Shown piece after piece: positions 1-42,796 of a DNA stretch of 42,796 nucleotides. Numbering within the stretch: the stretch's first letter is position 1; each line of letters begins with the position of its first letter. The stretch covers positions 1-42,796 of the forward strand of contig JAAYVZ010000111.1 in assembly GCA_012516935.1 (NCBI GenBank), given 5' to 3'. The DNA is from Holophagae bacterium. GTDB taxonomy: Bacteria > Acidobacteriota > Thermoanaerobaculia > Thermoanaerobaculales > Thermoanaerobaculaceae. The translations under genes and the position numbers were made by a program. Under the pieces are notes generated by a model, which saw only the letters and a program-made list of their open reading frames with translations, searched no databases and had not been told where the DNA came from.

Positions 1-850
1 CAGGCCGCGGCACCGACGCCGCCAGCGCTTCCGCCCGCACCTCGGCCCCGCGGCGCGCCACCAGCAGCTCTGGGCTCGCGCCCACGAACACCGCCCCGGC
101 ACAACGCAGCCCGAAGCGGAACAGCCCCGCGCCCTCCTCACCCAGACGGCGCAGGAGGACAGCGCCCGGTGGGCTCGACGCGAGCCGGACGCCGGTGCGC
201 CTGACCAGCACCACCTTGGCAAGCCGCCCGGCGTCGATCGCCGCCCGCGCCGCCGCGACGGCCGCCACCCACGCCTGGTCGTCCTCCTCGCACAGCTCCA
301 CCGCTTCGTCCTCCCGCCGCGGCTCGACCCCGGGTGCTGCGAGCGCCCCGAGGATCGCCGACAGCTCGGTCGCCAGCTTGGCCGCCGCCGCCTCGCCGGG
401 CGGCAGCGCGAGCGTCAGCGACGCCCGACCGCCGCCGCGGTGGTAGGTCCAGCGCGGCAGCACGAAGCGCGCGTCGCCGAACCCCTCCCACGGCGCGGTC
501 GAGCGGGCCTGGGGAGCGAACGCCGCGCCGCCGAAAAGCGACGGGCTCGGGCCGGATGGCTTCGAAGCCTCCTCCCAGCCCGCGGCGCGCAGCCGCCCGA
601 GCGCGGCCACAACCGCGTGCAGGCGGCCCGCACCCGTTCCCTCGACCACGACGGCCTCGCCGAGCCCCGCCCACGTCCCCTCGGCCGTCTCCCAAAACCA
701 CGCCCGAGCGCCGGGAACGGCGTCCCAGACGCGCTCGGCCGGGGCGAGGGGTGCCGCCACCGTCCACCGCCAGGGGCGCGCCGCCGCTCGCTGCGCGAGC
801 GCCGTGCCGAGCTTCTGGAGGACCGGTGCGGCAGCGCCGTGGGCCGTCAT
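1..850 (-). CDS. menF: Isochorismate synthase, 3' end cut by the window edge
   Basis: Converts chorismate to isochorismate, the entry step of classical menaquinone synthesis (or of siderophore synthesis in EntC/DhbC relatives). About 283 codons are visible from ATG at 850, and no stop is reached before base 1. Seen on the minus strand: an N-terminal region with W-rich segments, FGGAAF, a KVVLVRR motif and FRFGLRCAGAVFVGASPELLV, which matches the chorismate-binding core of the MenF/EntC/TrpE family (F-GATPE-L pattern). The visible part ends in EALAASVPRP, where relatives usually have ALAGT-xRG. The start overlaps the menG stop in an ATGA, so the two are translationally coupled. That neighbour favours menaquinone over siderophore synthesis. 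The catalytic C-terminal residues lie outside the window. Confidence 0.85.
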   Translation of the reverse strand, partial: MTAHGAAAPVLQKLGTALAQRAAARPWRWTVAAPLAPAERVWDAVPGARAWFWETAEGTWAGLGEAVVVEGTGAGRLHAVVAALGRLRAAGWEEASKPSGPSPSLFGGAAFAPQARSTAPWEGFGDARFVLPRWTYHRGGGRASLTLALPPGEAAAAKLATELSAILGALAAPGVEPRREDEAVELCEEDDQAWVAAVAAARAAIDAGRLAKVVLVRRTGVRLASSPPGAVLLRRLGEEGAGLFRFGLRCAGAVFVGASPELLVARRGAEVRAEALAASVPRP

Positions 851-1575
851 GGCGGGACCGTCCCGAGGTACAGGCGCACCGCGCCGCCGCTCATCGCCCG
901 CGCGCTCGTCGCCACGAGCCCAGCCGCCGCCATCAGGGCCAGGAACTGGGCGGGGCGGGGAAACTCCAGCATCGATCCCCGCAGGTAGCGGTACTCGGCG
1001 CGGCTCGACAGCAGCCCGCCGATTACCGGCACCACGTGGCGCACCCACACCCGCGCGGGCGGGGCGAGCGGGCCGTGGTCCGGCACCTGCAGCTCGAGCA
1101 CGGCGACCCGCCCACCGCGGCGGGTCACGCGGGCCATCTCGACCAGCGCCTGGAGCCGGTCCGGGAGGTTGCGGATACCGAAGGCGATCGTCACGGCGGC
1201 AAACGCGCCATCCCGGAACGGCAGGCACATGCCGTCGCCGCCCACCAGCCCCCAGCGCCCCGCGCGGCCGCGCAGCTTGGCAGCACCGCGGGCCACCATC
1301 GCCAGCGCCGGGTCTACCCCCACCACGAGCGGTCGCGCGGCGAGCCCGAGCAGTGCCGCCACCACGTCGCCGGTGCCGACCGCCACGTCGAGCACGCGGT
1401 CGCCGGGCGCGACGCCCAGTGCCCGCACCAGCCGGCGCCGCCACCACCGGTCCATGCCCAGCGAGAGGATACGGTTGAGCAGGTCGTACCGGCCGGCGAT
1501 GCGGTCGAACATCGCCCCGCTGCCCAGGACACCGGCGGTGTGCATCGTTGCGTCACGGCGTTTGCTCGCCCTCAT
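847..1575 (-). CDS. menG: Demethylmenaquinone methyltransferase (UbiE/MenG family)
   Basis: SAM-dependent C-methyltransferase for the last step of menaquinone synthesis. About 242 residues from the ATG at 1575. Seen: MFDRIAGRYDLLNRILSLG near the N terminus and the SAM-binding motif VLDVAVGTGDVVAAL, then GDGMCLPFRDGAFAAVTIAFGIRN and the PDHGPL segment, all typical of UbiE/MenG. The length is slightly above the family norm of about 230. A second ATG at 1545 would place the usual 11 residues before MFDRIA and is equally possible. A start at 1656 was rejected because it lies beside the terminator of the upstream operon. It is coupled to menF by an ATGA overlap, so the pair is an operon. A weak -10-like TACCAT sits at 1588-1593. 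Confidence 0.9.
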   Translation of the reverse strand: MRASKRRDATMHTAGVLGSGAMFDRIAGRYDLLNRILSLGMDRWWRRRLVRALGVAPGDRVLDVAVGTGDVVAALLGLAARPLVVGVDPALAMVARGAAKLRGRAGRWGLVGGDGMCLPFRDGAFAAVTIAFGIRNLPDRLQALVEMARVTRRGGRVAVLELQVPDHGPLAPPARVWVRHVVPVIGGLLSSRAEYRYLRGSMLEFPRPAQFLALMAAAGLVATSARAMSGGAVRLYLGTVPP

Positions 1576-1630
1576 CGCGCTCGCCGCATGGTAGCAGCAA
1601 GACGCCCGCGTGACCCGGCGGAAAGGAAAA

Positions 1631-1652
1631 GGGCCGCGGTTGCCCGCGGCCC
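1631..1652 (-). terminator. Rho-independent terminator of the pil/TIG operon
   Basis: A perfect 9-bp stem (GGGCCGCGG with CCGCGGCCC, 4-nt loop) lies 22 bases past the TAG of the TIG lipoprotein gene. On the minus strand it is followed by TTTTCCTTTCC. It separates the pilus operon from menG. Confidence 0.85.
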
Positions 1653-1674
1653 CCAAAATGATCGTTCCGCCTGC

Positions 1675-4600
1675 CTATGGCCCGGCGTTGACGGTGATCG
1701 AGCAGGGGAGCTCCGCCGTCTCCTGGGTGGGGTTGCTGGCATCCCTCACACGCAGCGTGAAGGAGAAGGTGCCCGCCGTGGTCGGGGTGCCGGTGATGGT
1801 GTTTCCGGTGATGGCAAGCCCGGCCGGGAGCGCACCCGCCGAAATCGTCCAGGTGTACGGGGTGGTGCCGCCGGTTGCGGTGAGGGACTGCGAGTACGCT
1901 GCTCCGACAGTGCCGTTCGGCAGCGGGCAGGTGGTGGTGATGGTGAGCGCCGGTGGCAGAATCGTGATGGGGTCGCTCACCGTCGAGACCGCGCACACAC
2001 CCGAGCCGGCCTGGGCAACGATGTTGCCGGAGCCAACGGCGGTCGGGGTGATGGTCACCGGCCATGGGCTGGGGACGTTGGCCGGAATCGTCACCGACCC
2101 CGGGGCGGCTCCGAACCCGACGTAGGTGAGGTTCACGGTGACCGGGCTCGTGAGCGTCGGAGGCTGGAAGTTGAGGTTGACCACGAACGGCGTGTTGATC
2201 CGCACCCCGGTCGCCGGTTCGCCGGTGATATCCAGGCTGGTGATGCCGACCGGGCGACAGCTGTTGTCGCACGGGATCACGAGCAGGGCGCCGTTGAGCG
2301 TGTCCTCGCACCCGTTGCGCAGGTTCTTGATGGTGAGCGAAAGCGGCGTCTGCACCCACTGCAGGCCGCACGTCCCGCTCCCGGTGGTGCACGAGATCTC
2401 CTGCACCGGCACCGCGGTCAGATCGGGCAGGACGAACGAGACCTCCTCGGGCCCGACCCACGTCGTCGGGATGTCGGCGGTGACGCCCGGGATCGAGACC
2501 ACCATCGCCGAGTTGGCGCCCAACTGCTGGAAGTTCTTGCCGTGCACGTGCACGGTGAACGCGCTCCAGGCGTTGCCGTCGCAGCCTCCACTGCCGCTCG
2601 GGTTCCTCATCGGCACCTGGTTATTGCCTCGCGGCGTGCCGTTGAGCGAGACCGACGCCGAGATCAGCAGCGGGGTCGGGGACTCGTAGTAGAAGGTGAT
2701 CCCGGAGGCCGTGATGTTGGAGTTGAGGTTGGTCACCTTGACGCCGGCTGAGGTGATGCCACAGCTACGCCGGTTGGCCGGCAGCGGCTGGATCTTGGCG
2801 ATGATCTCGGTGCCCGACACCGACAGCACGTTGGCCTGGATCGCCTCGCTGCCGATGGTGGTCACGACCTCGACCGGACCGACGAACCCCTGCCCGTAGA
2901 TCGTCACCGTCGTCTCGGCGTCGGCCGGGCCGTGGTTGGGCGAGATCGCCGACAGGAATATCGCCTCGCCGTAGCGGAAGACGAGGCCGTTCGAGCGCTT
3001 GCCGGTGGTGACGTTGAGCACCGTCACCTGGACGTTGCTCGGCGTGCCCGGCTGGCTGGGCGTGATCGACGGAGCGATGCAGATGACCTGGAAGAAGTTG
3101 CTGGTCACCACCTGGGCTTGCCGGTCGCCGAAGTACACCTGCACCGGCGACTGGAACCCCTGGCCGGTGATGGTCACCCGGGTGCCGCCGTCGACCGGGC
3201 CGGAGTTGGGCGACAGCGCGAACAGTTCGGGCGTGGGCACCTCTGCCAAGTAAAGGAAGCAGTTCGTGAGCTCCGCCCACGTTTCCCTCCCGCTTCCGAT
3301 TTGCGTTGTCACCTTGATACCAGCGAGCGTGTCTTTTTCCAGTGGTCCGGCGCCCCATGAGGGGGTTCTGATCGTGATCGCGGTCTTGTCTTGAGACACT
3401 TCAACGATCTCTGCGAAGCCGCCGGGATAGAATTCCACCTGCACCGGCTCGATGAAGTACTTGCCGTAGATCGTCACGGTATCGCCCCCACGGGCGCTGC
3501 CCCTGTCGGGAACAATGTTGAAGATCTGCGGGGAGCCGGCCTCCGACACGAAGGTGAAAGCTTTCTGCAGCTCCGCAGTGCCTCGGGAGTTCGTCACCTT
3601 GATGGTGGCCGGCGCGTCAGTGAGAACCGGCGTCGGCGACACCGTGGGCGTCAGGACCACGAGTTCCCTGGCATCGTCGGCAATACTGAGGACCTGAGCT
3701 TCTCTATCTCCGAAACCCTCGATTGCAAACACGACCAAGGGAGGAGAGATGCACTTGCCAGTTGCGGTGCTGTAGCCGCCGCAAAGCTCAGCGCCTAGAA
3801 TCTTGACCTCTTCCATCCCACGCGGACTACCCCTGTTCGGTCTGACAAAGTAGATAGAGGGCGATCCAACCTCGGTCGGCGGCAGCAGCCACGTCCAGCC
3901 GTTGGCGCGTTTGACCTCACCGCCGGCGGCCTTCACGGTTACATCCACCTGTTGCGGTCCCGTCTCGTCCACCTTCCGCGAGTGCTTGGGCGACAGCACC
4001 ACCAGCGACCCGTGGTCGGCAGCGATCGAGGTGATCTCCGCGTCCTCGTCCCCGAACTTGACCGTTATCGGGGGATAGAAGTTGGCGCCGAAAATCGTCA
4101 CCCGGTCGCCGCCGCGATCGAGGCCCTCCGACGGCACGATCTGGTAGATCGCCGGAGGTGGTGTCCCCGGTGGCAGGTCCGGCGGGGTGTAGATATAGAT
4201 GTACGCCTTGGTCAGCGTCTCGCTCACCGAGACGCTCTCGCCCTTCTCGTCGGTAACGCCGGCCATCGCCGTCACCGTGATGTCGGTCTCGAGGCTCCCG
4301 GTCACGGGGATCGGCGCCTTCGGGGTGATGACGACGAGCTCGGTGCCGGCGCTGTCGACGCTGGCGACGACCGCAGTGCGATCGATGCCTCCGGCCTTGA
4401 ACACCACGTCGAGCGGCGCGGCGAACCCACGGCCGCGAATCGTGACCAGCTGGCCGCCGTCAGCACCGCCCGTGTCGGGCTCGACGCCGTAAATCGCCAG
4501 GTTGCGCGGGGAAACGGGCTCGAAGTACCTGATGTTCTTCGAGATCGCCTGCCCGGGAACGCGCGCTGTGACCTGGAACAACCCTTCCGTGCGCCCCACC

Positions 4601-4935
4601 AAGGTGGCCGTCGCGACACCCGCCTGGGTGGTTCGAACCACCTCGCACCACCCGTTCTCGAACGAGGGATCCCAGGCGACGCCGGGGCCTGGGCAGTTGT
4701 AGAGCGAGAACGTCACCGACGTGTTGTCGGGCGCGCTCGCCCCACTCTGCGTCACGCGCGCCTGCAAGGTGACGGCGCTGCCGACCTCGGCCGAGCTGGC
4801 GGAAGCGTCGAGGGCGATCGACAGTGCGGCCGGCGTCGGCGAGGGCTTGGGCGCGGTCGGGCTGTCCGCCGAGCACCCCGCGAGGGTGAAAGCCAGGCCG
4901 AGCACCAGGGCTACGATTGAAAGTCTCTGCTTCAT
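1675..4935 (-). CDS. Large TIG/IPT-repeat surface lipoprotein, last gene of the pil operon
   Basis: 1086 residues, function unknown. Seen: a signal peptide ending in the lipobox LAGC (lipidated Cys21), a short Ser/Pro/Thr-rich linker and an Ig-like (Big-type) segment at about 38-130. Six TIG/IPT-type repeats follow near 146-245, 261-350, 358-462, 468-562, 568-655 and 658-750, each opening with a pattern like I-x-P-x-G-GG-xVTI-G-xF. A divergent region covers 755-890, and a putative Ig (He_PIG-like) domain lies at about 995-1083 (GTVGAAYSQSLTATGG, ITGTPTTAGTFSFT). ATG 4935 has GGGAG upstream; the longer open frame to 5490 lacks a signal peptide. The gap to the upstream lipoprotein gene is 23 bases and a terminator follows. 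TIG arrays occur in surface adhesins and filament-associated proteins, so a role in pilus-mediated contact is inference. The stretch 3240-3840 is visibly less GC-rich than the rest. Confidence 0.85.
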   Translation of the reverse strand: MKQRLSIVALVLGLAFTLAGCSADSPTAPKPSPTPAALSIALDASASSAEVGSAVTLQARVTQSGASAPDNTSVTFSLYNCPGPGVAWDPSFENGWCEVVRTTQAGVATATLVGRTEGLFQVTARVPGQAISKNIRYFEPVSPRNLAIYGVEPDTGGADGGQLVTIRGRGFAAPLDVVFKAGGIDRTAVVASVDSAGTELVVITPKAPIPVTGSLETDITVTAMAGVTDEKGESVSVSETLTKAYIYIYTPPDLPPGTPPPAIYQIVPSEGLDRGGDRVTIFGANFYPPITVKFGDEDAEITSIAADHGSLVVLSPKHSRKVDETGPQQVDVTVKAAGGEVKRANGWTWLLPPTEVGSPSIYFVRPNRGSPRGMEEVKILGAELCGGYSTATGKCISPPLVVFAIEGFGDREAQVLSIADDARELVVLTPTVSPTPVLTDAPATIKVTNSRGTAELQKAFTFVSEAGSPQIFNIVPDRGSARGGDTVTIYGKYFIEPVQVEFYPGGFAEIVEVSQDKTAITIRTPSWGAGPLEKDTLAGIKVTTQIGSGRETWAELTNCFLYLAEVPTPELFALSPNSGPVDGGTRVTITGQGFQSPVQVYFGDRQAQVVTSNFFQVICIAPSITPSQPGTPSNVQVTVLNVTTGKRSNGLVFRYGEAIFLSAISPNHGPADAETTVTIYGQGFVGPVEVVTTIGSEAIQANVLSVSGTEIIAKIQPLPANRRSCGITSAGVKVTNLNSNITASGITFYYESPTPLLISASVSLNGTPRGNNQVPMRNPSGSGGCDGNAWSAFTVHVHGKNFQQLGANSAMVVSIPGVTADIPTTWVGPEEVSFVLPDLTAVPVQEISCTTGSGTCGLQWVQTPLSLTIKNLRNGCEDTLNGALLVIPCDNSCRPVGITSLDITGEPATGVRINTPFVVNLNFQPPTLTSPVTVNLTYVGFGAAPGSVTIPANVPSPWPVTITPTAVGSGNIVAQAGSGVCAVSTVSDPITILPPALTITTTCPLPNGTVGAAYSQSLTATGGTTPYTWTISAGALPAGLAITGNTITGTPTTAGTFSFTLRVRDASNPTQETAELPCSITVNAGP

Positions 4936-4958
4936 ACTCGTCTCCCGCATTTCCGTCC

Positions 4959-5522
4959 TCACTGCCCCACGGCGTAGAAGAACCGGACGCTGAACTCGAA
5001 GCCGACGCTGACCCTCTGGCCGGCGACGGTCTTGCCGTAGATGTCGATACGGAGCTTCTGCCGGATGTTGTCCTGCCCGGTCTCCTTGTCGAACCCACCG
5101 TTTTCGGGCCAGAGCTGGTTGAGAGGGGGCTGGCGCAAGAACTCGACCGGCATGACACGGTAGTTGTCCAGCGACGCATTGCCGCCCGCCGGCACGTACA
5201 CGTTGTAGTAGTTCCGCCACTCCGGCGAGGCGGCCGTCCCTCCGTCGGTGCGGGTGAAGGTAACCACCCACTCGTTGAGCACGACGTCGTTTTGCACCGT
5301 CATCGGCCTCCCAGGAGCCTTCGCTTGCGACTTGATTAGCAGCGAGGGGATGGCGACATCCTCCCCCTGATTCACCGCAACGTCGGCAATGCCCTGGGGG
5401 ATGTCGACCGAGAGAACGATGTCGGCCGCATCGTCCGCGGAGTGGTTCCCACCGCTGCAGCCGGCCACAAGACCGAGCGCCAGACCGCACAGCGCCATCA
5501 GCACCAGGCGATTCGTTTTCAT
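4959..5522 (-). CDS. Small lipoprotein downstream of pilQ, function unknown
   Basis: 187 residues. Seen: MKTNRLVLMALCGLALG signal peptide with lipobox VAGC (Cys22), then a short acidic stretch and a beta-rich, soluble domain (VVTFTRTDGG, YYNVYVPAGG, LRIDIYGKTVAGQRVSVGFEF). I do not recognise a named family. ATG 5522 is preceded by GGGGGGCAGGT and lies 10 bases after the pilQ stop, so it is surely co-transcribed with the secretin gene. A lipoprotein encoded next to a secretin could be a pilotin or a secretin-associated lipoprotein, but nothing in the sequence proves it; the fold hinted at here is not the TPR fold of PilF/PilW. It may instead act together with the TIG lipoprotein that follows. 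Confidence 0.8.
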   Translation of the reverse strand: MKTNRLVLMALCGLALGLVAGCSGGNHSADDAADIVLSVDIPQGIADVAVNQGEDVAIPSLLIKSQAKAPGRPMTVQNDVVLNEWVVTFTRTDGGTAASPEWRNYYNVYVPAGGNASLDNYRVMPVEFLRQPPLNQLWPENGGFDKETGQDNIRQKLRIDIYGKTVAGQRVSVGFEFSVRFFYAVGQ

Positions 5523-5532
5523 ACCTGCCCCC

Positions 5533-7863
5533 CTAGTACTTCACGATCCGCGGAGTGATGAAGATCAACAGCTCGTCGTGGCGGTTGCTGATCCCCTTGT
5601 TCTTGAACAGGTTGCCGATGATCGGTAGGCGGTGCAGCCCGGGGACGCGGTCCTGCGACGACTGGTCGCTGAACTGGTAGATGCCGCCGATCACGGTGGT
5701 TCCGCCGTCCCTCACCATCAGCATGGTCTGGGCATCGCGGGTGATGAGCGGGGTGTTGGTACCCCCAGCCTGCTGGAGGCCCGAGGCCGGCTCGCGTTTC
5801 TGGACCTGGATGTTCAGGATCACCGTGCCTTCGGCGGTGATCTGGGGCGTGACCTGGAGCGCCAGGGTGGCGTCCACGTACTGCACCGTCACGGTGTTGT
5901 TGGACACCGTCTGGATCGGGATCATGACGCCGCTTTGGATGCGCGCCGTCTGGTTGTTCTGGGCTGTCACCTTGGGCGAGGAGACGACCTTCGCCAGGCC
6001 ATCGAGCTCGGCGGCGCCGAGCTGGAAGTCGAGGTTGAACGAGTCGAGGATGTCGGCGAACGCCATCGTCAACACCGGCGCGCCCTTGATGAGGTCGGAC
6101 CCACCCCCGATGGCGTAGCTGTTGGGGAACGTCCAGCCGGTCGTGGTGCCGTGGCGGGTGTCACCGCGCCCGTCGAACCCCCAGGAGATGCCGAGGTTGC
6201 GGGAGAACGTCCGGGTCGTCTCGACGATGCGCGCCTCGATGATGACCTGCTGGATCGGGATGTCGATCTGATCGAGAAGCGCCAGGATGTTCGGCAGGCG
6301 GTCGGCGTTGTCGCGAATGATCAGCATGTTGTTGCGCTCGTCGACCACCACCGTGCCGCGCCGCGACAGCAGGAAGTTCCCGCTCGTCAGCAGCGTCCGC
6401 GCCTCGACCGCCTTGATGTAGGAGAGCGTCCTGGTCACGGTCCGCATCGGCCGGGCGTCGTCTTCCTTGAGCTTGAACTCGGCCAGCCGCTGCTTCTCGG
6501 TCGCGAGCCGTTCGAGCCTTGCCACCCGCAGGACGTTGTTCTCGACCACGTAGTCGAGATTGTTGATGCGCAGGATGATATCGAGCGCCTGGTCCCACGG
6601 CACGTGCTCGAGCTGGACCGTCACCGAGCCGGACACGTCGGGGTCAACGACGACGTTGAGCCCGGTGATCTTGGCGAAGGTGCGGAGCACGTCCTTGACG
6701 TCCGCATCCTTGAGCTCGAGCGTCATCGGCTCGCCGGTGAACTTCTTCTCCTCGCTCTCCACCTCCCTGGCCGCCAAGGTGGCGGGCTTCTCCTGCCCCG
6801 CCTCCTCGGCGAGCGCCGCCGGGGTGGAGGTCCAAGGAGAGTCGGCCGGGGGCACCCGAGGAGCCGCCTGAGCCACCTGGGGAGCCGCCGGAGGGGCGAC
6901 CAGCGAGGCGGGCTCCGCGACCGATACGGGCGCGGCCGGCTCCACCTTCGGGGCCGGAGCGGGCGGCGCGTCGACGATCGTGGTTTGCCTCGTGAGGGCG
7001 GGCGCCGCCTCGGCCACCTGCAGCGCCGGCTCCGGCTCAGCCGCCGTCACCTCTGGTGCCTCAGCCGGCTCGGGCTCGGCAGCGGCCGGAACCGGGGTGG
7101 CCTCGGCGACCGCCACCGGCGCCGCCTCGGGAGGGGCTCCGACGCGCAACAGCGCGCCGTCGGCGGTGGGTTCGAGAGTGTACGGCTGCGCTGTCTCGAG
7201 GTCCACCGCCACCCGCACCACCGGGGTCGGCTCGGTAGCGTGCTGGGCGACCCGCACCCGAACCACGCCGCCGGCGCCGACCGGGTGTACCCGACGGGCA
7301 ACCCGGTTGATGACGCCGGGAAGGTCGACGACGACCCGGGGCGGGTTGTCGAGCGTGAAGACCTTGCCTTCCAGACGCCGGCCGCTCGCCAGGTGGATCG
7401 AGACCCCGGTGGCGTCGGCCACCGGCACCACATCCGCCAGATCGCGCCGACCCATCGGCAGCGCGGCGCCAAGACGCACCTCCAGCCCGGCCGGGAGGGC
7501 GCTCACGGCGACGCTGGCACCGGGCTCCACCTCGAGCCGCAGCTGGACCCCACCTTCAGAGCCCTTGACCAGCGCCGCCAGGGTGGCCCGCCGCAGCCCC
7601 GCCTCCGGGGCGGTGATCGGAGCCGTCTGCGCCGCCAGAACCGCGCCCTGCAGCTCGATCACAACCACGCCCGGCTCGGGCCGGGCCTCGCTGAACCGCA
7701 GGGGTCCTGAGGCGCTGATGACCAGCGCCTGGGCCGGCTTCTCCGTCCAAGCCATGCCGAGGACGGACACACTTTCTTCCGCCCCTGCCACCGCAGGAAG
7801 GACAAGGAGGGAGATCGCCGCCGCCACAACTGCTGTCACCGCGCGAGAACGTGTCGCCATCAT
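5533..7863 (-). CDS. pilQ: Type IV pilus secretin PilQ
   Basis: Forms the multimeric outer-membrane channel through which the type IV pilus passes. 776 residues from ATG 7863 (a second ATG follows at once at 7860; GGGGGT is the ribosome site). Seen in order: signal peptide ending AVAGAEE (about 1-30); two AMIN-like peptidoglycan-binding regions (about 33-130 and 155-242, the second with LDNPPRVVVDLPG); a long Ala/Pro/Glu-rich linker (about 243-375); a secretin N0/STN domain (378-450); a secretin N1 domain (475-535, VDERNNMLIIRD); and the secretin core (about 600-776) with VVSSPKVTAQNN and VPGLHRLPIIGNLFK. Ends LLIFITPRIVKY, the usual C terminus. Follows pilP by 19 bases. Length and domain order are normal for PilQ. 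Confidence 0.97.
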   Translation of the reverse strand: MMATRSRAVTAVVAAAISLLVLPAVAGAEESVSVLGMAWTEKPAQALVISASGPLRFSEARPEPGVVVIELQGAVLAAQTAPITAPEAGLRRATLAALVKGSEGGVQLRLEVEPGASVAVSALPAGLEVRLGAALPMGRRDLADVVPVADATGVSIHLASGRRLEGKVFTLDNPPRVVVDLPGVINRVARRVHPVGAGGVVRVRVAQHATEPTPVVRVAVDLETAQPYTLEPTADGALLRVGAPPEAAPVAVAEATPVPAAAEPEPAEAPEVTAAEPEPALQVAEAAPALTRQTTIVDAPPAPAPKVEPAAPVSVAEPASLVAPPAAPQVAQAAPRVPPADSPWTSTPAALAEEAGQEKPATLAAREVESEEKKFTGEPMTLELKDADVKDVLRTFAKITGLNVVVDPDVSGSVTVQLEHVPWDQALDIILRINNLDYVVENNVLRVARLERLATEKQRLAEFKLKEDDARPMRTVTRTLSYIKAVEARTLLTSGNFLLSRRGTVVVDERNNMLIIRDNADRLPNILALLDQIDIPIQQVIIEARIVETTRTFSRNLGISWGFDGRGDTRHGTTTGWTFPNSYAIGGGSDLIKGAPVLTMAFADILDSFNLDFQLGAAELDGLAKVVSSPKVTAQNNQTARIQSGVMIPIQTVSNNTVTVQYVDATLALQVTPQITAEGTVILNIQVQKREPASGLQQAGGTNTPLITRDAQTMLMVRDGGTTVIGGIYQFSDQSSQDRVPGLHRLPIIGNLFKNKGISNRHDELLIFITPRIVKY

Positions 7864-7882
7864 CGCAACCCCCAAAACGGAA

Positions 7883-8374
7883 TCACTGCAGCACCCTGAC
7901 AACCTCGCGGTAGGGCTTGAGGCTCTTCGGATCGGCCACTTGCAGCTTGAAGACGACTCGGCCGGGCTCGACCCGGTCCACCGTGCCGTCGTACAGCACC
8001 ATGCCGGCACGGATCATGTAGCTCAGGTTGTCCGTACCCTGGATCATCGCCACCCAGCCATCCGGCAACTGGAGAATGCCCTTGAGCTGGATCTCCTCGA
8101 TCCCCATACCCCGGAGACCGGGCGGGCGCTCACCCATCTCTTCCTTGACCGGACCGGCGAGCAGCGACCGGAAAGGATCGCGCCGATTGGCGGCGTCGTA
8201 TGAAAAGCCCTGGCCAGCGTCGGCCGCCTCATCGCCCCGGAGGATGCCCTCGATCGCCGAGGTGTCGATCGGCGTCTCCGGCTTGGATTCCGGCACCGGC
8301 GTCGGGGAGGGCGCCTGCGCCAGGGCGAGGCTCGCAACCAACAGCACCCCCAGGGTCAGCGAGAAGGCCCTCAT
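7883..8374 (-). CDS. pilP: Type IV pilus inner-membrane lipoprotein-like protein PilP
   Basis: PilP links the PilN/PilO inner-membrane pair to the N0 domain of PilQ. 163 residues. Seen: an N-terminal hydrophobic export signal (MRAFSLTLGVLLVASLALAQA) without a clear lipobox Cys, a Pro-rich linker, then the PilP core with the diagnostic YDAANRRDPF motif and a beta-sandwich region (IQLKGILQLPDGWVAMI, YMIRAGMVLYDGTVDRVE, VVFKLQ). The classical proteobacterial PilP is lipidated; this one seems to have an ordinary signal peptide or anchor instead. ATG 8374 overlaps the pilO stop (ATGA) and is preceded by GGAGG. Translational coupling with pilO fits a fixed subunit ratio. Confidence 0.93.
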   Translation of the reverse strand: MRAFSLTLGVLLVASLALAQAPSPTPVPESKPETPIDTSAIEGILRGDEAADAGQGFSYDAANRRDPFRSLLAGPVKEEMGERPPGLRGMGIEEIQLKGILQLPDGWVAMIQGTDNLSYMIRAGMVLYDGTVDRVEPGRVVFKLQVADPKSLKPYREVVRVLQ

Positions 8375-8955
8375 CGCCCACCTCCGACCGGCTGCACATC
8401 CCCATAGATGAAAGTCTTCATGGTGAACGTCGTGTTGATCGAGAACGCGCTGCGCCGTGCGGTTATGGCGCTGATCCCGAGCGTGTCGACGTTGATGATG
8501 CGGGAGAACCGCGAGAGGCGGTCGAAAAACAGGGCCAGCTCGTGGTATGTGCCTTCCATCGTCACCGTGATCGGCCACTCGGTGAGAAATTCCTTCTTGG
8601 TGAACGCTCCCGGCTGGAAGGTCGCCAAGCGGAACGCGGCCCGCTCGGTGAGCGACTTGACCTTCTTGATCAGCTCGTCGGTCTGGCGCGCCGTCGGAAG
8701 GATGCGGAGCAGGCGCTGCAGGTCGGTTTCGAGACGCTGCGCCTCCTCGCGGAACTGGGGGAGCCGGCTCTCCGCCATCTTCCCCTGCCGCACCTTCTCC
8801 TTGAGCGCCTCGAGCTCCGCGGTGCTCCTGGTGATCTCCTGTTGGATCTCATCGAAGACCAACCGTTGCATGCCCCAGAAGAGGCCAGCGGCGAGCAGGA
8901 CGCCGATGATCGCGCCCCAGTACCAAGGTTTGCCGGTCAGATCCAAGGTGGCCAT
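8371..8955 (-). CDS. pilO: Type IV pilus alignment subunit PilO
   Basis: PilO pairs with PilN in the inner-membrane alignment complex. 194 residues. Seen: a short cytoplasmic tail, one membrane segment (about 12-30, WYWGAIIGVLLAAGLFWG), a coiled coil (about 35-85, rich in E/K/Q: ELEALKEKVRQGKMAESRL) and a ferredoxin-like periplasmic domain (about 90-185) with LPTARQTDELIKKV and the ITVTMEGTYHELALFFDRLSR-type signature of PilO. The start at 8955 has GGAG upstream and lies 15 bases after the pilN stop. Size and layout are normal for the family. Confidence 0.95.
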   Translation of the reverse strand: MATLDLTGKPWYWGAIIGVLLAAGLFWGMQRLVFDEIQQEITRSTAELEALKEKVRQGKMAESRLPQFREEAQRLETDLQRLLRILPTARQTDELIKKVKSLTERAAFRLATFQPGAFTKKEFLTEWPITVTMEGTYHELALFFDRLSRFSRIINVDTLGISAITARRSAFSINTTFTMKTFIYGDVQPVGGGR

Positions 8956-8970
8956 GACCCCTCCGCTCCT

Positions 8971-9570
8971 TCACTGCCCCTTCGGGGTCTCGCTCGCCTG
9001 CCGCGGCGTGTAGGAGAACGTGCAGGCAAGATCGAAGGAAAAGACGCCCTTGCTGTCCTGACTCATGATGTTGAGCGCCGGCTCCTGGAAAAACGGGCTC
9101 GACGCCAGGTTGGAGATGAAGTTGGCGACCGCGTTCTCGTTGAGCGCCTGGCCGCGAACCGAAAGCGTCGACCCGGAGAGGTTGAGGGAGCTCAACCAGA
9201 GGAGATCGGGCAGCGCCTTGCTGATCTCGTCCATGATGCGCACGGGGCCTTGCTGGTTCTGCTTGAGCCGCTCGATGACCTCGATCTTGCGTTTGAGCTC
9301 GGCGTTCTTTTTCTTGTACGCCTCGACCTCGTCGATGATCGGCTTGAGGCGCTCGAACTCCTTCTGGTTGACGACGATCTCGGCCTTGATCTCCTTGCGC
9401 TTGGAATCGAGCTGCCAGTAGCGGTACCCGACCACCCCCAGGCCGACGAGAAGCAACCCCAGGATGATGTAGTTGTTGATGTTCGCGCCACTGAGGGCGC
9501 CGAGGGCGATGAGCGGTTGGCGGGTGACCTTTTCAGCGCGGGCTTCGACGAGTAGGTTGACCTTGATCAT
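8971..9570 (-). CDS. pilN: Type IV pilus alignment subunit PilN
   Basis: PilN anchors the cytoplasmic ATPase-like PilM to the inner membrane and dimerises with PilO. 199 residues from ATG 9570. Seen: an N-terminal MIKVNLL, the conserved PilN tail that binds the PilM cleft (I-N-L core), one membrane segment at about 30-50 (YIILGLLLVGLGVVGYRYW), a coiled coil (about 52-100) and a periplasmic domain (MDEISKALPDLLWLSSLNLSG). The open frame continues upstream, but the MIKVNLL start is fixed by family similarity. It lies 5 bases after the pilM stop. Confidence 0.95.
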   Translation of the reverse strand: MIKVNLLVEARAEKVTRQPLIALGALSGANINNYIILGLLLVGLGVVGYRYWQLDSKRKEIKAEIVVNQKEFERLKPIIDEVEAYKKKNAELKRKIEVIERLKQNQQGPVRIMDEISKALPDLLWLSSLNLSGSTLSVRGQALNENAVANFISNLASSPFFQEPALNIMSQDSKGVFSFDLACTFSYTPRQASETPKGQ

Positions 9571-9575
9571 CGGCG

Positions 9576-10625
9576 TCAGTCTCCGGTGCTTCGCAGGCCC
9601 ATTCCCACCGCAACCGCCATGGCGGGGGCGTGTCGGTTGAGCCACTCAGGGCTGAACTGGCTCTCCGAGTAATGGATCTCGCGGAACGGGTTCATCAGCT
9701 CGACCCTGGCGCCGAGCCGCTCGCGCAGCACCCCATCGAGGTTGAGGACCTGGGACGCCCCACCGGCCAGCATCACCTCCTCCACCTGATCGTGGCTCGA
9801 GGTGGTGTAGAAGAACTCGAAGGTCTTCTGGAGCTCGGCCGCGAGATCCTCGCTCACCCCGTTGAGCACCCCGAGGATCGTCTGCGGCGTGTGGTCCCCG
9901 AGCTGCTCGCCGGCCTTGACCGCTTCGGCTTGCTCGCGGGTCAGGTTGAGCTCGCGCTGAATCGCCTCGGTGTAGGCGTTGCCGCCGAACACGATGTCGC
10001 GCCAGAAGACCGACTGCCCGTGGGCCAGGATGTTGACGTTCAAGATGTGGGCGCCGATGTTGACCAGCGCCACGACCCGATCCTGAGCGACGCCATAGTT
10101 GTGCTCGTAGGCGTTCTGCAAGGCGAACACGTCGACATCCACGAGCGCCGGGACCCTGCCGAGCTGGGTGATGATTCCGGTGTAGTCGGCGATGCGGTCC
10201 TTCTTGGCCGCCACCAGGAGCACATCCATGTTGTCGGTGTCCTGCGATAGCACGACGTAGTCGAGGTTGACCTCGTTGACGTCGAACGGCAGGTACTGCT
10301 CCGCCTCCCAGTGGATCGACTCCGCGAGCTCGGCCTCCGACATCGCCGGGACCTGGATCTTGCGGATCGCCACCGACATGCCGGAGAGCGAGATGCCAAT
10401 GCTCGGGTTCTTGACCCCTTGCTCCTGGAGCAGCCGCTGGGCCGCCTCGACGACCAGCGACGAGTCCATCACCGTGCCCTCGACGATTGCCTCCGGGGAC
10501 AACGGTGCGTGGGCGGCATGGATCAGACTGAAACGACCGCCCTTACCAGGCTTGAGCTCCACGAGCTTGATCGCCGAGGAGCCGATGTCAAGTCCGACGA
10601 TCGACTTCTTCTTTCCTAGCAGCAC
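9576..10625 (-). CDS. pilM: Type IV pilus actin-like ATPase PilM
   Basis: Cytoplasmic, actin/FtsA-like protein that binds the PilN tail and couples the pilus motor to the alignment complex. 349 residues, GTG start at 10625. Seen: phosphate-1 motif VGLDIGSSAIKLVEL near the N terminus, GISLSGMSVAIRKIQVP, FDVNEVNLDYVVL, a second phosphate-type segment (VVALVNIGAHILNVNIL) and the adenosine motif EVMLAGGASQVLNLDGVL. First gene of the operon pilMNOPQ plus two lipoproteins. The leader is about 67 nt long from the predicted transcription start near 10692. The length is typical. Confidence 0.97.
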   Translation of the reverse strand: MLLGKKKSIVGLDIGSSAIKLVELKPGKGGRFSLIHAAHAPLSPEAIVEGTVMDSSLVVEAAQRLLQEQGVKNPSIGISLSGMSVAIRKIQVPAMSEAELAESIHWEAEQYLPFDVNEVNLDYVVLSQDTDNMDVLLVAAKKDRIADYTGIITQLGRVPALVDVDVFALQNAYEHNYGVAQDRVVALVNIGAHILNVNILAHGQSVFWRDIVFGGNAYTEAIQRELNLTREQAEAVKAGEQLGDHTPQTILGVLNGVSEDLAAELQKTFEFFYTTSSHDQVEEVMLAGGASQVLNLDGVLRERLGARVELMNPFREIHYSESQFSPEWLNRHAPAMAVAVGMGLRSTGD

Positions 10626-10661
10626 GGATCACCGCCCCCTCTTCGCGCCTGCGCTCAGTAC

Positions 10662-10677
10662 CGTGATGGTAGTCACG
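10662..10677. promoter_or_regulatory. CRP-like palindrome in the pil operon leader
   Basis: CGTGA-N6-TCACG, a perfect dyad whose core GTGA-N6-TCAC has the same halves and spacing as the Crp/Fnr-family consensus. It is centred about 22 bases downstream of the predicted pilM transcription start, a position that would repress. No crp-like gene is in the window, so this is only a candidate operator. It could also be a small RNA hairpin. Confidence 0.4.
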
Positions 10678-10698
10678 TGCAACCCATCTTTTGGGGCT

Positions 10699-10727
10699 AA
10701 TCTAGCAAGCAGTCAGAGCCTTGTCAA
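10699..10727 (-). promoter_or_regulatory. Sigma-70-type promoter of the pilM operon
   Basis: TTGACA (10722-10727 read on the minus strand), an exact 17-bp spacer, then TAGATT (10699-10704). The -35 is perfect and the -10 fits well. It lies about 75 bases before the pilM GTG. Confidence 0.85.
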
Positions 10728-10819
10728 GAACACCACCGCCCCCAGATACACTCAGCGCGCCCATTGCCGACAGTCTACACCCTCGTGGGCCGCTTTCCAA
10801 CGTGCTCCCAAGCGCCCCC

Positions 10820-10848
10820 TTGGCAAAACGAAACCCCGCTGGTACGAT
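10820..10848 (+). promoter_or_regulatory. Sigma-70-type promoter of rpmB
   Basis: TTGGCA (10820-10825), a 17-bp spacer and TACGAT (10843-10848). Transcription would begin near 10855, giving a 25-nt leader that holds the GGGAGGAGG ribosome site. It is divergent from the pilM promoter, about 90 bp away. Confidence 0.75.
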
Positions 10849-10879
10849 ACACGCTCCCTCGCGCGAGGGAGGAGGGCGT

Positions 10880-11074
10880 ATGGCTCGGGTGTGTGAAATC
10901 TGCGGCAAGACGACGATGGTGGGCAACCGTATCTCCCATGCGCACAACGTGACCAAACGGGAGTGGCGGCCCAACCTGCGAACCGTCCACGCGCTGCGTG
11001 ACGGGCAGCCGAAGCGGATCAAGGTCTGCACCCGTTGCCTGCGCTCCGGCAAGGTCACCAAGGCGCCCCACTAG
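10880..11074 (+). CDS. rpmB: 50S ribosomal protein L28
   Basis: Large-subunit ribosomal protein of 64 residues. Seen: [21 protein letters not shown] followed by basic [10 protein letters not shown] and [10 protein letters not shown]. The two CxxC pairs mark the zinc-binding (C+) form of L28. The ATG at 10880 is fixed by the family N terminus and by GGGAGGAGG just upstream; the longer open frame to 10721 has no support. It is a single-gene unit with its own promoter and terminator. Confidence 0.97.
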
Positions 11075-11099
11075 CCCTGGCTCGCTGTCGACCAAAGCG

Positions 11100-11132
11100 G
11101 CCGCACCCCTCGGTGCGGCTGTTTCGTTTTCC
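11100..11132 (+). terminator. Rho-independent terminator after rpmB
   Basis: GCCGCACC and GGTGCGGC form an 8-bp stem (11100-11119) with loop CCTC, followed by TGTTTCGTTTTCC. It lies between the convergent rpmB and rel genes and may also stop rel transcription, though the T-run on the minus side is poor. Confidence 0.85.
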
Positions 11133-11195
11133 GGTGATCGGCGTCACATCGTGTCCACCCGCCCACCCGGCGCCCGGGGAGGTTCGGGCAGGGGT

Positions 11196-13367
11196 TCAAA
11201 ACTGGGACCGGCGGGAAAACGCGGACGGGCCCGAGGCCACGCTGGTCACTCCCGCCAGCTGCCGCAACGCCCCGAACACCTGGCCGAGGTGCTCGCGGCC
11301 ACGAATGTCGACGATGAGATCGGCGGCTCCGCGGCGGCCGTCGCGAGTGGTCATCTGGCAGCTACGGATGTTCGCTTCCTGGGCGGTGACCGCCTGTGTG
11401 ATCGCCGCCAGCATCCCGGGGCGATCGTCGAAGCTCACGTTCAGCGGCACCGCGTACGTGCCGCCCTCGGTCGGTCCCCACTCGACCTTGACGAGGCGGT
11501 CGCCAGCGGCCTGGAGACGGCGGAGGTTGTGGCACCTCGTCGTATGGATGGCCACGCCGCGCCCGCGCGTGATGTATCCACAGATGTCGTCGCCCGGCAG
11601 GGGGTTGCAGCAGCGGGCCCGGAAGGTCAGGAGGTCGCGTTGGCCCTTGACCGTGACCACCGACTCGGTGACCACCGCAGGGGAGGCTTTGGAGGGCGGG
11701 GGATGCAGCTCGTCGGGACGCTTGGAAAGCGGCAGGAGGACGTCGCGCGCGCCCAGACGCCCCATGCCGACCGCGGCCAGGAAGTCGTCGCCCTTGGCGA
11801 ACCCGTGCTCCCGCGCCATTTTCGTGAGCTGGGAGGCATCACGGAGCCGCTTGACCGGGATCCGCAGCCGCCGGCACTCCCGCTCGAGCAGACGCTGCCC
11901 GAGCTCCACGGCCTGCTCCTTCTCGCCCCGGTTGAACCACGCCCGGATCTTGTTCTTGGCCCGGGCGGTGGCGGCGATGTCCAGCCAGTCCCGGCTCGGC
12001 ACCTGCGTGGGCGAGGTCATGATCTCGACGATGTCGCCGTTTTCCAGGTGGGTCCGAAGGGGGACCAGACGGCCGTTGATCCGGACCCCGACGCACCGGT
12101 GCCCCACCTCGGTATGGACCCGGTACGCGAAATCGATCGCCGTGGCACCCCGAGGAAACGCGAACACCTCGCCTTTCGGCGAGAAGGTGTAGACCTCCTC
12201 GGGGTAGAGGTCGAGCTTGAGCGAGTCCAGGAAGTCCCGCGGGTTCTCCTGCTGCCCATCGACCAGGCCGCGCAGCCAGTTGGCGCGCTCCTGCTCGGCC
12301 TCCACGGCCCGCCCGGTCTTGTACATCCAGTGAGCGGCGATGCCGCTCTCGGCGATCTGGTCCATGTCGAAGGTGCGGATCTGGACCTCGAACGGCTGGC
12401 CTTGGGGACCCATCACCGAGGTGTGCAGCGATTGGTAGGCGTTGGGCTTGGGCATCGCGATGTAGTCCTTGATGCGGCCCGGCACCGGATGCCAGAGCTG
12501 GTGGATGAGGCCGAGGACGCCGTAGCACTGCTGGACCGTCGCGACGACGATGCGGAAGGCGAGGAAGTCGTAGACACGGTCGAGGCTGATCCCTTGACGC
12601 TTGAGCTTGGCCCAGATCGAGTAGAGGTGCTTGATCCGCCCCCGGATCTCGGCCTTGATGCCGTTCTCCTCGAGCACCCGTCCGAGCATCTCCCGGATCT
12701 CCTCGATGAGCGCGCGCGCCGCCGCCTCCCGCTGCTGCAGCTGCTCGACGAGCTGGGCGTGCTCCTGGGGGTTGCTGTGGGCGAACGCCAGGTCCTCGAG
12801 CTCGGCCTTGATGCGACCGATGCCGAGCCGATGCGCGATCGGGGCATAGATCTCCAGCGTCTCGCGAGCGATGCGGCGCCGGTTCGCCTCCGGGAGGACG
12901 CGCAAGGTGCGCATGTTGTGCAGCCGATCCGCGAGCTTGACCAGGATCACCCGCACGTCTTCGACCGAGGCCAAAAGCATCCGCCGCACGTTCTCCGCCT
13001 GCGCCGCCTCGCGGGCCGCGTAGGACTGCTCCATCGTGGTGATCTTGGTCAGCGCCTTGACGATGCTCGTGATCTGGACACCGAACTGGGCCTCGAGCTC
13101 GTCCTCCGTCACGAAGGTGTCCTCGAGCAGGTCGTGGAGCAGCCCGGCGGCGATCGCCACCTCGTCGAGGTGCATCTCGGCGAGGATGCGGGCCACCTCG
13201 AGCGGGTGAACGAGGTACGGCTCGCCAGAAACCCGCACCTGGCCGCGGTGCGCCATCGCCGAGTAGACGTAGGCGTGGCGCAGGAGGTCCTCGTCGCACT
13301 CCGGGTGGTAGCTGGCGACGAGATCCAGGATCTCCTCGAAACGGGGCAACGCCTCGCCCATCCTCAT
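11196..13367 (-). CDS. rel: Bifunctional (p)ppGpp synthetase/hydrolase Rel
   Basis: Makes and degrades the stringent-response alarmone (p)ppGpp. Up to 723 residues. Seen: an HD hydrolase domain (about 25-180) with the RVSGEPY loop, LVHPLEVA, HDLLEDT (His78, Asp79) and KLADRLHNMRT; a synthetase domain (about 235-345) with YDFLAFRIVV, GRIKDYIAMPKPNAYQSLHT and EVQIRT; a TGS domain (about 388-450); and a C-terminal ACT domain (VPLNVSFDDRPGMLAAITQAV). The RxKD motif in GRIKD is the form found in bifunctional Rel rather than in synthetase-only RelA, and all hydrolase residues I can check are present. Two in-frame ATGs, 13367 and 13361. The second lies exactly 6 nt after a TACAAT box, so a leaderless mRNA starting at 13361 is plausible. 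Confidence 0.96.
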   Translation of the reverse strand: MRMGEALPRFEEILDLVASYHPECDEDLLRHAYVYSAMAHRGQVRVSGEPYLVHPLEVARILAEMHLDEVAIAAGLLHDLLEDTFVTEDELEAQFGVQITSIVKALTKITTMEQSYAAREAAQAENVRRMLLASVEDVRVILVKLADRLHNMRTLRVLPEANRRRIARETLEIYAPIAHRLGIGRIKAELEDLAFAHSNPQEHAQLVEQLQQREAAARALIEEIREMLGRVLEENGIKAEIRGRIKHLYSIWAKLKRQGISLDRVYDFLAFRIVVATVQQCYGVLGLIHQLWHPVPGRIKDYIAMPKPNAYQSLHTSVMGPQGQPFEVQIRTFDMDQIAESGIAAHWMYKTGRAVEAEQERANWLRGLVDGQQENPRDFLDSLKLDLYPEEVYTFSPKGEVFAFPRGATAIDFAYRVHTEVGHRCVGVRINGRLVPLRTHLENGDIVEIMTSPTQVPSRDWLDIAATARAKNKIRAWFNRGEKEQAVELGQRLLERECRRLRIPVKRLRDASQLTKMAREHGFAKGDDFLAAVGMGRLGARDVLLPLSKRPDELHPPPSKASPAVVTESVVTVKGQRDLLTFRARCCNPLPGDDICGYITRGRGVAIHTTRCHNLRRLQAAGDRLVKVEWGPTEGGTYAVPLNVSFDDRPGMLAAITQAVTAQEANIRSCQMTTRDGRRGAADLIVDIRGREHLGQVFGALRQLAGVTSVASGPSAFSRRSQF

Positions 13368-13373
13368 ATTGTA
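13359..13373 (-). promoter_or_regulatory. -10 box placed for a leaderless rel transcript
   Basis: On the minus strand TACAAT (13368-13373) is followed by ATGAGG and then ATG at 13361. The usual distance from a -10 box to the first transcribed base would put that base at the A of the second ATG. No good -35 and no Shine-Dalgarno sequence are visible. Confidence 0.5.
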
Positions 13374-13379
13374 CGAAGA

Positions 13380-13410
13380 GCCGGCGCCGGGACGGTGTCA
13401 GGGCGCCGGC
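13380..13410 (-). terminator. Strong hairpin at the end of the LolA-like gene, no U-run
   Basis: A perfect 9-bp inverted repeat, GCCGGCGCC and GGCGCCGGC, with a 13-nt loop that covers the stop of the LolA-like gene (13398). No T-run follows. It could act as an attenuator or 3'-end stabiliser between the export operon and rel. Confidence 0.5.
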
Positions 13411-14210
13411 GGAGCGGGCGGGAGCTGGGCCCGAACGGCCCCATCGGTGAGGGAGAACAGCCCGTCCGGCACCGCCATCGGCTCGAACCTCTCGAGCTCC
13501 ACCGTCATCGGTGGACCGCCCCGGAGCACGTCCTTGAGGATCAGCTTGGCGGGCACCAGCGTCCGCGGGTCGGCAAAGCTCGCGAACTCGACGACCCGCG
13601 AGGTCCGGCCGTCAGCCAGCACGATGTCGAGCCGCACCGGCTGCCGCCGTATCCGGTCGACCACCCAGCGCGCCCGCGGCGTCGCCCGCGCCACCGCGCT
13701 GCCCGCCCTCGCCACGAGGTGGAAGGTCACCATCCGCTCGCCCGCCTCCACCCGCTCGGTCTCGAAGTCCCGCTCCACATCCACGCCCAGCAACTGCTCG
13801 AACGAGACCGGGCCGGCGGCGGCGACGCCGGCACCGAGCTTGACCGGTTGTCGTGCCCCGGGAGCGACGAGGTAGTGCTCGGCGCCCACCTGGAGCAGGA
13901 ACCGGCCGGCCTGCCTGGGGCCGAGCACCCGGGCCAGCATCCGGTCTCGCCCGCCCCTCCACATCTCGACCCGGAGCGGCCGCAGCCCGTCCGACCAGCT
14001 GACGAAAAGCATTGCGTGGAACTGCTGGGGCACGCTCGAGAAGAGGTTCGTCCGGGCGAGCAGCACGCGCTGCTCGGCGGCGGGCGGGGTCACCGTCGGT
14101 GCCGCGTGCGCTAAGCCTGCGAACGCCATCACGACGAGACAGCACGGCCTGCCGGGCCGGCGGCTCCGACCCGGGTGGTATCTGCGGCGGACCCGATCCG
14201 GAGCTGTCAT
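13398..14210 (-). CDS. LolA-like outer-membrane lipoprotein-sorting family protein
   Basis: 270 residues; probably a periplasmic carrier of the LolA/LppX superfamily that receives a lipidic cargo from the adjacent transporter. Seen: a basic N terminus, then a hydrophobic export signal ending GLAHAAP (about 24-37), followed by a beta-rich domain (HAMLFVSWSDGLRPLRVEMW, DRMLARVLGPRQAGRFLLQVG, FETERVEAGERMVTFHL, VVDRIRRQPVRLDIVLADGR). The long basic stretch before the signal makes an internal start possible. It starts 3 bases after the permease stop, so it belongs to the RND-ATPase-permease operon. The pairing of such proteins with LolCDE/FtsX-type ABC genes is a known arrangement; the cargo is unknown. 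Confidence 0.75.
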   Translation of the reverse strand: MTAPDRVRRRYHPGRSRRPGRPCCLVVMAFAGLAHAAPTVTPPAAEQRVLLARTNLFSSVPQQFHAMLFVSWSDGLRPLRVEMWRGGRDRMLARVLGPRQAGRFLLQVGAEHYLVAPGARQPVKLGAGVAAAGPVSFEQLLGVDVERDFETERVEAGERMVTFHLVARAGSAVARATPRARWVVDRIRRQPVRLDIVLADGRTSRVVEFASFADPRTLVPAKLILKDVLRGGPPMTVELERFEPMAVPDGLFSLTDGAVRAQLPPAPPAP

Positions 14211-14213
14211 CGC

Positions 14214-15458
14214 TCAGGTGTGCGTCAGCGCATCGACGATGCGCAGCCGGGCCACGCGCAGCACGGGGGCCACCGCCGCCAGCGCGAGGACGGTGAGCAT
14301 GAGAAGGATCGCGCCTCCGAACGCCTCCGGTACGAACACCACTCGCAGCTCGATCGGGTCGACCGCCCCGGGAGGGGGAGGCATGGTGATGCCGATCGCG
14401 TTCAGCAGCCCGATCAGGCCGGCGCCCAGCACGTCGCCCACCACCCCACCGATGAGCCCCAGCCACACGGCCTCCAACCCGATCAAACCGGCAACCTGCC
14501 AGACCGAGGTGCCGAGGGCCCGCAGCGTACCGAGCTCCCGAAACCGCTCCATCACCGTCATGGTAAGGGTGTTCGAGGTCGCCAGCACGACGAGCGCGAA
14601 GACGATCGTGCCGAGGAACCAGAAGATCCCGACGTACAGCGCTTCGACCTGGGCGTAAAACGGTGCCCGCTCGGTCCACGGCACGACCGCGAGCGGCGGC
14701 TGGTGCCCGGCCAGCACACTGCGGACGCTGGCCAGTGCCTCCTCGGTACGGCTCGTGCGGTCGAGCGTGACCAGCAGGTTCGAGACCCTCGTGGTGCCGA
14801 GCAGCCGCTGGGCCGAGCCGAGCGAGAGCCGCAGGTAGCGGGTGTCGAGCTCTTGGACACCGGTCGTGATCAGACCGGCGACGGTGACGTCGAGGGCGTT
14901 CAGCATCCCCTCGAGATCCACAGCCAGCAGGGTCACGCGGCTACCGGGACCGACCCCCAGCGCCTGCGCCAACCCCTGCGCGATCATCACCCGATCCTCG
15001 CCCTCGCGCGGCGGCGCATCCGGCACCGGGTCACCCTGGCGGAGCTTCACCGAAAACCCCATGCGCCGCTCGCGAGCCGGATCGCCGGCCACGCCCAGAA
15101 AGGCCGCGGACGTCCCGCTCGCGGTCGAAACCATCCCGGCCACGTGCACGGTCGGTGAGGCGGCGAGCACCCCCGGCAAAGCCTCGACCTGCCGCTGCAC
15201 GACCTCCCAGTCATCGAGACCCTCGGCTGGCGAGCGCTCGAGCGTCGCCGTGCGACCCGCCGAAGCGCTGCCGAGCGCGATCTCGAGGTGGCCGAGACCG
15301 CCGTGGATCATGGCCTCCGACAGCCCCTCGAACGAGAACGCCATGAACCCGGCGGTGAGCAGCAGCGCCGCCGTCCCGGTCGCCACCACGGCCAGCGAGA
15401 TCGCGGTCCGCCGACGGTTGCGAGCGAGATTGCGCAGGGCAAGCAAAGCCAGCTTCAC
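14214..15458 (-). CDS. ABC transporter permease, FtsX/LolE/MacB type
   Basis: 414 residues, GTG start. Inner-membrane partner of the ATPase encoded just upstream. Seen: a basic N terminus followed by a membrane segment (LARNRRRTAISLAVVATGTAALLLTAGF), a large periplasmic domain (about 50-265), then three membrane segments (about 270-300 GIFWFLGTIVFALVVLAT, 320-360 and 375-405) with the FtsX-like sequence MTVMERFRELGTLRALGTSVWQV. This four-helix plan is typical of mechanotransmission ABC proteins that move lipoproteins or work across the periplasm rather than pump small molecules. Overlaps the ATPase gene by 4 bases (GTGA). Confidence 0.9.
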   Translation of the reverse strand: MKLALLALRNLARNRRRTAISLAVVATGTAALLLTAGFMAFSFEGLSEAMIHGGLGHLEIALGSASAGRTATLERSPAEGLDDWEVVQRQVEALPGVLAASPTVHVAGMVSTASGTSAAFLGVAGDPARERRMGFSVKLRQGDPVPDAPPREGEDRVMIAQGLAQALGVGPGSRVTLLAVDLEGMLNALDVTVAGLITTGVQELDTRYLRLSLGSAQRLLGTTRVSNLLVTLDRTSRTEEALASVRSVLAGHQPPLAVVPWTERAPFYAQVEALYVGIFWFLGTIVFALVVLATSNTLTMTVMERFRELGTLRALGTSVWQVAGLIGLEAVWLGLIGGVVGDVLGAGLIGLLNAIGITMPPPPGAVDPIELRVVFVPEAFGGAILLMLTVLALAAVAPVLRVARLRIVDALTHT

Positions 15459-16156
15459 GCCGACGCCTTCCTCTCGTCGCTCGCGACGCGGCCGTCGTGC
15501 AGGGCGACGCGCCGGGGAGCCCGCGCGATCAGGGCGGCGTCGTGGGTGGCGATGACGAACACCGTGCCATGTGCGCGATTGAGCGACATCAGCAGCTCCA
15601 TGACCTCGGCGGCGGTCCCGGAATCGAGGTTGCCGGTCGGCTCGTCGGCCAGCACGGCGAGCGGCCGGTGAACGAGCGCCCTGGCGATGGCGACGCGCTG
15701 CCGCTCGCCGCCCGAGAGCTGGTCGGGGCGGTGTCCGCGCCGAGCACCCAGCCCCACCTCGGCGAGGGCCTCGTGCGCCCGACGGCGGCGCTCACCGCTG
15801 CTGACCCCAGCCAACCACAGCGGCAGCTCGACGTTCTCCTGGGCGGAGAGCACCGGCAGCAAGTTGAAAGTCTGGAAGACGAAACCGAGCCGGATACGCC
15901 GGAACGCCGTGCGTTCTGCCTCGCCCATCGACGAGGCCGGGGTCCCGTCGATCGTCAGTGCACCGGCATCCGGCTCGTCGAGCGTCCCCAGCAGGTGGAG
16001 GAGCGTGCTCTTGCCCGAGCCCGACGGCCCCGCGACCACGAGCACCTCGCCCGCCGAGACCTGGAGGTCGACGCCGCGCAGCGCCTCGACCGTGGCCTGG
16101 CCCATGTGAAAGCGCTTGCTCAGGCCGCGGGCGTCGAAGACCGGAGGTGCCGTCAT
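15455..16156 (-). CDS. ABC transporter ATP-binding protein, LolD/MacB type
   Basis: 233 residues. Powers the FtsX-type permease. Seen: Walker A GPSGSGKST (about 44-52), Q-loop VFQTFNLLPVLSAQEN, signature LSGGERQRVAIARAL, Walker B LAVLADEPTGNLD and the switch His in VIATHD. The Q-loop and signature sequences are those of the LolD/MacB/FtsE group. Overlaps the RND stop (ATGA) and the permease start, so the three proteins are made together. Not given the symbol lolD because a genuine LolCDE may be encoded elsewhere. Confidence 0.92.
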   Translation of the reverse strand: MTAPPVFDARGLSKRFHMGQATVEALRGVDLQVSAGEVLVVAGPSGSGKSTLLHLLGTLDEPDAGALTIDGTPASSMGEAERTAFRRIRLGFVFQTFNLLPVLSAQENVELPLWLAGVSSGERRRRAHEALAEVGLGARRGHRPDQLSGGERQRVAIARALVHRPLAVLADEPTGNLDSGTAAEVMELLMSLNRAHGTVFVIATHDAALIARAPRRVALHDGRVASDERKASA

Positions 16157-18750
16157 CAGCCGTCGAGAGTACCAGACCGAGGGGGCTCACCGGGCTGCTG
16201 CCGGCGCCCGGCCATGAGCGCCGGCACCAACATCAGAGCGGTCAGCAGGCAGGTGATCGAGCCGATCAGCGCCATCACCCCGAGCGATCGCAGCGCCGGG
16301 TAGTTCCCCAGGGTGAGGGTGCCGAAACCAGCGATGTTGGTGGCTGTCGCCAGCACCACGCCCTTGCCGGTCTCCAGCACGCCTTCGTCGATCCGCCCGC
16401 CGTTGCGGTGCAGCCGGTGCACGAGGTGGAGGCCGTAATCGATGCCCACGCCGAGGAGCATCGTGGCGACGAAGGCATTGGCGTAGTTGATCTGCAGGTC
16501 GAGCGCGTACATCACGCCGAGCATGAGGATGATCCCGCTGGCGAGCTGGGCCATGGCGACAGCGGCGAGGCGGAGGCTGCGGAAATCGACCAGCAGCAGC
16601 ACCGCGACCAGCACGACCCCCAGGACCGCCGCCCGCCGGGCGTCGCGCAGGAAGATCTTCTTGAGCTCCCGTCCGAGCACGTTGGTGCCGGTGACGGTGA
16701 TGCCGGCGTCGCTCCCGGTGACCGCTTCCACGAGACCGGGCGGCGGGGTGCGGCGCCACTCGGGCCGGGTCGGATAGAAGTAGGTGACGACCCGCACCCG
16801 CTCGGCGTCACGCCGGACGTATCGATGGACGATGCGATCCAGCCCCTTGCCCTCCAGGTCGTCGATGCCGAGTGGCCGGTCGGGAGCCAGGAAGCGATCC
16901 AGGCGAGCCAGATAGGGCGCGAACGGCTCGACCCGGAAGCCATTGGCCTCCAGCTCCCTGACCAGGACCCGGCGGATTCTGGCCGGGTCGAACACGTCTT
17001 TGGATCCGCGGGCGAGTGCCTCCACGACCTGCCGCTGCCGGTCGGCCGGCGGCAGGTAGCTGAAGATCGACTCGACCCGCCCCACCACGCCCTCGGCCAC
17101 GAACGGCTGCAGCCGCGCCTCGACCCGCGCGGCGAGCTCCACCGCCTCGTCGAGGGTTCGGCCCTCGGAGATCGCCATCATGTACGAGAGCGAGGCGCCG
17201 AAGCGCTGGGCGATGTCCCGCTGCACCTTGTACGACGCCGACTCGGTCGAGCGCAGGGAGTCGATACGCTCGTCGAAGTCGAGCCGCCACGCTCCCCAGG
17301 CCGCGAGCGCGGTGAGCACCACGGTGCCGGCGATCACCGCGGTCCGCCGGCGGACCGCGACCGCGATCAGGCGCTCGAGCCCGAACGACTGCAAGTGCAG
17401 CCGCCTGACCGGCCTGAGCTGCGGACGCACCCCCTCGTTCCAGACGATCATGGCCGGCAGCATGAAGACGACCGCGATACCGCACAGGACGATCCCGGTG
17501 CCGATCAGAAACCCGAGGTCCGAGAGCCCGCGATACGAGCTGATACACAGGGCGTAAAACGTCCCGGCCGAGGTGAGGGCGCCGGTGAAGACACCGAGCC
17601 CACCCTCCCCCACCATCGCCTCGGTGGCCTCGGCGAGGCTCCGACCGGCTTGGCGCTCCTCGACGTAGCGTGCGTACATGACGATCGTGAAGTCGGTCCC
17701 CAGCCCCATGAGCAGGGCCGGCAGCGCGGCGGAGGCCGAGTTGAGGTTGCCGGGATAGAAGTAGGCGAGGGCGAAGCACGCTGCCTGGCCGAGCATGAGC
17801 GGCAGGCTCGAGTAGAAAAGGGTAGCCACCCGCCGGTAGCAGACGAGGTACAGCCCGAGCACCGCCACGAACGACGCCGAGCCGGTGATGACGACGGTGC
17901 GCCCCACCAGCGCCGTCTCCTCGACCAGCATCGCCGGGTTGCCACCGAGACGGGTCGCCACCACCGGCGGGTTGTCTCCGTCGCCTGCGAGCTCGGAGCT
18001 GACGGCCGCCGCCTCCTCCCGAACCGCTTCGAGCAAGGCGGTGGAAAACGCGAGGTCCTGGGAGGCGTGCGCGGGCTTGACGAGCATGATCAACGAGCGG
18101 CCGTCCCGCGACAGGTAGTACCCGCTCGCGAGGTCGAGCTTGAGGGAGCCGTGCTGGCCGAGCAGCCGCTTCGCGAACACGGGCATCAGCCCGAGCGGAT
18201 CCTCGAGCAGAAACTCCTCGCGGAAAGTGCCCATCGGCGAGGCGAGTGCGGCGTGGGCATCGCGCACCTGCACGGCGATCGCCTCGTCGGCCAGGCGCGC
18301 CGCGATATCCGGGAGCTCCTCCGGGGCAAGGAAAAGCAGCGCGTTCTCATGAAACAGATCGAGAAAACGCGGGTCCGGCCGAACCCGATACTCGATCGAC
18401 TCCACCAGGTCCTTGCGGGCGCTCAGCCGCTCCGCGAGGAGATCGGCATGCTCGACCAGTGCGTCCACATGGTCGCCTTTATCGGTCTCCAGCAGCACCA
18501 TCAAGTAGTCGATCGAGCCGAAATCGGCGAGCGCCTGACGGAAGGTGTCGACCTGGCGGTTCCCGCGCGGTATCAGCTTGAGCACATCGGACTCGAGCCG
18601 GATCTTCGAGCCGAGCCAGGAAGAGAACCCGAACGCCACCGCCGCCACCACCAAGACCACTCCCCAACGGCGCCGGCTGAGGGACTCGACAGCCAGCAAC
18701 AGCCGCTGCTTGTGGTCGGCCCGACCAGCAGGACGCAGCGTCTCGTTCAC
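16156..18750 (-). CDS. RND/MMPL-family exporter
   Basis: 864 residues, GTG start (an in-frame TGA lies just upstream). Twin-repeat RND superfamily protein with about 12 membrane segments. Seen: first helix at about 30-46 and a periplasmic domain beginning IRLESDVLKLIPRGN. A membrane block spans about 270-420 (FVAVLGLYLVCYRR, GLGTDFTIVMYARYVEE). A second half starts near 465 (RRRTAVIAGTVVLTALAAW) with its own periplasmic domain and a closing membrane block (FVATMLLGVGIDYGLHLVHRLHR, ATNIAGFGTLTLGNYPALRSLG). The GxGxDF and GVGIDYG motifs in helices 4 and 10 are the family hallmarks. Relatives such as HpnN and MmpL move hopanoids or lipids; the neighbouring ABC and LolA-like genes point to lipid or lipoprotein traffic here. 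Substrate unknown. Confidence 0.9.
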   Translation of the reverse strand: MNETLRPAGRADHKQRLLLAVESLSRRRWGVVLVVAAVAFGFSSWLGSKIRLESDVLKLIPRGNRQVDTFRQALADFGSIDYLMVLLETDKGDHVDALVEHADLLAERLSARKDLVESIEYRVRPDPRFLDLFHENALLFLAPEELPDIAARLADEAIAVQVRDAHAALASPMGTFREEFLLEDPLGLMPVFAKRLLGQHGSLKLDLASGYYLSRDGRSLIMLVKPAHASQDLAFSTALLEAVREEAAAVSSELAGDGDNPPVVATRLGGNPAMLVEETALVGRTVVITGSASFVAVLGLYLVCYRRVATLFYSSLPLMLGQAACFALAYFYPGNLNSASAALPALLMGLGTDFTIVMYARYVEERQAGRSLAEATEAMVGEGGLGVFTGALTSAGTFYALCISSYRGLSDLGFLIGTGIVLCGIAVVFMLPAMIVWNEGVRPQLRPVRRLHLQSFGLERLIAVAVRRRTAVIAGTVVLTALAAWGAWRLDFDERIDSLRSTESASYKVQRDIAQRFGASLSYMMAISEGRTLDEAVELAARVEARLQPFVAEGVVGRVESIFSYLPPADRQRQVVEALARGSKDVFDPARIRRVLVRELEANGFRVEPFAPYLARLDRFLAPDRPLGIDDLEGKGLDRIVHRYVRRDAERVRVVTYFYPTRPEWRRTPPPGLVEAVTGSDAGITVTGTNVLGRELKKIFLRDARRAAVLGVVLVAVLLLVDFRSLRLAAVAMAQLASGIILMLGVMYALDLQINYANAFVATMLLGVGIDYGLHLVHRLHRNGGRIDEGVLETGKGVVLATATNIAGFGTLTLGNYPALRSLGVMALIGSITCLLTALMLVPALMAGRRQQPGEPPRSGTLDG

Positions 18751-18970
18751 GCCACGAGCCGGTCAGCAAGAAGAGGTGATGAGGCCGTCATGACCAGGGA
18801 AGCTCCATTCGAACCCGGGCTCCGGGGCGACCCGCTTCGCGGCCCCGGCCCCCGAGTCTACCACCGACGGGCCGCACCGCTGCGATCGGCCACCCACGCG
18901 AAAGGGCGGCAGCTCCTCGGCCGCTGCCCGACGTCCGCCAACCTCGGAAGACCGGGGTTGCGAGCAGCCT

Positions 18971-19003
18971 GGCGGAGAAATGGGAAGGTCCGCTTTCTCC
19001 GCC
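18971..19003 (-). terminator. Terminator-like hairpin after secF
   Basis: A perfect 10-bp inverted repeat, GGCGGAGAAA and TTTCTCCGCC, with a 13-nt loop, beginning 6 bases past the secF stop on the minus strand. There is no T-run, so intrinsic termination is uncertain. The remaining intergenic DNA to 18751 shows no gene and only a poor -10-like TAGACT. Confidence 0.55.
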
Positions 19004-19009
19004 GGTTTC

Positions 19010-20176
19010 CTAGCGGCGGCGCTTCGCCATCCGGCGCTTCTCGCGCCAGTTGGAGGCGAACAGGGCGATCGGCGAGGCGATGCAGACCGACGAGTAGGTG
19101 CCGACGACGATACCGATCATCAGGACGAACGCGAAGGTGTTGATGACCTCGCCGCCGAACAGAAACAGCGAGACCACGACCAGCTCGGTGAGGACGGAGG
19201 TGATGATGGTCCGCGACAGCGTCTGGTTGATGGCGAGGTCCATGACGACCTCGAGCGGTTTGCCGCGGTCGAGCTTCAACCGTTCACGGATACGGTCGAA
19301 GATGACCACCGTGTCGTTGACCGAGTAGCCAACCAGGGTCAGCAGCGCGGCGATGGTCGCGATGTCGATCTCACGGCCGGTGAGCGAGAGGGCGCCGAGC
19401 GCAATGACCGTATCGTGGACGAGCGCGAGGACCGCACCGATCCCGTACTGGAGCTGGAAGCGGAACCAGATGTAGACCAGCATCCCGAGGAGCGAGAACG
19501 TGACGGCTAAGGTCGCCTTCTTCTGGAGGTCCTTGCCGACCAGCGGGCCGACGTTGTCAGCCGCCAGCAACGAGAACTCCCCGAAGCGCGCGCTCTGCGA
19601 CAGGTAGGTCCGGACCCCGGTCGACAGCGCCGCAACTCCGGTCAGATCCTGGGGACCCACGAGAAGCCCTTTCTGCTTGCGAAGCTGGAGGATGGCGTCG
19701 GCCATCGGGCGGTAGTACGCCTGGCGACCGCTGACCGCACCGCCGACCGCGTCGGGATCGGCTTCCACGAGGGCATCGGCGATCACATCGGCACCTTGCA
19801 GGTTCATGCGGATCGCGGCCTGCACCTGGTTGAACTCGCGGTCGAGCGCCGCCACCATGGGGGCCGCAAAGTCGCCCTCCTCCTGCTTGGGGTTCTGCAT
19901 GCGGATGAGCAGCTCGCGGTCGCTGGGATCCCCGAACCGCTGAATGGTCACGGTTCCGATCTGCAAATCCTCGAGCGCCTTGCGGATGCGCCCGAGATCT
20001 GGGTCGGACTTGAACTTGATGGTGATCTGGGTCCCGCCCGCGAAGTCGACGCCGAGCTTGAAACCCGGCCCGACGGTGATGAGGAGAATCGAGACGGCGA
20101 TCGCCGCCAGCGACACCCCCAACCACAGCCACTTGAAGTGCATGAAGCGGAAGCTGGTGTTGTGCAATACACGCAT
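19010..20176 (-). CDS. secF: Protein translocase subunit SecF
   Basis: Works with SecD to pull exported proteins across the membrane using the proton motive force. 388 residues. Seen: one N-terminal membrane segment (about 17-36), the conserved LGVDFAGGTQ (about 41-50), a long periplasmic domain (about 50-220) and a five-helix block with LTLVGYSVNDTVVIFDRIRERL and NQTLSRTIITSVLTELVVV. It is longer than E. coli SecF (about 323) because of the periplasmic part, which carries an insert at about 85-200. ATG 20176 has GGGGGT upstream and lies 9 bases after the secD stop. Confidence 0.97.
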   Translation of the reverse strand: MRVLHNTSFRFMHFKWLWLGVSLAAIAVSILLITVGPGFKLGVDFAGGTQITIKFKSDPDLGRIRKALEDLQIGTVTIQRFGDPSDRELLIRMQNPKQEEGDFAAPMVAALDREFNQVQAAIRMNLQGADVIADALVEADPDAVGGAVSGRQAYYRPMADAILQLRKQKGLLVGPQDLTGVAALSTGVRTYLSQSARFGEFSLLAADNVGPLVGKDLQKKATLAVTFSLLGMLVYIWFRFQLQYGIGAVLALVHDTVIALGALSLTGREIDIATIAALLTLVGYSVNDTVVIFDRIRERLKLDRGKPLEVVMDLAINQTLSRTIITSVLTELVVVSLFLFGGEVINTFAFVLMIGIVVGTYSSVCIASPIALFASNWREKRRMAKRRR

Positions 20177-20185
20177 GGCGACCCC

Positions 20186-21745
20186 CTAGATCGAAAGCGC
20201 CGTGACCTTCTCGCGGCGTGACAGCAGCAGATCGAAGATGGCCCGGGACACGAACACCGCGGTGAACATCGAGACCAGCAGACCGATGGTCAGCGACACC
20301 GCGAAGCCCTTGATCGGACCGGTCCCGAACTGGAACAGGAAGAGGGCCGAGATGATGGTCGTGAGGTTGGAGTCGATGATGGCGGAAAGCGCCCGCTGGA
20401 AGCCGAGGTCGAGCGCCGAGCGCACCGTCTTGCCGAGCTCGAGCTCCTCACGGATGCGCTCGAAGATCAGCACGTTGGCGTCGACGGCCATGCCGATGGT
20501 CAGAATGATGCCGGCGATACCCGGCAGCGTCAGGGTGGCATGGAACGCTGACATCGTACCGATCAGAATCACGGCGTTGAGCACCAGGGCCAATACCGCG
20601 TTGATGCCAGCTCCTTTGTAGTAGAGCAACATGAAGACCATGATCAGCGCCAGCCCGACGAGGCCGGCGCGGATGCCGCGCACGATCGAGTCGCGCCCCA
20701 GGCTCGGGCCCACGGTGCGCTCCTCGAGGTAGGTGATCGAGGCCGGCAGGGCGCCGGCCCGCAGCACCAGCGACAGGTCCTCGGCCGCTTGCATCGTGAA
20801 GCTGCCCTCGATGATCCCCGAGTCGTCGATGCGCGAGCGGATCGACGGCGCCGAGCGAACCTTGTTGTCGAGCACGATCGCCATGCGATCGCCGATGTGG
20901 GCGGCGGTGTACTCGCCGAACTTCCGGGCGCCCTCCGGCGAGAGCGAGAAGGAAACCGCCGGCTGGTTGTACTGGTCCTGCGAGCGGCGTGCGGTTCGGA
21001 GATCGCGGCCGGTCACCACCGAGGCTTTCTTCACCAGGTAGTACTCGCGGCCGGTGACACGACCATCCTGCCCTTCCACGTCTCCCGGAACGACCTGCGA
21101 GTCGTCGGGGACGACGCCGCCGAGCGTCGCCAGCAACGCCTCCTCGGTGGGCGCCACGCGCACCACCGGCTTGATCTCCAAAAAGGCCGTGGAGCGGATC
21201 AGCTCCTTGACGCGCCCCGGGTCATCGACCCCGGGAAGCTGCACGACGATGCGGTTGCTCTCCAGCCCCTGACGCTGGATGGTCGGCTCCGCGACCCCGA
21301 ACTGGTCGATGCGATTGCGGATCGTCTCGAGCCCCTGGCGGACCGCCATATCCTGCACCGAGCGCCTGACCTCGGGCTTGAGGCGGGCCGTGGTCTCGAC
21401 CCCGGGCGCGACGTTGAAGTCCGGGAGACGATCGCCGAGGATCTTGTCGAGCAGCTTGTCGGAGGTATTGGCCATCGGCTTGAACCGGAAGCCGTCGCCG
21501 TCCTCCAGACGCACCATCGACTCCGGCGGGAACCCCTTGGACGCCAGCTCGGCCCGCACCCGCTCCATGGCGTCGTCGACCTCGGCTCGCACGGCATCCA
21601 TCTGGTTGACCTGGAGCACGAGGTGGATGCCACCTTTGAGATCCAGGCCCAGCTTGACCTTTTGCTCGGGCGGGTACATGAGGTAGACCGCGGCCGCGGT
21701 CACGAGCCCGATCAGAATCCAGCGCCACATAAGCTTGCGCTGCAT
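20186..21745 (-). CDS. secD: Protein translocase subunit SecD
   Basis: Sec accessory protein that completes translocation in the periplasm. 519 residues. Seen: N-terminal membrane segment (about 8-25), GLDLKGGIHLVLQV (about 33-46), the periplasmic P1 region with RQGLETIRNRIDQFGVAEPTIQRQG and IVVQLPGVDDPGRVKELI, and a C-terminal five-helix block with GIILTIGMAVDANVLIFERIREE and IIDSNLTTIISALFLFQFGTG. ATG 21745 has GAGGAGGAG upstream. It stands between yajC and secF, the standard order. Confidence 0.98.
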   Translation of the reverse strand: MQRKLMWRWILIGLVTAAAVYLMYPPEQKVKLGLDLKGGIHLVLQVNQMDAVRAEVDDAMERVRAELASKGFPPESMVRLEDGDGFRFKPMANTSDKLLDKILGDRLPDFNVAPGVETTARLKPEVRRSVQDMAVRQGLETIRNRIDQFGVAEPTIQRQGLESNRIVVQLPGVDDPGRVKELIRSTAFLEIKPVVRVAPTEEALLATLGGVVPDDSQVVPGDVEGQDGRVTGREYYLVKKASVVTGRDLRTARRSQDQYNQPAVSFSLSPEGARKFGEYTAAHIGDRMAIVLDNKVRSAPSIRSRIDDSGIIEGSFTMQAAEDLSLVLRAGALPASITYLEERTVGPSLGRDSIVRGIRAGLVGLALIMVFMLLYYKGAGINAVLALVLNAVILIGTMSAFHATLTLPGIAGIILTIGMAVDANVLIFERIREELELGKTVRSALDLGFQRALSAIIDSNLTTIISALFLFQFGTGPIKGFAVSLTIGLLVSMFTAVFVSRAIFDLLLSRREKVTALSI

Positions 21746-21757
21746 GTCTTCTCCTCC

Positions 21758-22057
21758 TCACTCGCTCGGGGCGAGGTTGACGTCGGCGGCATCCTTCGCG
21801 AGGCCTGCGACGGCCGAGACCGCCACTTCGAGCTTCACGTTGTCAGCCACGCGCAGGATCACGCGGTCGCCCTGCACCTCGACCACCGTGCCGAAGATCC
21901 CGCCGGAGGTCACCACGCGGTCCCCCTTGGTGAGCTTCGACAGCATCTGCTGGTGCTTCTTCTGCCGCTTGCGCATCGGCATGATGAGCAGGAAGTAGAA
22001 GATCGCGAAGATGACGACGAACGGCAGGAACTGCACGATTGGGTTCTTCGGATCCAT
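21758..22057 (-). CDS. yajC: Preprotein translocase subunit YajC
   Basis: Small inner-membrane partner of SecDF, 99 residues. Seen: one membrane helix (about 8-27, IVQFLPFVVIFAIFYFLLIMP), then the basic MRKRQKKHQQMLSKL and the YajC core LTKGDRVVTSGGIFGTVVEVQGDRVILRVADNVKLEV. ATG 22057 overlaps the tgt stop (TGATG) and has GAGGAGACG upstream. The longer open frame that spans this region belongs to another reading frame over most of its length. Confidence 0.96.
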   Translation of the reverse strand: MDPKNPIVQFLPFVVIFAIFYFLLIMPMRKRQKKHQQMLSKLTKGDRVVTSGGIFGTVVEVQGDRVILRVADNVKLEVAVSAVAGLAKDAADVNLAPSE

Positions 22058-23184
22058 CACGTCTCCTCGTCGGCGGCGCCGAAACGGGCCAGCAACGCGC
22101 CGCGCGTTGCCGCGAAGCGGCCGGTCATGATAGCCGAACGCAGGCAACGCATCAAGGAGAGGTAAAAGTGCAGGTTGTGCACCGTCGCCAGGACCACGAC
22201 CGCGGCCTCCCGAGCGAGGAACAGGTGCCGCAGATAGGCCAGCGAGCAGGTGCGGCAGGTGGGGCAGGTGCACTCCCGGTCCGGCGGCTCGTCGGCCTGT
22301 CGCCAGCGGGCGTGCTTGAGCACCACCGGCCCTCGCGAGGTGTGCAGCAGACCGTTGCGGGCGTTGCGGGTCGGGATGACGCAGTCGAAGAGGTCGATCC
22401 CCGCGGTCACCGCGTGGACGATGTCCACGACCGTGCCGACGCCCATGAGGTAGCGCGGCCGGTCGGCCGGCAACAGCGGGGCGCACGCATCGACCGCCTG
22501 CCACATCTCGGGCGGCGGCTCCCCCACCGACAGCCCCCCCAGGGCATGGCCGTCGAACCCCATCGCTCCGAGCTCCTCGGCCGAGCGCCGTCGCAGCGCG
22601 AGGTCGAGCCCGCCCTGGACGATGCCGAAAAGCAGCGTACCTGCGCCGGGCACCAGCGCTGCCCGGCAGCGTGCCGCCCAGCGCGAGGTGAGGCCGACCA
22701 CCGCTTCGAGCTCGGCTCGCGGCGCCGGCAGCGCCAGGCAGACGTCGAGCGCCATGGCGACGTCCACACCGAGGCGCCGCTGCGTCTCGATGCAGCTTTC
22801 GGGGGTAAGGCGAAGCTCGCTGCCATCGAGGTGGGAGCGGAACGTCACCCCGTCCTCGTCGAGCTGCCGGCGGGCCGCCAAAGAGAACACCTGGAACCCC
22901 CCCGAGTCGCTGAGGATGGGACCGTCCCAGCCCATGAAGGCGTGCAACCCACCGAGACGTTCCAGCGTCTCGACGCCGGGCCGCAGGAGGAGGTGGTAGG
23001 TGTTGCACAGCACCATCTCCGGCCCCAGCGCACCGAGCTCCCAGGGCGCCAGCCCCTTGACGCTGGCCGCGGTGCCCACGGGCATGAAGGCAGGCGTGTG
23101 GACGATGCCGTGGCGGGTCGTCAGCTCGCCCGCCCGGGCGCGCGTCCCACCGTCCTCGGCGACGACGGCGAAGTGGCCGGCCAC
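22057..23184 (-). CDS. tgt: tRNA-guanine transglycosylase
   Basis: Exchanges guanine 34 of GUN-anticodon tRNAs for a queuosine precursor. 375 residues, GTG start directly after the lolA stop. Seen: TPAFMPVGTAASVKGL, LILNTYHL-like VLCNTYHLLLRPG, the nucleophile region ILSDSGGFQVFSL, the second catalytic Asp in AGIDLFDCVIPTRNARNG, and the zinc site CTCPTCRTCSLAYLRHL...H. One difference: the base-recognition segment reads MALDVC where most bacterial enzymes have M-FDEC; the Asp and Cys are kept. The tgt-yajC-secDF order is common in bacteria. Confidence 0.96.
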   Translation of the reverse strand: MAGHFAVVAEDGGTRARAGELTTRHGIVHTPAFMPVGTAASVKGLAPWELGALGPEMVLCNTYHLLLRPGVETLERLGGLHAFMGWDGPILSDSGGFQVFSLAARRQLDEDGVTFRSHLDGSELRLTPESCIETQRRLGVDVAMALDVCLALPAPRAELEAVVGLTSRWAARCRAALVPGAGTLLFGIVQGGLDLALRRRSAEELGAMGFDGHALGGLSVGEPPPEMWQAVDACAPLLPADRPRYLMGVGTVVDIVHAVTAGIDLFDCVIPTRNARNGLLHTSRGPVVLKHARWRQADEPPDRECTCPTCRTCSLAYLRHLFLAREAAVVVLATVHNLHFYLSLMRCLRSAIMTGRFAATRGALLARFGAADEET

Positions 23185-23880
23185 CTACTCATTGCTCCCG
23201 AGCTTGACCTCCACGACCTGAACATCGGGCGGCAGCGCGAGCGAAAAGAAGGCGTGTTCGATCGGCTGGTTGGTGACGATGTCGGTGAAGCGATAGGCGA
23301 CAGAATCACCGTCCGCCTCGACGTACGAGACCGCGACCGGCATCATGCGCACCCGGTCGATCTCGACCTCGACCCGCCGGAGGCGTTTCTTGATCAGATG
23401 CGAGATCGGGTTGAGGAGGAGGGTGTAGTTGGAGTCGTCGCCCGGATCGCGGAAAGTGAAGGAGAAGTTCTGCTTGAGGCGGTCCAGTGGCTCGGCGGCG
23501 CCGACGAATCGCAGCACCCGGCGCTGCAGCCGCCCCACCTCCACCCGCTCGGCCCGCTTCTCGGCCGGACGGTAGGTGATCGCCACTCCCTCCGCGAGCA
23601 CGACCGTCATCGGGTGGGGCGTCTCGTACTCCCAGCGCACCAGGTCGGGGCTCAGGTAGTAGAAGCGTCCGACCGAAACCGTCGGCTCGGCGAGCAGCCG
23701 GCTGGTCTTCCGCTGCTCGAAGCGGGCCTGCAAGGTCGTGATCCCGGCCTGCACCTGCGTCACCCGCTGCACCAGCGCCGCCAGCTTGTCGGCGCCTTTG
23801 AGATCGGGTGGCAGCGGCGCCTGGGCCAGCGCAACCGAACTCCCGCTCAACGCCACCAGCAACCGGGCCCACCACCTCAT
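23185..23880 (-). CDS. lolA: LolA family outer-membrane lipoprotein carrier
   Basis: Periplasmic chaperone that ferries lipoproteins to the outer membrane. 231 residues from ATG 23880. Seen: signal peptide MRWWARLLVALSGSSVALAQA, then the LolA beta-barrel pattern: ITTLQARFEQRKTSRLL, VGRFYYLSPDLVRWEYETPHPMTVVLAEG, LLLNPISHLIKKRLRRVEVEID and a final AFFSLALPPDVQVVEVKL. LolA proteins share the F-Q, G-f-...-P-..-RW-Y-.P pattern visible here. It heads the lolA-tgt-yajC-secDF operon. An alternative ATG at 23898 would add six residues. A TACGGT box lies 8 nt upstream, so the mRNA may be leaderless or nearly so. Confidence 0.88.
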   Translation of the reverse strand: MRWWARLLVALSGSSVALAQAPLPPDLKGADKLAALVQRVTQVQAGITTLQARFEQRKTSRLLAEPTVSVGRFYYLSPDLVRWEYETPHPMTVVLAEGVAITYRPAEKRAERVEVGRLQRRVLRFVGAAEPLDRLKQNFSFTFRDPGDDSNYTLLLNPISHLIKKRLRRVEVEIDRVRMMPVAVSYVEADGDSVAYRFTDIVTNQPIEHAFFSLALPPDVQVVEVKLGSNE

Positions 23881-23888
23881 GGCCGGCA

Positions 23889-23918
23889 ACCGTAGCATCG
23901 GAGCGAGGCCGGAGGCAA
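23889..23918 (-). promoter_or_regulatory. Promoter of the lolA-tgt-yajC-secDF operon
   Basis: On the minus strand TTGCCT (23913-23918), an 18-bp spacer and an extended -10, TGC-TACGGT (-10 at 23889-23894). The -10 ends 8 nt before the lolA ATG, leaving room for only one or two leader bases. Confidence 0.55.
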
Positions 23919-24022
23919 CCGGCAAAAGACCGCAGACCGGCGGGCTCCGAGCCTCGCGTGCGGCCCGCTCGGGGGGGATCCCCACCTGCTCGAAGCACTA
24001 CAATGCGAGGTTGGAGGTGCGT

Positions 24023-25693
24023 GTGCCGGGCTCCAGCGTGGTGGTGAGCTTCCGGGGCGAGCGGCGTCAGGTCAGCAGCGGCGTGACCGTCGCCCAGTTC
24101 CTGACCGAGGTGTTCGACCGCCTTCCCGACGACATCTTGGCCGCCCTCGTCAACCGTCGGCTGGTGATGCTCGATTTCCCGCTCCGCGGGCACTACGTCG
24201 AGCTCGAGGCAGTGCGCCTTCCGTCGCGCGAAGGTGAGGCCGTATTCCGGCGCTCGGCCTCTCTGGTGCTGCTGGAGGCGGTGCGGGAGCTCTACCCCGA
24301 GGCCAAGCTGACGGTCGGGCAGTCGCTCGGCAAGGGATACTTCTTCTCCTGGCAGGCGCCGTTCCCGCTCACGCTCCAGACCGTCAGCTCGATCGCCCGT
24401 CGGGTGGACGAGATCTGCCGCGAGGATCGCCCGTTCGTGCGCCGGGTCGTGACGCTCGAGGAGGCGGAGTCGCTGTTCCGTGCCGCCGGTCAGGAGTCGA
24501 CGCTCGCCCTGCTCGCGACCTACCGCTCATCGACCGTGCCGCTGGTGAGCTGCGGCAGCTTCAACGACATCGGCCACGGTCCCGTGGCGCCGTCGGCCGG
24601 TCGCCTCAAAGGCCTCGCCGTGCTGCCCTATGAGGACGGCCTGCTGCTGCGCTTCCCACGCAACGGCGAGGCGGCGACCGAGCGCCCGCTGCGCCCGCAA
24701 CCCAAGCTCTTCGCGATCTATCGTGAGACGCGACGGTGGAACGAGGTCCTGGGGGTCGCCAACGTCGGTGCCCTCAACCGGCTTTGCCTGTCGGGAGAGA
24801 TCTCGGAGGTGATTCGCATCTCCGAGGGATTCCAGGAGAAACGCATCGCCCAGATCGCCGATGCGATCGCTGACGAAGACGATCGCATCCGGATGGTGCT
24901 GGTCGCCGGGCCTTCCGCCTCCGGCAAGACGACGTTCATCAAGCGGCTGGGGATCCAGCTCCGCGTCAACGGTATCCAACCGGTGGGGCTGTCGCTCGAC
25001 AACTACTTCATCGACCGCGACCGGACCCCTCTCGACGCCGACGGCAAGCCCGACTACGAGGCGATCGAGGCGCTCGATCTGGCGCTCCTCAACCAGCAGC
25101 TCGACGCCGCGCTGCGTGGCGAAGAGGTGGCGGTTCCGCGCTACAACTTCCTCACCGGAATGCGCGACGAGCCCGGACGCTGGCACAGGCTGCAGCTCAA
25201 GCCCGGCCAGATCCTGCTCGTCGAGGGCATACACGCCCTCAACCCCAAGCTCACCGAGGCTATCCCCGAGCGGGCCAAGTTCCGGCTCTTCATTTCCGCC
25301 CTCACCCAGCTCATCCTCGACGACCAGAACCGGATCTTCACCTCGGATGCGCGGCTCATCCGGCGCCTGGTTCGGGACCGGCTGTATCGCGGCCACCCGG
25401 CGACGCGCACGCTCGAGATGTGGAACTCGGTGCGGCGAGGCGAGGCGCGCGGCATCTTCCCGTTCCAGGAGCAGGCCGACATCATGTTCAACTCGGCGCT
25501 GGTCTACGAGCCGGCGGTGCTCAAGGTGTACGCCGAGCGCTTTCTGCTCGAGGTACCGCGCGAGCACCACACGTATACCGAGGCGTTCCGGCTGTTGAAG
25601 TTCCTCGCCTTGTTCGTGCCGATCTTCCAAGATGACGTGCCGCACACCTCGCTGCTACGGGAGTTCATCGGCGGCTCGGCGTTCTCGGACTGA
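24023..25693 (+). CDS. Nucleoside (uridine-type) kinase with TGS and ThrRS-like second additional domains
   Basis: 556 residues. Seen in order: a ubiquitin-like TGS domain (about 1-65); a threonyl-tRNA-synthetase-like second additional domain (about 70-225, with ELYPEAKLTVGQSLGKGYFFSW and NDIGHGPVAPSAGRLKG); a linker with LNRLCLSGEISEVIRISEGFQEKRIAQIAD; then a P-loop kinase domain (about 285-490) with Walker A GPSASGKTT (296-304), SLDNYFIDRDRTP and the PRYNF motif of uridine/phosphoribulokinase-type kinases. This fused form is known in several phyla, where it is annotated as nucleoside kinase. GTG 24023 is preferred because GGAGG lies 5 bases upstream. A TACAAT at 23999-24004 would start RNA at about 24011, where an in-frame TTG also lies. 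It is a single-gene unit, divergent from lolA. Confidence 0.88.
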   Translation: MPGSSVVVSFRGERRQVSSGVTVAQFLTEVFDRLPDDILAALVNRRLVMLDFPLRGHYVELEAVRLPSREGEAVFRRSASLVLLEAVRELYPEAKLTVGQSLGKGYFFSWQAPFPLTLQTVSSIARRVDEICREDRPFVRRVVTLEEAESLFRAAGQESTLALLATYRSSTVPLVSCGSFNDIGHGPVAPSAGRLKGLAVLPYEDGLLLRFPRNGEAATERPLRPQPKLFAIYRETRRWNEVLGVANVGALNRLCLSGEISEVIRISEGFQEKRIAQIADAIADEDDRIRMVLVAGPSASGKTTFIKRLGIQLRVNGIQPVGLSLDNYFIDRDRTPLDADGKPDYEAIEALDLALLNQQLDAALRGEEVAVPRYNFLTGMRDEPGRWHRLQLKPGQILLVEGIHALNPKLTEAIPERAKFRLFISALTQLILDDQNRIFTSDARLIRRLVRDRLYRGHPATRTLEMWNSVRRGEARGIFPFQEQADIMFNSALVYEPAVLKVYAERFLLEVPREHHTYTEAFRLLKFLALFVPIFQDDVPHTSLLREFIGGSAFSD

Positions 25694-25778
25694 GAAGACG
25701 GGGGCTGGTGGCTGGTTTCCCGACCACGCCCCCACCTGCTGCGGCCTCCGCACCGCCGCCCCCACCCGACCCCACCAC

Positions 25779-25868
25779 CGATCGTCGACCCCGACGCGGA
25801 CCCGGTCCCCAACCAAACCCCTGGCGATGCGCCCTCCGTCGGCGTCGACCCGCGGACCTCGACGATCG
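25779..25868. repeat. 10-bp inverted repeat between convergent genes
   Basis: CGATCGTCGA (25779-25788) and TCGACGATCG (25859-25868) are perfect inverted copies about 70 bp apart in the 186-bp gap between the nucleoside kinase and DUF4126 genes. The same 10-mer occurs at 35071-35080. No T-run follows, and no gene is visible in this gap. Confidence 0.5.
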
Positions 25869-25879
25869 ACCGACGACGG

Positions 25880-26446
25880 TCAGCCTCTCGCCGGGCGCGC
25901 GAGACGGCGGGCGAGCGCGAGGGCGAGGAGCACGCACGCCACCGCCAGCAGCGGCAGCACCACGGCGAGAACGGCGAGCGAGAACGCCATCACCGCCTCG
26001 CCGGTAGCGACCACCCAGTTGGCGAGCCCTCCGGTCGCCAGGCTCGAGGCCTTGCGGAGCAGTGCAGCTCCGATGTGGACACCGCCCGCCGCCGCCCCGC
26101 CCACGAGCACCGCGAGCGTCCACCGGGTCAACGGGCTGACGCTCTCGAGCGGCGCCGCCAGGAGCACGACACCGGCCAGCACCGCCAGCGGCGCCCCCAG
26201 GGCGTCGAGGAGGTTGTCGAGCCACGGCACGAAGTAGGCGCTGATCTCGGCTCCGAGAGCGACACCGAACGCCAACAGCGCCGGCCACGAACCCATCCAC
26301 CCGAGCCCGGGCGCCAGCTTCACGAGGCCAAGCAGGGAGGCCGCCGAGAGCACGAACGGCGGAACGAAGATCCGCAACCCCGCAGCCGCCGCCAGCCCGA
26401 GCCCGAGGCAGACGGCCAGCACGACCTCGCCCAGCGAGGCGTCCAT
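25880..26446 (-). CDS. DUF4126 family membrane protein
   Basis: 188 residues of unknown function. Seen: strongly hydrophobic, with about five or six membrane segments (for example VVLAVCLGLGLAAAAGLRIFV at about 8-28, ALLAFGVALGAEISAYFVP, VLAGVVLLAAPL and a C-terminal AVVLPLLAVACVLLALALARR). It includes GLRIFVPPFVLSAASL and AEISAYFVPWLDNLLD, typical of DUF4126. ATG 26446 overlaps the hypE stop (ATGA), so it is the last gene of the hyp operon. A link to hydrogenase maturation is suggested only by position. Confidence 0.85.
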   Translation of the reverse strand: MDASLGEVVLAVCLGLGLAAAAGLRIFVPPFVLSAASLLGLVKLAPGLGWMGSWPALLAFGVALGAEISAYFVPWLDNLLDALGAPLAVLAGVVLLAAPLESVSPLTRWTLAVLVGGAAAGGVHIGAALLRKASSLATGGLANWVVATGEAVMAFSLAVLAVVLPLLAVACVLLALALARRLARPARG

Positions 26447-27456
26447 CAGCAAATCCTCGGCAGCTCGGCGCCGGCGAGGAGGTCGAGCACCCGGGTGGTC
26501 CCGAACGGCGTCTGCAGCACGACCGGCGCCTGCTCGGACGAGCGGCTCTCGACCCGGCCGATGACGGCCGCTCTCGGGCCGTGCGCGTGCCCCCGGAGAA
26601 TCGCGAGCGCAGCTTCCGCTTCGCCCGCCGGCACCCAGGCGAGCAACCGCCCCTCGCACGCCACGTACAGCGGGTCGAGCCCCAACAGCTCACACACCGC
26701 GGCGACCTGAGGCTCGACCGGCACCGACTCCTGGTCGACGACGATGCGGACACCGGCCCGGCTCGCCGCCTCGTGGCAGGTCGTGGCCACCCCGCCCCGC
26801 GTCGGGTCGTGCATGGCATGGAGCTCGACGCCGCCGTCGCGCAGCGCGGCCGCGAGCGAGCCGAGTGGGGCGCAGTCGGAGCGCAGCCCGGCGCCGGCCA
26901 TCTGATGCCGGGCCGCCATCACCGTCGCCCCGTGCTCCCCGATCGGCCCCGACACCAGCACCGCATCCCCCGGCGTGATGCGGTGGTCGCCGAGGTCGAC
27001 GCCGGGCGGTACCACGCCGACGCCGGCGGTGACGATGAACGCCCCATCCGCCTTGCCCTTGGGCACGACCTTGGTGTCGCCAGCGACCACCTGCACGCCG
27101 GCCTGGGCCGCGGCGCGCGCCGCGCCCTCGACGAAGGCCCGCAGCCGCCCGAGTGGAAGCCCCTCCTCGAGGATCACCGCGAACGACAGCCAGAGCGGGG
27201 TCGCGCCCGCCACCGCGAGATCGTTGACGGTGCCGCACACCGCGAGGTAGCCGAGGTCACCCCCGGGGAAGACCGGGGGGTCGACGACGAACGCGTCGGT
27301 GGTGAACGCCAGCCGCCCGGGCGGCAGCGCGCCCGGCAGCGCCGAGTCCGACAGCGGGGCCAGCGCGGGGTTGGCGAACGCCGGCGCGAACAGCTCCCGA
27401 ATGAGCTCCTGGGTGAGCCGTCCCCCGCCGCCGTGCGCCAGCAAAACCCTCTCCAT
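26446..27456 (-). CDS. hypE: Hydrogenase maturation protein HypE
   Basis: Receives carbamoyl from HypF on its C-terminal Cys and dehydrates it to a thiocyanate that supplies the CN ligands of the NiFe site. 336 residues. Seen: MERVLLAHGGGGRLTQELI, SDSALPGAL, the PurM-type ATP-binding region with FTTDAFVVDPPVFPGGDLG and GTVNDLAVAGATP, the HDPTRGGVATTCHE motif, and the essential C terminus PRIC (Cys336). ATG 27456 has GAGGAG upstream. It follows hypD by 31 bases. Confidence 0.98.
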   Translation of the reverse strand: MERVLLAHGGGGRLTQELIRELFAPAFANPALAPLSDSALPGALPPGRLAFTTDAFVVDPPVFPGGDLGYLAVCGTVNDLAVAGATPLWLSFAVILEEGLPLGRLRAFVEGAARAAAQAGVQVVAGDTKVVPKGKADGAFIVTAGVGVVPPGVDLGDHRITPGDAVLVSGPIGEHGATVMAARHQMAGAGLRSDCAPLGSLAAALRDGGVELHAMHDPTRGGVATTCHEAASRAGVRIVVDQESVPVEPQVAAVCELLGLDPLYVACEGRLLAWVPAGEAEAALAILRGHAHGPRAAVIGRVESRSSEQAPVVLQTPFGTTRVLDLLAGAELPRIC

Positions 27457-27487
27457 GGTCACCGTCTCCTCGGGGGATGCTCGCGCC

Positions 27488-28582
27488 TCATGCTCGCCCC
27501 TCGTGGCGGTACCAGGCGGCGCAGCTTCCCTCGCTCGACACCATGCAGGCGCCGACGGCGGACGCCGGCGTGCAGGCGCGGCCGAAAAGCTGACACTCCG
27601 GGGGATCGATGACCCCTCGCAGCACGTCGCCGCACCGGCACCCAGGCGGCTCCACCGGGGCGCCCACCTCGACCGCGAGGCGCCCGGCGTCGCGGTGGGC
27701 GAGATCGTCCCGCAGCGCCAGGCCCGAGCCCGGGATCGGGCCGAGGCCGCGCCAGACGGCGTCGGCAGGTGTGAAATGGCGCTCGACGAGCGCCCGCGCC
27801 CCCCGGTTGCCCTCGGGGGTGACGGCGCGGGTGTAGAGGTTCTCGATCGCCGCCCGACCTTCCAGCACCTGTCGGACGATGGCCTCCACGCCACGCAGCA
27901 CGTCGGTGGGGGCGAACCCCACGACCACCGCGGCGCGCCCGAGCTCGGAGGCGACGAACTCGAAAGCGTCCGAGCCGACGATCACCGAGACGTGGCCCGG
28001 CAACAGGAACCCGTCCACGCGCACAGCCGGATCGAGCGCCAGCGCCCGCATCGGTGGTGGCATCGTCTTGTGTCCGGCGAGAACCTGGAAGTTGGCGATC
28101 CCGCACTCCTCCGCCTCGGCCAGGGCAGCGGCCACCGTGGGCGTCGTGGTCTCGAACCCGACCCCGAGAAAGACCACCGTGCGGTCGGGGTGCTCGCGCG
28201 CCACCGCGAGAGCGTCGCGTGGCGAGTAGACGACGTGCACGTTGCCGCCCTCGGCCCGGCAGCGCTCGAGGCTGCCGTGGCTCGACGGCACCCGGACCAG
28301 GTCCCCGAAGGTGGTGACGATGACGTCGTCGCGGCGAGCCAGTGCCTCGGCGCGGTCCACGTACCCCACCGGGGTGACGCAGACCGGGCAGCCCGGGCCG
28401 GCAATCAGGCGCACGTTGGGCGGCAAGAGGCGGCGCAACCCGGCCGCCGCCACCGCGTGGGTGTGGGTGCCACACACCTCCATGATCGTGAGGCGGCGCG
28501 ACACGCCCTCCGCCAGCCGGGCGATGCGGGTCGCCAGCGCCCGCACCGCCGCAGGATCAGCGAACCTCCGCTCCTGGCTCAC
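27488..28582 (-). CDS. hypD: Hydrogenase maturation protein HypD
   Basis: Iron-sulfur protein that with HypC forms the scaffold for Fe(CN)2CO assembly. 364 residues, GTG start with GGAGG upstream. Seen: the conserved MEVCGTHTHA, the GPGCPVCVTP motif with its thiol pair, GFETTTPTVAAAL, HKTMPPPM, LPGHVSVIVG and a Cys-rich C terminus (CRCGDVLRGV, PPECQLFG..C, GACMVSSEGSCAAWYR) that binds the 4Fe-4S cluster. Overlaps the hypC 3' end by 26 bases. Confidence 0.98.
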   Translation of the reverse strand: MSQERRFADPAAVRALATRIARLAEGVSRRLTIMEVCGTHTHAVAAAGLRRLLPPNVRLIAGPGCPVCVTPVGYVDRAEALARRDDVIVTTFGDLVRVPSSHGSLERCRAEGGNVHVVYSPRDALAVAREHPDRTVVFLGVGFETTTPTVAAALAEAEECGIANFQVLAGHKTMPPPMRALALDPAVRVDGFLLPGHVSVIVGSDAFEFVASELGRAAVVVGFAPTDVLRGVEAIVRQVLEGRAAIENLYTRAVTPEGNRGARALVERHFTPADAVWRGLGPIPGSGLALRDDLAHRDAGRLAVEVGAPVEPPGCRCGDVLRGVIDPPECQLFGRACTPASAVGACMVSSEGSCAAWYRHEGRA

Positions 28583-28808
28583 CTTCGCCGCCCTCCAGCC
28601 GCGCCATCTCGGCGAGCAGCGCCAGCGTCTCCCGCGCCTCCAGCTCGTCGACGATGCCGATCGCGTACCCGGCGTGCACGAGCACGAAATCGCCCACCCG
28701 CGCCTCGGGCTGCAACCTCAGCGACCCCTCCCGCCGCACCCCGTCGAGCTCGACGATCGCCAGATCGTCGCGCCGCTCGAGCACCTGCATCGGAACCGCA
28801 AGGCACAT
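28557..28808 (-). CDS. hypC: Hydrogenase maturation chaperone HypC
   Basis: Small chaperone that carries the Fe(CN)2CO unit from HypD to the hydrogenase large subunit. 83 residues. Seen: MCLAVPMQV with the essential Cys2, then a beta-barrel (OB-like) region: LAIVELDGVRREGSL, VGDFVLVHAGYAIGIVDELEARETL. The Cys2 motif fixes the start at 28808, which overlaps the hypF stop (ATGA). Hydrogenase-specific paralogs (HybG-like) have the same fold, so the symbol reflects the operon context. Confidence 0.97.
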   Translation of the reverse strand: MCLAVPMQVLERRDDLAIVELDGVRREGSLRLQPEARVGDFVLVHAGYAIGIVDELEARETLALLAEMARLEGGEGEPGAEVR

Positions 28809-31138
28809 CAGGCCGCTCCTTCCTGGTGGAGGCGCGTTCCCCGGGCGATCGCCTCGACCCCCAACACGGCCTGCCCGTAGGCCAAGCCGCCGTCCCCGGC
28901 CGGCACCCGGTGCGGGAGCAGCGGTTCGAACCCCGCCTCCCGGAGCCCGTCGACCAAACCCCGACGCAGCAGCCGGTTGACCATGCACCCCCCGCCCAAG
29001 GCTACCACCCCTGGTCGGGCTACGGCTCGAGTCAGCTCCACGACCAGTTGGCAGAACGTCGCGTGGAAGCCTGCCGCCACTCGGGGAGGCGGCTCCCCGA
29101 CCAGCAGGCGTTCGGCCGCGGCGCGCAACAAAGCGGCGGACGGGAGCGGCTGGCCGGGTCGCAGCAAAACCTCCCGCCAAGGTCGTGCGGGCCAGGCCGC
29201 GGCCGCCAGCGTCTCGGCGCGCGCCGCCGCCTCGCCCTCGTAGCCGTTCACCGCGACCACGCCCAGCAGCGCGCCCAACGCCTCGAACACGCGGCCAGCG
29301 CCCGAGGCCAGGGGCCAGTGGCCCCGGACGAGCTCCGCCACCGACCTCAGCCGGGCGGGCGCAACGAGGTTCGCCATCGCCGTGCGCTCGACAAGCTCCG
29401 AGGCGTCTGCGAGCTCGAGCGCGGCGACGACCCCCCGCCACGGCTCCCGCACCGCGGCCTCGCCGCCAACGAGCGGTAGCGGCTGCAGCGACGCGAGGCG
29501 GCGCCAGCCCAGGGCGCCGCCGAGCTCCAGCCACTCGCCACCCCAGGCGGTGCCGTCGGGTCCCCACCCCGTGCCGTCGAGGGTGATCGCGAGCACGACC
29601 TCGTCGGCCGACGGGAACCGCTGCCCCTCGGCGAGCACCGCCGCGGCGTGCGCGAGGTGGTGCTGGACCCGCACGATCTCGGCGCCTCGCGCGCGCACCA
29701 GCTCCTCGCCCAACCAGGTCGACGGGTAGTCCGGGTGCTCGTCCACCACCACCACCTCGGCCCGGGTTTGCAGGAAATCCTCGAGCCCCTCGACGACCTC
29801 GCGCAGGAACACCCGCGCCGGCTCGCTGTCGAGGTCGCCCACGTGCTGCGAGAGGAGCGCCTCCGAGCCGGAAGCGAGACAGGCCGTCGCCTGGAGGAAC
29901 CCTCCGAGCGCCAGCACCGGCCGGGAGGCGGCCGAGGACAACGGCATCGCCTCCGGCACCATGCCCCTCGCCCGCCGCACGGCGAACGGCCCCGCCTCAC
30001 CGGTCCGCACCACGCTGTCATCGACGCGACGCACGACGTCGCGATCGTGGACGAGGAAGGCGTCTGCGATACCTCCCAGGCGCTCGAGGGCCTCGCGGTT
30101 GGTGCGGCAAATCGGCTCGTCCGCGACGTTCCCCGAGGTCATCACCAGCGTGTCGTACGGGGCACCGCGGAACAGCTCCACGTGAAGCGGCGCAGTGGGC
30201 AGCAGCACCCCGAAGTCCTCGAGCCCCGGCGCCACCCCCTCGGCCACACCGGCGCCCCCGCGGCGTGGGGCCAGCACGATCGGCGCCCGCGGAGAGCCCA
30301 GCTCCGCCTCGTCGGCGGCAGCCAAGGCCACCAACCGCCGGGCCACCGCACGATCCCGCACCATCACCGCGAACGGCTTCGCCGGCCGCCGCTTGCGCTG
30401 GCGGAGCCGGGCGACGCTGGCCTCGTCATCGGCGCGGCAGGCGAGCTGGAACCCTCCGAGCCCCTTGACGGCCACGATCCCACCATCGGCCAGCACCTCG
30501 CGCGCCCCGGCGAGCGCCTCTCCCGACCCACCCGCCCAGTCCAGGGTCGAGGGTCGAAAGCCGTCCCCTGCCCCCTGTCTCACCAGCCAGAGGCGTGGCC
30601 CACACTCCGGGCAGCACACCGGCTCGGCGTGGAACCGTCGATCGGCCGGGTCCTCGTACTCTCGCGAGCACGCCGAACAAAGCGGAAAACACGCCATCGA
30701 GGTGCGCTCACGATCGTACGGCAGCGAGCGCACGAGCGAGAAACGTGGGCCGCAGTTGGTGCAGGTGGTGAACGGGTAGCGAAAGCGCCGGTCGGCGGGG
30801 TCCTCCATCTCGGCCCGGCAGTCGGCGCACAACGCCGAGTCCGGCGGCACGAGCGCCCGCTCCCGCACACCCTCGGAGGAGGCGCGGACCGCGAAACCGA
30901 CCTCGCCGCGGGTGGGGACCACCTCCACGCTCACCTCGTCGAGGCGGGCAAGCGGTGGCAAGGCGAGCCGGAGGTTCGCCAGGAAGCCCTCTGCGGCCGG
31001 GCCCTCCACCTCCACCACCACCCCTGCGGGGGTGTTCTGCACGAAGCCGGCGAGCCCGAGACTCGTGGCCACCCGATGCACGGTGGGGCGGAAACCGACC
31101 CCCTGGACCACGCCTCGGCAAACGATGTGCAGCCTCAC
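28808..31138 (-). CDS. hypF: Carbamoyltransferase HypF
   Basis: Makes carbamoyl-AMP from carbamoyl phosphate and ATP and transfers the group to HypE. 776 residues, GTG start. Seen: an acylphosphatase domain (about 1-90, GVVQGVGFRPTVHRVA); two zinc fingers with exact CX2CX18CX2CX24CX2CX18CX2C spacing (Cys104, 107, 126, 129, 154, 157, 176, 179); a YrdC-type domain (about 205-390, VKGLGGFQLACRADDEASVARLR-type, KPFAVMV, TSGNVADEPI); and a Kae1-like domain with VQHHLAHAAAVLAE and VVALGGGCMVNRLL. A textbook full-length HypF. It lies 87 bases after hypB, with no clear promoter in the gap. Confidence 0.98.
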   Translation of the reverse strand: MRLHIVCRGVVQGVGFRPTVHRVATSLGLAGFVQNTPAGVVVEVEGPAAEGFLANLRLALPPLARLDEVSVEVVPTRGEVGFAVRASSEGVRERALVPPDSALCADCRAEMEDPADRRFRYPFTTCTNCGPRFSLVRSLPYDRERTSMACFPLCSACSREYEDPADRRFHAEPVCCPECGPRLWLVRQGAGDGFRPSTLDWAGGSGEALAGAREVLADGGIVAVKGLGGFQLACRADDEASVARLRQRKRRPAKPFAVMVRDRAVARRLVALAAADEAELGSPRAPIVLAPRRGGAGVAEGVAPGLEDFGVLLPTAPLHVELFRGAPYDTLVMTSGNVADEPICRTNREALERLGGIADAFLVHDRDVVRRVDDSVVRTGEAGPFAVRRARGMVPEAMPLSSAASRPVLALGGFLQATACLASGSEALLSQHVGDLDSEPARVFLREVVEGLEDFLQTRAEVVVVDEHPDYPSTWLGEELVRARGAEIVRVQHHLAHAAAVLAEGQRFPSADEVVLAITLDGTGWGPDGTAWGGEWLELGGALGWRRLASLQPLPLVGGEAAVREPWRGVVAALELADASELVERTAMANLVAPARLRSVAELVRGHWPLASGAGRVFEALGALLGVVAVNGYEGEAAARAETLAAAAWPARPWREVLLRPGQPLPSAALLRAAAERLLVGEPPPRVAAGFHATFCQLVVELTRAVARPGVVALGGGCMVNRLLRRGLVDGLREAGFEPLLPHRVPAGDGGLAYGQAVLGVEAIARGTRLHQEGAA

Positions 31139-31225
31139 GGCCTCCCTACCCGCGGCCCCCGGCCCACCGACCGCACTCCCCGACCCTCGTACCCTGTCCT
31201 TTGCTTCCTGCCCTCCGGGGTCGGC

Positions 31226-31897
31226 TCACGCGCGACCGCCCCGCTTGGCGGCCAGCCTTGCCTCGAGCAGCCGACACCACGTATCGATGCCCGCGCCGCT
31301 GCGAGCTGAGGTCACGAGGAACGCCCCGTCGGGGTTGAGCGTCGCCACCTGCTGTCGCACCGCCTCGAGGTCGAAGGAGGTGTACGGCAACAGGTCGGAC
31401 TTGGTGATCACGGACACCGCCGCGCGGGCGAAGATCGCCGGGTACTTGAACGGCTTGTCGTCGCCCTCGGTCACCGAGAGCAGCACCACCTTGAAGTCCT
31501 CGCCGAGATCGTACGAGGTCGGGCAGATGAGGTTGCCGACGTTTTCGATGAACAGGATATCCAGACCCGGGAAGAGCGCCTGCTCGAGCGCGCCGCGCAC
31601 CTGGCGGGCATCGAGGTGGCACGCCCCGCCGGTGAGGATCTGGTGGGCCGGAATCCCCAGCGCGCGTAGCCGATCGGCGTCGCGCTCGGTGGCGATGTCG
31701 CCCTCGATGCACCCCAGCCTGTACCGCGCGCGCAAAGCCCGCGTGCTCGCCTCGAGGAGCGTCGTCTTGCCCGAACCCGGCGAGGAGATGAGGTTGACCA
31801 CCAAAGTCCCCGCGGCGGCGAAAGAGCCACGCAGCTCCTGCGCCGCTGCCTCGTTAGCCGCCAGCACCTTCTGGCGGGCGTCAACGGTCTGTGCCAT
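31226..31897 (-). CDS. hypB: Hydrogenase nickel-insertion GTPase HypB
   Basis: GTPase that delivers nickel to the hydrogenase large subunit. 223 residues from ATG 31897, chosen because AGGAGG lies 6 bases upstream (ATGs at 31903 and 31912 overlap that site). Seen: P-loop SSPGSGKTT (about 38-46), IEGDIATERDADRLR, the metal site GGACHLDA (Cys93, His94), ENVGNLICP, and the guanine-specific VITKSDLLPY. It lacks both the N-terminal His-rich nickel-storage stretch and the extra CxxCGC high-affinity nickel motif found in some HypB proteins. The start overlaps the hypA 3' end by 17 bases. Confidence 0.97.
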   Translation of the reverse strand: MAQTVDARQKVLAANEAAAQELRGSFAAAGTLVVNLISSPGSGKTTLLEASTRALRARYRLGCIEGDIATERDADRLRALGIPAHQILTGGACHLDARQVRGALEQALFPGLDILFIENVGNLICPTSYDLGEDFKVVLLSVTEGDDKPFKYPAIFARAAVSVITKSDLLPYTSFDLEAVRQQVATLNPDGAFLVTSARSGAGIDTWCRLLEARLAAKRGGRA

Positions 31898-32264
31898 CGG
31901 CATCCTCCTCATCGTCCGGCAGCACGAAGCTCACCTGCAGTAGGTCGAGCTCCTGGCCGCCCTCGATCCGCAGCGCCCCACCGCACTCCTCGCAGACCAT
32001 CAACCACCCGTGCTCCGGCCGCTGGCGCGGCACGCCGCAGGCCGGGCAGCTCTGCCTCGCCGGCCGCCACTCGACATCCAGGACGCACCCCGCGTCGGGG
32101 GTACCGTCGAGCAACGCCTCCCAGGCGAAGCGCAGGAGCTCGGGCTCGATCGCGGTGAGCTCCCCCACCGCAACCCGTACCCGCTCTACCCGCGCTCCCG
32201 GGTATGGCGTCAAAGCGGTTCTGGTGCCCGCGAGGATCGACTGGGCGATCGACAGCTCGTGCAC
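31881..32264 (-). CDS. hypA: Hydrogenase nickel chaperone HypA
   Basis: Nickel chaperone that works with HypB. 127 residues, GTG start fixed by the invariant MHELSI (nickel ligand His2). Seen: the zinc site CPAC (Cys73, Cys76) and CEEC (Cys91, Cys94), and VRVAVGELTAIEPELLRFAWE typical of the family. An acidic C-terminal tail (LPDDEEDADGTDR) is somewhat longer than usual. First gene of the hyp operon; GAGGAG and GGGGGA lie upstream. The 54-bp gap to the HU gene shows no good promoter, so read-through from hup is possible. Confidence 0.97.
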   Translation of the reverse strand: MHELSIAQSILAGTRTALTPYPGARVERVRVAVGELTAIEPELLRFAWEALLDGTPDAGCVLDVEWRPARQSCPACGVPRQRPEHGWLMVCEECGGALRIEGGQELDLLQVSFVLPDDEEDADGTDR

Positions 32265-32318
32265 GCGTCCCCCTCACTCCTCAACCACGACTGTGCCGTC
32301 CTTGCTTCCCCCGGGTGC

Positions 32319-32606
32319 TCAGCCGGCGCTGGGCTTGACCGCGTTTTTGAGCTCCTTGCCCGGCCGGAACCGCACCGTGCGGGATGCCGCGACGCGGATG
32401 GTCTCGCCGGTGCGCGGGCTCCGCACCTCGCGGGCCGGACGCTCGGAGGCGTAGAAGCTGCCGAGGCCGGGGATCACCACCCGGTCGCCCATGGCCAACC
32501 AGTCCACCAAGGCATCCACCATCACCTCGATAGCCCGGGCCGCGTGCGCTTTGGGCAGGCCGGTCTCGAAGGCGATGCGCTCAACCAGCTCCATCTTTCC
32601 AGGCAT
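32319..32606 (-). CDS. hup: HU/IHF-family DNA-binding protein
   Basis: Small histone-like protein that bends and compacts DNA. 95 residues. Seen: KMELVERIAFETGLPKAHAARAIEVMVDAL (helical base), VVIPGLGSF, and the DNA-contacting arm with RSPRTGETIRVAASRTVRFRPGKELKNAV; GLGSF and RxGRNPxTGE-type arms are HU hallmarks, here RPAREVRSPRTGE. ATG 32606 has GGAGGGG upstream. It has its own promoter at the end of rsmB. HU rather than IHF is inferred from overall similarity. Confidence 0.95.
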   Translation of the reverse strand: MPGKMELVERIAFETGLPKAHAARAIEVMVDALVDWLAMGDRVVIPGLGSFYASERPAREVRSPRTGETIRVAASRTVRFRPGKELKNAVKPSAG

Positions 32607-32627
32607 CCTGCCCCTCCGATCTTTCTC

Positions 32628-32656
32628 ACCTTACACGTCCGCCGGAAGCGGTTCAA
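32628..32656 (-). promoter_or_regulatory. Sigma-70-type promoter of the HU gene
   Basis: TTGAAC (32651-32656 read on the minus strand), an exact 17-bp spacer and TAAGGT (32628-32633). The -35 overlaps the rsmB stop codon. The leader would be about 16 nt and holds GGAGGGG. Confidence 0.7.
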
Positions 32657-33909
32657 GCCGGCCGCCGGAATAGGTGCACCGAGAAGCCGTCGCCCCAGGC
32701 CGAAGGCGGAATGACCACGCCTCCGCTCGGCCGCTGTACGAACGCCAGCCCCGGGGGCAGAGCCGAGGCCAACGGTACCGGCTCGAGGGCAAGCCCGACG
32801 ACGACCTGCTCGTTCTCCTCCGGCTCCAACGAGCAGGTGGCATACAGCAGGTGGCCACCCGGGGCCACGAGCCCGACAGCACCGGCGAGGATGCGGCGTT
32901 GCGCCGCGGCGAGCCCAGGCAGATCCTCGGCCCGCAGCCGCCACCGGATCTCCGGGTGCCGGCGCAGGGTCCCGGTACCCGAGCACGGTGCGTCCACCAC
33001 CACCAGGCCGCAGCGACCGGACACGAACGGCGGAGCGGTGGCGTCGGCGACCAGCACCGCCGCGCCGCACCCCCTCGCCGCCAGGGTGCGCCGCAACCGG
33101 ACGACGCGTCCCAGGTGCCGATCGGCGCCCACGAGGACGAGGCCCTCGCTATGCGCGTCGAGCACCAGCAGCTTGCCTCCGGGCGCAGCGGTCAGGTCGA
33201 GGACGCGGATCCCAGCCACCCAGGGCGCCAACCGAGCCACCAACGCCGCTGTGGGGTCGAGCGCGTAGCCGCCCCCCTCGGCAACGATCCGCACAGCAGC
33301 CGCGGCGTTACCGGTGACCACCCGGACCGCACGTGACCAGGGGTGGGGCACGAGCTCGCAGCCGGCAGCCCGTAGGCGCTGCTCGGTGTCACCGGCCGCC
33401 AGCACCGACAGCGGCGCCGGTTCCTGATCCGCCGCCAGGGCCGTCGCGAGCAGTGCCTCGCCAAAAAGCCCGCGCCAGCGCTCCACCATCCAGTCCGGGT
33501 GCGAAAGGCGCAGCCCGAGCGCCAGTGAGCGGTCCTCGGTCTCGGGCCACGCAGCGTGCGCCGCCTTGCGCAGCACCGCGTTGACGAGCGCCGCCGCCGG
33601 CCGACAGGTCGCCTTCGCAACGCGCACCGCCTCCGCCACTGCCACCGGCGGCGGGGTGGACAGACGCTGCGCCTCGTACACCCCGAGCCGCAGCACGGCG
33701 CGCACCTGGGGGTCGAGGGCCGACAAAGGCCGGTGCAGGTACGGAGTGAGAAGGTGGTCGATCGTGCGCTGCCAGCGCAGCGTTCCAAAAACCAGCTCGC
33801 GCGTCAGCGGTGGCGCGTCGCCCAGCAACCGGGCGGCGTACGCCCCAGCGCTGTCGACCCGCGCCAACACGCCCGCAGCGCGCTGGCGCGGGTCAGTTGA
33901 AGCGCTCAC
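32653..33909 (-). CDS. rsmB: 16S rRNA (cytosine-967-C5)-methyltransferase RsmB
   Basis: Methylates C967 of 16S rRNA. 418 residues from GTG 33909. Seen: an N-terminal NusB-like domain (about 5-135, ASTDPRQRAAGVLARVD, LTRELVFGTLRWQRTIDHLL, AVNEAVR-like VAVAEAVRVAK, AALVNAVLRKA); a SAM-binding Rossmann domain with VLDLTAAPGGKLL and ADRHLGRVVRL; the motif IV DAPCSGTGTLRRHPEIRWR; and the catalytic Cys of motif VI YATCSLEPEENE. Motif I has Thr where most have Cys (DLCAAPGGK), which is not catalytic. Overlaps the fmt 3' end by 17 bases, the usual fmt-rsmB order. Confidence 0.95.
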   Translation of the reverse strand: MSASTDPRQRAAGVLARVDSAGAYAARLLGDAPPLTRELVFGTLRWQRTIDHLLTPYLHRPLSALDPQVRAVLRLGVYEAQRLSTPPPVAVAEAVRVAKATCRPAAALVNAVLRKAAHAAWPETEDRSLALGLRLSHPDWMVERWRGLFGEALLATALAADQEPAPLSVLAAGDTEQRLRAAGCELVPHPWSRAVRVVTGNAAAAVRIVAEGGGYALDPTAALVARLAPWVAGIRVLDLTAAPGGKLLVLDAHSEGLVLVGADRHLGRVVRLRRTLAARGCGAAVLVADATAPPFVSGRCGLVVVDAPCSGTGTLRRHPEIRWRLRAEDLPGLAAAQRRILAGAVGLVAPGGHLLYATCSLEPEENEQVVVGLALEPVPLASALPPGLAFVQRPSGGVVIPPSAWGDGFSVHLFRRPA

Positions 33910-34828
33910 CCCGCGCCACCCGCTCACCGAGGATGAAGGCATCGGCCGGCAGCCGCCGCTTGCCCTCGCGCTGCAGCTCGCCGAGCACGGCGACCGTGCC
34001 GGCACCGCACCTCACGGCGATCCCGGCGGGAGAGACGTCGATCACGGTGCCGGGCGGCTCGTTGCCGGCCGTTGCACCCCCGACGCGGATGTCGTGCACC
34101 TTGACTCGCGCGCCACGGAAGTTGGAGTACAGCCCCGGGAACGGGTCGAACGCCCGACCGCGGCGGTCGAGCGTGGTGGCCGGGAGCGTCCAGTCGATCC
34201 GGCCCATCTTGCGTTCGAGCTTGGTCGTCACGGTGGCCGCCCGCTCGTCCTGCGGCTGCGGCACCAGCGAGCCCGCCGCGAGCGCGTGCAGCGTCTCCAC
34301 CAGAAGCTCGGCGCCGACCCGGGCGAGGAGCGGCTCGAGAGTGGCCGTTCGATCCCGCGGCCCGATCGGCACCGCGCGTTGCAGGAGGACCGGCCCAGTG
34401 TCGAACCCCTCGTCGAGCAGCATCGTGGTCACGCCGGTCTCGGCGTCGCCTTCGAGGATCGCCGTCTCGATCGGCGTCGGCCCTCGGTGCCGCGGCAACA
34501 GCGAGGGGTGCACGTTGACGAACCCCAACCGCGGGACGTCCAGCACCCGCGGGGTGATGAGACGACCGAAGGCGACGACCACCGCGACGTCCGGCCGCAG
34601 CTCCCCAAACGGCCGAAAGAACTCGTCGACGCCGAGCTTGTTGGGCTGGGCCACGGCGAGGCCCAGGCGCTCGGCGGCAACCACGACCGGCGGCCGGGTG
34701 AGCTCGAGGTGGCGGCCTGCCGGCCGGTCGGCCCTCGACACCACGAGCGGGATATCGAACCCCGCCGCCAGCAGCGCGTCGAGCGAGGGGAGCGCAAACA
34801 GCGGCGTCCCGAAAAAGACGACTCGCAT
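33893..34828 (-). CDS. fmt: Methionyl-tRNA formyltransferase
   Basis: Formylates initiator Met-tRNA. 311 residues. Seen: MRVVFFGTPLFALPSLDALL, VVSRADRPAGRHLELTRPPV, the active-site VNVHPSLLPRHRGPTPIETAILEGD (the catalytic Asn/His segment; most enzymes have RGAAPI), GVTTMLLDEGFDTGPVL with the third catalytic Asp, and a C-terminal OB-fold domain (FPGLYSNFRGARVKVHDIRV). The ATG at 34828 has no Shine-Dalgarno sequence but lies 6 nt after a TAGACT box, so a leaderless transcript is likely. First gene of fmt-rsmB, divergent from infC. Confidence 0.97.
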   Translation of the reverse strand: MRVVFFGTPLFALPSLDALLAAGFDIPLVVSRADRPAGRHLELTRPPVVVAAERLGLAVAQPNKLGVDEFFRPFGELRPDVAVVVAFGRLITPRVLDVPRLGFVNVHPSLLPRHRGPTPIETAILEGDAETGVTTMLLDEGFDTGPVLLQRAVPIGPRDRTATLEPLLARVGAELLVETLHALAAGSLVPQPQDERAATVTTKLERKMGRIDWTLPATTLDRRGRAFDPFPGLYSNFRGARVKVHDIRVGGATAGNEPPGTVIDVSPAGIAVRCGAGTVAVLGELQREGKRRLPADAFILGERVARGERFN

Positions 34829-34840
34829 CGCAGGAGTCTA
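34826..34840 (-). promoter_or_regulatory. -10 box placed for a leaderless fmt transcript
   Basis: TAGACT (34835-34840 on the minus strand), then exactly 6 nt (CCTGCG), then the fmt ATG at 34828. The first transcribed base would be the A of the ATG. The -35 region is weak. Confidence 0.55.
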
Positions 34841-35194
34841 ACCCACCACCTCCCCTGCGCGTTCCCCCGCCACCCAATCGAGAGCCTGGAGCCGAAAGCG
34901 CTCCCCCGCACCCCCGACGCGGCGCCGCCGCCCGCCCACCGGCCTGAGCCCGACCACCCGGTCGAGCGTCAAGAGCTGAGAACCGAGCATGTTGCGAGAG
35001 TGTCGATGCCTCACGGTGCGCCTGTTTCTGGTTGCTCCACCCCTGCCTTGTGCTGGCGAGCCCCGAGGCTCGATCGTCGACCGGTGGACGGGCGGGGCGG
35101 GCCTTGCGTCGCCGTTCCTTTGCTATACTTCGTCGGTCCTGCGCCGAGGCTGGGACTGCGGGGTGTCGTGAGCCACCCCTGGAGGAGGTAAGCC
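34829..35194. other. Divergent intergenic region between fmt and infC
   Basis: 366 bp with no convincing gene. It holds the fmt -10 box, a 6-bp hairpin CGAGCC-CCGA-GGCTCG at 35057-35072, a copy of the CGATCGTCGACC motif (35071-35082), the infC -10 candidate and the infC leader. The leader ends in a 6-bp stem GGGGTG/CACCCC (35160-35179) directly before the Shine-Dalgarno sequence. The stretch 34841-35056 shows nothing I can interpret. Confidence 0.6.
35104..35129 (+). promoter_or_regulatory. Probable infC promoter
   Basis: A near-perfect -10, TATACT (35124-35129). The only -35-like hexamer, TTGCGT (35104-35109), is 14 bp away, shorter than usual, so the -35 is uncertain. The leader would be about 59 nt. 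Confidence 0.5.
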
Positions 35195-35725
35195 ATCGCT
35201 GACGAACGCGATCGCACACGAATCAACGAGATGATCAGGTTGTCACCGGTCCGTCTGGTCGATGCTGACGGTAGCCAGGTCGGCATCGTCCCCGTCGAGG
35301 AAGCACTGGCCCTTGCCCGTACCCGCGGGCTCGATCTCGTCGAGGTCGCCCCCACTGCCCGCCCCATCGTTTGCAAGATCATGGACTGGGGCAAGTACCG
35401 CTACGAGCAGGAGAAGAAGGCCCGAGTCGCGCGCCGCAAGGAGCACCAGATCGAGGTCAAGGAGATCAAGTTCCGCCCCGGCGTCGCGGATCACGACTTC
35501 CAGACCAAGCTGGGCCTGGTTCGCAAGTTCCTCGAGCAGGGCAAGCACGTCAAGGTCACGATCATGTTCCGCCGCCGCGAGATGCGTCGCCCCGAGAACG
35601 GCTACGAGGTGATGGAGCGCATCAAGCAGGAGCTGGCGGACCTCGTGCGGCTGGAGCGCGATGTCGGCGCCCTCGAGGGGCGTGACCTGACGATGGTCCT
35701 CGCACCGCATCGCAAGAGCGCATAA
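35195..35725 (+). CDS. infC: Translation initiation factor IF-3, ATC start
   Basis: Binds the 30S subunit and checks initiator tRNA and start codon. 176 residues when read from ATC at 35195. Seen: ADERDRTRINEMIRLSPVRLVDADGSQVGIV (the N-terminal domain), the linker IVCKIMDWGKYRYEQEKKA, then the C-terminal domain EIKFRPGVADHDFQTKL and VTIMFRRREMRRPENGYEVM. An ATG at 35231 would remove the conserved RINE segment. The ATC has GGAGGAGGT 5 bases upstream, a very strong Shine-Dalgarno match. Rare start codons (AUU, AUC) are the known basis of IF-3 autoregulation, and an AUC start has been reported for the myxobacterial IF-3 gene. Not followed by rpmI-rplT as is usual. Confidence 0.95.
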   Translation: MADERDRTRINEMIRLSPVRLVDADGSQVGIVPVEEALALARTRGLDLVEVAPTARPIVCKIMDWGKYRYEQEKKARVARRKEHQIEVKEIKFRPGVADHDFQTKLGLVRKFLEQGKHVKVTIMFRRREMRRPENGYEVMERIKQELADLVRLERDVGALEGRDLTMVLAPHRKSA

Positions 35726-35763
35726 ATCCGGGGTATTACCCCAGTCCTGGAAGGAGAGTCGAA

Positions 35764-37146
35764 ATGGCAAACGGTCAGGGTCCGTGTCGCATCGCCCCCA
35801 ATCAGGTGCACGAGGTGTTAGCCCAGCACATGCTGGTGGACGGCTTCCACATCGTCCCTGATCTCGAACGCTCGCACGGCTCCTACCTCGTCGACGCGCG
35901 CGACGGCAAGGCCTACCTCGACCTCTTCTCCAACTTCGCGTCCCAGGCGCTGGGGTGGAACCACCCGGGATTCGCCGACCCCGCCTACCGCGAGCGTCTG
36001 CTCACCGCGGCCCTGCACAAGCCGGCCAACTCGGACCTCTACACCTGCTACTTCGCCGAGTTCATGGCCACCTTCGCCCGCCTCGCGGTACCCGAGTCGC
36101 ACCACCGCCACATGTTCGTCATCGAGGGCGGGGCGCTGGGCGTGGAGAACGCGCTGAAAGCCGCGTTCGACTGGAAGGTGCGGCGCAACCGAGCCAAGGG
36201 ACTAAGGGGTGAGTTCGGCAGCAAGGTCATCCACTTCAAGCAGGCGTTCCACGGCCGCACCGGCTACACGCTCTCGCTGACCAACACGGCCGACCCCCGC
36301 AAGTACGCGCTCTTCCCGAAGCTCGACTGGCCCCGCATCTCCAACCCCGGAATCGTCTTCCCGCTCGAGCAGCACCTCGTCGAGGTGGCCGACGCCGAGG
36401 CGCGTGCCGTCGCCGAGATCGAGGCCGCCGTGGCGCGCCACGGCGATGACATCGCCTGCCTGCTCATCGAGCCGATCCAGGCCGAGGGCGGCGACCACCA
36501 CTTCCGCCCGGAGTTCCTCCGCCGTCTCCGCGAGCTCGCTGATCGACACGACTTCCTGCTCGTTTTCGACGAGGTGCAGACCGGCCTCGGGCTGACCGGC
36601 ACCATGTGGGCCTGGCAAGGGCTCGGCGTCGAGCCGGATATCTTCTGCTTCGGCAAGAAGGTGCAGGTGTGTGGCATGTGCTCCAACGCCCGCATCGACG
36701 AGGTCGCCGACAACGTTTTCCAACTGTCCTCGCGCATCAACTCGACGTGGGGCGGCAACCTCACGGACATGGTGCGGGCGACCCGGATTCTCGAGATCAT
36801 CCACGAAGACGACCTTCTCGCCAATGCGCGCACCCTCGGCCAGTACCTGCAGGACCGCCTGCACGGTCTGGCGGCCGAGTACCCGGAGCTGGTCTCGCAG
36901 GTCCGCGGGCGAGGCATGATGATCGCTTTCGACCTGCCCGACGGCGCCCAGCGCAACGAGCTGGTGGTCGCGGCGCGCGAGCGCTGCCTGCTGCTGCTAC
37001 CGTGCGGTGACCGCTCGATCCGCTTCCGCCCGTATCTCGACCTGACGCGCGAGGATGCCGACAAGGCTCTCGCCCTGCTCGCCGACTCGCTGTCGGCGAT
37101 GCGGCGACCGTACGCTGGCCGGGGAATGGAAAAAGCCACGAAGTAG
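35764..37146 (+). CDS. lat: L-lysine 6-transaminase (lysine epsilon-aminotransferase)
   Basis: PLP enzyme that moves the epsilon amino group of lysine to 2-oxoglutarate, giving 2-aminoadipate 6-semialdehyde. 460 residues. Seen: the class-III fold with DLFSNFASQALGWNHP, KPANSDLYTCYFAEF, VIEGGALGVENALKAAFDWK, FHGRTGYTLSLTNT, IEPIQAEGGDHHF, VFDEVQTGLGLTGT (Asp269 holds the pyridine N) and the PLP lysine in CFGKKVQVCG (Lys298 or 299), then NSTWGGNLTDMVR. These match the LAT subfamily rather than ornithine or GABA aminotransferases. ATG has GGAAGGAGAG upstream. It starts 38 bases after infC with only a 5-bp hairpin (35730-35742) between, so co-transcription is likely. In cells it may serve lysine breakdown or osmolyte/pipecolate synthesis. 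Confidence 0.93.
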   Translation: MANGQGPCRIAPNQVHEVLAQHMLVDGFHIVPDLERSHGSYLVDARDGKAYLDLFSNFASQALGWNHPGFADPAYRERLLTAALHKPANSDLYTCYFAEFMATFARLAVPESHHRHMFVIEGGALGVENALKAAFDWKVRRNRAKGLRGEFGSKVIHFKQAFHGRTGYTLSLTNTADPRKYALFPKLDWPRISNPGIVFPLEQHLVEVADAEARAVAEIEAAVARHGDDIACLLIEPIQAEGGDHHFRPEFLRRLRELADRHDFLLVFDEVQTGLGLTGTMWAWQGLGVEPDIFCFGKKVQVCGMCSNARIDEVADNVFQLSSRINSTWGGNLTDMVRATRILEIIHEDDLLANARTLGQYLQDRLHGLAAEYPELVSQVRGRGMMIAFDLPDGAQRNELVVAARERCLLLLPCGDRSIRFRPYLDLTREDADKALALLADSLSAMRRPYAGRGMEKATK

Positions 37147-37243
37147 CAGCCGCTTCCGGTCCGTTGGGCAGGGGTCGACGAGCGGTGATCGGGGGGAGAG
37201 GCCCGGACATCCCGGCGAAGTCGAAGGTGCTTCCGCGGCGAGC

Positions 37244-37249
37244 TACAAT
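37244..37249 (+). promoter_or_regulatory. Possible -10 box of the Yip1/DUF2752 unit
   Basis: TACAAT 26 bases before the ATG at 37276, giving a leader of about 20 nt with AGGAG. No clear -35. The gap 37147-37243 after lat holds no terminator that I can see. Confidence 0.4.
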
Positions 37250-37275
37250 GGCGGCCGAAGACCAGGAGTGACGAG

Positions 37276-38037
37276 ATGGCCTCCAACCCGCCGCTGCCCC
37301 CCGAACCACCGTCGCCCTCCGGCATCGATCCGGCGTACGTCCCCCCGCCGCCCCCGCCTCCGATCGAGCCGGGCGGCGTGATCCCGCCGCCGTCGGATGG
37401 CCCCCAGCCGCTTCCGTGGGAGCAGCCCGGCTACCCGTTGCTCGAGGGGTTGTACGAGACCGCCAAGCTGTTCTTCACCGCTCCCGACGCCGCGTTCTCC
37501 CGTATGCAGGTGGCTGGAGAGCTCGGGCGTCCCATCCTTTACGCCATCGTCTTCGGGTGGCTCGGCATCATCGCCGGTCAGGTCTATCAGATCGCCATGG
37601 GCGGGGCGCTGTACAAGCTCCTCCCGGCGATACCGCAGGGCACCGATTTCGGCACCAACACACTGCTCAACGTCGGCATCATGGTGGTTGCACCGTTTCT
37701 GATCCTGATCGGTCTTTTCGTCGGCGCGGCCATCTACCACCTCTTCCTGATGCTGTACGGCGGCGCCAGCTCCGGGTTCGGGGCGACGGTGCGCGTCATG
37801 TGCTACGCCAGCACCGTCCAGGTGCTGCAGGTGCTGCCGCTGTGCGGAGGCCTGATCGGCACCGTCTGGGGGATCGTCCTGCAGATCATCGGTCTTGCCG
37901 TCGCGCACCGCACGACCAAGGGCAAAGCCGCGGCCGCCGTGCTGACACCCGCCGTGCTCTGTTGCGTCTGCGTCGCCGTGGTCGTGGCCCTATTCTTGAC
38001 CACGATCATGGCCGCGATCGGCGGGAAGATGCGGTGA
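37276..38037 (+). CDS. Yip1-family membrane protein
   Basis: 253 residues of unknown function. Seen: a Pro-rich cytoplasmic N terminus of about 60 residues (PPLPPEPPSPSG, PPPPPPPIEPGG), then LLEGLYETAKLFFTAPDAAFSRM, which is the YIP1 domain entry, and about five membrane helices (IVFGWLGIIAGQVYQIAMGG, NVGIMVVAPFLILIGLFVGAAIYHLFL, YASTVQVLQVLPLCGGLIGTVWGIVLQII, and a last one near 215-245). The motif YASTVQVLQVLP is typical of bacterial Yip1 proteins. AGGAG lies upstream of the ATG. Overlaps the DUF2752 gene (GTGA). Confidence 0.85.
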   Translation: MASNPPLPPEPPSPSGIDPAYVPPPPPPPIEPGGVIPPPSDGPQPLPWEQPGYPLLEGLYETAKLFFTAPDAAFSRMQVAGELGRPILYAIVFGWLGIIAGQVYQIAMGGALYKLLPAIPQGTDFGTNTLLNVGIMVVAPFLILIGLFVGAAIYHLFLMLYGGASSGFGATVRVMCYASTVQVLQVLPLCGGLIGTVWGIVLQIIGLAVAHRTTKGKAAAAVLTPAVLCCVCVAVVVALFLTTIMAAIGGKMR

Positions 38038-38435
38038 GGTGGCGCCGGGCGACCACGGAGGATCGTCAGCTTGCCTGGCTCTGGGGCGCCGCAGCGGTCT
38101 CGGCCGTCGTGCTGCGGCCGCTGTGGCTCGCGGTTGCGCCGCTCCTGCCGGCGTGCCCGCTGCGCACGCTGACCACGATCCCCTGCCCGACCTGCGGCTC
38201 CACCCGGGCTGGCCTCGCGCTGCTGCACGCCGACCTGCTCGGAGCGGTGCGGATCAACCCACTGGCGGCTCTGGCGGGCATCGCTTTCGTGCTGGGCGGA
38301 GTCGCCGCTCCGGCTTGGGTCTCGCTCGGTGGCCCGCTCCCCGATCTGCCGACACGGTGGCCACCGTGGGTGCGCCTCGGCGTGCTCGGTGCGATCCTGC
38401 TCAACTGGACGTGGTTGATGGTTGCGCTGCGGTGA
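38034..38435 (+). CDS. DUF2752 family membrane protein
   Basis: 133 residues from GTG 38034. Seen: a hydrophobic segment near the N terminus (WLWGAAAVSAVVLRPLWLAVAPLL), the DUF2752 signature CPTCGSTRAGLALLHADLLGAVRINPLA, and two further membrane helices (ALAGIAFVLGGVAAPAWV and LGVLGAILLNWTWLMVAL). The paired Cys of CPxCGxTR are conserved in the family; the function is not known. The start overlaps the Yip1 stop, so the two proteins are coupled. It converges on pyrE with only 3 bases between the two stop codons. Confidence 0.85.
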   Translation: MRWRRATTEDRQLAWLWGAAAVSAVVLRPLWLAVAPLLPACPLRTLTTIPCPTCGSTRAGLALLHADLLGAVRINPLAALAGIAFVLGGVAAPAWVSLGGPLPDLPTRWPPWVRLGVLGAILLNWTWLMVALR

Positions 38436-38438
38436 CCG

Positions 38439-39014
38439 TCAGGCCCGAGGGCGCGATCCGGGCTTGACGATCGGTACACCGGCCGCGCACAGCGGGCAGC
38501 TCTCGGGCGAGAAGTTCGGGATCTCGAGCGTCAACAGCGTCGTGTACGGGAGCGGCGAGAACGGGTGCTTCGTCCCGGAGCGGTCGACCATCGAGGCCAC
38601 GCCCACCACCACACCGCCGTGGCGCTGCACCACGTCCATGACCTCGCGGGTGGAGCCTCCGGTGGTGACCACGTCCTCGACCACCAGCACCCGCGTGCCA
38701 TCCTCGATCCGGAAGCCCCGACGCAGCGCCATCACCCCCTCGGTGCGCTCGGTGAACGCGAACGGCACGGCGAGCGCCCGCGCCACCTCGTGGCCGATGA
38801 TCACGCCGCCGAGCGCCGGAGAAACCACGAGCTGGGCACCGGCGGTGCGCAGCCGGGCCGCGAGCTGACGCCCCGCGACCTCGGCCCGTGCCGGCTCCGC
38901 GAGGTATACCGCACACTGCAGGTAGCGGCTCGAGTGGAGCCCCGACGAAAGCCGGAAGTGCCCCTCGAGGAGCGCCCCGGCCTCGGCCATGTCATCGAGC
39001 GTGATGGCGTGCAT
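38439..39014 (-). CDS. pyrE: Orotate phosphoribosyltransferase
   Basis: Makes orotidine 5'-phosphate from orotate and PRPP in pyrimidine synthesis. 191 residues. Seen: GHFRLSSGLHSSRYLQCAVYL, VVSPALGGVIIGHEVARAL, FTERTEG, the PRPP motif RVLVVEDVVTTGGSTREV, and a C-terminal CPLCAAGVPIVKPGS found in one PyrE subgroup; its two Cys may bind metal. ATG 39014 overlaps the stop of the sigma-54 activator gene (ATGA), an unexpected partner for a biosynthetic gene. Confidence 0.96.
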   Translation of the reverse strand: MHAITLDDMAEAGALLEGHFRLSSGLHSSRYLQCAVYLAEPARAEVAGRQLAARLRTAGAQLVVSPALGGVIIGHEVARALAVPFAFTERTEGVMALRRGFRIEDGTRVLVVEDVVTTGGSTREVMDVVQRHGGVVVGVASMVDRSGTKHPFSPLPYTTLLTLEIPNFSPESCPLCAAGVPIVKPGSRPRA

Positions 39015-40375
39015 CAGTCCTCCCGCTTCAGGCCGTACGCCTCGATCTTCTTGTACAGGTTGGAGCGCGGCGTCTGGATGGTGCGCGCGGTGGCGGCGAC
39101 GTTCCAGCCGTGGCGCTGGAGCTGGCGGATCAGGTAGGCCCGCTCCGCCTGCTCCTGGAACTCGGCGAGCGTGGCGGCGGCGAAGATCCCCCCGTCCTCC
39201 TGCACCACCGGCGGGACTCCGAGCACCAGGTCCACGCGGCGGATCTCGTCCTCGAGCTGCATGATCACTGCTCGCTCGACGATATTCTTGAGCTCCCGAA
39301 CGTTGCCGGGGAAGGGGTAGGCCGCAAGCTGGCGCAGCGCCTCGACGCTCCAGCGCTTGGGGCGTCGGTTGTACTCCTCGCAGGCCAGCCGCGTGAAGTG
39401 CTCGACCAGCGCCGGGACGTCGTCGGGGTGGGTCCGCAGCGGCGGAGTCCGGAGCACCACCACCGAGAGCCGGAAGAACAGGTCCTCGCGGAAGCGTCCG
39501 GCCCTCACCTCCTCCTGGAGGTCCTTGTTGGTCGCAGCGATGACCCGCACGTCCACGTGTCCGACCGTACCGGCGCCGATCGGCTCGACCTCACCGTCCT
39601 GCAGCGCCCGCAGCACCTTGGCTTGCGTCCGCAGCGACATGTCGCCGACCTCATCGAGGAAGAGCGTGCCCCCGTCGGCCTGCACGAACTTGCCCATCTG
39701 CTTGCGCACAGCCCCGGTGAAAGCGCCCTTCTCGTGGCCGAACAGCTCGGATTCGATGAGCTCTTCGGGGATCGCGGCACAGTTCACCCGCACGAAGGCC
39801 TGCCGCGCCCGCGGCGAGAGGTGGTGGATCCGCCGTGCTACCAGCTCCTTGCCGGTCCCCGACTCACCCACGACCAGCACCGTGGCCCGCGACGGCGCGA
39901 CGCGGGCGATGCCCTCCCGCAGCTCCGCCATCGCCGGCGCGCTCCCCAGCAGCGGCGGCTCTTCTTGCCCGACACCTCGCAGGCGGCGGTTCTCCTCGGC
40001 GAGCCTCCCGCGGCGCACGGCGCCTTGCACGGTGAGCAGCAACGTCGCGCGCTCGGGTGGCTTGTCGAGGAAGGCGTCGGCCCCAGCCTCCAGGCACGAG
40101 TGGGCGGTGAACTCGTCGCCGTGGCCGGTCAGCACGATGACCGGCACGTCGACGCCCCGGCTGCGCAAGTTGGCGAGCAGCCCGAGCCCGTCCATCCCCG
40201 GCATCTTGATGTCGAGCAACACGGCGTGCGGCTGCTCGCGGTCGATGCGGTCGAGGGCCGCGAACGCGTCCGCAGCCTCGCTCACCTCGAACCCGGCACC
40301 GGCCAGAATCGTCCTGACCACCAGCCGGTTGGCCGCGTTGTCGTCGACCACGAGGACACGCCCTGCATCGCCCAC
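39014..40375 (-). CDS. NtrC-family sigma-54-dependent response regulator
   Basis: Transcription activator of 453 residues from GTG 40375. Seen: a receiver domain (1-120) with acidic pair DD (11-12), phospho-acceptor Asp55 (LLDIKMPGMDG) and Lys105; an AAA+ domain (about 140-375) with Walker A GESGTGKE (170-177), the sigma-54 contact loop GAFTGA (217-222), Walker B GGTLFLDEVGDM and the FPGNVRELKN sensor; and a Fis-type HTH at the C terminus (GWNVAATARTIQTPRSNLYKKIEAYGL). All signal-relay residues are present. No histidine kinase gene is adjacent, so the partner is elsewhere. The open frame extends to 40477, but the receiver domain fixes the start near 40375. Coupled to pyrE by a 1-base overlap. 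Confidence 0.93.
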   Translation of the reverse strand: MGDAGRVLVVDDNAANRLVVRTILAGAGFEVSEAADAFAALDRIDREQPHAVLLDIKMPGMDGLGLLANLRSRGVDVPVIVLTGHGDEFTAHSCLEAGADAFLDKPPERATLLLTVQGAVRRGRLAEENRRLRGVGQEEPPLLGSAPAMAELREGIARVAPSRATVLVVGESGTGKELVARRIHHLSPRARQAFVRVNCAAIPEELIESELFGHEKGAFTGAVRKQMGKFVQADGGTLFLDEVGDMSLRTQAKVLRALQDGEVEPIGAGTVGHVDVRVIAATNKDLQEEVRAGRFREDLFFRLSVVVLRTPPLRTHPDDVPALVEHFTRLACEEYNRRPKRWSVEALRQLAAYPFPGNVRELKNIVERAVIMQLEDEIRRVDLVLGVPPVVQEDGGIFAAATLAEFQEQAERAYLIRQLQRHGWNVAATARTIQTPRSNLYKKIEAYGLKRED

Positions 40376-40383
40376 GAGGGGAG

Positions 40384-40389
40384 AGTGTA
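40384..40389 (-). promoter_or_regulatory. -10 box close to the start of the sigma-54 activator gene
   Basis: TACACT on the minus strand, 8 nt before the GTG at 40375, with no Shine-Dalgarno sequence. The leader would be only one or two bases. The -35 is not recognisable. Confidence 0.4.
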
Positions 40390-40528
40390 CCCTACCGATC
40401 CACCCGCCCGGTCGACAGTCGAACGTCGAAGGCTCTCCTCCACCCCCGAACCCAGCACGGCCACCGCCCGCTCTCATTCTTTCACCTCGAGACGGCCGGG
40501 TCTTGGACTCGGCTTCGCACGCGGGGTC

Positions 40529-40544
40529 GGGAGGTCAGCCTCCC
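40529..40544 (-). terminator. Terminator-like hairpin at the oxidoreductase stop codon
   Basis: GGGAGG-TCAG-CCTCCC, a 6-bp stem that begins at the stop codon of the quinone oxidoreductase gene. No T-run follows. A weak candidate for the end of the recA unit. Confidence 0.4.
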
Positions 40545-41542
40545 TACAGCTCGACGACGACCTTGCCGGTCGTCCTGCGGCTCTGCAGCAGGGCATGGGC
40601 CTTGGGCAGCTCGGCGAAGGGGAGCACCGCGCCGATGACCGGCTTGAGCTCGCCGACCGTGACCAGGGCGAGGATGCTGGCGAAGCGTTCCCGCAGCTCG
40701 CCAGCGAGGTGCGGCACGAGCGAGAGGTTGAACCCGGCCAGGGTGCGGCAGTGCGACACCATGGGCAGGGGGCTCAACCTCCCCATACGCAGGATCTCGA
40801 GGCCAGCGCGCAGTCGGTGGATCGATCTCGCTCCCACGGCCGTGGCGAAACCATACAGGATGTAGCGGCCGTCCGGTCGCAGCGCTCGCCACCCGGGCCG
40901 GAACAGCCGCCCGCCGACCGCATCCATCACCACGTCGACGCCACCGGCGAGGGCCTCGCCGTAGCCCGCGTACCCGACCGCGTCGTGAGCCCCCAGGTCG
41001 GTTGCCAGCACTTGTTTCTCGGGCGTCGAGGCGACTGCCAGCACCCGGGCACCGGCGTTGACCGCCATCTGGATCGCCATCGTGCCGACGCCTCCAGCGG
41101 CGGCCGTGATCGCCACCCGCTCGCCGACCCGGATGCGGCCGAGAGTGAAGAGCGCGTGGTTGGCGGTGAGGCCGGTGACGGCGAGCGCCGCACCGGTCTG
41201 CCAGTCGACGGTCGGAGGGAGCTGGAACGTGTAACGGGCGGGCACGCGGACCTTCTCCGCGTGCCCGCCGAAGATCGGCACCGCCACGACACGCGCCCCC
41301 GGGCGCGGATCCGCCACCCCTTCCCCGACCGCGACCACCTCGCCCACCACTTCCATTCCGGGGACGAACGGGGCCGCCGGCACCCTGGGGTAGACCCCTT
41401 GCCGGGCCATGCAGTCGGCGAAGTTGAGGCCGATCGCCCGGACCCCGACCACGACCTCTCCGGACCCGGGGTGGGGGTCCGGAAGGTCGCACAGGCGGAG
41501 GACCTCAGGTCCCCCGTAGCGTGGCGCCTGCCACCCGCGCAT
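40544..41542 (-). CDS. Zinc-free medium-chain quinone oxidoreductase
   Basis: NADPH-dependent quinone or enone reductase of the MDR superfamily. 332 residues. Seen: an N-terminal GroES-like domain (GEVVVGVRAIGLNFADCMARQGVYP, FVPGMEVVGEVVAVGEGV), LPPTVDWQTGAALAVTGLTANHAL, the dinucleotide-binding AAAGGVGTMAIQMA, GGVDVVMDAVGG and a C terminus RRTTGKVVVEL. The catalytic and structural zinc ligands of alcohol dehydrogenases are absent, as in the QOR/VAT-1 branch. Overlaps the recA stop (ATGA), so it is read from the recA promoter. That coupling is unusual; recX is a more common neighbour. Confidence 0.9.
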   Translation of the reverse strand: MRGWQAPRYGGPEVLRLCDLPDPHPGSGEVVVGVRAIGLNFADCMARQGVYPRVPAAPFVPGMEVVGEVVAVGEGVADPRPGARVVAVPIFGGHAEKVRVPARYTFQLPPTVDWQTGAALAVTGLTANHALFTLGRIRVGERVAITAAAGGVGTMAIQMAVNAGARVLAVASTPEKQVLATDLGAHDAVGYAGYGEALAGGVDVVMDAVGGRLFRPGWRALRPDGRYILYGFATAVGARSIHRLRAGLEILRMGRLSPLPMVSHCRTLAGFNLSLVPHLAGELRERFASILALVTVGELKPVIGAVLPFAELPKAHALLQSRRTTGKVVVEL

Positions 41543-42570
41543 CAGCCTTCGTCCGCGCCGCCCGACACACGGACCAGGTTGGGCGCCCGCTCGCGCAGCT
41601 TGCTCTCGATGTCAGCCGCCACCTCCGGGTGCTCCTTGAGGAATGTCCGAGCGTTCTCGCGCCCCTGGCCGAGACGTGTCTCACCGTAGGAGAGCCAGGT
41701 ACCGGACTTGGCGATGAGCCGCTGGTCGAGCCCGAGGTCGAGCAGCTCGCCTACGCGCGAGATGCCCTCGCCGTAGAGGATGTCGAACTCCGCGACACGG
41801 AACGGCGCCGCAACTTTGTTCTTGACCACCTTCACCTTGGTACGATTGCCGACCATCTCCTCACCCGACTTGATGGCGCCGATACGGCGGATGTCCAGGC
41901 GCACCGAAGAGTAGAACTTGAGCGCGCGGCCGCCGGTGGTGGTCTCCGGGTTGCCGAACATGACGCCGATCTTCTCCCGGATCTGGTTGATGAAGATCAC
42001 GCAGGTCTTGGACTTGGAGACGATCGCTGTGAGCTTGCGCAGGGCCTGTGACATGAGCCGGGCCTGCAAACCCACGGAGGCATCGCCCATCTCGCCCTCG
42101 AGCTCGGCACGCGGCACCAGCGCCGCCACCGAGTCGATGACGATCACGTCCACCGAGCCCGAGCGGATCAAGGTCTCGGCGATCTCCAGCGCCTGCTCGC
42201 CGTTGTCCGGCTGCGCCACCAAAAGCTCGTCGACATTGACGCCGAGCTTTCCGCAGTACTCCGGGTCGAGGGCGTGCTCGGCATCGACGAACGCCGCCAA
42301 CCCGCCCGATTTCTGGGCGCTGGCGATGACGTGGAGGGCCAGCGTCGTCTTGCCCGAGGACTCCGGACCGTAGATCTCCACCACCCGTCCGCGTGGCACA
42401 CCGCCAACGCCGAGCGCGGCGTCGAGGCCGATCGAGCCGGTCGAAAGCACGCTCACGGCCATGGCCTCCTGCTGGCCGAGCCGCATGATCGCGCCTTTGC
42501 CGAACTGGCGCTCGATCTGCGCCATCGCCGTCTCCAACGCCTTCATCTTGTCCTGACCGATCTCAGACAT
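41542..42570 (-). CDS. recA: Recombinase RecA
   Basis: DNA strand-exchange ATPase and SOS co-protease. 342 residues from ATG 42570. Seen: [59 protein letters not shown] (Walker A at 68-76), [31 protein letters not shown] (Walker B and loop L1), [29 protein letters not shown] (loop L2) and a C-terminal domain. Normal length. AAAGGACG lies upstream of the ATG. A longer reading frame to 42627 would place the start beside the -10 box. Confidence 0.99.
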
Positions 42571-42607
42571 ACTCACGTCCTTTCTCGTGGGGCTCGGCGT
42601 GGAAGGA

Positions 42608-42623
42608 ACAGCCCGCAAGCTGT
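42608..42623. promoter_or_regulatory. Inverted repeat between the recA promoter and gene
   Basis: ACAGC-N6-GCTGT, a perfect dyad 7 bases downstream of the recA -10 box, about where transcription starts. A LexA-type or other repressor site is possible. It does not match the E. coli (CTGT-N8-ACAG) or Bacillus (GAAC-N4-GTTC) box exactly. Confidence 0.35.
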
Positions 42624-42629
42624 GCACCC

Positions 42630-42658
42630 ACCCTACCCCCCGAGGCGCCGCCCGTCAA
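42630..42658 (-). promoter_or_regulatory. Sigma-70-type promoter of recA
   Basis: TTGACG (42653-42658 read on the minus strand), an exact 17-bp spacer and TAGGGT (42630-42635). The leader would be about 55 nt. A second box, TATACT (42676-42681), lies upstream without a clear -35. The rest of the sequence to the window edge shows no gene I can support. Confidence 0.75.
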
Positions 42659-42796
42659 GAGCCACACGGCAGATCAGTATAGCCGGAGGGTTCGAGGTCT
42701 TTGCGTTGTAGGGGTCGGGCGGGGTGACGGACCCGGGCAGGGCGGGTGGTTGGCGGGCTGGGAAGCCGCCAGGGCGGGCGAGGAGGCCGGCGAGGC

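Follow-up and report, generated by a model that had tools for sequence, protein, structure and literature searches.

The window analysed here, a stretch of 42,796 nucleotides from a member of the Acidobacteriota, carries on its minus strand a type IVa pilus (T4aP) operon that closes with two lipoprotein genes. The genes pilM (9576..10625), pilN (8971..9570) and pilO (8371..8955) were assigned by Pfam, pilP (7883..8392) has a weak Pfam match below the cut-off (E 0.0011), and pilQ (5533..7863) encodes the T4aP secretin with a single AMIN domain. Behind pilQ lie the gene of a small lipoprotein of 187 residues (4959..5522) and that of a large lipoprotein of 1086 residues (1675..4935), and just 3′ of the latter a strong intrinsic-terminator-like hairpin (1654-1629, minus strand), with a stem of 11 pairs, nine of them GC, and a T-rich tail, marks the end of the operon. 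The preliminary description, which had placed two lipoproteins and a clear terminator here, holds on both counts: the two ORFs are confirmed, the small one with a signal peptide and lipobox and the large one with a lipobox. The gaps between pilM, pilN, pilO, pilP, pilQ, the small gene and the large gene are, in order, 5, 15, -22, 19, 10 and 23 nt, as computed from the coordinates with start codons of our own choice, and this spacing suggests that pilMNOPQ and both lipoprotein genes share one transcript. The GC3 of the lipoprotein genes (0.862 and 0.872) compares with 0.859-0.900 for pilM to pilQ and 0.58-0.72 for antisense ORFs, so that, judged by codon-position GC, both lipoprotein ORFs are genuine genes, unlike the long antisense ORFs. 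The large gene has another ATG 15 nt before its assigned start (4935-4950, minus strand), and since relatives keep a similar 'MRETTMKRN' stretch, either ATG may be the start. Further upstream on the same strand are a RelA/SpoT homologue (11196-13367), which precedes pilM, and possible lipoprotein-sorting genes, namely an FtsX-type permease with an ABC ATPase (14214-16156) and LolA (23185-23985), the latter being the carrier of lipoproteins to the outer membrane. Rfam and tRNA scans across the window returned no hits.

The small lipoprotein combines a signal peptide and a lipobox cysteine, Cys22, that is invariant across 41 aligned family members, with a predicted Ig-like beta-sandwich at about residues 35-182 (AlphaFold2, mean pLDDT 88.9), and an 'NGGxDxETG' stretch between strands is conserved in the family. 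Described beforehand as belonging to no known family, the protein indeed gave no match to Pfam on its own, and the 41-member family gave nothing meaningful against Pfam, NCBIfam or PDB sequences; a first scan of genome contigs with the single protein as query also gave no match. A fold search with the model retrieved only generic Ig-like matches (transglutaminases, ApaG, TRAP, streptococcal proteases; best Z 9.0), from which, because they are generic, no function is drawn, and Foldseek returned no match with E < 0.001. Six small lipoproteins of the family (L057, L058, L060, L062, L063, L066) carry a cysteine-rich C-terminal stretch, for example CFNCGGC, that is absent from the window protein.

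The large lipoprotein consists of a lipobox cysteine (Cys21), a 'CSADSPTAPKPSPTP' linker, an N-terminal Ig-like domain, six IPT/TIG motifs, further beta domains and a C-terminal He_PIG domain (residues 999-1073). The motifs, of the type 'PxxGxxxGGxxVTIxGxxF', lie near residues 152, 268, 366, 491, 576 and 666; they were read by eye, as were the SPTAP counts below. Pfam finds TIG (E 7e-44) with five stretches passing, and PF01833 scores 148.2 bits against a gathering score of 20.9, in agreement with the six or so TIG repeats and the Ig-like C terminus initially proposed for this protein. Across loci the size of the large lipoprotein ranges from about 150 to 1580 residues, several cysteines are nearly invariant, and in most members a proline-rich linker follows the lipid cysteine, with the exact SPTAP in 20 of the 40 listed and variants in others; L031 was left out of the large-lipoprotein set cut at predicted starts. 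The N-terminal domain shows a weak Big_1 score, below the cut-off, in L094 and L095. The model of the whole protein is weak (pLDDT 72.8, pTM 0.35) and therefore does not establish a rod shape; the top Foldseek matches are plexins, which contain IPT arrays, at low global TM-scores (0.12). Plexin ectodomains share tandem IPT domains with the bacterial lipoprotein, but at such scores the domain type is all that is common to them.

The small lipoprotein and PilQ were sought in the same 99 related genomes of the class Thermoanaerobaculia (Acidobacteriota). A small lipoprotein is present in 74 of these, and in 73 of the 74 hits it shares the strand of PilQ, with its match starting 12-305 nt past that of PilQ; the remaining hit is at a contig start. 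In the other 25 genomes pil genes are missing or the operon is interrupted by a contig end. Fourteen genomes of genus g21 have no small lipoprotein, no PilM and no PilQ orthologue; in G079 and G083 the small lipoprotein is missing and PilM was not found; and in nine (G002, G011, G012, G014, G016, G027, G065, G070, G091) the operon is cut at a contig end, as deduced for G014, G016 and G027 from how little sequence remains beyond their last matched pil gene. G070 retains the beginning of the small gene before the contig ends. No class genome with a visible pilQ 3′ end lacks the small gene, and hence, as far as contigs allow, it is present in every machine-bearing genome of the class, which is not the case phylum-wide.

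For the wider family search, which covered Acidobacteriota only, a profile of the 41 members was run against 297 genomes of this phylum with completeness >= 90%. It matched 115 of them, while PilQ was above its cut-off in 231. The hits outside the class number 91, from 89 genomes; 88 of them are behind pilQ (81 from match positions, among the PilQ matches listed, and seven from fetched loci, L107, L128, L131, L158, L160, L161 and L162), two stand at the start of a contig and one is unlinked. The survey of pilQ neighbourhoods proposed beforehand thus finds a fixed place for the small gene in the pilMNOPQ operon both inside and outside the class. The sole unlinked copy (L157:3175-3735, minus strand), located behind an MshEN-domain protein, is an extra paralogue in G103, whose genome also has a linked copy. 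As controls, 20 loci were chosen by hand from genomes that have pilQ but gave no hit: nine of them carry a distant homologue at the position of the small gene, nine carry none, in one the match is borderline (E 0.02) and one runs out at the contig end. The count of 115 is consequently a lower bound, and the nine hand-picked control loci that have PilQ and neither gene suggest that the pair is dispensable for some T4aP. We looked for pilQ standing without the pair while the pair occurs unlinked elsewhere, which the preliminary description had named as evidence against a joint role; all pilQ genomes without a detectable pair are outside the class, and the only unlinked copy is the paralogue that accompanies a linked one.

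Neighbourhoods were fetched for 40 of the 74 class hits and 40 of the 91 outside hits, plus seven more outside hits later, the loci being chosen by hand so as to represent different families and, for the most part, to leave out short contigs. Each of the 40 class loci has, next after the small gene, an ORF that matches the large lipoprotein with E 6e-18 or better. A homologue of the large family's N-terminal part was found in 32 of the 40 outside loci, always directly behind the small gene, and in the other eight the large partner is not detectable; with the iterated profile, all 34 N-terminal matches in 60 phylum loci likewise fall directly after the small-lipoprotein gene. Rows were added to the iterated profiles at E up to 1e-4 (control loci) and 1e-3 (large N-terminal family), and since these profiles were trained on the set that they scored, their E-values overstate the significance; the plain profile had already matched L148 and L150. 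Family f26 has the small domain (residues 14-189 or 7-184) and then Ig-like repeats within a single polypeptide (L103:4364-6352, minus strand; L111:3939-5291, plus strand). These repeats were read by eye, Pfam giving no confident domain, and the single-chain fusion ties the functions of the small and large proteins together. A third lipoprotein, with a similar proline-rich start behind its cysteine, follows the pair in five loci (L055, L061, L067, L068, L069), and both of the two that were checked have Big_1 and Invasin_D3 domains.

The linkage to pilQ and the co-loss with pilQ and pilM provide good support for the pair belonging to the pilus machine, and likewise for the earlier proposal that a known machine has here a component not yet described. 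The explanation that we infer to fit the data best is a rod or collar associated with the secretin, and in its full form this reading has, in our view, about an even chance of being right: the pair would be T4aP parts of Acidobacteriota, a small Ig-like lipoprotein at PilQ and a large accessory rod, most likely forming a stalk or collar. At the core would be the small lipoprotein, whose Ig-like domain, anchored at the outer membrane, would act at the PilQ secretin. The large one would stand on that side of the membrane too, as an accessory rod built in order from a lipid anchor, a flexible proline-rich linker, one Ig-like domain and a series of beta domains, IPT/TIG and others, that varies between members. 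The stalk or collar that the two would most likely form would surround the pilus exit and steady the gate or touch the surroundings. In the window's large lipoprotein we read about ten beta domains from sequence and model. One such domain is about 4 nm long, and a straight rod of about ten would exceed the usual periplasm, which favours a location on the cell surface. A bolder version, which we offer tentatively and hold to be somewhat doubtful, is that the T4aP secretin of Acidobacteriota has an outer-membrane subunit family of its own, in which the small Ig-like lipoprotein would ring PilQ and bear a separate or fused Ig/TIG rod as an extracellular collar for pilus passage.

Alternatively, both lipoproteins may be anchored in the inner leaflet as a periplasmic clamp that ties the secretin to the envelope, the job of TsaP, a secretin-associated T4P accessory protein with a LysM peptidoglycan-binding domain. 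Lipoproteins encoded in this operon could equally face the periplasm, the window PilQ has one AMIN domain only, and nearly invariant cysteines in the large family are what would be expected in an oxidising compartment. However, Pfam finds neither LysM nor another peptidoglycan-binding domain in either protein, with about ten domains the rod would be long for a periplasmic structure, and its length varies between loci over the range given above; we consider this clamp unlikely. The pair resembles TsaP as a putative accessory at a T4P secretin and differs from it in the missing LysM domain and in consisting of two lipoproteins encoded behind pilQ.

Less probable still is that the small protein, proposed at the outset as a pilotin, escorts PilQ to the outer membrane and aids its multimerisation in place of PilF, PilW or Tgl, with the large one as a co-transcribed surface protein. 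It is a lipoprotein apparently dedicated to PilQ, as pilotins are, its gene stands right behind that of its secretin and is lost together with it, and no TPR protein exceeds the PilW cut-off in any of the 99 genomes; yet the same cut-off is reached in none of 14 control genomes, so the latter count says little. T4aP pilotins are TPR lipoproteins folded as six-TPR superhelices (PMC10653833), and the role of PilW in T4aP is also treated in PMC10191384. By contrast, the predicted fold of the small lipoprotein is an Ig-like beta-sandwich, with no Pfam TPR match, and the genome encodes elsewhere a separate TPR lipoprotein of 260 residues, which in NCBIfam matches PilW best, at 91.8 bits where the cut-off is 154, and Tgl third best. 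These observations weaken the pilotin proposal and make the small lipoprotein likelier to be an added secretin-associated piece. Equally improbable is that the two are surface adhesins merely riding on the pil transcript, with no secretin contact, since, even though variable Ig/TIG repeats are frequent in adhesins and a further Big_1/Invasin_D3 lipoprotein lies nearby in two relatives checked, it is the small protein that is conserved, and this protein has no repeats and keeps its place by pilQ in 73 of the 74 hits inside the class and 88 of the 91 outside it. The weak Big_1 score of the large N-terminal domain recalls invasin/intimin-type proteins, from which the large family differs in being lipid-anchored and encoded in the pil operon.

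A literature search in which subscription journals were thinly covered found no description of the pair; the small protein falls outside any family model, solved structure or paper found, and the large one is named only by its TIG and Ig domains. Most of what is known about the outer-membrane end of T4aP machines comes from Thermus and a handful of Proteobacteria, where it comprises PilQ, a TPR pilotin and some accessory proteins. A lipoprotein family that is fixed behind pilQ throughout a class and spread over the phylum suggests that this end differs between phyla. Acidobacteriota are a large phylum, common in soil and water, and the pair provides a marker for their pil operons as well as a defined gene set for removal in cultured members.

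In the relatives L032 (8842-10274) and L052 (8225-10187) the pair is followed by genes for a TPR protein and a Roadblock/LC7-type protein and by a biotin-carrier gene, unlike the window, where the operon stops after the pair and ubiE follows.
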